Positions 1 through 41,063 of a stretch of DNA of 41,063 bases are shown one piece after another. The stretch's first letter is position 1; each line of letters opens with the position of its first letter. The notes under the pieces are model-generated. The model was given only the letters and a program-made list of their open reading frames with translations. It did not search any database and was not told the DNA's origin. The translations under genes and the position numbers were made by a program. Source of the DNA: Dysgonamonadaceae bacterium. GTDB taxonomy: Bacteria > Bacteroidota > Bacteroidia > Bacteroidales > Azobacteroidaceae. The stretch spans positions 1 through 41,063 of the forward strand of contig JAIRPX010000335.1 of the NCBI GenBank assembly GCA_031256775.1, read 5' to 3'.

Positions 1-1515
1 CGTCTCGGAAGTCACATTCGCCCCCGTAGCAGTCGAATTATAGTCCGATTGAAGGTAGTCTTGATCTACTACGCCTACCGGCGAGAAAGAGATGCTCGAT
101 ACGTGGCCGTTACCGTTCAGGGCAGTTCCCTTGTTTACTATTGTCAGCGTTACTTCAGACGCCGAGCCGTAGGTATAGCTGTTGGGAGCAGTAACGCTCA
201 GGTCAAACGTTTCGCCGGTGTCGGCTGTCGCGCTTCCCCACTCGGTTATGCCGGAAGTAGAGCCGCCGGCAGGAATTTCCACGCCATCATCCCACTCGTC
301 TACTATCAATTCAAACTTCACCTGGTTGCTTACCGAGCGCTTGACCTTGATGGTGTATAGCTTGTTAGCTACTATATCCACTTTGCCCTGTAGATCTTTC
401 AGGTCGAGCGAGTAGATTTTCTTTATCCCATAAAGCTCACCTTCAATCATGATTTCCGTCTTCGAGCCGTCGGCCGCCACTTCGGTCGGGTAGAGGTAGA
501 ATACTGCCTTGGCGCGTTCGAGGGAATCTTTGTAGTCGGTTTCATTGTCCGGCAACTGGAAATCGTCGAAGATTTTGTCTTGCTGTCCGTCTACCGGGCT
601 GCCGCTGGACCAGTCAATCGTATCTACTTTGATACTGGGCGTTCCGTTGAGGTTCAGCGTACCGCCGTTGGCCTTGTCAAGAATAACGAATTTGCCGAGA
701 CTGTCGGCAGCCCATGTTGTGGAAGCAACGCCGTCGATGTCGTGCATCCAGCCTGTTCTCTGTGCCTTCGATACATACACGCTCGTAATAACGAAATTCG
801 AATAATCCGAATTGTTCAAAATGTCGAAGCGGGCTACGCGACGTTTGAGGTGGATATCGCTTATCGTACCAGCGCTTGACGGGTCGGATACCTGTACATA
901 GCCGCCTGAACTGGTTTTCGAGCTTATCGACATCGGTAGCGGAGTTGTCAGATTATCGGCTTCCAGTATTTCTCCATTGCTGTCGGCAAGAAGATTGGCC
1001 AGACGCGCTTCAAACTGCGCGCTAGTCGTCTCGTTTACCATCAGCTGACCGGGAATGTTGCCGACAACCAGTCCATCTGCCTTTACCGGCGACGTGCCGT
1101 TCACGTTAGCCACGATGTAGAACTTCGACGGACTGTCGTTGTCCCCTACCGTAATGGTCGCCGTTGTTGTGGGAGAGGAAGCCGTCGTCGAGGCGCCCAT
1201 CTGAATGGTACCACCGTCGAGGCTGAAGAATCCCTGCAGCTTGTCGTCGCTGTCCCTGAACCAGTAAATCCACAGGTCTTCAATCTTGAACTCGTCATCC
1301 AGACCTTGCAGGACGTCGGCGGTGGTTGGGGACGCATACGTTACCCCTTTGTTACCGCCTAGCGGCAATACAAAAGTTAAGGTTCCCTTTGTTCCCGGTA
1401 CTGCCGGCTTGTCGACCGGAAATTCATCATGGCTACAACTCGACAGCCATAGCGCCGACAGAGCCAACACACTTGTCAACATACTGTTGACACACATTTT
1501 TCTTACTTTTTTCAT
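1..1515 (-). CDS. Fimbrillin-like lipoprotein, 3' end cut by window edge
   Basis: The frame stays open for 505 codons from an ATG at 1515 to the window edge, so the C-terminus is missing. The N-terminus is a lipoprotein signal: hydrophobic residues 13-24, then LSSC with the lipidated Cys at 27. The next ~400 residues have the pattern of Bacteroidales fimbrillin-like/FimB-type subunits: a predicted beta-rich body, a segment like KRRVARFDI near residue 225, and a strand ending FELIVDEWDDG. A further Thr/Ser-rich beta module starts after that strand near residue 430, which is unusual because fimbrillins normally end there. The family is inferred from this pattern, not from a unique motif. Base composition is visibly richer in G+C than the genes to its right. 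Expression probably depends on the long leader upstream. It could instead be a non-fimbrial surface lipoprotein. Confidence 0.75.
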   Translation of the reverse strand, partial: MKKVRKMCVNSMLTSVLALSALWLSSCSHDEFPVDKPAVPGTKGTLTFVLPLGGNKGVTYASPTTADVLQGLDDEFKIEDLWIYWFRDSDDKLQGFFSLDGGTIQMGASTTASSPTTTATITVGDNDSPSKFYIVANVNGTSPVKADGLVVGNIPGQLMVNETTSAQFEARLANLLADSNGEILEADNLTTPLPMSISSKTSSGGYVQVSDPSSAGTISDIHLKRRVARFDILNNSDYSNFVITSVYVSKAQRTGWMHDIDGVASTTWAADSLGKFVILDKANGGTLNLNGTPSIKVDTIDWSSGSPVDGQQDKIFDDFQLPDNETDYKDSLERAKAVFYLYPTEVAADGSKTEIMIEGELYGIKKIYSLDLKDLQGKVDIVANKLYTIKVKRSVSNQVKFELIVDEWDDGVEIPAGGSTSGITEWGSATADTGETFDLSVTAPNSYTYGSASEVTLTIVNKGTALNGNGHVSSISFSPVGVVDQDYLQSDYNSTATGANVTSET

Positions 1516-1652
1516 ACTGTTTTGTTAAATAAATAAAATTAATTATATAATACTGAAAATATGATGTTTTTATTACATCCGGATTTTGGTCTCTGCTCAA
1601 CCCCGACCCATATCAAAGGATGAGAAGGGGGAACTGTGTGAATGATTTTATC

Positions 1653-1738
1653 TAAAAAAACGCGCACCGACAGCTTTGTTTATTGAATTAGCAAAGTGTG
1701 AAATGACCATAATATTTTGCTGCCGAACGTGCGCGTTT
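1653..1738 (-). promoter_or_regulatory. Structured RNA element with terminator-like end
   Basis: Read on the minus strand, AAACGCGCAC (1738-1729) pairs perfectly with GTGCGCGTTT (1667-1658). Inside it, after a 3-nt bulge, CGGCAGC pairs with GCTGTCG (one G-U pair). The long loop holds a small CTTTG/CAAAG hairpin. The outer stem ends in a run of seven U, three of which are in the stem. It lies about 140 nt before the fimbrillin-like gene, so it could be an attenuator, a processed small RNA or a terminator. No known riboswitch family is recognised. Confidence 0.45.
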
Positions 1739-1857
1739 AATTTTTGCCTTGGTAAAATATATGTCATGATAACTTTGATCCCCAGATATGAAGGATGGCC
1801 GATTACCTTGCATTGCAGAAATGCGGAACAAAATGATTTTAACATTTCGAAGAAAAA

Positions 1858-1907
1858 CAAACAGTGCAATTGTTTCCCCGCAAGCGGGAAATCAATTGCA
1901 CTGTTTG
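1858..1907. repeat. Long perfect inverted repeat (hairpin)
   Basis: A 15-base arm at 1858-1872 (CAAACAGTGCAATTG) is matched perfectly at 1893-1907. A further TTTCCC/GGGAAA pairing inside it leaves one unpaired T, making about 21 bp of stem around a 7-nt apex. No U-run follows on either strand, so it is not a typical intrinsic terminator. It lies in the proposed leader of the fimbrillin-like gene. Confidence 0.85.
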
Positions 1908-1933
1908 AAATATTTGTGTATAAGGGGGTTAGA

Positions 1934-1969
<36 letters not shown>

Positions 1970-2077
1970 ATCATTTTCGTGTTAACAACCAAATTTTGAA
2001 TGTTAATATTCTTAAAAAGAAGTGTTAAATATATTGAATCCATAGTCATTTTTTGTCCGTTTTAGTCAGGTACGCGA

Positions 2078-2109
2078 CAAAAGTAGACACATTTTTATTC
2101 CCTTCCAAA
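2078..2109 (-). promoter_or_regulatory. Bacteroidota promoter, likely for 1-1515
   Basis: On the minus strand TTTG (2109-2106) is followed after 20 nt by TACTTTTG (2085-2078). This matches the Bacteroidota primary sigma consensus TTTG, about 19 nt, TAnnTTTG. No closer match lies between here and the gene start at 1515, so the transcript would begin near 2070 and carry a leader of about 555 nt. The rest of the 745-base gap between the genes at 1515 and 2261 holds no convincing gene. Confidence 0.6.
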
Positions 2110-2236
2110 TTTTATGATGCAAAAATTCTTAATTCTTCGCTTTTTGTCCGATTGATGACATGTGACGCAGGAAAATTATTTATAACATCTCAAATAATTG
2201 CTAAAGTTTGAATGAGTTCAATAAATAATTTTTTAC

Positions 2237-2244
2237 TACCTTTG
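2237..2244 (+). promoter_or_regulatory. -7 box of the ftsB operon
   Basis: TACCTTTG matches the Bacteroidota TAnnTTTG -7 element, 16 nt before the ATG at 2261. The upstream TTTG at 2207-2210 is 26 nt away, farther than usual, so only the -7 half is well supported. The leader would be very short. Confidence 0.5.
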
Positions 2245-2260
2245 TACGAATCATTATTTT

Positions 2261-2572
2261 ATGAAACTTATATTATCAAACATATTCAAGCAAATCCGGC
2301 CGCCTAAAAACAAATTACGATATGTGATTGCTTTTATTATCTTTGCCTTTTATACTTTTTTCTGGGGTGAGAGTACCGTTATTAAGCGATTTTCTTATAT
2401 TTTGCAAATTAAGCAATTGAAAAAAGAAATTGATTATTACACAAAGCAAAAAGAGGAAAATCTGAAAAAGTTAGACGCCCTGCACAGCGATAATGAAAGT
2501 TTGGAAAAATTGGCACGAGAACAGTATCTTATGACGAAACCCAATGAGGAGCTGTTCATTATTAAAGAATAA
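2261..2572 (+). CDS. Septum formation initiator, FtsB/DivIC family
   Basis: This 103-residue bitopic protein fits the FtsB/DivIC family, which bridges the divisome with FtsL and FtsQ/DivIB. A short cytoplasmic N-terminus is followed by one membrane helix (about residues 22-40). A charged coiled coil then runs from about 47 to 83 (QIKQLKKEIDYYTKQKEEN). The C-terminal block LEKLAREQYLMTKPNEELF is the family signature. Length is normal for the family. It is the first gene of a tight operon: the next ATG begins one base after its stop. Confidence 0.9.
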   Translation: MKLILSNIFKQIRPPKNKLRYVIAFIIFAFYTFFWGESTVIKRFSYILQIKQLKKEIDYYTKQKEENLKKLDALHSDNESLEKLAREQYLMTKPNEELFIIKE

Positions 2573-2573
2573 C

Positions 2574-2921
2574 ATGAAGGCAAAATTCAAAACTTATTTA
2601 TTGTATATTAGCGGTTTCCTTTTAGTGTTTTCTGCTGTTTTTTATATAACGGAATGGAAATTTATTCCATACGTTTATGCGGTCGCGAGCGTAATAATGG
2701 CTGTTCTTTTTCTGACGAATCCGTATCAAGGCGATAATTTCCGTCTCAAACGACTGAACATTCAACAAGCAATTGCCGCTCTATTATGGCCGGTTTCCGC
2801 TTTTCTTATGTTGAAAGGAATGAACGAATGGATGGTTTGTTTGTTCATTTCGGCTGTTCTGCTATCATACGTGGGAATCATCCACAATCACGAAATAAAG
2901 AAAAAAAACAAGAAAGAGTAA
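2574..2921 (+). CDS. Small multi-pass membrane protein, unknown function
   Basis: The 115-residue product has about four hydrophobic helices (roughly 9-27, 32-49, 65-80 and 85-105) and a lysine-rich cytoplasmic tail ending KKKNKKE. I recognise no catalytic motif. The ATG at 2574 is preferred to an earlier in-frame start because it directly follows the ftsB-like stop. The stop overlaps the next start (TAATG), which implies translational coupling. Its place between a divisome gene and an RNA methyltransferase gene suggests a housekeeping envelope role, but nothing more specific can be said. Confidence 0.8.
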   Translation: MKAKFKTYLLYISGFLLVFSAVFYITEWKFIPYVYAVASVIMAVLFLTNPYQGDNFRLKRLNIQQAIAALLWPVSAFLMLKGMNEWMVCLFISAVLLSYVGIIHNHEIKKKNKKE

Positions 2922-3718
2922 TGGAACGCATTACCAGTTTACAAAATGATAAAATCAAAAATATACGCCTGTTAAATGCCAAGGCTCGCGAACGAAAAGA
3001 TCAAGCGCTTTTTATTATAGAAGGAGTCCGTGAGTTGAACTTAGCTATCAACGGCGGGTACCGGATAGATTCGGTTTATCTCTGCCTCGAACTTATGGAT
3101 AAAACTTCCTGTACCGAAATCGTCCGTTGCATTGCTCCATGTAACAGGTTTGAAATAAGTAAAAATATTTTTCAAAAATTAGCTTATCGTGAAGATTCGG
3201 GAGGAATATTGGCGCTGGCCAAACCTCAACCGCACACTTTGGCGGATTTAAATATTTCCAAAAATCCTTTTATTATTGTAATTGAAGCTGTTGAAAAACC
3301 CGGTAATCTGGGAGGTATCTTAAGAACAGCCGATGCCGCCCATATCGACGCCGTGATAGTTTGTGATCAGGCAACCGATATTTATAATCCCAATGTCATT
3401 CGTTCAAGCGTAGGATGCCTGTTTACCGTACCAGTTGTCGTCAGCTCAAATTCCGAAGCATATTCTTTCCTCAAAGAACGGAATATACAGACTTTTGCTG
3501 CAGAACTCACAGCTGCTCAATGGTATCAAGCTATGGATTATACGCAGCCTTCCGCCATTGTCATGGGAAGTGAAGCCAACGGACTAACGGATTTTTGGCT
3601 CCGCCACGCCGATTACCGCATCAAAATTCCCATGCGCGGAGCGATCGATTCTTTAAATGTTTCCGTTTCTACCGCTATTATTACCTTTGAAGCCATGCGA
3701 CAGCGACTGTTTAAATAA
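2921..3718 (+). CDS. SpoU/TrmH-family RNA 2'-O-methyltransferase
   Basis: The 265-residue protein has an N-terminal substrate-binding domain (residues 1-100) of the type seen in RlmB/TsnR-like enzymes. A SPOUT methyltransferase domain with all three SpoU motifs follows: EKPGNLGGILRTA (125-137), VMGSEANGL (214-222) and IPMRGAIDSLNVSVSTAI (236-253). The family uses S-adenosylmethionine to methylate ribose 2'-OH in rRNA or tRNA; the target here is not evident. The ATG at 2921 fits the domain start and overlaps the preceding stop. An upstream in-frame extension is only a shadow of the membrane-protein gene. The 3' end overlaps the convergent serine hydrolase gene by 8 bases. Confidence 0.92.
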   Translation: MERITSLQNDKIKNIRLLNAKARERKDQALFIIEGVRELNLAINGGYRIDSVYLCLELMDKTSCTEIVRCIAPCNRFEISKNIFQKLAYREDSGGILALAKPQPHTLADLNISKNPFIIVIEAVEKPGNLGGILRTADAAHIDAVIVCDQATDIYNPNVIRSSVGCLFTVPVVVSSNSEAYSFLKERNIQTFAAELTAAQWYQAMDYTQPSAIVMGSEANGLTDFWLRHADYRIKIPMRGAIDSLNVSVSTAIITFEAMRQRLFK

Positions 3719-4880
3719 TTTTCATTACTTCATCTACAAAATAATACGTATCGACGTCCAAATGTCCTTTACCGGAGTGAAGAGTATCTTTGCTTTTTCC
3801 CAATCGCACAATGACAACGCTTTTATCGGGAACGACAATGATTCGCTGGCCTAAATGTCCCATCATTCCATAAAAAAGAGGATCATGTTCTTCGTCGATC
3901 CAAATAGAATATCCATACTTTTTGGGTTCATCCTGATCGAAGGCCCGATAATTGGGTGTAATCATCCGCTTTACAAATGCCGAATCCAATAGTTGTTTGC
4001 CATTCCATTTTCCATCCTGAAGCAACAATTGCCCAAATTTAGCAAAGTCCCTTACATTAGAATGAATACAACAAAATGACTTTTCTATTCCCCCGCTGAT
4101 CGACCATAGAGCATCGTGTTCCATTCCCATCGGCTGCCAAAACTCTTCCGATAAATATTGTGCCAGATTTTTCCCCGTAGCCCGCTTCAAGACGATTGCC
4201 AATAATTGTGTGTCCGCCGAACAATACCTGAAATGACCACCCGGCGCTTGGCTGAATCGCCTGTTCAGCAATTGTTTTTCTATATTATTGCCGAAATAAG
4301 CCTGGGTCATTACATTAAAAGGCGAATAATATTCTTCCGTCCAGTCGAAACCGGAAGTCATGGCCGATAAATCACCTACTGTAGCTAAACATCCGAAAGT
4401 ATCGCGCGAAAATTCGGGAATAAAATCAACAAGAGGCTCGTCCAAACTTCGAATAAATCCCTGTTCCAAAGCTTTACCCAATAACATGGTAGTTATGGTT
4501 TTGGCCATTGAAAACGAATTTGTATAACTTTCGGACGAATAATCATCCCAATATTCTTCATACAGCAATTTACCGTCTTTGATAATGGCAAATCCGATGG
4601 TTTGAAAATCCTCCAATTCTTTTCGGAGGGTGTCCGTCAATTGAATATGACCATAATCCGGATGAAAATCCCAATATTGAGGTATTCCTGCGGCAATAAT
4701 ATGATTATCAAAATCGGGATAATCGTCGATATGGGTAGTACGATGACCTTTTAACCATGTTTTTCGAACTGCTTTAAAAATATATCCATTACCCGTAATA
4801 TAAACCGCAAGTATTGCTGCTATCAAGATCGAAAAAATAATTACCAGCGTTATTAAGGAATTTTTTTTTAATGCTATCAT
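3711..4880 (-). CDS. Membrane-anchored serine hydrolase, class C beta-lactamase fold
   Basis: The 389-residue protein starts with an N-terminal membrane anchor (about residues 9-29), followed by a beta-lactamase/D-Ala-D-Ala peptidase-like domain. The nucleophile motif is SMAK at 124-127 (SxxK). YCS at 219-221 takes the place of the usual YxN. A third motif, HLG, lies near residue 342 in place of KTG/HxG. Such enzymes include esterases and D-amino-acid peptidases, and true beta-lactamase activity is unlikely. It is the last gene of the fimbrial unit, 13 bases after the thioredoxin-fold lipoprotein gene. Its 3' end overlaps the RNA methyltransferase gene by 8 bases. The substrate is unknown, and a link to fimbriae is suggested only by position. 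Confidence 0.85.
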   Translation of the reverse strand: MIALKKNSLITLVIIFSILIAAILAVYITGNGYIFKAVRKTWLKGHRTTHIDDYPDFDNHIIAAGIPQYWDFHPDYGHIQLTDTLRKELEDFQTIGFAIIKDGKLLYEEYWDDYSSESYTNSFSMAKTITTMLLGKALEQGFIRSLDEPLVDFIPEFSRDTFGCLATVGDLSAMTSGFDWTEEYYSPFNVMTQAYFGNNIEKQLLNRRFSQAPGGHFRYCSADTQLLAIVLKRATGKNLAQYLSEEFWQPMGMEHDALWSISGGIEKSFCCIHSNVRDFAKFGQLLLQDGKWNGKQLLDSAFVKRMITPNYRAFDQDEPKKYGYSIWIDEEHDPLFYGMMGHLGQRIIVVPDKSVVIVRLGKSKDTLHSGKGHLDVDTYYFVDEVMKII

Positions 4881-4893
4881 TTTTATTTATAAT

Positions 4894-5844
4894 TTACAAT
4901 TCAAAAAATGCTTTCCACCATTTTTCCAATGCGGTATAATCGGCTTCTTTCAGCAAAACGGTTTTATCTTTATCCAACACATAGATACAGGGAATTGTAC
5001 GCAATTCGTACTGCTCTTCCGCTTGAGTACCGGTATAACCGTTAATCCAGTCGGCAGGGATTTCGTCTTTATATTTTCGCCACGCATCTAAATTGTCGCC
5101 TCCATAAAGCGCAAGAATTTTTATTTTTTTGCGCCTTTCTTCCGAACGAATAGTCGGCGAAAAGTGCAAAGCCGTAATTAAATCTTCGCACACGCGACAT
5201 CCGGGATTATAAAACATCAAGAGCATATAGTCGGCTTCCGTTCCATACAAGTGACCTTTCACGCCCGAAGGGAGCGTGTAGGTTAAATCGGAAGCTTTTG
5301 TCCCTACCCTGTTTTTCCGCATCATGGAAAGCCGGTACGACGGACGCAGCTTTTCGCTTTCTGAAGAATGTTTGTCGGAGATAATATGCTCTAATACAGG
5401 AATATAGTACTCATCATTACGAAAAGGCGAATCGGTATTGTATAGATATTTTTCGAACAAATCCAAAAAATAAGTATACATTTTCCGGCTTTTTTCTTTT
5501 CCGGCCAACACTAATGTTTGCTCGATCGACTGCAAAACTACCGGCCGGCCGGCATGAGGCATTATGTCGAGATAATCCACAAAAGCCTGTTCGCTTACCA
5601 CCGGCATGTGAATAAGCGCCGTATCGGTAAAATCATAATGATCCCAATAGTGGGTAATCAGATAATCGGCACGCGCACGCGGCTCTGTGAGCGTTTCCGG
5701 CAAAACCGGCAAAACAAAGGAATGTGTTTTTTCCCGATCGCCTGCCAAATTGAACGGACTTCCGCCCCGCACCTGGTTACAGGCAATAATACTGAAAGCT
5801 AATAACCCGCTTAACAGATTATTAGCTTTTACGATAGATAACAT
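4894..5844 (-). CDS. Thioredoxin-fold lipoprotein (DUF5106-like)
   Basis: The 316-residue protein has a lipoprotein signal with Cys22 (LLAFSIIAC). A helical middle region (about 50-180) resembles DUF5106, and a C-terminal thioredoxin-like domain follows. The redox motif is CRVC (216-219) in the context MLLMFYNPGCRVCE. The cis-proline strand appears as RTIPCIYVLDKDK. This architecture is common in Bacteroidales periplasmic lipoproteins and suggests thiol-disulfide exchange. It lies 41 bases after the DUF4906-like gene and 13 bases before the serine hydrolase, so it is probably cotranscribed with the fimbrial genes. A role in folding fimbrial subunits is possible, but most of those subunits have few Cys beyond the lipidated one. 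Confidence 0.8.
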   Translation of the reverse strand: MLSIVKANNLLSGLLAFSIIACNQVRGGSPFNLAGDREKTHSFVLPVLPETLTEPRARADYLITHYWDHYDFTDTALIHMPVVSEQAFVDYLDIMPHAGRPVVLQSIEQTLVLAGKEKSRKMYTYFLDLFEKYLYNTDSPFRNDEYYIPVLEHIISDKHSSESEKLRPSYRLSMMRKNRVGTKASDLTYTLPSGVKGHLYGTEADYMLLMFYNPGCRVCEDLITALHFSPTIRSEERRKKIKILALYGGDNLDAWRKYKDEIPADWINGYTGTQAEEQYELRTIPCIYVLDKDKTVLLKEADYTALEKWWKAFFEL

Positions 5845-5885
5845 TATTCTATAATTTAAATTATTTCGATTGATCTTGTCTGTAA

Positions 5886-7868
5886 TTAATTACCGTCATC
5901 ATAAAATTCAAAATCTCTCCGTACCTCTTCATAGCCGTTCGATACTGAAAACCGTATGATGGATGATTTCCTTACAGCAGGACGCGAATTTTCATTAGAA
6001 ACTACCCGATATATGGTCAAACCTATATTAGCCGGTATCTCAACTCCAGTTGCAGGGTTCCAGTAAAAATATCCTTTCCCTTCCTGTATATCTCGAAACC
6101 GGGGGGTTGCAGAATAAGCCAAATATTCAGCAGTAGTATAACTCGGTAACTCGGCGATCTCTACATCAGCGTTCGCTGGAAACCATGATACTCCTAAAAA
6201 CCGAGTGGTTGACACCCCGTAAGGCAATTTCAGGCGCAGGTTTTCTTCGGGAATTTTCGGCATACTATTTATTGCAGACAAATCCATGTTTTTTATAATA
6301 TCTTCAATTGTCGTATTGGGCAATGAATTCGGATCATGGAACACAATACTCGGAGGATCTACCGGATATTGAGCTACCACTAAATAATAATGTAAACGTC
6401 CGGCTGTAAAAAGTATATATGCTGCCCGCTGTACATCACCTGTTAAAGTATCCAGATAAAATTGCAGATTGGCAGGGGTTGTCGTATATTTTCGATTCGG
6501 ATCCGGCATAATTCGGTTGTGGTTGTTGTCCTCGTTAAAATAAACTTTTACCCAATCATTGGGATAATTGAGAGGGCGCCGCGTTGTAGCGTCAATAATT
6601 GAATCCAGGCTCCAATCACTTACATCCGTATCAAGATTTAACCGGTTAATTATATCGTTAACACCGTATGTTTTCCTGCTGAAATCGTAATTTTTCTTGG
6701 TCAGGCTCAAATAATTTGTACCGTCAAAAACGATATCCAAATTGTCGTCCGACCAGCTCAATACTTCCACATCCACATTCACAGCTCTTGATTCATAAGC
6801 AGTTCCCTCATCAGGATACCCGCTTCCTGATACATTGTTAATTTTAAATGTATATACATAATTGCGCAACAGGGGCATCAATTGTTTATCAGAGCCTCTA
6901 AAGTCAACCCTGTAATATGTTGGACTTGTATCGGTTCCATAAACGCCTCCGATTACTACGCACAAATTTTCATAGGCGTCGCGCTCAAAAGTATAAATAG
7001 TATTTTTTATAGAAGTAGCGCCGGCAACAGCAACATTGTAACGCAATCCCTGATCTTTATCGAAAGTCACACCCGCAGGAAGAGTCACTTTATTGACGTG
7101 CATGCTATTATTTTCAACAACCAGATTAGCCGCATCCGGTACAATTCGCCCACTCTTATAAGTATTGTAAATCCTCACGCTGTTCAATTTAAAGTTATTT
7201 ACACCGCTTGCAAGTTCTACATTTACTTTGGCCAGCATCCGCAGAAGCCTCATGGAAATCGAATTTGTACTGCTTTCTCTCTCAACCCTTACAAATCCCG
7301 ATTCGCCCCACATTGGAAATTTTGCATAATCGGTTTCACTGTTAGTATTCCAGCCGCCTTCAGCACCTTTTTTAATATTGTCCAAAGAGAATGTCAATTT
7401 GGTAAGAATATCGTTTTTGGTTCGCGGATTTCCTTGTCCGTCATTCCATAATTCACTGTATCTTAATGCAGTATAAGTAGCGGTATCTACATTGGTAATC
7501 ATTACAAACTGTTGCTCGTAATCTTTTACCCGTGCCACGATCGTTACGGTATACATATGGTTTCCCTTAGACGCAGGAGCGCCCCGCAAAGAAGGCGAAT
7601 AATCGTAAACAAGTTCATTCCCGGCATTTCTGCGAAACGCCAAAACATTTATAACAGGGATTGCTTCTTCAGCTGCATCGGAAATTGAACGCAAGCTGGA
7701 AGCCAGCGACGTTTCCGGAATGGAAAGAGCAATTGTAATTTCTTTTTCATCTTCGCCCAGAGGTCCCGGAGGAGTAGGAGTATCTACGATATCAGTACAC
7801 GCAAACATTACGAGCATTATCGCAAACAAGCTCGTCCAATTTTGCCAACTATTTTTTATCTTTCTCAT
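5886..7868 (-). CDS. Fimbrial accessory lipoprotein, DUF4906-like
   Basis: The 660-residue lipoprotein has Cys24 (MLVMFACTD). Residues ~45-370 look like the DUF4906/fimbrillin-related fold: ITIALSIPETS, then VINVLAFRR, FPMWGES near 185 and MRLLRMLAKVNVEL near 205, a pattern shared with FimB/Mfa-type subunits. The C-terminal ~290 residues form a further beta-rich region that I do not recognise. It comes after the Mfa1-like and FimB-like genes, in the position where Mfa loci encode minor or tip subunits (Mfa3-5 in Porphyromonas gingivalis). The family label is by pattern recognition and could change to another Mfa-like family. The surface-fimbrial role is more secure. Confidence 0.7.
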   Translation of the reverse strand: MRKIKNSWQNWTSLFAIMLVMFACTDIVDTPTPPGPLGEDEKEITIALSIPETSLASSLRSISDAAEEAIPVINVLAFRRNAGNELVYDYSPSLRGAPASKGNHMYTVTIVARVKDYEQQFVMITNVDTATYTALRYSELWNDGQGNPRTKNDILTKLTFSLDNIKKGAEGGWNTNSETDYAKFPMWGESGFVRVERESSTNSISMRLLRMLAKVNVELASGVNNFKLNSVRIYNTYKSGRIVPDAANLVVENNSMHVNKVTLPAGVTFDKDQGLRYNVAVAGATSIKNTIYTFERDAYENLCVVIGGVYGTDTSPTYYRVDFRGSDKQLMPLLRNYVYTFKINNVSGSGYPDEGTAYESRAVNVDVEVLSWSDDNLDIVFDGTNYLSLTKKNYDFSRKTYGVNDIINRLNLDTDVSDWSLDSIIDATTRRPLNYPNDWVKVYFNEDNNHNRIMPDPNRKYTTTPANLQFYLDTLTGDVQRAAYILFTAGRLHYYLVVAQYPVDPPSIVFHDPNSLPNTTIEDIIKNMDLSAINSMPKIPEENLRLKLPYGVSTTRFLGVSWFPANADVEIAELPSYTTAEYLAYSATPRFRDIQEGKGYFYWNPATGVEIPANIGLTIYRVVSNENSRPAVRKSSIIRFSVSNGYEEVRRDFEFYDDGN

Positions 7869-7924
7869 ATATTTAATAGTATGTTTTATTTTTTTTATTA
7901 TACAATTTAATTAATTAAAATAAT

Positions 7925-8809
7925 TCAGGGAGCCAGCGGACCGTCTATTGTAATCGAACCCCATCCTTCGATCGTTATTTCCAATCCGCTAAAATAGATA
8001 TGGATATCAAATTCATGCCGTTTCTTCCAATCATTAGGGTAGTTAGCCTGTATTACCGATAATAAGTCGAGGTTGTTTATCAACGCTAAAGCATCACTTG
8101 CACCATGAACATTTAAGGTCGGATGATGCGATTCGTTCAATTTTAAAACCATTATAGAAGCGACAGGCACATCATCCGTTTTAACAAATCCCTTCACGGA
8201 ATAAGAAAAATTATCACTGTCGACTATATTGTTGTCGAAACTGTAAACGTTATTATTATCGTTTACCAAAAAGTTATATCCGTATGTATCCGGATTAGTG
8301 AAATTGTGGAAAAACACATTGATCTTATTCGAATTTCGACGCAAAGGAACCGGAATTACCACATCTTTAGTTTCCGTCAGCACGGTATCGGTATTTCCAT
8401 AAAACAAGGAAAAAATTGTTTCACCCTGCTCTCTTGTTCCGGAGGAAATTTTCATTTTTATCCGCGCTTGCGACCGCGATTCGGGCTGCTCTACCACAAA
8501 AGATGTATCCCTCGTAGCCCATGCTATAAGACTATATTTACTGCCTTCCGAAATAGGAAGAGCCAATTCATATAAATCATTCAGGCTCGGCTTCTCTATG
8601 GTTTCCGTTTTGATAAGACCGTCTTTATCGTCATAGACATAAAGAACCAGTGACTGTATTTCATCGGAACCGATCGCGGGAATTTCATCGCCCGGATCAA
8701 AAAACATTACCCGCATACCTTTATCACAACCCGACCAATCTTCTTTGATACAAGAAGAAAAGAATAACAATAAGCAAATTACCGTACAATAATAATTTAT
8801 TCGATTCAT
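7925..8809 (-). CDS. FimB/Mfa2-family fimbrial anchor subunit
   Basis: The 294-residue lipoprotein has lipidated Cys20 and the opening typical of this family, SSCIKEDWSGCDKGMRVMF. The N-terminal strand region carries IQSLVLYVYDDKDGL, and LRRNSNKINVFFHNF follows near 175. Length is normal for FimB/Mfa2. In P. gingivalis, FimB and Mfa2 hold the fimbria in the outer membrane and limit its length. Position directly after the Mfa1-type major subunit supports the same role here. The gap to the upstream gene is 75 bases with no visible terminator. Confidence 0.88.
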   Translation of the reverse strand: MNRINYYCTVICLLLFFSSCIKEDWSGCDKGMRVMFFDPGDEIPAIGSDEIQSLVLYVYDDKDGLIKTETIEKPSLNDLYELALPISEGSKYSLIAWATRDTSFVVEQPESRSQARIKMKISSGTREQGETIFSLFYGNTDTVLTETKDVVIPVPLRRNSNKINVFFHNFTNPDTYGYNFLVNDNNNVYSFDNNIVDSDNFSYSVKGFVKTDDVPVASIMVLKLNESHHPTLNVHGASDALALINNLDLLSVIQANYPNDWKKRHEFDIHIYFSGLEITIEGWGSITIDGPLAP

Positions 8810-8884
8810 TATATTTTATTTTTCATGTATATAATATATTTATTCATGTCGTATTTTTTTTTTAGACTGTCACTCTCTGTTTTT

Positions 8885-10171
8885 TTACGGCTCCAGATCA
8901 ACGCCCAATTCAACCCTCTCCCATTCTTGAACAGTAACTTCAGCCGAAATATTTGTCGGTATATCGGGTTTTTCTTCCGGCTTGCTCACATCCGGCGTAT
9001 GTCGTCCTAAAAACAATATCGACTTAATCACACACTTATAATAAATATTACGCAATACTCCCCAATCATAATTTCCATTATGCAGGAACAAATCCCAATA
9101 ACAGTAACCATCGGTATACTCTATTGGTGACGAAGCATTGGCTGTTTCATTTGCAAAAGAACTCGCACTTGTACTATTATTAAAAAATGCCATTTCGGGA
9201 AGATCTTTCCGTACAATCACTACCCAAAAAGTACCTGTATTATAGTTAGTTTGATATACCCAATTAGCACCGACTTTATTAAGTGCCTGAGCGGGTGTAA
9301 ACTGCGCCCGCAATAATACGCGCGTTAATTCTTTTTCCCTTTGATCTCTTGATGTATTTTCCTGTGCATATTGCCTGTAAAGCAGATTATTGCTTCTCGC
9401 CGCTTTCACATCTGCCCAATCGGCTTCCCGCCATCGTGAAAAATCGCTTGCCGTATAGGTATCCCAATTCGGATCTTTTTTATCTGCATCCTGTAATAAG
9501 AACGATTTATTATTGTAATTATCAATCGTCCATTTCAAATTATTCAATGTACCTAATCCGGTAACGCTTGTTTTATCAATATTATCGTCTTCCTGCACCG
9601 TAACTTTAGCGATCACTCGTTTTAAGGTCGACGATACTCTATTACTTTCCACATTACTCGTGAATGTAGCAGATTCCACTTTTGTGCTTGTCATAGCAAT
9701 TACTTTGCTATTCGCCACCAAATCGGAAATTAATAATGTATAAGCATCTTTATTTAGACGGTTAGCATTTTTGTATTCAAGTTCTTTAGCTTTCGTTTCG
9801 GTAAAATTGGCCAATACAAACACCCGCTTATCGCCGGTAGAGGTCGGGATATTCTGAATTGTATATCCATTAGCATTCCGCACGGGATTGTTAAATCGCG
9901 AATGAGAAATATAGTAATCATAATCGGCGCTTCCATTGTAAATGAATACATCTATACTTTCCAAAGTGCTTTCTTTGGAAGTATCGTTGTCGGCACGCAA
10001 CTGATAAGATTCAGGAACAGATAAATTCAACGTCATATAAGTAGGCTCACCCTCATTTTTTACCGTTGAACTTCCATTATCGTTAAGACCATCACCATTA
10101 CACCTTGTAAATCCTCCTATTATAGTTAAGATGGTACAAGCAATCAACGTCATTTTCATGTTGAGTTTCAT
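8885..10171 (-). CDS. Mfa1-family major fimbrial subunit (pilin)
   Basis: The 428-residue precursor has a signal ending GGFTRC, with the candidate lipid Cys at 24; the residues before it are a poor lipobox. Family features include LESIDVFIYNG near 70, KRVFVLANFTE, LKRVIAKVTVQED, and the C-terminal GVLRNIYYKCVIKSI followed by VQEWERVELGVDLEP. FimA/Mfa1 pilins are lipoprotein precursors. Arg-specific cleavage removes the first strand, and subunits polymerise by strand exchange at the C-terminus. Arg59 in ESYQLRADND is a plausible cleavage site; this is inference. It sits between the DUF3868/OmpA-like and FimB-like genes, the usual order of Mfa-type loci. Confidence 0.88.
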   Translation of the reverse strand: MKLNMKMTLIACTILTIIGGFTRCNGDGLNDNGSSTVKNEGEPTYMTLNLSVPESYQLRADNDTSKESTLESIDVFIYNGSADYDYYISHSRFNNPVRNANGYTIQNIPTSTGDKRVFVLANFTETKAKELEYKNANRLNKDAYTLLISDLVANSKVIAMTSTKVESATFTSNVESNRVSSTLKRVIAKVTVQEDDNIDKTSVTGLGTLNNLKWTIDNYNNKSFLLQDADKKDPNWDTYTASDFSRWREADWADVKAARSNNLLYRQYAQENTSRDQREKELTRVLLRAQFTPAQALNKVGANWVYQTNYNTGTFWVVIVRKDLPEMAFFNNSTSASSFANETANASSPIEYTDGYCYWDLFLHNGNYDWGVLRNIYYKCVIKSILFLGRHTPDVSKPEEKPDIPTNISAEVTVQEWERVELGVDLEP

Positions 10172-10228
10172 CTTTAATATCGAATTTAATAGTTTAACTA
10201 AAATTTTTTCTCTCTCTTCTTAAATTAT

Positions 10229-11776
10229 TTATTTTTGGTATTCGTCGTATCCTGCTTTTTCGCGTTTATAATCGTCATACGCACGTTTTAGTTCCGGTAA
10301 AAGACTCAAGTTTTGCTGAGCTTCCTTGCTTCCTCTTTTCACAGCTTCGGTCAAATAACTTTCCGCTTCGGTGAAACGATATTCCCTCATGCAAAGAACG
10401 CCCAGGTTATTCCATGCTTTCGGCTCGTCTTCATATTTTTCCAATATATCTTTGGCATAGTTGAGCTTTCCTTTCAATAATGCTGCGGCTGCGGCATTCA
10501 AATTGGCTATCGGGTCGTTCGGGAAATATCGCACAGCTACATCAAAGACATGATTAAATTCATCGCTTCCTTTCTGATAAGTATTGGCTATCAGGTACAT
10601 TTCTTCCAAACTCAACATTTCGGGTTTAGTTTCCAAAAGTCGTTTCCCTTTTTCTACCGTAAATGCCGGAACCGTATATTCGATTCGATAATCCGATCGC
10701 CGCAAAAGCGGGAATATATTTGTCAACATATACTTGTATGGGCGTCCGTTTGCCAAATCCATTAATTGCTTTTCCCGTCCATCAAAAATACCTACGCTAC
10801 GGATAATACGAAGTACTTGATCTTTATTTTCTACTTTGGGATCTTCCGTTACGTATGTGATCAAATCGTCCCAGTTTTCTCCTCTTCCTTCCGACGATAT
10901 GGCGACCGACGAGGGTATACCGTATTGTTGGGTTATATAATCCAAAAGTGACTTGGCACGATTTTTAGAAAGCATCATATTATGTTCATAAGTACCTTCA
11001 GGCGAAGCGTGTGCTATAATGGAAATACCTTTGATTCGCGCGGTAGGTTCTCCCCGCACATAATCCAGGCTGTTTTTGATTTTTTGCAATTCTATCCGGT
11101 TATCAAAAGTTCCGACTTTCAAAGTAGGAACAATTTCCCACCGGTCTACAACAAATACCACATATGCGTATCCCGGTTCTACCCGTTCTTTGGGATCTTC
11201 TTTGGGAGGTACAATGAACTGAACGACAGGCACAAAATCATAATCTACCGTCGGATTTCCCAAATCTTTCGATATCAGCATTTCGCCGTGTCCTTTTTCG
11301 GATCCGCCACAGCCGCAGAAATCGCCTGTCAGGTAAATGCCTGCATCTTTCATCCATTTTTCATAAACAACATCTACTTTATACGGTATTGTCATCACAA
11401 CTTTCGTTTTGTTTGCTTTGATGATGCGATAGAAGTTTTCGCCGGTTTTACCTTTTAGAAGGAGCGATCGGTTATACAGCTTGTCTCTGTTTTTACCATT
11501 AATCAATATCGACGGTAGCGGATGGCTTCTCCCCGATTCCGTTTTCAAAACAGGCGTTAATATTAACTGGTTATTAGGAGATACCTCCACACCGTTTAAA
11601 ACAATGTCTATATCTACATGAAGGCTTCCTTGTTTTGGCTGTATCTGATTCTTATTCACACGAATAAGGCCTTGTATCTTGCTTTGGCCATAATTTTGGC
11701 TGTAACTATTGGCACTTGATAAAAAGAACAGGAACAATAGTATCGCCGTTTTCATACTATAATATTTGAGTCTCAT
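10229..11776 (-). CDS. DUF3868 / OmpA-like / TPR fimbrial assembly protein
   Basis: The 515-residue protein has a signal peptide (SSANSYSQ near 20-27). A DUF3868-type beta domain covers roughly 30-190, with VVYEKWMKDAGIYLTGDFC. An OmpA-like region follows at about 195-375: IKGISIIAHASPEGTYEHN and NRAKSLLDYITQ are the peptidoglycan-associated pattern. A C-terminal TPR-like part (about 395-500) contains DEPKAWNNLGVLCMREYRF and AESYLTEAVKRG. Proteins of this type flank fimbrillin genes throughout Bacteroidales and probably link the fimbrial machinery to the cell wall. An in-frame Met at residue 8 would give a more typical signal peptide (MKTAILLFLF) and may be the true start. Confidence 0.85.
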   Translation of the reverse strand: MRLKYYSMKTAILLFLFFLSSANSYSQNYGQSKIQGLIRVNKNQIQPKQGSLHVDIDIVLNGVEVSPNNQLILTPVLKTESGRSHPLPSILINGKNRDKLYNRSLLLKGKTGENFYRIIKANKTKVVMTIPYKVDVVYEKWMKDAGIYLTGDFCGCGGSEKGHGEMLISKDLGNPTVDYDFVPVVQFIVPPKEDPKERVEPGYAYVVFVVDRWEIVPTLKVGTFDNRIELQKIKNSLDYVRGEPTARIKGISIIAHASPEGTYEHNMMLSKNRAKSLLDYITQQYGIPSSVAISSEGRGENWDDLITYVTEDPKVENKDQVLRIIRSVGIFDGREKQLMDLANGRPYKYMLTNIFPLLRRSDYRIEYTVPAFTVEKGKRLLETKPEMLSLEEMYLIANTYQKGSDEFNHVFDVAVRYFPNDPIANLNAAAAALLKGKLNYAKDILEKYEDEPKAWNNLGVLCMREYRFTEAESYLTEAVKRGSKEAQQNLSLLPELKRAYDDYKREKAGYDEYQK

Positions 11777-11790
11777 AATTTATTATTCGC

Positions 11791-12408
11791 TTATTTAATA
11801 ATATAAATTAAAGTGATTCCCGCTTGAGTAGGTCCAAAATAATCTTTTGTTCCCGACAGCTCAACAGACGCGCATTTTTCACACGGATACCTGTCGTAAG
11901 TAATATGCGCCCAGCCTGCTCCTATATTCAATTCAAGGTTCCAGCGTGGCGCCAGGTAAAATTGATACCCATACGAAATCCCCGCACCGTAAAGATCTCC
12001 TTCGTAGCGATGATTAAATATATTTCCTGTTATATTCTCCGGTCCTATTCCTCCTACGTTGAAGAGAGCATAATGACCATGCAACCCAAAGAAGTGTCCT
12101 GCAAAAGGCTCACATAACCACCACCTTAGTTCCGGCTGAACAAGAAGAAACTTGAATTTCTTATTGTCTGCAAATGTCCACGGATTGTAGGTGACCGGAA
12201 GTTTCAATGTAAGACGTTTGGCTACTTTAAATTCCATCCCTATATTCATACTCGTAGTAACATCATATAGGAGATTACTGTTAATGGTAAATACCGGACT
12301 CCTGTCCTCCATTATTGTTCTTACTTCGCGCTGAGCATGTCCCTGTAAAAAGGAAAACAATACAAGTAGAACAACTACACTTTTTTTACTCTTTCTAAGA
12401 ATTATCAT
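11791..12408 (-). CDS. DUF3575 outer-membrane beta-barrel-like protein
   Basis: From the ATG at 12408 the product is 205 residues with a clean signal peptide (VVVLLVLFSFLQGHAQ). Another in-frame ATG lies 63 bases upstream but would place a charged stretch before the signal. The mature part has the DUF3575 pattern: INSNLLYDVTTSMNIGMEF, PELRWWLCEPFAGHFFGLHG, GAGISYGYQFYLAPRWNLEL and, near the end, GPTQAGITLIYIIK. Alternating aromatic strands suggest an outer-membrane barrel. It opens the operon, about 110 nt after a strong promoter and 14 bases before the DUF3868/OmpA-like gene, and is probably part of the fimbrial assembly platform. Confidence 0.85.
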   Translation of the reverse strand: MIILRKSKKSVVVLLVLFSFLQGHAQREVRTIMEDRSPVFTINSNLLYDVTTSMNIGMEFKVAKRLTLKLPVTYNPWTFADNKKFKFLLVQPELRWWLCEPFAGHFFGLHGHYALFNVGGIGPENITGNIFNHRYEGDLYGAGISYGYQFYLAPRWNLELNIGAGWAHITYDRYPCEKCASVELSGTKDYFGPTQAGITLIYIIK

Positions 12409-12517
12409 TACTAAACTACTTGTTATTTTTTTTATAACCATAAACTTTATGCTGGTTGTTTTTAAGTCCACAGCTATTATTAATCCAATTATTAATATTT
12501 TATGAAAATCCCACTCG

Positions 12518-12548
12518 CAAAGATAGGGTATAAAATTTTTAAAACAAA
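12518..12548 (-). promoter_or_regulatory. Promoter of the Mfa-type fimbrial operon
   Basis: On the minus strand TTTG (12548-12545), exactly 19 nt, then TATCTTTG (12525-12518): a perfect Bacteroidota consensus. Transcription would start near 12511, leaving a leader of about 100 nt before the ATG at 12408. No other strong promoter is seen between the seven genes down to 3711. The ~120 bases between this site and the WbqC-like gene are A+T-rich with nothing else recognisable. Confidence 0.75.
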
Positions 12549-12671
12549 GAAAAATACGCCTTAATTTTCAAATAAAAATCTTTTTTCCACTATTTCGCTC
12601 ATTTTTCAGGGAAAAACACATCAATCGTTTATTTTTTTACTGTTTTTTGCTTTTTATTTTTCAAAAATTTA

Positions 12672-13277
12672 TTAGCTAAGCCATAAAAAAGATTCAGGCC
12701 CCATATTAAACAGTAAATCTATAATACTTAAATTGGATTGAAATCCATACCGGTTTTCAAATACCTGGTAATAGGGCTTGAATTTTTCTGTCACAGTTTT
12801 TTTTTTCGGATGAATCGCTTCCCGTAAATCCCAAATGCCGGATTCGGGACCGGCCGTATATCCGGTAGTGTATGAAACGGCGAATGATATATCTAATTGC
12901 GAACACAGCCATTCACGCAATTGTTCGTTGAAATCAAATAAAAAATGCTGCCTTTTTTTATAAAAAAGAAAAAATTCATCGGCATAATATTCGAAAAACG
13001 GGGTAGATTTATAGGCCGAAACTATGGCGTTCCAATGTAAATGTTGCCAGTTACCATGGTCGGCAATCCGAATATCCCGCATCAAACATTTGGCCGCTGT
13101 ATTGACAACCGGAATTGTTAATGTCTGTAATCCGTTTGCACATGCGATAACACACCTGTTACGATATGTTTGCTTTACATAGTTATCGTTACTTTCTATT
13201 ATTACCCGTCCTGCTTGAACCGATAATATATAATATTCGACCGGAGCCAAATAGGCTGTAGTGAGAAATAGCGTCAT
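12672..13277 (-). CDS. WbqC-like family protein
   Basis: The 201-residue protein is a WbqC-family member: an N-terminal strand ending TTAYLAPVEYYILS, then QTYRNRCVIACANGLQTLTIPV. IRIADHGNWQHLHWNAIVSA, the family core, follows, then YKSTPFFEYYADEF and the C-terminal FENRYGFQSNLSIIDLLFNMGPES. The biochemical activity is not established; relatives occur in O-antigen clusters and, in Bacteroidota, after dapB and lepB. It is the last gene of that operon, 22 bases after lepB. Nothing in the sequence shows a catalytic site. Confidence 0.88.
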   Translation of the reverse strand: MTLFLTTAYLAPVEYYILSVQAGRVIIESNDNYVKQTYRNRCVIACANGLQTLTIPVVNTAAKCLMRDIRIADHGNWQHLHWNAIVSAYKSTPFFEYYADEFFLFYKKRQHFLFDFNEQLREWLCSQLDISFAVSYTTGYTAGPESGIWDLREAIHPKKKTVTEKFKPYYQVFENRYGFQSNLSIIDLLFNMGPESFLWLS

Positions 13278-13299
13278 AATATCGAGAGCGCAACCGAAT

Positions 13300-14748
13300 T
13301 TATTTGGCGCTTACGATTGTGAACAGGCGATCCCAGCGAATTTTACCATCAAACCAACCGCGATCTTTGTCGATTGATAACCAAATCAGCAGCGGTTTGC
13401 CTACGATATGATCTTCAGGAACAAATCCCCAACACCGCGAGTCCAACGAATTGTGACGGTTATCGCCCATCATGAAATAGTAATCGTATAGAAAGGTATA
13501 GCTGTTGACGGGGACCCCGTTGATGAAAATTTTGTTCCCGTCCATTCGGAGCGTATTGCCTTCATAATTAACTATACACCGCTTATACAGCGCCAAGTTT
13601 TTTTCATTCAACACAATGGTTTCTCCTTTTTTCGGGATCCATAGCGGACCAAAATTATCGCGGCGCCAACCGGTTTTATACCAATACGGATAGGTAGGGC
13701 CACCGAAAGCATCCGGCTCGATACGAATGGATTTTGCCCACCTGCTCTTTTCTAAAAAACGGAGTGCTTCCTGGGTTAGCGGAATTTTGTAAATGTTATT
13801 ATAATTGCCTGCGGCGTTTCGTTCTATCCCTAAAAAATTGAACACATCCCTTGCATCCGAAATATGATTGTAGAGATGCCGGTCGTCTTTACTAACGCCC
13901 AGTTTTCTGAATTGCTTTTCGGATAAAAGACGGTTGCCTTCCATTTCAACATAATAATTGAACTCAACATCTTTGGGCGTCGGTATTTTTGAATTATTGA
14001 TATAAACATCATTATCAATTATTTGCAAAGAATCACCCGGCATTCCGACACAGCGTTTTACATAATTTTCTCTCCTGTCGACCGGCCTATATACCACATC
14101 GCCGAAATAATATTTATCATTGTTTACCTGATCCCACGAAGTTCTATTGTATATTAAGTCGTAATAATCCGGATTTTGAATTTTCAAGGCAACCGTATCT
14201 CCCGACGGAAAATTGAAAACTACAATATCGTTTCTTTTTACCGAACCCAAACCTTTTAACCGCTTGTATTCCCAGTGCGGCCAGTCGGAATACGATTTTA
14301 TATTGAATACAGGCAGCGTATGGTGCGTTAAAGGAAAAGCCAACGGTGTATTCGGCACCCTGGGGCCATAACTGACTTTGCTGACAAACAAGTAATCGCC
14401 GACCAACAGCGTTTTTTCCAAAGATGATGATGGTATTTTATAATTTTGGAAAATAAATATATTGATAAAATATACGGCTACTAAGGCAAATATAATTGCA
14501 TCCGCCCACTCGGCAATTTTTCTAACTGCTTTGTTTTCCGAATGTTTCCATGCTTCCCAAGAGATTATCCGGGATATATATATGTCGAATATAAATAAAA
14601 GAGCTAATAAAAGCCAGTAATTATGATCCCAAATTACAAATAACAAATACAATATCGACGCAATACCGAATTTTATCCACTGCGATCGAGTTGTAGAGCG
14701 AATCTGCTTGAGAACGGATAATTTCGAGTTTTCTTTTGTGCGGTTCAT
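13300..14748 (-). CDS. lepB: Signal peptidase I (S26 family), long Bacteroidota form
   Basis: The 482-residue enzyme cleaves signal peptides from exported proteins at the outer face of the inner membrane. Hydrophobic segments lie at about 27-40, 43-60 and 84-101. Box B is IPSSSLEKTLLVGDYLFVSK, with catalytic Ser109; Leu110 replaces the usual Met. Catalytic Lys231 lies in NYVKRCVGMPGDS. The C-terminal box is MGDNRHNSLDSRCWG. It is longer than E. coli LepB because of insertions between the boxes, as is normal in this phylum. It is cotranscribed with dapB (12-base gap) and the WbqC-like gene. Confidence 0.93.
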   Translation of the reverse strand: MNRTKENSKLSVLKQIRSTTRSQWIKFGIASILYLLFVIWDHNYWLLLALLFIFDIYISRIISWEAWKHSENKAVRKIAEWADAIIFALVAVYFINIFIFQNYKIPSSSLEKTLLVGDYLFVSKVSYGPRVPNTPLAFPLTHHTLPVFNIKSYSDWPHWEYKRLKGLGSVKRNDIVVFNFPSGDTVALKIQNPDYYDLIYNRTSWDQVNNDKYYFGDVVYRPVDRRENYVKRCVGMPGDSLQIIDNDVYINNSKIPTPKDVEFNYYVEMEGNRLLSEKQFRKLGVSKDDRHLYNHISDARDVFNFLGIERNAAGNYNNIYKIPLTQEALRFLEKSRWAKSIRIEPDAFGGPTYPYWYKTGWRRDNFGPLWIPKKGETIVLNEKNLALYKRCIVNYEGNTLRMDGNKIFINGVPVNSYTFLYDYYFMMGDNRHNSLDSRCWGFVPEDHIVGKPLLIWLSIDKDRGWFDGKIRWDRLFTIVSAK

Positions 14749-14760
14749 TTTGTTTATATA

Positions 14761-15486
14761 TTAAATGGTAAATTTCAGCATATCGTTCATTGTTAGGAAT
14801 CCTGTTTTTCCTTTTATAAATTCGGCAGCCAAAACAGCACCCAAAGCAAATCCTTTCCTGTTTTTCGCTTCGTGCCTAATGCTGATAATATCGGCGTCCG
14901 ATTCGTATAATACTTCATGAATACCTGTTACTTCGCCTTGTCGTTTGCAAGTGATCGATAAATCGCCGGGATGTTCAACGGAGCTTTTTTTCCATTGATT
15001 TTTTCGATCTATATGATTTAAAATCTTATCGGCCAAAGTGATTGCCGTTCCGCTGGGCGAATCCAGTTTATGAATGTGGTGTATTTCCTCGATGCGCACG
15101 TCATATTGTTGAAATCTGTTCAATATTTTGGCCACGTACTCATTCACAGCATAAAAAATATTAACGCCTATGCTATAGTTCGACGCATAAAAAAAGGTCT
15201 GATTTTTTTCTTTACATTCTTTTTTAACCTCGTCCAAATGTTCCAGCCATCCGGTAGTTCCAGCTACAACAGGAATATTCCGTTCAAAGCATTTTTTGTA
15301 ATTGTCGAGCGCCTTGTCGGGGCGAGTAAATTCAATTGCCACTTCCGCCGAAAAGAGAAAATCCAGCGAATCGAAGTCTTCTTGGTTATTTACATCTATG
15401 ATGGAGACGATTGTGTGGCCTCTTTCCAATGCTGTTTTTTCAATTTCCCGGCCCATTTTACCATAGCCAATTAACGCTATCTTCAT
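14761..15486 (-). CDS. dapB: 4-hydroxy-tetrahydrodipicolinate reductase
   Basis: The 241-residue enzyme catalyses the NAD(P)H-dependent reduction in the diaminopimelate/lysine pathway. The Rossmann fold opens with IALIGYGKMG (3-12). VVAGTTGW near 75 and the substrate/catalytic block EEIHHIHKLDSPSGTA near 137 are both intact. The C-terminal FALGAVLAAEFIKGKTG is typical. Length is normal. It is the first gene of the dapB-lepB-WbqC operon and has a consensus promoter 21 bases upstream. No lysine riboswitch is visible, and the leader is too short for one. Confidence 0.95.
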   Translation of the reverse strand: MKIALIGYGKMGREIEKTALERGHTIVSIIDVNNQEDFDSLDFLFSAEVAIEFTRPDKALDNYKKCFERNIPVVAGTTGWLEHLDEVKKECKEKNQTFFYASNYSIGVNIFYAVNEYVAKILNRFQQYDVRIEEIHHIHKLDSPSGTAITLADKILNHIDRKNQWKKSSVEHPGDLSITCKRQGEVTGIHEVLYESDADIISIRHEAKNRKGFALGAVLAAEFIKGKTGFLTMNDMLKFTI

Positions 15487-15506
15487 AAATATTTTTTATT
15501 TGTCTG

Positions 15507-15537
15507 CAAATATAAAGATAATAGTTTAAAACCCAAA
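15507..15537 (-). promoter_or_regulatory. Promoter of the dapB-lepB-WbqC operon
   Basis: On the minus strand TTTG (15537-15534), exactly 19 nt, then TATATTTG (15514-15507): a perfect Bacteroidota consensus. The start point would be about 15 nt before the dapB ATG at 15486, so the leader is minimal. Confidence 0.75.
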
Positions 15538-15632
15538 GTTAATAGATGTGTATTATTTTTCGGGAATCCAAGTTTGCTGTCGGATATGTTTTTCCAGACG
15601 GCTCGTGTTTTGAATTGCATTGCTTTTCTTTG

Positions 15633-16085
15633 TCACTTGAAAGCTCTTTCCATAGCCCGTTTATCGTCTTTTTCTCTCAACGACTGGCGTTTGTCGTAAA
15701 TTTTTTTCCCTTTGGCAACTGCTATAATTATTTTTACCAATCCTTTTTCGTTAACAAATAATTTTGTAGGAACAACCGTAAAACCTGTATTTTTAGAAAG
15801 ATTTTCGATTTTGTTTATTTCTTTCCGGTTGAGCAACAGTTTCCGATCTTTTCGTGCCTCATGGTTATTATAGGTGCCGTAAAAATATTCGGCAATATAC
15901 ATATTCTTGACCCACAGTTCCCGGTTGATAACTACACAGTAGCTATCAACCAGACTGGCTTTTCCTAAACGGATTGACTTTATTTCCGTTCCCGCAAGAA
16001 CGATTCCGGATGTGAAAGTTTCGATCCATTCGTAATCGAATGAAGCTTTTTTATTTTTGATTACTATCGTATTCTGCTGCGCCAT
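15633..16085 (-). CDS. smpB: SsrA-binding protein
   Basis: The 150-residue protein binds tmRNA and delivers it to stalled ribosomes (trans-translation). Family marks are the N-terminal [24 protein letters not shown] and [37 protein letters not shown] and the basic C-terminal tail [19 protein letters not shown] are also present; the tail becomes helical in the decoding centre. Length is standard. It lies 3 bases after the Yip1-like gene and is the last gene of that unit. No ssrA gene was found in the window. Confidence 0.95.
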
Positions 16086-16088
16086 TTT

Positions 16089-16670
16089 TTATAACCGGAT
16101 TTTCATTCCCGGCATCAATTCAACCAAAAGTCGAACGATATGAGGAACCATCATTATTATAATGCTCGCAAAAATAGTAAATTTTGTCCATTGATTTTCT
16201 TCTATCTTTAAAAATTGTGCTGCTCCTACCCAAATAATGTAAATAGTATAAAAAACAACAATGCCTAAAAACCAGAAAAAACCCGGAAACAACGACTGTG
16301 CCATCGCAACAACATAAATCAGAGAAGATGAATATCCGGCAAATTGTTCCGAAAGACCGAGATCTTTTGCCAAACCGAAACGGGGAAACACGTATTCAGA
16401 CAGAATAAACGAGATAAGATAAAAACTGCCGAAATAGACAAGCGCTTGTTTGATAACTATTTTTAATGCCAATTGCAAGTCCAGACTTTTAGAAGAGAGC
16501 AGTAATGTTCCTGCAAAAGACAATAATGCAATCAACCCGATAATGGGGAATAAATAACTTTTATGGAAATTTTCGCTGCTTTTCCCCGTTTTCTCCTCAG
16601 CTAACATTGTCCATGTGGCTGTTGTTTCCGCTATTAATTTATATAGAAGAATAAAAAGATGCTTCAACAT
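16089..16670 (-). CDS. Yip1-domain-like integral membrane protein
   Basis: The 193-residue protein has about five hydrophobic helices (roughly 39-57, 68-90, 112-130, 132-150 and 165-185). Its layout resembles bacterial Yip1/DUF1282-type proteins: a short amphipathic start with a TATWTMLAEEK segment, then PIIGLIALLSFAGTLLL. FSAxx-type motifs are absent, and the assignment rests on topology and general similarity. No catalytic residues stand out. Gaps to its neighbours are 21 and 3 bases, so it is cotranscribed with the NigD-like gene and smpB. Function is unknown. Confidence 0.65.
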   Translation of the reverse strand: MLKHLFILLYKLIAETTATWTMLAEEKTGKSSENFHKSYLFPIIGLIALLSFAGTLLLSSKSLDLQLALKIVIKQALVYFGSFYLISFILSEYVFPRFGLAKDLGLSEQFAGYSSSLIYVVAMAQSLFPGFFWFLGIVVFYTIYIIWVGAAQFLKIEENQWTKFTIFASIIIMMVPHIVRLLVELMPGMKIRL

Positions 16671-16691
16671 GCAAAACTTCTTTCAATTATC

Positions 16692-17447
16692 TTAATTAAG
16701 TATATCTATCGACAGTTGATTTCCCGATCCGGAAACGGAAACATTGCTAAATTGCGGTATTCCGTCTTTTTCGCCCGTGTAATACTTCAAATTGAATTTC
16801 AACCGTTTCACAGAGGTGTTTGTACTGCCTTCAAGAACGGTATCTTTTCCGTACAGACGAATTAAATTATTCATATCAAAAACATAGGCATTGGTAAGGG
16901 TATTCGTCGAACTGCCCGCATCGTTATCGCTTTTTGCCAGCAGATATACGTCTTTTACTTCTGCATCTTCGCCTTCTTTATTGATACATATCATTTTATA
17001 GCTTACTTTCTGGTTCGAAGGCGCTGTATGGGATATGTCGAAGAATACTTTTCCTTTGAAATACAAATTATAACTTGGAAAGATCCCTGTCACGGGAAAT
17101 TTGTAATCGTCCACCGTCAATTCATCTTCAACAACAGGATAGCTTTGGGCAATCTCGTTATACGTAATCTGCGTAGCTATAAGATAGCTGTAAGGTTGAT
17201 TGGAGTAATCGACCGTAAAGCGAGCAGCAATACAATCGTCCATCGACAGTTCCGACTGGGATAATTCGGGAGCTCCCAGTTCATAATTCGGAATCAGCAT
17301 CGTAAGGCCTCCCATGTTTACATTATAATTAACGACTGCATAAGACATTAATACTTGATAATTTCCTTTTTCATCTACGTTTATACAACTCGGCAAGCTG
17401 ACAGCGCCTCCTAATATTAACAAAAATGTGATTAGTTTTGTTTTCAT
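16692..17447 (-). CDS. NigD-like lipoprotein
   Basis: The 251-residue lipoprotein has Cys21 (GGAVSLPSC). A beta-rich body follows. The end, LYGKDTVLEGSTNTSVKRLKFNLKYYTG in two adjacent pieces, resembles the C-terminal beta-sandwich of NigD-like proteins, a Bacteroidales family named after a bacteriocin-locus gene of Prevotella nigrescens. Family members are exported lipoproteins without a defined activity. No bacteriocin gene is nearby. It heads a unit with the Yip1-like gene and smpB. The assignment is moderate; a generic surface lipoprotein is the alternative. Confidence 0.6.
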   Translation of the reverse strand: MKTKLITFLLILGGAVSLPSCINVDEKGNYQVLMSYAVVNYNVNMGGLTMLIPNYELGAPELSQSELSMDDCIAARFTVDYSNQPYSYLIATQITYNEIAQSYPVVEDELTVDDYKFPVTGIFPSYNLYFKGKVFFDISHTAPSNQKVSYKMICINKEGEDAEVKDVYLLAKSDNDAGSSTNTLTNAYVFDMNNLIRLYGKDTVLEGSTNTSVKRLKFNLKYYTGEKDGIPQFSNVSVSGSGNQLSIDILN

Positions 17448-17518
17448 ATATTAAAAATTTAAATTAATTTCCTGGCTTTCTATACTTAGAAAAACTGATC
17501 TTGTTTCAAAAATCGACA

Positions 17519-17526
17519 CAAATGTA
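17519..17526 (-). promoter_or_regulatory. Possible -7 box for the NigD-like/smpB unit
   Basis: TACATTTG on the minus strand matches TAnnTTTG, about 70 nt before the ATG at 17447. No TTTG lies at the expected spacing upstream, so support is partial. It sits back to back with the promoter of the acyltransferase pair. Confidence 0.4.
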
Positions 17527-17544
17527 AGTATTATTCTTATTTAT

Positions 17545-17575
17545 TCTGAAAATTGAGAAGAAAAAACTATCTTTG
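17545..17575 (+). promoter_or_regulatory. Promoter of the glsA/glsB-like pair
   Basis: TCTG (17545-17548, one mismatch to TTTG), exactly 19 nt, then a perfect TATCTTTG (17568-17575). Transcription would start near 17582, giving a leader of about 95 nt before the ATG at 17676. Confidence 0.6.
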
Positions 17576-17675
17576 TTCGATTTTTCATTTAATCCTTGTT
17601 ATAAGTTTTTATAACATATAGATGAAATTTCACTGAAAAATGTTGCATGAACCGGATAACTTATAGGATATTCCT

Positions 17676-18515
17676 ATGAATAACAACAAAATTTTTCAAA
17701 TAAATATTCAACAAATACTTCATTCGAAGGCGCCTGATTCATACAAGAAAATTCCACATTGGGTTATATCTTTATTGTCGAAAATTATCTGCCAGGATGA
17801 GTTAAATCATTACTTTAAGAAAAACGGCCATGCAACGGGAGTTGATCTTATGAAAAACGCGGTCGACTTTTTCAACATCACTCTCCGTCTGAAAGGAGAA
17901 GAAAATTTACCGGAATCCGACCATAAATGTATTTTTGTTTCCAACCATCCTTTAGGAGGATTGGACGGCATCTGCCTGGCCGCTGTACTGGGAGAAAAAT
18001 ACCACAAACAGATTATTTACCTTGTAAATGATATTTTATATTTTATCGAGCCGCTTAAAAATATTTTTGTCCCGATTAATAAACACGGCTCGCAGGCAAA
18101 AAAAGGAGTTATCGCCCTGAATAATGCTTTTGCTTCCGAAAATCAAATACTTACTTTTCCGGCAGGACTTTGTTCCCGAAAATCAAAGGGCATAATCAGC
18201 GATCCCGAATGGAAAAAAATGTTTATTACAAAAGCCATGGAATATCAAAGGGATATATTGCCCATCTATTTCGATGCAAAAAATTCCAGCTTCTTTTACA
18301 ACTTGGCCGCCATTCGAAAACGGCTGGGTATCCGATTCAATATCGAAATGATATTTTTACCGAGAGAAATGATAAAAGCTATCGGTTCTACCTTCACCGT
18401 TTATTTTGGAAAACCCATTCCCTGGCAACAATTCGATTCGTCCAAAACTCCCAGACAATGGGCTGACGAAATTAAAACGCATACATACAATATTAAAAGC
18501 AAAATGTTCTTATAA
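17676..18515 (+). CDS. O-acyltransferase, GlsA/PlsC-like
   Basis: The 279-residue protein is a 1-acylglycerol-phosphate-acyltransferase-like enzyme. The active-site block is VSNHPLGGLDG: His91 and Asp97 are separated by five residues, where PlsC has HX4D. This variant is shared by many Bacteroidota homologues. A second block, ILTFPAGLCSRKSKG near 153, fits the substrate-phosphate motif. The adjacent GNAT-type gene, 5 bases downstream, points to an OlsA/OlsB- or GlsA/GlsB-type pair. In Bacteroides thetaiotaomicron, GlsB N-acylates glycine and GlsA adds the second fatty acid to make glycine lipids. Ornithine or other amino acids are alternative substrates. The enzyme probably acts at the inner membrane. 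Confidence 0.82.
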   Translation: MNNNKIFQINIQQILHSKAPDSYKKIPHWVISLLSKIICQDELNHYFKKNGHATGVDLMKNAVDFFNITLRLKGEENLPESDHKCIFVSNHPLGGLDGICLAAVLGEKYHKQIIYLVNDILYFIEPLKNIFVPINKHGSQAKKGVIALNNAFASENQILTFPAGLCSRKSKGIISDPEWKKMFITKAMEYQRDILPIYFDAKNSSFFYNLAAIRKRLGIRFNIEMIFLPREMIKAIGSTFTVYFGKPIPWQQFDSSKTPRQWADEIKTHTYNIKSKMFL

Positions 18516-18520
18516 TAAAT

Positions 18521-19534
18521 ATGGAAGATATAATTCCCAAGATCGACAGAGCGATTCTCAAATCGGAATTGACAATCGACAAACTCTTCCGGAAAACCAA
18601 TAAATCCGGAAACGAAATCTATTTGTTTACTAATCAAAATGCACCCAACTTGATGCTTGAAGTAGGCCGATTGCGGGAAACTGCTTTTCGATATTATGGC
18701 GGAGGGACGGGACATTCGGTCGATATTGATAGTTTCGATACGATGGAAAACCCTTACAGACAATTGATTGTCTGGGATCCCCAAGAAGAGGAAATATTGG
18801 GAGGATACCGCTTCCGATACGGAAACGACGTTACTTTTGCTACAAACGGACAACCTGACAACTTGGCTACATCGGAATTATTTCATTTCTCCCAAATGTT
18901 TACCGACAAATACCTGCCTCAAATGGTCGAACTCGGACGCTCTTTCGTATCACTGGACTACCAATCCAGTAAATTCGGTACTAAAGGACTCTTCGCCCTC
19001 GATAATTTATGGGATGGACTCGGCGCCTTGTCGGTGATCGATCCCGATTTCCGGTATTTTTTCGGTAAAGTAACTATGTATAACAATTACATCACCGAAG
19101 CTCGCAACATGATCCTGTTTTTCTTAGACAAATATTTCAAAGACAAAGAAAACCTGGTAACCCCCATATTTCCTCTGGAAACAAATATGGATGGTAAATA
19201 CCTGGAAAGTCTTTTTAACAAAAATTCTTACAAAGAAGACTACAAAATCCTCAACCACGAAGTAAGAAAATACGGCATCAATATCCCTCCTTTAATAAGC
19301 GCTTACATGAATTTGTCACCATCTATGCGCGTTTTCGGAACTGCTATCAACGAAGAATTCGGAGCGGTAGAAGAAACCGGTATCCTTATTGATTTTGAAG
19401 ATATTTTTGAAGATAAAAAACAGCGGCATATCGAATCTTTTCTGAGGGAAAATCCTACTCAAAAGTTAAAGGAACATATCCGCAGAATTCTCAGCCAAGC
19501 CAATAACCGCCGTAAAAAAAGAACATTGCGATAA
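18521..19534 (+). CDS. N-acyltransferase, GlsB/OlsB-like (GNAT fold)
   Basis: The 337-residue protein matches the hemolysin/OlsB-like acyltransferase family, which transfers a fatty acyl group from acyl-ACP to the amine of an amino acid. Markers are LEVGRLRETAFRYYGGGTGH near 47, then YRQLIVWDPQEEEILGGYRF. Later come FTDKYLPQMVELGRSFV near 130 and SKFGTKGLFALDNLWDGLG. The C-terminal ~120 residues are an extension usual in Bacteroidota forms. Paired with the upstream O-acyltransferase it would make an aminolipid, glycine lipid being the best guess in this phylum. An IS remnant begins 20 bases after its stop and supplies the only hairpin there. Confidence 0.83.
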   Translation: MEDIIPKIDRAILKSELTIDKLFRKTNKSGNEIYLFTNQNAPNLMLEVGRLRETAFRYYGGGTGHSVDIDSFDTMENPYRQLIVWDPQEEEILGGYRFRYGNDVTFATNGQPDNLATSELFHFSQMFTDKYLPQMVELGRSFVSLDYQSSKFGTKGLFALDNLWDGLGALSVIDPDFRYFFGKVTMYNNYITEARNMILFFLDKYFKDKENLVTPIFPLETNMDGKYLESLFNKNSYKEDYKILNHEVRKYGINIPPLISAYMNLSPSMRVFGTAINEEFGAVEETGILIDFEDIFEDKKQRHIESFLRENPTQKLKEHIRRILSQANNRRKKRTLR

Positions 19535-19596
19535 TTTGACAATGAAGTTTTTCCGGGGCTGTCTTAAAAGTTTTTTCGAGCAGCCTTTTTTCCGTA

Positions 19597-19646
19597 AAAA
19601 AACTTGCAAAAAACATTTGGTTTTTTGCAAGTTTTTTATACATTTG
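19597..19646 (+). promoter_or_regulatory. IS promoter embedded in an 18-bp hairpin
   Basis: AAAAAACTTGCAAAAAAC (19597-19614) is perfectly repeated inverted at 19620-19637, with a 5-nt loop. The loop carries TTTG (19616-19619). Exactly 19 nt later comes TACATTTG (19639-19646), a perfect consensus promoter 25 nt before the transposase ATG. The hairpin ends in TTTTTT, so it could also stop transcripts entering the IS from outside. Confidence 0.65.
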
Positions 19647-19671
19647 TGGTTGATAATCAACTATATAAGTT

Positions 19672-20264
19672 ATGTCAAAGAAAAGTTTTAAAGAGTATAA
19701 TCAGGGTCAGGGCTGCCTTTTTCCGAGAAGTTTGGACGAGATGATTCCTGCGGATTCTCCCGCCCGCCTTGTCAGTCAAATTGTTGATAATCTTGATATT
19801 ATGAAAGTTATCGACGCCTACACAGGCGGCGGAACTTCGTCGTACCACCCGCGAATGATGCTCAAAATCATTCTGTTCGCCTGTCTGAACAACATTTATT
19901 CGTGCCGAAAAAATCGAAAATGCAAACGGAAATCTGTGAAAAAAACAAAGCGAAACTCGAAGCTAAAATCAAAAAAATACTCGAACAGGTCGATGAATGT
20001 ATAGCGCAGGACAACAATCCCGATGATGAGCCGCCAACGCCGATAAACTCCGAAGAATTGAAAGAACGCATTGCCAAAATCAACCGCGAAAAACTTTCAA
20101 AAGAACAGAAAAAATCCTTCAAAAACTTGTTTTTTGTCAAAAAACCGGTCGTTTTTATCATTTTTGTTCAAAAACAAAAATTTTCTTCAACCCAAAAATA
20201 TTTTTCTGTTCAAAAACTCAAACTCACCACCTTGAAAATAAAAAAAAAGAGGCGGCCGTTTTGA
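19672..20264 (+). pseudogene. IS1182-family transposase, deleted and frameshifted
   Basis: The first ~80 codons are a normal IS1182-type N-terminus (FKEYNQGQGCLFPRSLDEMI, then YHPRMMLKIILFACLNNIYS). After SCRK at about 19910 the frame is lost. A second frame (from about 19915) continues with a piece from well inside the family, KNKAKLEAKIKKILEQVDEC and PTPINSEELKERIAKINRE. It then jumps again near 20130 to a short low-complexity tail. The central catalytic region is missing. The product cannot be active; mobilisation would need a transposase supplied from elsewhere. Confidence 0.85.
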
Positions 20265-20359
20265 GACAGTCTCTTTTTTTACTTTACAATTTACCGGGTG
20301 AAATGTATCAATTTCTACAAAGCATGTTATCTAAATTATAGTTTTTGTAAACATATTTG

Positions 20360-20390
20360 TTGTTCAATTCATAGAAAGTGAATAATTTTG
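20360..20390 (+). promoter_or_regulatory. Promoter of the T9SS cargo gene
   Basis: TTG (20360-20362), 20 nt, then TAATTTTG (20383-20390), matching the Bacteroidota consensus. The start point would be about 50 nt before the ATG at 20449. The site lies outside the IS remnant. Confidence 0.55.
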
Positions 20391-20448
20391 ACAAATTATT
20401 GAGCGAGAAATAACATTTTTATCTGTTAATTATTTAATTTTAAAAATC

Positions 20449-21552
20449 ATGAGAAAAACATTACTCAGTATGTGTAAACAAAAATTAATTAGGGGGGGGG
20501 TAAAATCCGGACTCCTGTTTTTATTTGCTATGTTTTTTAGCGTAGCTATGTATGCCGAAAAATATGATCTGCCTATTGCTGCCATTGGTACATCCGGATG
20601 GGGAGACACCTCTTCCGATGGAAACGGTGCTATCACTTATATAACCGCGTGGACGGGATGTGGATGGTGGTTAGCTCCAGATGATATTCCAACAGATTTG
20701 TCGGCATTTAAAAAACTGATCATCAAATTCGAATCACTTCCATTTCCTGTGAGAATTGTTATTGAATATGATGGTGTGTCCAATTCCAGTAAGGATATTA
20801 TTACCGGAGAAACAATAGGAGAAGTTGTCTTAAATACAGAGGGGGCTTCCAAAGTAAAGCAAGTTTATATACAATCCGGGAACGGCGGAGTAGGCACCAT
20901 AATTGTGAAAGAAGCGTATTTTACGGATGATGATAACGATAACGGCGAAGAAGGACCGATCGGCACTCCGGTAGAACTTCATTTAAGTGGCTCCCAAGGC
21001 AAAAATCTCTTATTGGAAGAATTTGTCGACTTTCCGGATACTACCCCAATCGAAGTTGTACTGACTATCGCATCAACAACAACAACTCCAACAGCTCCAG
21101 GTTGGGGTGTGGGATTTATCTTGAGTATTGATTGGGCTGGTAACAAGTATGAATTTATAGCTAAAGAGGTAACTCCGGAAGGTGCTGAAAATAAATATTC
21201 ATTTACTGCCGGACAATTTAAGGAATGGGCAAAAGACAACGACGGGGAATATATAGTTGACCAGTATGGTCAATCAGGCTTAGCTGTTAATGTTTACAAT
21301 GGAGCAACTGTTACCAGCATTACAGCTTATACATCCGGAGACGGCATTGCACCCGTTTATCCAGCAGATCTGATACGTAATACAGCGGGCGGCATTATTG
21401 TGAATGCGGCAAACGAAAAAGTTTCTATCTACGGCTTCGATGGACGTATGATAAAACAAACTGTTTCCGGTAAAGGAACCATCACTTTACCTCAAGGTTT
21501 ATACATCGTAAAAGCAGGAACAGCCAAAGCGGTAAAAGTTATTGTAAAATAA
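20449..21552 (+). CDS. T9SS-exported protein with C-terminal sorting domain
   Basis: The 367-residue protein has a long N-terminal region, then a signal peptide (SGLLFLFAMFFSVAMYAEKY, about 20-39). Two beta-rich stretches follow (about 40-160 and 175-310), the first like a carbohydrate-binding or galactose-binding fold (LSAFKKLIIKFESLPFPVRI). They are joined by an acidic DDDNDNGEEGP linker. The last ~75 residues are a type A T9SS sorting domain: VSIYGFDGRMIKQTV, then LPQGLYIVKAGTAKAVKVIV. No enzyme motif is visible. Nine consecutive G fall in codons 15-18, before the signal core, so the start must be upstream of the tract. Losing one G gives TAA at once; gaining one gives TAG 13 codons later. 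Phase-variable expression is likely but unproven. Confidence 0.8.
   Translation: MRKTLLSMCKQKLIRGGVKSGLLFLFAMFFSVAMYAEKYDLPIAAIGTSGWGDTSSDGNGAITYITAWTGCGWWLAPDDIPTDLSAFKKLIIKFESLPFPVRIVIEYDGVSNSSKDIITGETIGEVVLNTEGASKVKQVYIQSGNGGVGTIIVKEAYFTDDDNDNGEEGPIGTPVELHLSGSQGKNLLLEEFVDFPDTTPIEVVLTIASTTTTPTAPGWGVGFILSIDWAGNKYEFIAKEVTPEGAENKYSFTAGQFKEWAKDNDGEYIVDQYGQSGLAVNVYNGATVTSITAYTSGDGIAPVYPADLIRNTAGGIIVNAANEKVSIYGFDGRMIKQTVSGKGTITLPQGLYIVKAGTAKAVKVIVK
20492..20500 (+). repeat. G9 homopolymer in the 5' coding region
   Basis: Nine G in codons 15-18 of the T9SS cargo gene (AGG GGG GGG GTA). This is striking in an A+T-rich context and is the kind of tract that causes slipped-strand phase variation in other bacteria. 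Sequencing or assembly error in homopolymers is the main alternative. Confidence 0.9.
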
Positions 21553-21598
21553 CAATCGCTTGTAACAACGAATTGTGTTTTTAATGTTTTTGATTATG

Positions 21599-21634
21599 AA
21601 ACATTCCATATTATTTTTTTAATATGGAATGTTT
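21599..21634. terminator. Bidirectional intrinsic terminator
   Basis: A perfect 14-bp stem (AAACATTCCATATT with its complement), an 8-nt T-rich loop, and T-runs on the 3' side of both strands. It lies between the convergent T9SS cargo gene (ends 21552) and the giant gene (ends 21647) and can serve both. Confidence 0.85.
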
Positions 21635-21646
21635 TTTATAACGGTA

Positions 21647-24600
21647 TTAATCATTTTTTACAGCTACCTTCACCGAAAACTTTCCGGTACGTAATACATA
21701 TATGCCTTCCGCAAATATCCCTTTGAGTACGGTACGCTCACCTGTGGAGATATTTTGCTCTGTAAGTTTCCGTCCGGTAACGTCATATACAGAAACTTTT
21801 CCGGCGCTGCCTTGCAAGTTTCCTGTTTGCAGTACGACAATTATCCTGCCGCCTTTTTCGGAAAAGGCCAGCAAGTTGTCGCCGTTTCCGGAAACGGACG
21901 GCAAGCCGGTACCCGCAGAACGACGGAAAACTATACTGAATCGTTCTACATTAGGAGTACTGCCGGAAGTAAAGTTGTAAGCAGCGTCGCTGCGAAGGTT
22001 AAATTCTTCTTTTCGCCACTTGTCTTGCAGGATTACATCCAGTGTATCCAAGTTCAGTATTTCTTTGGCACGAAAGCTGAAGCTGCCGGTTTCGTCGGCC
22101 TGAAAACCGATCGTAATTTCCGTTCCGTCCGTAATTAGCGGTAGTCCGTTTATTACTAATTCATGGCGTTCATTGTTTGTTGCAGCGTCCGGCAATGTAA
22201 ACAGTTCAGTGCCTGCTCCGGCAAACATTTTGTCGCTGTCGTAGTCGTCAAAACCGGTTTGCGCTGTGGGATCGGCATATATTACCGTTTCGTCCGAAGT
22301 TGCACCGCCGGTAAGGGTAAGGCGCAATAAGGGACGCATTTCATTTTCAGTAGCTTCCACTGATTTCAATATATTACTGCCATGATTGGAATGAGAGCGG
22401 CGATCATTGGTAAATGTCAGCGTCCCGGATGATTGTCCATCCTGAATCCGTACCCAGAAAGCCTGCATTGGCGGTATATAAGCTAAGCTATAAGGACTAG
22501 CATGTATTTCGTTTTCCCAACCCGGAGCCACAGCTACATTGCCGGCAGCGTTATATGCCCAGAATTGATAAGTAGAGTCTGTCGGTGGCATTCCAACATT
22601 GGTACGATACCAAATTGTGCTGTACAAATTAACTGCTTGCGTATTGTCTGCCGTCCAGCGCCAGTAGGAAGGGAAAGGATTCCCTACGAGGTTGAAGCCG
22701 CGCTTGGGGTGAGAATCGTTCTGGCGGGTAAGCGCGGCTATCCTCTGATCGCCGTCGCTGTATGTACCAGAAAATTTCACGGCTATGTCGGCTTCTTTGG
22801 AATAGGCCGTATAACCCAAACCTGTAACAAAAGGCATATTTTTGCTTTCTCTTACCCAAATGTGTGCTTTTTCGTCATAATATTCGACACGCCATTCATT
22901 ATTACTGATCATATCCAGATCGCTACCCAGCGTATCCCTCCCGAGCGCGGGGTATATTGTTGGCGGTGTATTTCCCTGCATGGGACTTGAAACATACCAG
23001 TTACGCCCCTTGATAAGCAAATGCTCAAGGTTTTGCCGAATGGCATTCATAATTCCTCCCCGATTGAGGAAGGAGGCATTGTCCTTGAGTGTAAATACAT
23101 TGGCATTGAGCTTTTTTCCGGCATCGAGCGTATAGGATTTGCCCTGATATACTGTTATGCTGTCCATATCGACGTCAATATCCTGTTCGCAGTTGGCTTT
23201 GATCCGGATTACCGATTTGGGATAAGGAAAAATTGAGTCCGAACTTTGTTCTTCCCAATTATAGGCTGTAGACCATTTACCGTTTACTATAAAGACTGTA
23301 GGATAATATGTAAAGGGCAATGGATTACCTGTCAGGGAAGTCTTTTCCAATGCATTGTCAACTGTTACAGCTACGTAATTGACGGGATGGGCAGAGGTGG
23401 TAACGACAATTGTGTCATTTGTTACTTTTATTGTATCGGCTACAGCCGGATTGGCGTCGCTGGGAAGAAGCGAGAAAGTAACGCTGATACTATCGCTTCC
23501 GTCGTGAGGCAAAAAGTTATGCCCGAATATCTTTACCTGTGTGCCGCCACTGAAGGGTCCGTTACCGGGCGATATGGAATCTATTATTATGGGATGCCGG
23601 TAGCGATAATAAATGGTATCCATCAAATAGTTGCTTGCTGTGAGCGTTATTTTTACAGTACCTTCATACCATTTGGGATCGTTGACTATCCATTGAGTAA
23701 GATTGACATCCACGGCGGGCGGAATACAGGTGAGTATCGTATCATGGAGTACGTTTACACCGATAGCCGGTACTCCGCCAAAAGTAATATCACGTATACC
23801 ATGAGTGAAACCCTCCCCAATGAGGAAAATATATCCTGTCGCTGTTGTGTCGATACCGGATGGGGTTCCCGTAGCACTATTGTTGGTATATCTGCCGCCG
23901 ATGTTGGGACCAAAGTCGGGAACCACTCTTTTGATCTCTATGTTGTCGGATTGTTCCTCGTAGGCACCCATGTCAACCTGGTGCCAGATGCGGGTTCCTC
24001 CGTCCAGGTCAACGGGAAATCTGCCCTTAACATACGTACTGTCTCCTCGGTTGACAACGGGGGAGCCGTTCAGCGTATGATAGTCGCCCAATGTATTGGG
24101 TGCAAGGCTATAGCCTTTCAGTTCGGAAAAACGCGGATAATCACCGGGACGATTGATGCCGCTCACATTACCGTTGCTTGTGCTGTCAACGTCCTGTACC
24201 AGACTATATTTTTGCATATAAGTTCCGCCATTGTTTTTTACGCTGTTTTCATTACCGTAAACGACGCTGTTTATCAGTGCAAAGTTAGAAGTGGTTTGCG
24301 TCAATATAATCGCTGTTTTCTTATTTCCCGCAAGGGTACAGTTTATCAGAGAGTCGAGCGTATTATCGCCAATGACAATTCCGCCGACATTTCCTCTCAA
24401 CAAGGAGTTGGTCAGCAACAAACGATCGCCGTTAAAGGAATAGATAATACTGCTGTCTACTGTTTGGCCGGTGTTAAAACAGCTATCTACGATTAACCGG
24501 TTGATATTTGTAATACCTGCGGAATAGATTGCAGCTCCACTATCCGCCGTTGAGCCGGTAATGCGAGCGCTATCGAGGTTAAAAACGGCAAAGTTGGCGA

Positions 24601-27600
24601 TTGCAGCTCCGGACATTGCAGAGTTACCGGTAAAGATTAGATTACGCGCGTTTATAATTGCCGCCGAATCATTCAGGATCGCAACTCCAAGAGTTCCGGC
24701 ATTACTCGAAAAAGTGGATTCTTCAATCGTAACGGAAGATTTTCTTGTGCTGTATATTGCGGCGCCGCCACCGTCGGTTGCACCTGCTCTGTTGCCGTTG
24801 AAATTCATATTCCGGAACACAATTGAAGCCGTATCGGCAATATAGGCGCCCGCTCCACGATAGCGTTTTACAGGTACATTATCAATCATCAACGAATCGT
24901 TTCCTCTTGCGTATCCATCTTTCACAGAAAAGCCGTCCATTTCAACGCCTCGGCTATGTATTGCTGTTAATACATGATAAACATCATTGGTGTCAACACC
25001 GGTGTTGCCGGACATATCGCCGGACAGGACAGTAGTATTTTTGTTTGGCCGGTCATCAAGGTCGTATGCCATACCGTTAAGCCTGTTCTCAAATCCGCCG
25101 AAAATTTTCACGTTGTCCGGCAAATCGAACGTAAGATCCTGTCGTCCTGCCGAACCGGACGCTCCCGTCGGCTGGAAGATCGGCCTGTAAGTACCTTTAG
25201 CTACAAAAATAGAATCGATGGAGGGATAATTCCGGGCAACTTCGAGCGCATCGGCAAACCGCAGAAAAGCATTTTCCCATGACATTCCGTTATTAAGTCC
25301 CGTTGTATCGGTTACATTCGTAGCCTGTTCATCCACAAATATACGCTTAATGCCAAGAAAAGGAATCACCAGAGTTCCAGTCATTTCGCTCAACGCCTTG
25401 AGCAGGCAGGGATCATCCATTCCTGTGGAAAATTCATAATATACATTCAAGGGACTGACTAATCCTGTCGGATTTCCGAATTCGTCCTTCTCAAATACCA
25501 AATCCTTTTCGTCTGGAGCTTTGAGCTTGAATGTTATGGTTGTCTTTCCCATTTGCAGAGTAAACCCTTCTTCATTATTTTCTGATCCCGCAAGGATAAA
25601 CAGAGACGCTGTTGTGTCTTTAGGGTTGGGATAGATAATGTATTTATTTTCTATATCATTAGTAATTATCGAGTCGCCTGCAAATTTAAAACCGGCGTCC
25701 CAGTTCAGGTTCATATACGAATCGGTTATGAAGATATTGGGATTATCAATTGTAAGCGTAACTTCAATACTGTCGCCTGCAATGTAGCTGGCGGATGAGG
25801 CAACGGCAACAAATTTCACCTTGTCGAGACGTGCCTGATGCGTTGCATAAAAAGCAGTATAGTCTTTATGCGTTTCACGGTCAATGCTGAATGCGACGGT
25901 ATTTGTTACGACGTTGTTTTTGATACGCTCATAAGCTATGGATGCACGATTGAGATAATTACCGCTGGGGGCGCGTTCATCCATCTCGGCAACCGCCGTA
26001 ATCTTGACTGTCGAACCGCACGGAATAACCAGCGAATCGATAGTCAGGATATTACTTCCGGCATATTTATTTATGGCTAATTTTGGATTGCTCAATCCGT
26101 TAATACTGTCCAATATTACGGATTCCGCTTTCCAGCTCATGTATGAGGGAAGCGTGTCGACGAAGGAAACATATTTGTCTTCACAGTTTGTATTCTGTAA
26201 ATAGAACGAATATTCCGCATCGTCACAAGTGGTAATATTGTGCTCTTGTACCTGTTTTGAAAACGACAATCCATCTTCGTTTATTATCGGCGGAAGAGGT
26301 GTTTGCCGCAGGTTAACAGGGCTGATATATATCCAGTTGGGAGATGATCCGTAAACGCGGTTCTTGATAGTGTATTCAATTACAATCCGGGTTACGCCTC
26401 TTGTTTCAAAAGCTATATTTACTATTCCGTTCTTGTCGGCAGGGTTGTATACACTGCGGTTTTTTGTTACCCTCGCCTTGTTTGCTCTTATCTCGAAGAA
26501 GGCTTTTGCCGGATCGCCTGCATAAGTTAATTTGGGGATAACGGGAGTAGTATTGCAATAACCGGTTATGGTTACTTCGTCGTATTGCTGATGTCGGGAG
26601 TCAAGCCCCGAAATAAAAAAGTCCGCCAGCACGGGATCGTTGAAAACAATGGTTGTTGTTACCTTGCTGTTAGGGTCAATAGACCCTTTTTGACGCAAGA
26701 TTTTTATCCCATTCTTTGGCAACGAAACGCTACGGGGACAGTAAGAGCCGGTAGTAATACCGTTGGCGAAGGTAATAAATGTTGTGTCAACTCTTATGCC
26801 GTCGTCAAGATCGACTTCACCTTTGCCGAGTGATACCGGATTAGAAACGCGGTTTAACGTCCACTGCTTCCAGTTGAACTGTTTTTTGCTTTCAAACGGT
26901 ATCGTCGAATAGCATCCGCCGTCGGTATTCTGCGTCCAGCCAAAGGTAATGTAGGTGTCTTTTTCCGAGAAAATATAGTTGCACTGATGTTCGCCATTAA
27001 TATACGACATGGGAATTACAGCCTTATAAAGGCCTCTATTAATACTGTCGGGCGAATCGGCTACAATCAGGTAAAGGTTGTATGCAGCAGTCAATTTGGA
27101 ATAATAGTCTATTGTGGCAGCGTCGCTGCCAATCGTTAAAATGTGGTTATCCTGTGCGCCGACAAGCATGGCGACCGGACGGTCGTTTTTGGTTACTTTG
27201 TGTATGAGCCACTTCCTCTCAAATCTGTTCTTAAATTCAACACACGGGATTGATACCGACTTATTACCGGAGTGACCATCGTCCCCGAAAACGACCGCTT
27301 CCAGATCGTTTTCCAGTTCGCCGACTTCGCTGCCGTCGTCGCTCAATCTTGTACCGGCTACACCTATATGCAGCAGCGAGCCTGCATTGGTAGAATGAGA
27401 GTGACGGTTATTTAAGCGAGCCGCGTTGTCGCGAATAATGGCCGCAATATTGTGGTAGAAATCGGCAAACTTACCTGATGCCGTATTGCCTTCCCAAATT
27501 ACAGTTCCATTGGAAAAAGTATAGTCAAATCTCCCCGTTGCCGTATTGGAAGGATGCAGCGTTATACCGTATTTAAATGCCAGAAACGATTCAAGACGCT

Positions 27601-30600
27601 GCACTTCATCATCATCTAATTGCCTGTCGAATAATATAACTTCGCTCAATACGCCTGCCAGGGTACGATTATAGTAATAAGCCGGTCCCAACATGGAGGC
27701 TTTTTGAAAATCTATATTACTCCAGTTAAATCGGCCTGAATTAGTATTTACCGTAGTCGAATCCTCATTCCCGTTAAACCGGAAATATGCTCGATTAGTA
27801 CCACCTGAACTATTAGTACGGGTCTGATACCCCAGAATAGAAGTCGCGCCCGGAGTAAATAAATTGACACTGCCCCATATTTCATTGCCGTCTGCTCTGA
27901 AACGTCCTACCATATTACCTTTATTATCCTTATAAGCCGAATAACCCGGCTTCGGAATATAACTAAACTTCACACCTCCAAATGAAAGCGTATAGAAATA
28001 TTCAGAAGTGTCAAAATTGTTATTTACAAGGAAATATGCCGTATGCTTGCCATCCGGTGGTCTTGACCAGGGCATTATATTAGTTGCCGGATTAATCAGG
28101 TAGGCGCCATAACGGTTATTGGCCGCTGCCCAAAAACGAACTGAGGGATGGTAGTTCATCAGTGGGGAATTTTTTTTCAAAACAGTATAGCGGTGATTGT
28201 CTGATACATCTCCACCACTATACGAGTATGTTTGTTGCCTTACTAAGTCCTTCCATTCCAAAATTACAGGCAGCTCATTTTCTTCCGGCAGTTTGTCGGG
28301 ATAGGCCGCCAGCTTGTTGTCGGAAGTGGATATATCACTTACGGTCAATGAAAGCTCGTCGTTGGCGCTGAGCCACAAGCGCAATCCGTTGAGTATACCA
28401 CCGGGCCCCGGAGCAAACCCTATAGCCTTGATATATTTGTAGTTCTTGCCAATATCCACCGTTGCATTAGAAAGGCTAATCATATAAAACTTGGTGGAAG
28501 CAGGCGGAAAGGCATCGCTGTTTGAAACAAGGATGTACTGAAAGTCTGACGAAGCTACCTTTAAACTCACTGTCATTGAATCGATGTTTGTCAGCTGCGT
28601 CTTATATACGGGACTTTGGATGTTCAATCCATTGATCGCCGAGATTTGTCCGTTTTCATATTGATCGCTATCGTTGATTCCCGACAACGGCTGAATAATG
28701 TTTCCGCTAGCTGAGCCGAACATAAGGAAAGTCCTGTCATCGACGAAGGTTCCGTCATTCTGACTGTTAAGAGTTTCCAGTTTGGAGCCTATATATGCGG
28801 TCAACAAGGGACTGGTGCTACTGACGCCTTGCTTCTGGTAGAGGCCTGCCAGCTCGTCGCACCCGATACCGAAAATATTGCTGTTATAATTGGCGTCTCT
28901 AATCCAGACGGTATCGCCGTTGGAATTGATATATGGATCGTTGTTATTCAGCGTGATACCGTATTTTATGGCAAGATAGGAATTGATTTTTCTTAAATCA
29001 ATCCCTGAATTTACATTTTCCAAAAACGGATATGCAGCTTTTGGACGTTTCAACATGATTATTTCCTGAATATCGGCTTTTACACTTCGGGAGCCAACGG
29101 TTGTGAGATTCCAGTAACCGCCGCCAAGTACGATCTGATTATTTACCGCGCCGGCTGCCGTAGTGGCGTTCGCTATCTGCAAGCCATTAAGATAGTGCCG
29201 TATACCGTTTACGGTTCCGCCCTGACCGTTATTGTTATCAACAGTGACCAGCGCTGTTGCGTCAAACGGCACCGCACCCAAATTTCTTCGGTTAGTAGTC
29301 CAGCCTATAGACAATATGTCACTGTTATTATTTTCGTAACCAAGCGCGTAACTCTCCCCGTTATATAAATTTCCACCTGCAAAGTTCAGAATATTCTGAT
29401 AAGGAAATCCGGCATTACTTGCCTTATATACCAGAATGAAAGAAAAAGCGTCACTTGTAGTCAGGTTAATACCGTTTTCCGATTGTAACCGATTAGGCAC
29501 TTTATCTTGGCCAATCGGACGGAACTGCACGGCAGGGTGGAAATTTTGGCCTGTCACTTTTTGGGGTGGTGTCTTTTTTGTCCAGTTTGCCGGTTGTGTA
29601 AAGTTACCTATCGCGTCGTCAATGATGTTTTTCCAAACACCGTTGTTGTAAGAGTCGGGAGTTAGCCACATAGCAAGACCTGCACTGTTTATGCCGCCGG
29701 GCATTACCCTAAAGTATGCAATTGAAATATAATCCCCATCGTTAATTTCTACACCCGTAGCCGTCTTTGCCGTAATCGGGTAAATACGAGTATTGTTCAC
29801 GGCAAATATAGAATCTGTGGAAACAAGTATATATTTTGCGGTTTCGGAAAGAACTCTTATGTTCACGGTTTGGCCGATGCTCTGCGTAGCCAAACCTGCA
29901 ATTGTAATCTGCGCTTTATATACGGCTGCGCTACGGTAATTGATTTTTTCGCCAATAACGTCATTAGTAAAAGCTGTGCCTGCCGGATAATTATAAATGC
30001 TGTCGCCAAACCTGCCATTGGAGCCAAGCAACAAATAAGTTTTATCGTCGGGAAAATTACCGGTATTCTGATTGTTGGTCTCAGCAAAAAAGCCAAGAGC
30101 CACAGCTATCCGGTCGTCGTTCATACTTCGTGATTGTTTCTGATTTAATCCTGAGGCGTCGTCGCGGCCTATACCGAACACATTATGACTGTAGACGGCG
30201 TCGTCGGCATGATTTCCCCTGCCGTTGGCAACGTTCCATACATTATAGCCATCGGAATTGACGATATTGTCCTGTGCGAAGCTGGTGTCGGTTTTTTTCA
30301 GTTCCAAACCGTATTTTATGGCCAAGTAGGATTGTATTTTTCTCAGCTCGATGGTACTGATTGCCGTGTTGCCCGTCGTGGAAAGAATAATGACTTCCAT
30401 AATTTCGCCTGCAAAAGGAAAATTATCACGAGTTCCGCCCTGTCCCAGCTGCATTTTTACAGCTATGTTGTTGTGAAGCGTCCAGTTATTACCCCGACCG
30501 CTTTGGGCTCCACCGGATCCGGATCCGGTCCAATAAGGACTTCTCCGTCCATTCAGATATATGGCAGCAAAATCGCCTGAACCGGTTCCGTTATTGGGGA

Positions 30601-31219
30601 CAATCCACGAAATAAGCCCTTCTTTCCGGTCGTTATCGTTGAATCCATTACTGTCCGAACTTCCTGTCGGTCTTAATGTTGTATTGAATCCGGTACTTAT
30701 TCTTCTCTGCGAACCATGACTCGCACTATTGCCGGCCCCTGTCCAAGAAACGCCGGAATTCGGATGTTGATAATCCGATCCCCAGCTTTGTGCAGGATAC
30801 ATACAAATAATCGGCATAGCATAGTCTCTTGTGTAATCATACGGCTTACTGACGGTAAAAACATAATACGACTTGTTCGCATTCGGAGTAAAAGCCGTAT
30901 TGGAGATCAGGGTCAAGTTTCTGTCACCCGTAATTGCACTCCAAAAGAGCGAAGGCTGAAAATTAAATGCGCCTTTTTGCATATAGGTCGGCACCGGATC
31001 CGAACCTCGCCGCACAAAATCCAGTCCTTTTCCCGACATGTCTGTCCAGGTAATAACGCTTGCACCATTGGCGGGCGGCGTACTTTGCACTTCATCGGCT
31101 TTGAGCCAGAGTTCCACATCATACAAGGTATTGCCGGGTTTTTGTGCCACTACCTGCAAAGTTGCAATACAGGCAATTGCAAGAATTAAAATAATAATAT
31201 GTCTGTAACGGGATTCCAT
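21647..31219 (-). CDS. Giant multidomain T9SS surface protein (3,190 residues)
   Basis: Signal peptide at residues 1-25 (IACIATLQVVAQ). Three tandem modules follow, at about 34-505, 508-935 and 938-1380. Each has a LamG/concanavalin-like part beginning with a strand such as VELWLKADE, LAMWLTPDS or LRLWLSAND, and a closing signature SYLAIKYG or SFLAFKYG (DUF8202-like). An unassigned stretch leads to a DUF11-like domain near 1670. A right-handed beta-helix of the Pmp type begins near 1955 (IFVDEQATN; GAAIYSAG repeats). Two IPT/TIG domains lie near 2430 and 2540. The end is a type A T9SS sorting domain (VSVYDVTGRKLTEQN near 3146; GIYVLRTGKF). The make-up suggests a large adhesin or carbohydrate-binding surface protein. 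It follows the fimbrillin genes at a 137-base gap and may be cotranscribed. No protease or glycosidase motif was recognised. Long open frames on the opposite strand are shadows. Confidence 0.88.
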   Translation of the reverse strand: MESRYRHIIILILAIACIATLQVVAQKPGNTLYDVELWLKADEVQSTPPANGASVITWTDMSGKGLDFVRRGSDPVPTYMQKGAFNFQPSLFWSAITGDRNLTLISNTAFTPNANKSYYVFTVSKPYDYTRDYAMPIICMYPAQSWGSDYQHPNSGVSWTGAGNSASHGSQRRISTGFNTTLRPTGSSDSNGFNDNDRKEGLISWIVPNNGTGSGDFAAIYLNGRRSPYWTGSGSGGAQSGRGNNWTLHNNIAVKMQLGQGGTRDNFPFAGEIMEVIILSTTGNTAISTIELRKIQSYLAIKYGLELKKTDTSFAQDNIVNSDGYNVWNVANGRGNHADDAVYSHNVFGIGRDDASGLNQKQSRSMNDDRIAVALGFFAETNNQNTGNFPDDKTYLLLGSNGRFGDSIYNYPAGTAFTNDVIGEKINYRSAAVYKAQITIAGLATQSIGQTVNIRVLSETAKYILVSTDSIFAVNNTRIYPITAKTATGVEINDGDYISIAYFRVMPGGINSAGLAMWLTPDSYNNGVWKNIIDDAIGNFTQPANWTKKTPPQKVTGQNFHPAVQFRPIGQDKVPNRLQSENGINLTTSDAFSFILVYKASNAGFPYQNILNFAGGNLYNGESYALGYENNNSDILSIGWTTNRRNLGAVPFDATALVTVDNNNGQGGTVNGIRHYLNGLQIANATTAAGAVNNQIVLGGGYWNLTTVGSRSVKADIQEIIMLKRPKAAYPFLENVNSGIDLRKINSYLAIKYGITLNNNDPYINSNGDTVWIRDANYNSNIFGIGCDELAGLYQKQGVSSTSPLLTAYIGSKLETLNSQNDGTFVDDRTFLMFGSASGNIIQPLSGINDSDQYENGQISAINGLNIQSPVYKTQLTNIDSMTVSLKVASSDFQYILVSNSDAFPPASTKFYMISLSNATVDIGKNYKYIKAIGFAPGPGGILNGLRLWLSANDELSLTVSDISTSDNKLAAYPDKLPEENELPVILEWKDLVRQQTYSYSGGDVSDNHRYTVLKKNSPLMNYHPSVRFWAAANNRYGAYLINPATNIMPWSRPPDGKHTAYFLVNNNFDTSEYFYTLSFGGVKFSYIPKPGYSAYKDNKGNMVGRFRADGNEIWGSVNLFTPGATSILGYQTRTNSSGGTNRAYFRFNGNEDSTTVNTNSGRFNWSNIDFQKASMLGPAYYYNRTLAGVLSEVILFDRQLDDDEVQRLESFLAFKYGITLHPSNTATGRFDYTFSNGTVIWEGNTASGKFADFYHNIAAIIRDNAARLNNRHSHSTNAGSLLHIGVAGTRLSDDGSEVGELENDLEAVVFGDDGHSGNKSVSIPCVEFKNRFERKWLIHKVTKNDRPVAMLVGAQDNHILTIGSDAATIDYYSKLTAAYNLYLIVADSPDSINRGLYKAVIPMSYINGEHQCNYIFSEKDTYITFGWTQNTDGGCYSTIPFESKKQFNWKQWTLNRVSNPVSLGKGEVDLDDGIRVDTTFITFANGITTGSYCPRSVSLPKNGIKILRQKGSIDPNSKVTTTIVFNDPVLADFFISGLDSRHQQYDEVTITGYCNTTPVIPKLTYAGDPAKAFFEIRANKARVTKNRSVYNPADKNGIVNIAFETRGVTRIVIEYTIKNRVYGSSPNWIYISPVNLRQTPLPPIINEDGLSFSKQVQEHNITTCDDAEYSFYLQNTNCEDKYVSFVDTLPSYMSWKAESVILDSINGLSNPKLAINKYAGSNILTIDSLVIPCGSTVKITAVAEMDERAPSGNYLNRASIAYERIKNNVVTNTVAFSIDRETHKDYTAFYATHQARLDKVKFVAVASSASYIAGDSIEVTLTIDNPNIFITDSYMNLNWDAGFKFAGDSIITNDIENKYIIYPNPKDTTASLFILAGSENNEEGFTLQMGKTTITFKLKAPDEKDLVFEKDEFGNPTGLVSPLNVYYEFSTGMDDPCLLKALSEMTGTLVIPFLGIKRIFVDEQATNVTDTTGLNNGMSWENAFLRFADALEVARNYPSIDSIFVAKGTYRPIFQPTGASGSAGRQDLTFDLPDNVKIFGGFENRLNGMAYDLDDRPNKNTTVLSGDMSGNTGVDTNDVYHVLTAIHSRGVEMDGFSVKDGYARGNDSLMIDNVPVKRYRGAGAYIADTASIVFRNMNFNGNRAGATDGGGAAIYSTRKSSVTIEESTFSSNAGTLGVAILNDSAAIINARNLIFTGNSAMSGAAIANFAVFNLDSARITGSTADSGAAIYSAGITNINRLIVDSCFNTGQTVDSSIIYSFNGDRLLLTNSLLRGNVGGIVIGDNTLDSLINCTLAGNKKTAIILTQTTSNFALINSVVYGNENSVKNNGGTYMQKYSLVQDVDSTSNGNVSGINRPGDYPRFSELKGYSLAPNTLGDYHTLNGSPVVNRGDSTYVKGRFPVDLDGGTRIWHQVDMGAYEEQSDNIEIKRVVPDFGPNIGGRYTNNSATGTPSGIDTTATGYIFLIGEGFTHGIRDITFGGVPAIGVNVLHDTILTCIPPAVDVNLTQWIVNDPKWYEGTVKITLTASNYLMDTIYYRYRHPIIIDSISPGNGPFSGGTQVKIFGHNFLPHDGSDSISVTFSLLPSDANPAVADTIKVTNDTIVVTTSAHPVNYVAVTVDNALEKTSLTGNPLPFTYYPTVFIVNGKWSTAYNWEEQSSDSIFPYPKSVIRIKANCEQDIDVDMDSITVYQGKSYTLDAGKKLNANVFTLKDNASFLNRGGIMNAIRQNLEHLLIKGRNWYVSSPMQGNTPPTIYPALGRDTLGSDLDMISNNEWRVEYYDEKAHIWVRESKNMPFVTGLGYTAYSKEADIAVKFSGTYSDGDQRIAALTRQNDSHPKRGFNLVGNPFPSYWRWTADNTQAVNLYSTIWYRTNVGMPPTDSTYQFWAYNAAGNVAVAPGWENEIHASPYSLAYIPPMQAFWVRIQDGQSSGTLTFTNDRRSHSNHGSNILKSVEATENEMRPLLRLTLTGGATSDETVIYADPTAQTGFDDYDSDKMFAGAGTELFTLPDAATNNERHELVINGLPLITDGTEITIGFQADETGSFSFRAKEILNLDTLDVILQDKWRKEEFNLRSDAAYNFTSGSTPNVERFSIVFRRSAGTGLPSVSGNGDNLLAFSEKGGRIIVVLQTGNLQGSAGKVSVYDVTGRKLTEQNISTGERTVLKGIFAEGIYVLRTGKFSVKVAVKND

Positions 31220-31255
31220 TGTATCTCAGTATTTATTTGTTCCCGCGTACGCAAT

Positions 31256-31350
31256 CAAACGTACACGGGCCGATTTTTTACAGGTTGCGTCTTAGGGCGC
31301 AACGTCGTTGCTGCGCGGCTTGTAGAGACAAGGCAATGCCTTGTCTCTAC
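31256..31350. promoter_or_regulatory. Palindrome cluster before the giant gene
   Basis: Three things are packed here. A 29-base palindrome has 14-base arms GTAGAGACAAGGCA (31322-31335) and its complement (31337-31350) around one base. Two alternative hairpins share the CGCAAC segment at 31298-31303: GTTGCG (31284-31289) pairs with it, as does GTTGC (31307-31311). On the minus strand TACGTTTG (31263-31256) matches a -7 box but has no -35-type partner at the right distance. A termination/antitermination switch or a local promoter are both possible. Confidence 0.5.
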
Positions 31351-31356
31351 ATTGAT

Positions 31357-32487
31357 TTACGGATTAACAGTCGACACCGGCGTATCCCAATCTTCAACCT
31401 TGACATCAAAACTAATTGCCTGATTAATAATATCATCAAAACTAATATTCAACGCATACTGACGACCAAACTCAAAAGTTAAACCTTCTTTAGCTGCCGT
31501 CGGATTTATATTGTTTATATCTTTAAACGCAATTTTAGCTGTTTCCGTAATGTTGGAAACTCTATAACTTACTTCCAGATAAAAGTCGCCAGGGTCAGCT
31601 ATCGAATTGTTGTTTTCGTTTACTGTCGTTTGCGGTAATATTAACATTCCCTGTTCTTTGGAAACAACGTAGGTTGGCAAAACTGTAGATGCCGGCACCG
31701 CCACGCCTGAAGGAGGAAGTACGTAAGTATATGACTTTTTCTGCTGGCCTGGAATAGTCCATAATACTTTATATTCGTTAAAACTACTTGTCGACGTTAT
31801 CGTGTTATAGCCTTTATTGATATTTACCTCGCTAGTTGCACCTGACCAACCGGTAGCGTCAATATCAAGCGTGCCTTCCTCATACAGGTTTACGAGTTTA
31901 ATAGAATCGATAATAACTGTTTCGCTCGTTTTATTTTTAGCTGTTACATATACGCGGCTCAAGGCATGTTTAAAGTTGAGAGTAACGTTCTTAGAGAAGT
32001 CTGCCTTAACCTGTTTGGTATAAGCGACCAGCAGGTCTTCCTGCGAATTGTCGCCCTTAGTTTGCTCCGGTTCTCGAACTGTATATGTAATTGTGTTAGT
32101 AGTACCTGTTTTGCCTAATCCATTCGTAATATTTGGGCTTACAGGCGAATATGCAGAAAATTCAACTTCGCTATCGCCTGCAAAATAAAAAACTTTTGGA
32201 TTATAGTCGAATCCCCCACCTTCCTTGCGATATACTATTGTAGCGAGCATTGTCGCTTTAGCATTCGCACCTTTGCCGGTTACATCTCCATAAGCATTTA
32301 CCACAAAAGCGTTCATATAAGTATCCGTAGTTCCGGGTACTTTGGGAGAGGGCAAGCTGCCTTGCACACGGAACGAAATTACCTGATTGTTTGCGGGATC
32401 CTCAACGGGTTCATTGTTGGAGCATCCTGTCCATAATCCGGCTAATGCCAGAAGAAACAATCCTAAACATAAATTTTTCTTTTTCAT
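31357..32487 (-). CDS. Fimbrillin family lipoprotein (Mfa-like)
   Basis: The 376-residue lipoprotein has Cys22 (LAGLWTGC). It has the fimbrillin (Mfa_like_1) layout: VISFRVQGSLPS at the start of the mature protein, then FYFAGDSEVEFSAYSP and DNSQEDLLVAYTKQVKADF. NVTLNFKHALSRVYVTAKN near 170 and the closing FEFGRQYALNISFDD and VKVEDWDTP complete it. The QEDLLVA and F-HA-SRV blocks are shared with the neighbouring DUF5119 fusion, so the two are related by duplication or exchange. It is likely a structural or minor subunit of a second surface fibre. The gap to the upstream gene is 61 bases. Confidence 0.85.
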   Translation of the reverse strand: MKKKNLCLGLFLLALAGLWTGCSNNEPVEDPANNQVISFRVQGSLPSPKVPGTTDTYMNAFVVNAYGDVTGKGANAKATMLATIVYRKEGGGFDYNPKVFYFAGDSEVEFSAYSPVSPNITNGLGKTGTTNTITYTVREPEQTKGDNSQEDLLVAYTKQVKADFSKNVTLNFKHALSRVYVTAKNKTSETVIIDSIKLVNLYEEGTLDIDATGWSGATSEVNINKGYNTITSTSSFNEYKVLWTIPGQQKKSYTYVLPPSGVAVPASTVLPTYVVSKEQGMLILPQTTVNENNNSIADPGDFYLEVSYRVSNITETAKIAFKDINNINPTAAKEGLTFEFGRQYALNISFDDIINQAISFDVKVEDWDTPVSTVNP

Positions 32488-32548
32488 AATGAAGAATTTT
32501 TAATTAATTAATTTTATTTGTTATTTTATAAGAATAATTATTATTAAT

Positions 32549-34591
32549 CTACGGAATATCTAAAGTTAGCTGCAACTCATACTGCCGCCCGATTTCAAAA
32601 GCAAATCCAACCGGCAATAGCTGCAGTTTGCTGCGTGAATCCAGATACAGCTCGCCGCCCGTCGGCAAAACCGAATATATATCGTATTCCACATATACCG
32701 CCGCATTGCCTGCTGCTTGGGGTATTACAAATATCCCGTCGACGCTGTTCAGCAGCGCGGTATATTGATCTTCTATGACAACGGCGCCCGATATTAGCCT
32801 GAACCGGTAATTCGACAGGCTGTCGAGGTCTGTCCATAACGTTACATTTCCATTGTATCTGAAATGGTCACCAACTTCCATCGGGATACCGGTGCTGTAA
32901 CTGCCGCCAACACCGTCCGGCTTCAGCTCAAGTTTTCCCGCCGCATATACATTTCTCAAATCCACGCACGTGACCTTGATGTTGAAATTACCATAATCCT
33001 TGTCGGTTTTCGCCTTAACAGTTACTCTGCTAAAAGCATGTCTGAAATTTATCGGTACAGGATTGGATTGCGGCGACGTGCGGTTTTGTACAGCCACCAG
33101 CAAATCTTCCTGATCATCGTCTACTATCAAGGGCGAAGGTCGTTCGCCAGTACCGGGAGGCGGTTCTTCACGCTCTTTGTGCGGCATGGAATATCCGATT
33201 ATCGGCGGGACGTTCAGATTTCCGCCATTATTGTACAATCCTTTGGTAAGGTGCTTGATTCCGGCGGGTGCATATGCGTAAAAATCTATCTCTCCCGAAG
33301 ACGGCCAGAATTTTTTAGGCGCATAATCCCAAATCAGACCGCTTTCGGGCTTATAAACATACTGTTCGTTAAAAACGAGCGACGGCGACATTCCTCCACC
33401 GCTATGTATCCCGTTTATCACGAAGTCAGGAATAGTGGTGTAAGTATTGATAGCCGCCCGCAAGGCTCCGGTACGCGCCGTACTGCCCGGCATGGGGACA
33501 TTTACTATATCGCCCCAGTCGCCAATGCCGACCAAGAATCCGCCGTCGCCCGTATTGTTGCTCCTGTCAACCGTCAACCGGTTATCGTTAAAAAGGATGA
33601 TATCGTATCCGCCGTTGCGTTGACGCCATGCGAGCTGTTCTTCCGGAGTTCCTTTTTTGCCCATTGCGCTGTCGATTTGACCGGCTACCGTATTTTCCCA
33701 TGCGCCGTAATAGTAGTCATTGCCTGTATTGATAGCTTCTACGGTCAAGCGGAAACGGTGATCTTTCGCATTGAGCGGCCCGAAAGTAACGAATTTCCCT
33801 GTTATCCAGTCGCGCGTCCATCCGGTGAGCGTGTCGGAACTGTTCCAGTTCGGATTCTTGGCGGCAAAGAGCGCTTTTTCCGTATCAGTCCAGCGCGGGC
33901 TGTTTTGTCCATCCTTGATAGCTTCTACGCGTGAGAAAAGTATGGTAGAAGGCGACGCGGCGAGTTTTCCGCTTGCGGGAAAATAAGATCCCGACATGCC
34001 GGATATGGCGCCGCTATTCCGTGTTATGTATTCGGCGCCCTTCACATCGTATATCAGGAAGGAAAATTCCCTCAATATATCTTTAGGATAAAAATTTACG
34101 GTAACGGTATCTTCAGACAATGGCTGTTCAAGATCGATCGTTTGTTTGCGGCTGTCGATATAAAGCCGATAGGGATAGGCTTCGGCCACTGTAACCTCTC
34201 CGGGCAACTGAGGAACGAACGAATTGTATGTACCTGTTGAACGAATGTTATAGACCTCAAAATCTTCATACGTACCGTTACTGCGGAAAGCCAGGTTGAC
34301 ATTTCCGTTAAAGTCGAGGCACATGGCGTTGTATACATCGGTATAAAGCCATTCCCGTCCTCCATAAACATTCATGTTAGAGGCGATGATGTTTTCTCCT
34401 TTTGCCGGATACCAGTGTACGGTCATGCCGCTGGGGAGCGTCGACAAATCGCCTATACTATCCCAATGAATAACGACATTGATGGGGATATTGCCGGTAG
34501 ACGGACACGGATCGAGATCCATCTGTCGACAGAAAGTAAAACCCAGCAACAGAGTAAAAAATCCTGCAATATATGTAATAAACCGTTTCAA
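32549..34591 (-). CDS. DUF5119-fimbrillin fusion lipoprotein
   Basis: The 680-residue product has a lipoprotein signal with Cys21 (LLGFTFC). Residues ~30-240 look like DUF5119 (INVVIHWDSIG, the MTVHWYP strand, AYPYRLYIDS). Residues ~240-680 are a fimbrillin-type domain (EIDFYAYAPAG, then VDDDQEDLLVAVQNRT). They also contain NFRHAFSRVTVKAKT and end FAFEIGRQYELQLTLDIP. Usually these are separate proteins in Bacteroidales fimbrial loci. The start giving a proper signal is TTG at 34591; no in-frame ATG precedes the signal, so either TTG is used or a frame error lies nearby. It starts 17 bases after the upstream DUF3575 gene. Possibly a tip or linker subunit. Confidence 0.75.
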   Translation of the reverse strand: MKRFITYIAGFFTLLLGFTFCRQMDLDPCPSTGNIPINVVIHWDSIGDLSTLPSGMTVHWYPAKGENIIASNMNVYGGREWLYTDVYNAMCLDFNGNVNLAFRSNGTYEDFEVYNIRSTGTYNSFVPQLPGEVTVAEAYPYRLYIDSRKQTIDLEQPLSEDTVTVNFYPKDILREFSFLIYDVKGAEYITRNSGAISGMSGSYFPASGKLAASPSTILFSRVEAIKDGQNSPRWTDTEKALFAAKNPNWNSSDTLTGWTRDWITGKFVTFGPLNAKDHRFRLTVEAINTGNDYYYGAWENTVAGQIDSAMGKKGTPEEQLAWRQRNGGYDIILFNDNRLTVDRSNNTGDGGFLVGIGDWGDIVNVPMPGSTARTGALRAAINTYTTIPDFVINGIHSGGGMSPSLVFNEQYVYKPESGLIWDYAPKKFWPSSGEIDFYAYAPAGIKHLTKGLYNNGGNLNVPPIIGYSMPHKEREEPPPGTGERPSPLIVDDDQEDLLVAVQNRTSPQSNPVPINFRHAFSRVTVKAKTDKDYGNFNIKVTCVDLRNVYAAGKLELKPDGVGGSYSTGIPMEVGDHFRYNGNVTLWTDLDSLSNYRFRLISGAVVIEDQYTALLNSVDGIFVIPQAAGNAAVYVEYDIYSVLPTGGELYLDSRSKLQLLPVGFAFEIGRQYELQLTLDIP

Positions 34592-34608
34592 TTTTGTATG
34601 CCGTATAA

Positions 34609-36084
34609 TTATTGATACTTTTGCTTTTTCTGTGCATGATGATTATTTCTACTTTTTTCGTCATTCCCGCCGCCAAGCCGCCATACAAGTGAAATGCCTA
34701 TTCGCGCAGGACCTATGTAATTCCTGTTGTGTATGGAGCGAGGCGCCCAGTGTTCGTGCGCCATGCAGTAGTCGTATTGATAGTATTGTCCGCCCATGTA
34801 TCCGAAAGCCAGTCCCAATTCCAGGTTAAACCTACGGGCTATGGGGAAGCTGTAAGAGTATGACAATCCCGCCGACCAACTCCAGTAGCTTAACCATCCT
34901 TTGGAATATTCGTTTTCGGTGAATAAACGGACGTCGTAATTGCCTATCATAGAATAGATACCCAAAGCGTGTCCTTGTAGTGGATACGGCGATTTGACCC
35001 ACTTGCGTAATTCAACACCAGCCGTTTGAATACGGTGATGCCATTGGTTTTGTATCGGCCTGCCGAATGTCCACCAACTCCAGTTGCCCTCTACGGCCAG
35101 CGACCATTTCCGTCCGATATACAATTCGGCAGTGAGGTTGGGCAGGAGTGCCGCATCATAGAGTAAGTTGGTTTTAAGCGCTGCATACCACGTCGGCGCC
35201 GGTTTAACGTTTTTACCGATATATAGATATGCGGTATCCTGTTTCAAAAACAAGGTGTCGCGAATGTTGTTCGATTTTGTATGCGTTGGAGTGTCGACTT
35301 GTGCCTCATTATCTTGTACCTCATTATTAAATATCGGTTTGTTTTTCTTAGAATCTAAAGATGATTCTTGCCTGTCCGGACCAAGAATAACACGAGAGCC
35401 ATCCTTCATTTTGAAGTGTATGGTTGTATATTGAAGCATGTCCCATATTTGTTCTTCACTAAGCGCCGGTCGTTCTTTTTTTAAAAAACGGTAGCCTTTC
35501 CTGTCCACCCCCACGACGGTAAACTTTATAGGATATTTTTCGGCAAATTCCAAATGCTTCCACCGAAGATAAGAACGCATTGCCATACACCGGCTTAAAG
35601 CCAGCTTCATATTATAATCTTCATTGCCGACAGGCGAACAAGCCCCGACAATTTCAATCGTATCAATATTCTCTGTTATTTGTATAGTATTGATAAGTAT
35701 ATCGAGTGCGGCAAGCGAAGCGTTGTTGCTGCGATAATTGCGGAGCAGCAAATACTTGTCTATCGGAAAATAAAAAACTGCAGAGTAACGGCTTTCTTCC
35801 CACACTGAAATATCGCGGTTGTTGCCAACTAAAATATCACCGTTAAAACTCGTTATCTGAATAATTTTACTGTTTGCATTAAGATTATATTCGTCGCTTG
35901 TAGTGGAAAGCACATCACCGTTACCTGCCATAACAACGGTCTTGTTTCCTAACGAAAAAGTATATGTATTACTTTTTTGCGCTTGCAGAACTGTGACAAA
36001 AAATCCCAGCGTAAAAAAAACACTCATTCCCAGAATGCGACCAACGTAGTTATTTTTTCGTAATTTACTACAATAATTTTGCAT
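34609..36084 (-). CDS. OmpA-like/DUF3575 outer-membrane protein
   Basis: From the ATG at 36084 the product has 491 residues. A start 24 bases upstream (TTG) is unlikely because a -7 box lies right beside it. The signal helix is SVFFTLGFFVTVLQAQ. An OmpA-like part covers about 130-210 (ENIDTIEIVGACSPVGNEDY, then MKLALSRCMAMRSYLRWK). The C-terminal DUF3575 domain (about 300-470) has ALKTNLLYDAALLPNLTAEL and IGRKWSLAVEGNWSWWTFGR. It combines in one protein the two functions split between the DUF3575 and DUF3868 genes of the first fimbrial locus. It heads the second surface locus. Confidence 0.83.
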   Translation of the reverse strand: MQNYCSKLRKNNYVGRILGMSVFFTLGFFVTVLQAQKSNTYTFSLGNKTVVMAGNGDVLSTTSDEYNLNANSKIIQITSFNGDILVGNNRDISVWEESRYSAVFYFPIDKYLLLRNYRSNNASLAALDILINTIQITENIDTIEIVGACSPVGNEDYNMKLALSRCMAMRSYLRWKHLEFAEKYPIKFTVVGVDRKGYRFLKKERPALSEEQIWDMLQYTTIHFKMKDGSRVILGPDRQESSLDSKKNKPIFNNEVQDNEAQVDTPTHTKSNNIRDTLFLKQDTAYLYIGKNVKPAPTWYAALKTNLLYDAALLPNLTAELYIGRKWSLAVEGNWSWWTFGRPIQNQWHHRIQTAGVELRKWVKSPYPLQGHALGIYSMIGNYDVRLFTENEYSKGWLSYWSWSAGLSYSYSFPIARRFNLELGLAFGYMGGQYYQYDYCMAHEHWAPRSIHNRNYIGPARIGISLVWRLGGGNDEKSRNNHHAQKKQKYQ

Positions 36085-36110
36085 AAATCTACAATCGGTT
36101 AAATACAATA

Positions 36111-36118
36111 CAAAGATA
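36111..36118 (-). promoter_or_regulatory. -7 box of the second surface locus
   Basis: TATCTTTG on the minus strand is a perfect -7 element, 27 nt before the ATG at 36084. No TTTG lies 19-20 nt farther upstream. The missing upstream box suggests an activator or alternative factor, but this is inference. Confidence 0.5.
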
Positions 36119-36233
36119 CGTCAAATAATTGACACAGTACGTGATTTAGTTTCAAAAAATGACAATTTGATAAAAATTAATCATCAATAGTATTTTTTTA
36201 TTTTATTTCCTCAATAAAACATATACTTATTTA

Positions 36234-36266
36234 CTTGTCATTCATAAAAAATAATCACTATCTTTA
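36234..36266 (+). promoter_or_regulatory. Possible promoter of the lipid kinase-porZ unit
   Basis: CTTG (36234-36237), 21 nt, then TATCTTTA (36259-36266), each one base off consensus. The leader to the ATG at 36379 would be about 105 nt. The remainder of the divergent gap 36085-36378 is A+T-rich with no other recognisable site. Confidence 0.35.
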
Positions 36267-36378
36267 CAGCTGCTAAAGTAAAAGAGATTTTAAAACTCAT
36301 CTTTTAATATTATATTGAAATACAAAGTTATAACTCATAGCCTGAAGTATATGAGATTTATCTCGTCACTAACCTAAA

Positions 36379-37338
36379 ATGAGCAACAGGAAAATAAAGC
36401 AATTAAATGTTTTGTCGGTTGATTGGCAAGTAATTATCAATCCGAATGCTTATTCGGGAAAAGGCATGAAATGCCGATACGACATTACGCAAATTTTAAC
36501 AGAGAAAAAAATCCGCTTCCAAGAACATATTTCCCATAGCGCTATTGATTCCCTGTCAATTGTTAAAAAACTTTGCAAAAACGGTTCACGATATTTCATT
36601 TTTCTGGGTGGCGACGGCACTGCCAATATGATCGTCAACGGCATTTTTTCGTCCGGCGCCGACGCCAACCGTGTTTTTATTGTACCTATTCCTGTCGGCA
36701 CAGGCAACGATTGGACGCATACGCACAATTACCCTGCTGATTATCATCGTATTATTGATCATTTTTTGAAAGGCAATTTTGCGCTTCACGATGTAGGACT
36801 GGTTGAATGTTACCGGGGAAAAAATCTGAAGGAAGCTCGTTTTTTTATCAACATCGCCGGATTTGGTTTCGATGCAGCAGTTATAAAAAAAACAATCAAC
36901 GGTAAAAAGACACTGCTTACCTCCGCAACCTACTTATGGAATTTGCTGAAAGTATTATTCAGCTACAAAACAGGAACAGTTGCCGTTTCATCGCCGGAAA
37001 TTCACATAGATGAAGCGGTTTTCAATGTAGCCGTTGGTATTTGCCGATACAACGGCAACGGCATGAAGCAAGTACCTTCAGCCGACCCTTTCGATGGACT
37101 TTTTGATGTGGTTCTTATCCGAAAAATTTCTTTCTTCAAGGTAATTGCAAATGTAAGAAATCTTTTCTCCGGCACTCATATCCGGATGCGAGAAGTAGTT
37201 ACATTCAAAACCCAATCGCTTGAAATACATTCCGATCCTTACACATTAGGCGAAGTGGAAGGTGAAATGCTCGCCGAAGGCAATTACAAAATTTCCATGT
37301 CCGCTCAAAAATTAAATGTTTTGATGATTTGTTATTAG
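36379..37338 (+). CDS. Diacylglycerol kinase-family lipid kinase (YegS/DgkB-like)
   Basis: The 319-residue protein has the DAGK catalytic fold. VIINPNAYSGKG at 18-29 starts the nucleotide-binding part, FLGGDGTAN at 75-83 is the GGDGT motif and VGTGNDW at 106-112 follows. A C-terminal beta domain carries HDVGLVECYRG, FFINIAGFGFDAAVI and FDGLFDVVLIRK. The family phosphorylates diacylglycerol or related lipids with ATP at the inner membrane; the exact lipid cannot be told. It is upstream of rdgB and porZ on the same strand (76-base gap), with no terminator between. Confidence 0.88.
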   Translation: MSNRKIKQLNVLSVDWQVIINPNAYSGKGMKCRYDITQILTEKKIRFQEHISHSAIDSLSIVKKLCKNGSRYFIFLGGDGTANMIVNGIFSSGADANRVFIVPIPVGTGNDWTHTHNYPADYHRIIDHFLKGNFALHDVGLVECYRGKNLKEARFFINIAGFGFDAAVIKKTINGKKTLLTSATYLWNLLKVLFSYKTGTVAVSSPEIHIDEAVFNVAVGICRYNGNGMKQVPSADPFDGLFDVVLIRKISFFKVIANVRNLFSGTHIRMREVVTFKTQSLEIHSDPYTLGEVEGEMLAEGNYKISMSAQKLNVLMICY

Positions 37339-37414
37339 GAGCGAATAAAAATGAGTTTAATAGAATGCATGATAAAAATAAAATTTTTGTATGCGTTTTA
37401 CGTTTAAACATATT

Positions 37415-37999
37415 ATGAAGAAAAAATTGGTTTTTGTTACAAATAATTCGAACAAATTGGAAGAAGTTCATGCGCTATTGGGCAATAACGTACAGTTATT
37501 GTCCTTAAAAGATATTTATTGCCAAGAAGATATTCCGGAAACAGCAGAAACACTGGAAGACAATGCACTCCTAAAAGCCCGTTATGTAAAAAAAAATTAT
37601 AACCTGGATTGCTTTGCCGATGATACAGGATTGGAAGTAAAAGCATTAGATAATGCGCCCGGCGTTTATTCGGCACGTTATGCCGGAGAATCAAAAGATC
37701 CGAAAATCAACCGGCAAAAACTTTTACGGAATTTGGAAAAAGAAAAAGATCGGTCGGCGCAGTTTCGTACCGTAATTGCATTAATCATAGGGGAAAAAGA
37801 ATATTTATTCGAAGGAATTGTAAAAGGCGAAATTATCCGGGAAGAAAAAGGGACAGGCGGTTTCGGCTACGATTCAATCTTCGTACCGGAAGGATACGAC
37901 CAAACATTTGCCGAATTAGGAACGGAAATAAAAAACACAATCAGCCACAGGGCAATGGCTGTCAATAAATTAAAACAATTTTTAAATGAAAACGAGTAA
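37415..37999 (+). CDS. rdgB: XTP/dITP diphosphatase (Ham1/RdgB family)
   Basis: The 194-residue enzyme hydrolyses non-canonical purine nucleoside triphosphates (dITP, XTP) to monophosphates, protecting DNA and RNA. Family motifs are [14 protein letters not shown] at the start, [20 protein letters not shown] and [26 protein letters not shown] and the closing NTISHRAMA are also present. The ATG at 37415 is chosen because the motif begins directly after it; an in-frame ATG 24 bases upstream adds residues not typical of the family. Its 3' end overlaps the porZ start by 14 bases, so the two are coupled. Confidence 0.93.
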
Positions 38000-40313
38000 T
38001 TTTGTCCGATTTATCCCTCTTTTATTCCTGTTTTGTTTTTCTATTCACGGACAGCGTGTCGGACAATGGAAATCTTACATGGCCTACCAAAATGCTACTT
38101 TGGTAACAGAAACGCCACATTTCGTTTTTGCCGTATACGATGGCTCGCTTATGTCGTATTCCAAAGAAGATGGAGAAGTTACAACTTATTCTTTTGAAGA
38201 CGGACTGCATGATGTGCAGATTATAAAAATGGCTTACAGTCCCGAAACAAAAACGCTGGTATTGGTTTATGAAAACGGAAATATTGATTTGTTTTTTGGA
38301 AAAAACGATGTAATTAATATATCTTCAATAAAAGACAAATTGGATATACCCAACAAAACAATAAATAATATTACAATCGCAGGCAAATATGTGTATATAT
38401 CCGCCGCGTTCGGTATTGTTGTGCTTGATTTGGAACGAAAAGAAATAAAAAGCGACTATAAACTGGGAACGAATACAGCCGCCGTCTGTCAATGGGGCGA
38501 TTACCTCTACGCGGCTACCGGAGAAGGACTTAAACGCGCTCCGGTTTCGTCTAATTTGCAAGATAAAGAAAACTGGATAAATTTGCCTCCCATAGAAAAC
38601 TGCAATAATAACCAAATAACCCAAATGACACTGTTCAAAGATCACTTGGTATTTTATGATTCAAAAAACCTGTTTTACGTCGAAAACGTAGAAACCGGAA
38701 AAGCGCAGCAGATTGGTTCGACCGGCGCCTGTTGGCACCTGTCCGTTATCCGTGACCGATTAGTTGTCGGAGTATGGAGCTCCGTCTGGTTTTATGAAAA
38801 TTTCGACCGTTTTGATGCAGTATCTTTTAGCGACGAATACAGATATATTGCTCCGTCCGGTACATCGAACGATCATTATTGGATTGCATGGGGATCCAAA
38901 GGGATAGTAGAAGTCAAACTAAAGCAGGAAGGATCTGAACTGAAATACGAAGAAACAATTGCTGGCATCAAGGTTAACAGCCCTGTGCGAAATCTATGCT
39001 TTTATATGACTTACACAGCCGGTAAATTACTGGTTGTCGGGGGAAACAGAGACGCCGACCGCAGGTATATTCCGGGAACATTGATGATCTATGAAAATGG
39101 CAAATGGTTTAATTTTGATAATAACGCCATCATGAAACAAACCGGTCTGGATATGTGCGCCGACTTTTTGTCGGTAGCTGTAGATCCGCGAGATTCCCGC
39201 CATTATTTTGTTGCAAGCTGGGGAGAAGGCGTCTATGAATTTCAAGACACAACGTTTGTTAAACTTTATTCGCTAGACAACAGCGAATTGCATTCCTCGC
39301 TGCCAACAAATTCAAGAAAAGATCATTTTGTTCGCGTAGATGGTCTTGCTTACGATAAAAATAACAACCTGTATATGGTCAATGCAGAAACACCCAACGG
39401 ATTGGTCGTTTTGAAAAATGACAATAGCTGGGCATCATTCCTTTATCCGCCAATGTCGGGAGTTCAACCCAACCGGTTACTAATTACCCGGAACAACCAA
39501 AAATGGGTGAACCGTTTCCGGGCAGGATCCGGGATCTTTGTTTTGGATGATAATAATACTATCGACAATCCAAATGATGATACTTTTTATTTTTCCGATA
39601 ATTTTGTCGACCAGCGAGGCGTCAATATCAAAGCCGCAACCTACTTGTGCTTGGCAGAAGATCTGAACGGAATTGTCTGGGCAGGAACCGATAACGGCCC
39701 TGTCAGTTTTTCTTCGTTTGAACAGGTTGGCAGAGGTGAATGTAACCGGATTATTTCGACCAACCAATACGGCGACGGATATTATCTTTTAGAAGGACAA
39801 CGGGTAACCGCGATTGCCGTTGACGGAGGAAACCGAAAATGGATAGGTACTACCGGTAACGGTATTTTTGTTATGGATAATTCCGGCGAAACAGTAAATG
39901 TAGAAAATTTTACCAAAAGCAATTCGTCCCTCATCTCCAATAATATTACTTCGATTGCTATAAATCATCAAACGGGCGAAGTATTTATCGGAACAGATAC
40001 TGGACTGGTTTCTTATCAAAGCGACGCTATTGAAGGAAAAACGGATTATTCCAATGTATATGCCTTTCCCAATCCGGTTTACCCCACACGGAATAATCAG
40101 GTAATAATTACCGGATTAATGCAAAATTCCACAGTTAAAATAACCGATATGACGGGAAATCTAATCAAAGAAGGAATTTCCAAAGGCGGCCGATACACTT
40201 GGAATTGTACGAACATAAGAGGCAATATTGTAAAGGCCGGTATCTACCTTGTTTTTGCTGCTACTTCCGACGGTAGTCAAGGCGCAGTTACCAAGATTAT
40301 GGTGATTAAATAA
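37986..40313 (+). CDS. porZ: PorZ-like T9SS surface protein (beta-propeller)
   Basis: The 775-residue protein has a signal peptide ([12 protein letters not shown]), then about 660 residues of propeller blades. Examples are [20 protein letters not shown], the repeated [20 protein letters not shown] type, and [22 protein letters not shown]-terminal sorting-like domain ends it ([38 protein letters not shown]). P. gingivalis PorZ is nearly the same length and has the same layout. There it works with PorU in the attachment complex and supplies A-LPS for anchoring T9SS cargo. The two cargo proteins in this window would be handled by that machinery. The start overlaps rdgB. No clear terminator follows. 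Confidence 0.85.
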
Positions 40314-40318
40314 AAAAA

Positions 40319-40630
40319 CGTCAATTGTTCGGAGTTTTGTCGATTATTCCAAAATGCGACAACAACAATCTGCTTACTATCTATTTTATATAAAAGTTTA
40401 TATAAAAGGTTGAAATGTCCTATAACCAGTGTTTTTATTGATTTGCAATCTGTTTTTCTTCCCTCATTCAGGATGTCACCTGGGTATTTGAATGTTGTTG
40501 TTAATTTCTATCCGCAATCTTTTTGAATATTCATTATTTTGGTTTCAACTGTTCCAGTACTCAAAAATATGGTCGCGCTGTTTAATAGCTGTTTCCATTC
40601 AAAACGTTTTTAATAAAGCTATTTTTTCAT
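40319..40630 (-). pseudogene. RelE/ParE-family toxin remnant
   Basis: Short open pieces in different frames together spell a RelE/ParE-type toxin. The N-terminal piece reads METAIKQRDHIFEYWNS, a TGA stop, then NQNNEYSKRLRIEIN. After another stop and a shift (HPE, stop) the C-terminal piece reads LVIGHFNLLYKLLYKIDSKQ and IVVVAFWNNRQNSEQL. The pattern EYWNxRNxSxxYSxKL ... HPE ... LVIGHFNLFYK ... FWDNRQNP is typical of the family. The doubled LLYK comes from a 12-base tandem duplication at 40385-40408. The first ATG at 40630 overlaps the antitoxin stop (ATGA), as in intact operons. Several stops make it non-functional. Confidence 0.7.
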
Positions 40631-40787
40631 TCTGCTTTGATAAATCTTCTTCCGGAATTAAACGGTTTTTGCAGCATATCTATTTGTTCTTCAGATAAAT
40701 GATAATATCCTTATCTACAGTGGCCATTTTGTAAAACTCCTTGAGCAGTTTTTTATCTTCTAATTTTGTTATCCACGAAATAATATC
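40627..40787 (-). pseudogene. Cognate antitoxin remnant
   Basis: Directly upstream of the toxin remnant, one frame reads IISWITKLEDKKLLKEFYKM and a second, after a shift near 40710, reads GYYHLSEEQIDMLQKPF and ends FIKAE before a TGA that overlaps the toxin ATG. The first part resembles the N-terminal segment of small Bacteroidota antitoxins that precede RelE/ParE toxins. The start codon is missing or out of frame. The call leans on context as much as on sequence. Confidence 0.45.
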
Positions 40788-40831
40788 ATATTTTTATTTT
40801 GGAATTGAATCGTGGATTTTAAGATTGGCGA

Positions 40832-40853
40832 AATTTCCAAAAGCGGCCGATAC
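40832..40853 (+). repeat. 22-base near-copy of a porZ 3' segment
   Basis: AATTTCCAAAAGCGGCCGATAC matches porZ 40175-40196 at 21 of 22 positions. It lies in a short open stretch that would read GEISKSGRY against porZ GISKGGRY in the same register. It may be debris of a duplicated sorting-domain end. The rest of 40788-40998 shows nothing but a candidate -7 box. Confidence 0.6.
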
Positions 40854-40957
40854 GCAACACGGCATCCCCTGTCACACTAAAAACCACTTTCAATAAAATA
40901 TATAAATGAACGTGAAAGTGTCTTTGATAAACCCTTTCCTGTTCCCAAATTAATTCT

Positions 40958-40965
40958 TATCTTTG
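40958..40965 (+). promoter_or_regulatory. -7 box of the gene starting at 40999
   Basis: TATCTTTG matches the Bacteroidota -7 consensus, 33 nt before the ATG at 40999. No well-spaced TTTG is seen upstream. Confidence 0.5.
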
Positions 40966-40998
40966 TATAATATCTTAATTCATAAATCACAATTAACC

Positions 40999-41063
40999 AT
41001 GGCACGTTATTTAGACCCCAAATATGACCTGACGTTCAAGCGCGTCTTCGGTGAACACAAGCA
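40999..41063 (+). CDS. Rpn/PD-(D/E)XK family transposase-like protein, 5' end only
   Basis: Only 21 codons are in the window: MARYLDPKYDLTFKRVFGEH and one more. This start (LDPKxDLTFKRxFGE) is characteristic of the Rpn family of recombination-promoting nuclease/putative transposase proteins (TIGR01784-type), which carry a PD-(D/E)XK nuclease fold. In E. coli, Rpn proteins are DNA nucleases that raise recombination. The catalytic part is outside the window, so integrity cannot be judged. Confidence 0.7.
   Translation, partial: MARYLDPKYDLTFKRVFGEHK

Follow-up and report, generated by a model that had tools for sequence, protein, structure and literature searches.

The window, by which we mean the whole 41,063-nt stretch of DNA that was analysed, is contig 316 of a 343-contig assembly of 3.93 Mb and 89.6% completeness. 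On its plus strand, positions 20449 to 21552 encode a predicted secreted protein of 367 amino acids, with a signal peptide recognized by eye, a body without Pfam match and a C-terminal tail resembling those of T9SS cargo. The N-terminus of this protein reads MRKTLLSMCKQKLIRGGVKSGLLFLFAMFFSVAMYAEKYDL. A run of nine Gs (20492 to 20500, plus strand) occupies codons 15 to 18 (AGG GGG GGG GTA) and is followed directly by TAAAATCC. As the sequence-only reading had stated, the run lies upstream of the part of the predicted signal peptide that comprises its hydrophobic core and its end (GLLFLFAMFFSVAMYA, 20509 to 20556, plus strand, by inspection). Translation of all frames showed that, after the tract, one alternative frame meets a stop immediately, while the other reads KIRTPVFICYVF and then reaches a stop as its 13th codon. 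A change of one unit is thus predicted to abolish the full product, in agreement with the earlier claim that a shift by one G leads to TAA at once or to a stop 13 codons on. The claim that no later in-frame start would keep the signal also held on inspection of the sequence, since a start at the first in-frame ATG downstream of the tract, at 20531, would halve the hydrophobic core. Some 60-90 nt before the gene starts, we read from the sequence a candidate Bacteroidetes-type promoter (TTG, 20 nt, TAATTTTG; 20360 to 20390, plus strand), taking TANNTTTG as the consensus. Downstream of the stop codon, an A+T-rich inverted repeat read from the sequence (21600 to 21633, plus strand) is a possible terminator, although the consensus scan did not list it as a terminator-like site. 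A short ORF matching the transposase domain DUF772 (19672 to 20004) was seen about 450 bp upstream of the gene carrying the G9 tract.

The C-terminal sorting-like tail (21397 to 21549, plus strand) scored just under the cut-offs of two profiles, with 21.6 bits against 23 for TIGR04183 and 23.2 bits against 23.7 for DUF6383. TIGR04183 matched all six aligned homologues of the protein at E ≤ 0.01. The T9SS-export label that had been given to the protein is plausible, with the window protein itself falling just short of the cut-offs. A PorZ-type protein (PF21544, E 1.8e-46) is encoded at 37986 to 40310 of the window, the neighbours include fimbrillin-like proteins (Mfa_like_1) and a DUF3575 protein, and a TIG domain was found in a 3190-aa ORF, of which the last 690 residues were scanned. 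A profile search of solved structures with the window protein returned nothing credible (best E 0.36).

Matches to the window protein were obtained in 20 of the 58 genomes searched, mostly through the tail. No relatives were found in the contigs of named genomes, a set that may lack records close to the window's genome. The best orthologue (L045, in genome G002) has parts of the body and the promoter region in common with the window gene. The DNA alignment of the two promoter regions reached 68% over 165 query bases, with TTG and TATATTTG of L045 at the columns matching the candidate promoter. Alignment of the genes at the DNA level revealed one clean gap, of 36 bp or 12 residues, that includes the tract. 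Relative to its homologues, the window gene thus carries an in-frame insertion of 12 codons at 20477 to 20512 (plus strand, edges accurate to a few nt), which was also seen in the protein alignment with L023, L024, L025 and L029. None of the five homologues with a visible N-terminus, which come from other species, has a G run longer than three near the start. The clean gap at the tract and the tractless homologues suggest that the tract is a recent gain in the window gene.

The G9 is the sole G or C run of at least 8 in the window. First-order shuffles of the window gave a mean of 0.59 G8 sites, and the 2 sites observed were equalled or exceeded in 16 of 100 of them, which is not significant. 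This null overstates long runs, because the probability that a run is extended drops in the window from 0.25 (length 1 to 2) to 0.15-0.17 per base (lengths 2 to 6). We also consider an expectation for the genome that was extrapolated by run-length decay from the window's 13 runs of at least 5, the G9 included, over both strands of the 3.93 Mb. It predicts about 0.7 runs of at least nine Gs, against 13 distinct runs found, 8 of them with at least ten. For runs of at least seven, 33 were found against 30 predicted. By length, 30 of the 33 could be classed, of which 10 were G7 and 7 were G8. With the total near its prediction and just 10 G7 among the 30 classed, the excess sits in the long class. 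Across 38 genomes of the genus, the number of runs of at least nine Gs ranged from 0 to 71. Among 197 genomes of the order, three of them from the window's genus, 89 had no run of at least ten Gs and a few from other families had 7 to 18. From these surveys, richness in tracts is neither genus-wide nor strictly restricted to the genus.

We collected 138 tracts, namely 13 from the window's genome (at least nine Gs), those of at least ten Gs at 120 of 124 listed positions in 22 congeners, and a few from G005 and G028. At these tracts, 99 open pieces of at least 100 aa were present, and 50 were scanned against Pfam, some of them being neighbours of a tract and not interrupted genes. A match at E ≤ 0.001 was obtained for 36 of the 50, in some cases under the curated cut-off. 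Among the matches were MBOAT, Acyl_transf_3, a hexapeptide acyltransferase, GtrII, GT2, NAD epimerase, DUF6044, TonB/SusC receptors and a reprolysin-like protease; others were to Hsp70, HpcH, PfkB, MaoC, thioredoxin reductase and UvrD. Ten additional pieces yielded FkbM in six of six downstream pieces of the FkbM-like genes, a TonB barrel (L168) and a T9SS tail (L167). When 32 coding tracts of envelope or glycan genes, chosen and classed by hand, were examined, 13 were in frame and 19 out (p 0.45 against one third in frame); the tracts classed as lying in other genes were in frame in five cases and out in two. In six proteins read as exported by eye (the window gene, L010, L120, L173, L176 and L185), the tract either precedes the signal peptide, falls inside it or follows closely after it. 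One of them, L010, lies in the window's genome (G000 contig C7, 3231 to 3239, minus strand) and is a TPR lipoprotein gene, with a lipobox recognized by eye and a G9 in its first codons that is out of frame; the G9 is followed by TAAAATC, the same letters as behind the window tract. Elsewhere in this genome (L273, contig C274, 1502 to 1509), a G8 behind GTTAAC was seen in the gene of a long membrane protein (DUF6541, under the cut-off), out of frame in the assembly. Long G or C tracts were also noticed by eye just 5′ of the start codons of envelope and other genes (L012, L143, L162, L189, L191 and L207), where they are possible promoter or leader switches.

Homologous genes of congeners carry tracts of different length and frame at the same site. 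With an upstream FkbM piece as query, 17 homologues were found in 9 of the 38 genomes. Seven of the 17 have a tract in the same stretch (G8, 10, 10, 11, 13, 13 and 15), five of them out of frame and two in frame. The other ten are tractless, nine being open through the site and one (L242) broken there. The relation between tract and open frame gave a Fisher p of 0.03 on homologues that are not independent of each other. Among MBOAT acyltransferases, L100 has a C10 in frame and L166 a C10 out of frame, and in SusC proteins with the tract in the signal peptide a G10 is in frame in L173 and out of frame in L176. A methyltransferase, presumably CmcI-like (Methyltransf_24 in L161), has a G14 out of frame in L161 and a G10 in frame in L210. 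Finally, a membrane protein gene is out of frame with G10 in L133 and with G14 in L157, and is tractless and open in L247. Judged from these sequences, poly-G switches are very probably used in surface genes by some congeners.

A TAA directly follows 42 of 136 tracts, compared to 1.9% of 311 runs of G5 to G7. Because intergenic tracts also carry it, selection for a quick stop alone fails to explain this bias. In the 38 genomes, G10TAA matched 62 times and its reversed control 28 times; G060 contributed 19 of the 62, but just 1 match to the reversed control. GTTAAY-G8 occurred 11 times in the same genomes versus 3 times for its reversed control. A transferable cassette 5′ of the tract was considered but is not adopted here; in FkbM-like genes the site fits the expansion of an existing GGG (L237, L229). 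Two loci of G060 (L061 and L073) have a G14 bordering a dispersed repeat. A dispersed element of the form Gn-TAACTTGCTCATTATCAATGAGTTA with a small hairpin was observed beside the tract at L217, L068, L069 and L077, and in a looser form at L060, L009, L011, L015, L014 and L016.

The reading that we consider best, with a probability of roughly 0.7, is that the G9 of the window gene is a contingency (phase-variation) switch. DNA polymerase would slip on the G run and thereby frequently add or remove a G. Nine Gs put the start at 20449 into the reading frame of the signal peptide, and the protein would then be exported. At other lengths, except those three Gs longer or shorter, a stop right after the tract or 13 codons on would fall before or within the signal core and nothing would be exported. 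We infer for the window gene that this slippage takes place in living cells, that it is reversible and that it entails loss of the protein. In favour of the switch we count, besides the layout and the tracts of congeners, the excess of long G runs in this genome over the run-length decay, the out-of-frame G9 of L010, the position of the tract in an insertion behind a conserved promoter region, and the fimbrillin-like and PorZ-type genes of the window. The phase-variation reading made from the sequence at the outset is thus upheld in its layout and gains from the support for poly-G switches in surface genes of congeners, while for the window gene the five homologues with a visible N-terminus and no tract count against it. 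The G9 is near the short end of the collected tracts, and the gene is in frame, as would be expected also if the tract were fixed. Mismatch repair, through MutS and MutL, should limit slippage on short tracts. MutS and MutL were over cut-off in 35 of the 38 genomes each, and both in the window's genome, so that loss of mismatch repair is not supported as the cause of the tracts.

A G run could also expand under mutation bias without being selected, in which case the protein would simply be made, its signal-peptide n-region being longer, and frameshifts would be occasional, deleterious accidents. Several observations favour this explanation. In genome G003 (1.2 Mb in five contigs), which we take to be Azobacteroides CFP2, there are 19 runs of nine or more Gs, up to G18 (L081 to L097). 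Some of these lie within or close to genes of housekeeping type as judged by eye (resembling rplK, argB and asnB), several in frame. In-frame tracts of congeners also lie in thioredoxin reductase, PfkB and UvrD-like genes, and the runs of L177, L102 and L197 belong with these observations. Thus, G runs also accumulate where no switch is plausible. The homologues of the window gene that lack the tract, the uneven counts of long runs among the 38 congeners and the fact that G8 is not rare in first-order shuffles are likewise consistent with it. What makes us consider unselected expansion unlikely is that homologous surface genes keep the tract site and yet differ in length and frame, that more than half of the hand-classed surface tracts (19 of 32) are out of frame, and that plain expansion predicts no bias towards TAA.

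Two further explanations would leave the DNA of the cell unchanged or put the tract down to the data. A fixed tract might give a mixture of products by transcriptional or ribosomal slippage, and PMC2831843 mentions the transcriptional polymerase in connection with frameshifts at poly-A tracts in the symbiont Buchnera. This precedent concerns poly-A, however, and in congeners the tracts of homologous genes are of unequal length in the DNA itself. Moreover, the zero frame of the window gene is already open, so slippage of this kind would only lose product, and we regard it as very improbable. It is just as hard to credit that an error of assembly or sequencing produced the G9. The genome is fragmented into its 343 contigs, and implausible poly-G runs stand at contig ends of relatives (G84 in L182, G24 in L170), but the window tract has 20 kb on each side in its 41-kb contig, and among the three frames only that given by nine Gs runs on.

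Poly-G/C contingency loci of Campylobacter, Helicobacter and Neisseria are instances of phase variation by simple sequence repeats. The tracts analysed here resemble them in lying within genes, in their length of about 8 to 15 Gs or Cs, in the surface-glycan and outer-membrane genes concerned, in the mixed frames among relatives and in the truncation of the product by a change of one base. They differ in that the host belongs to the Bacteroidales and has MutS and MutL, in that the window tract lies 5′ of the signal-peptide core of a T9SS-type protein, and in being known from sequence alone. In other phyla, homopolymer switches occur at the 5′ end or in the signal peptide of outer-membrane protein genes, an early coding tract deciding whether the exported protein is made; the early position of the tract in the window gene is similar. 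Closer in descent are the invertible promoters and SusC/SusD loci of Bacteroides, which belong to the same order and have overlapping kinds of target (capsule, SusC receptors). Unlike slippage, these loci switch by site-specific DNA inversion, according to the review PMC11868660, which agrees with the earlier statement that inversion is the better known switch in Bacteroidales. Slippage is raised as a possibility, in PMC3090145, for a frameshift in a C run of an O-acetyl-related gene of B. fragilis. In the literature searched, which includes the accessible parts of PMC11868660, PMC3711429, PMC3090145 and PMC2831843, we found no account of Bacteroidota varying phase through poly-G tracts; this is a weak absence, since subscription papers and a long-repeat genome survey cited in PMC11868660 are outside that scope. 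The mechanism is known, and it is the lineage and the target that were not found in the literature searched.

More tentatively, and with considerable doubt, the genus may carry a poly-G phasome, which would give Bacteroidales a second mechanism of phase variation next to inversion of DNA and would operate in bacteria that have mismatch repair genes. Such a phasome would cover O-acyltransferases, FkbM methyltransferases, glycosyltransferases, SusC receptors and T9SS cargo, and a gene would join it once its 5′ end had gained a small Gn-TAA insertion, the window gene being an example. If the poly-G switch holds, slipped-strand mispairing would join DNA inversion as a route of surface variation in Bacteroidales, and some surface genes that are frameshifted in metagenome assemblies would not be pseudogenes but switches turned off.
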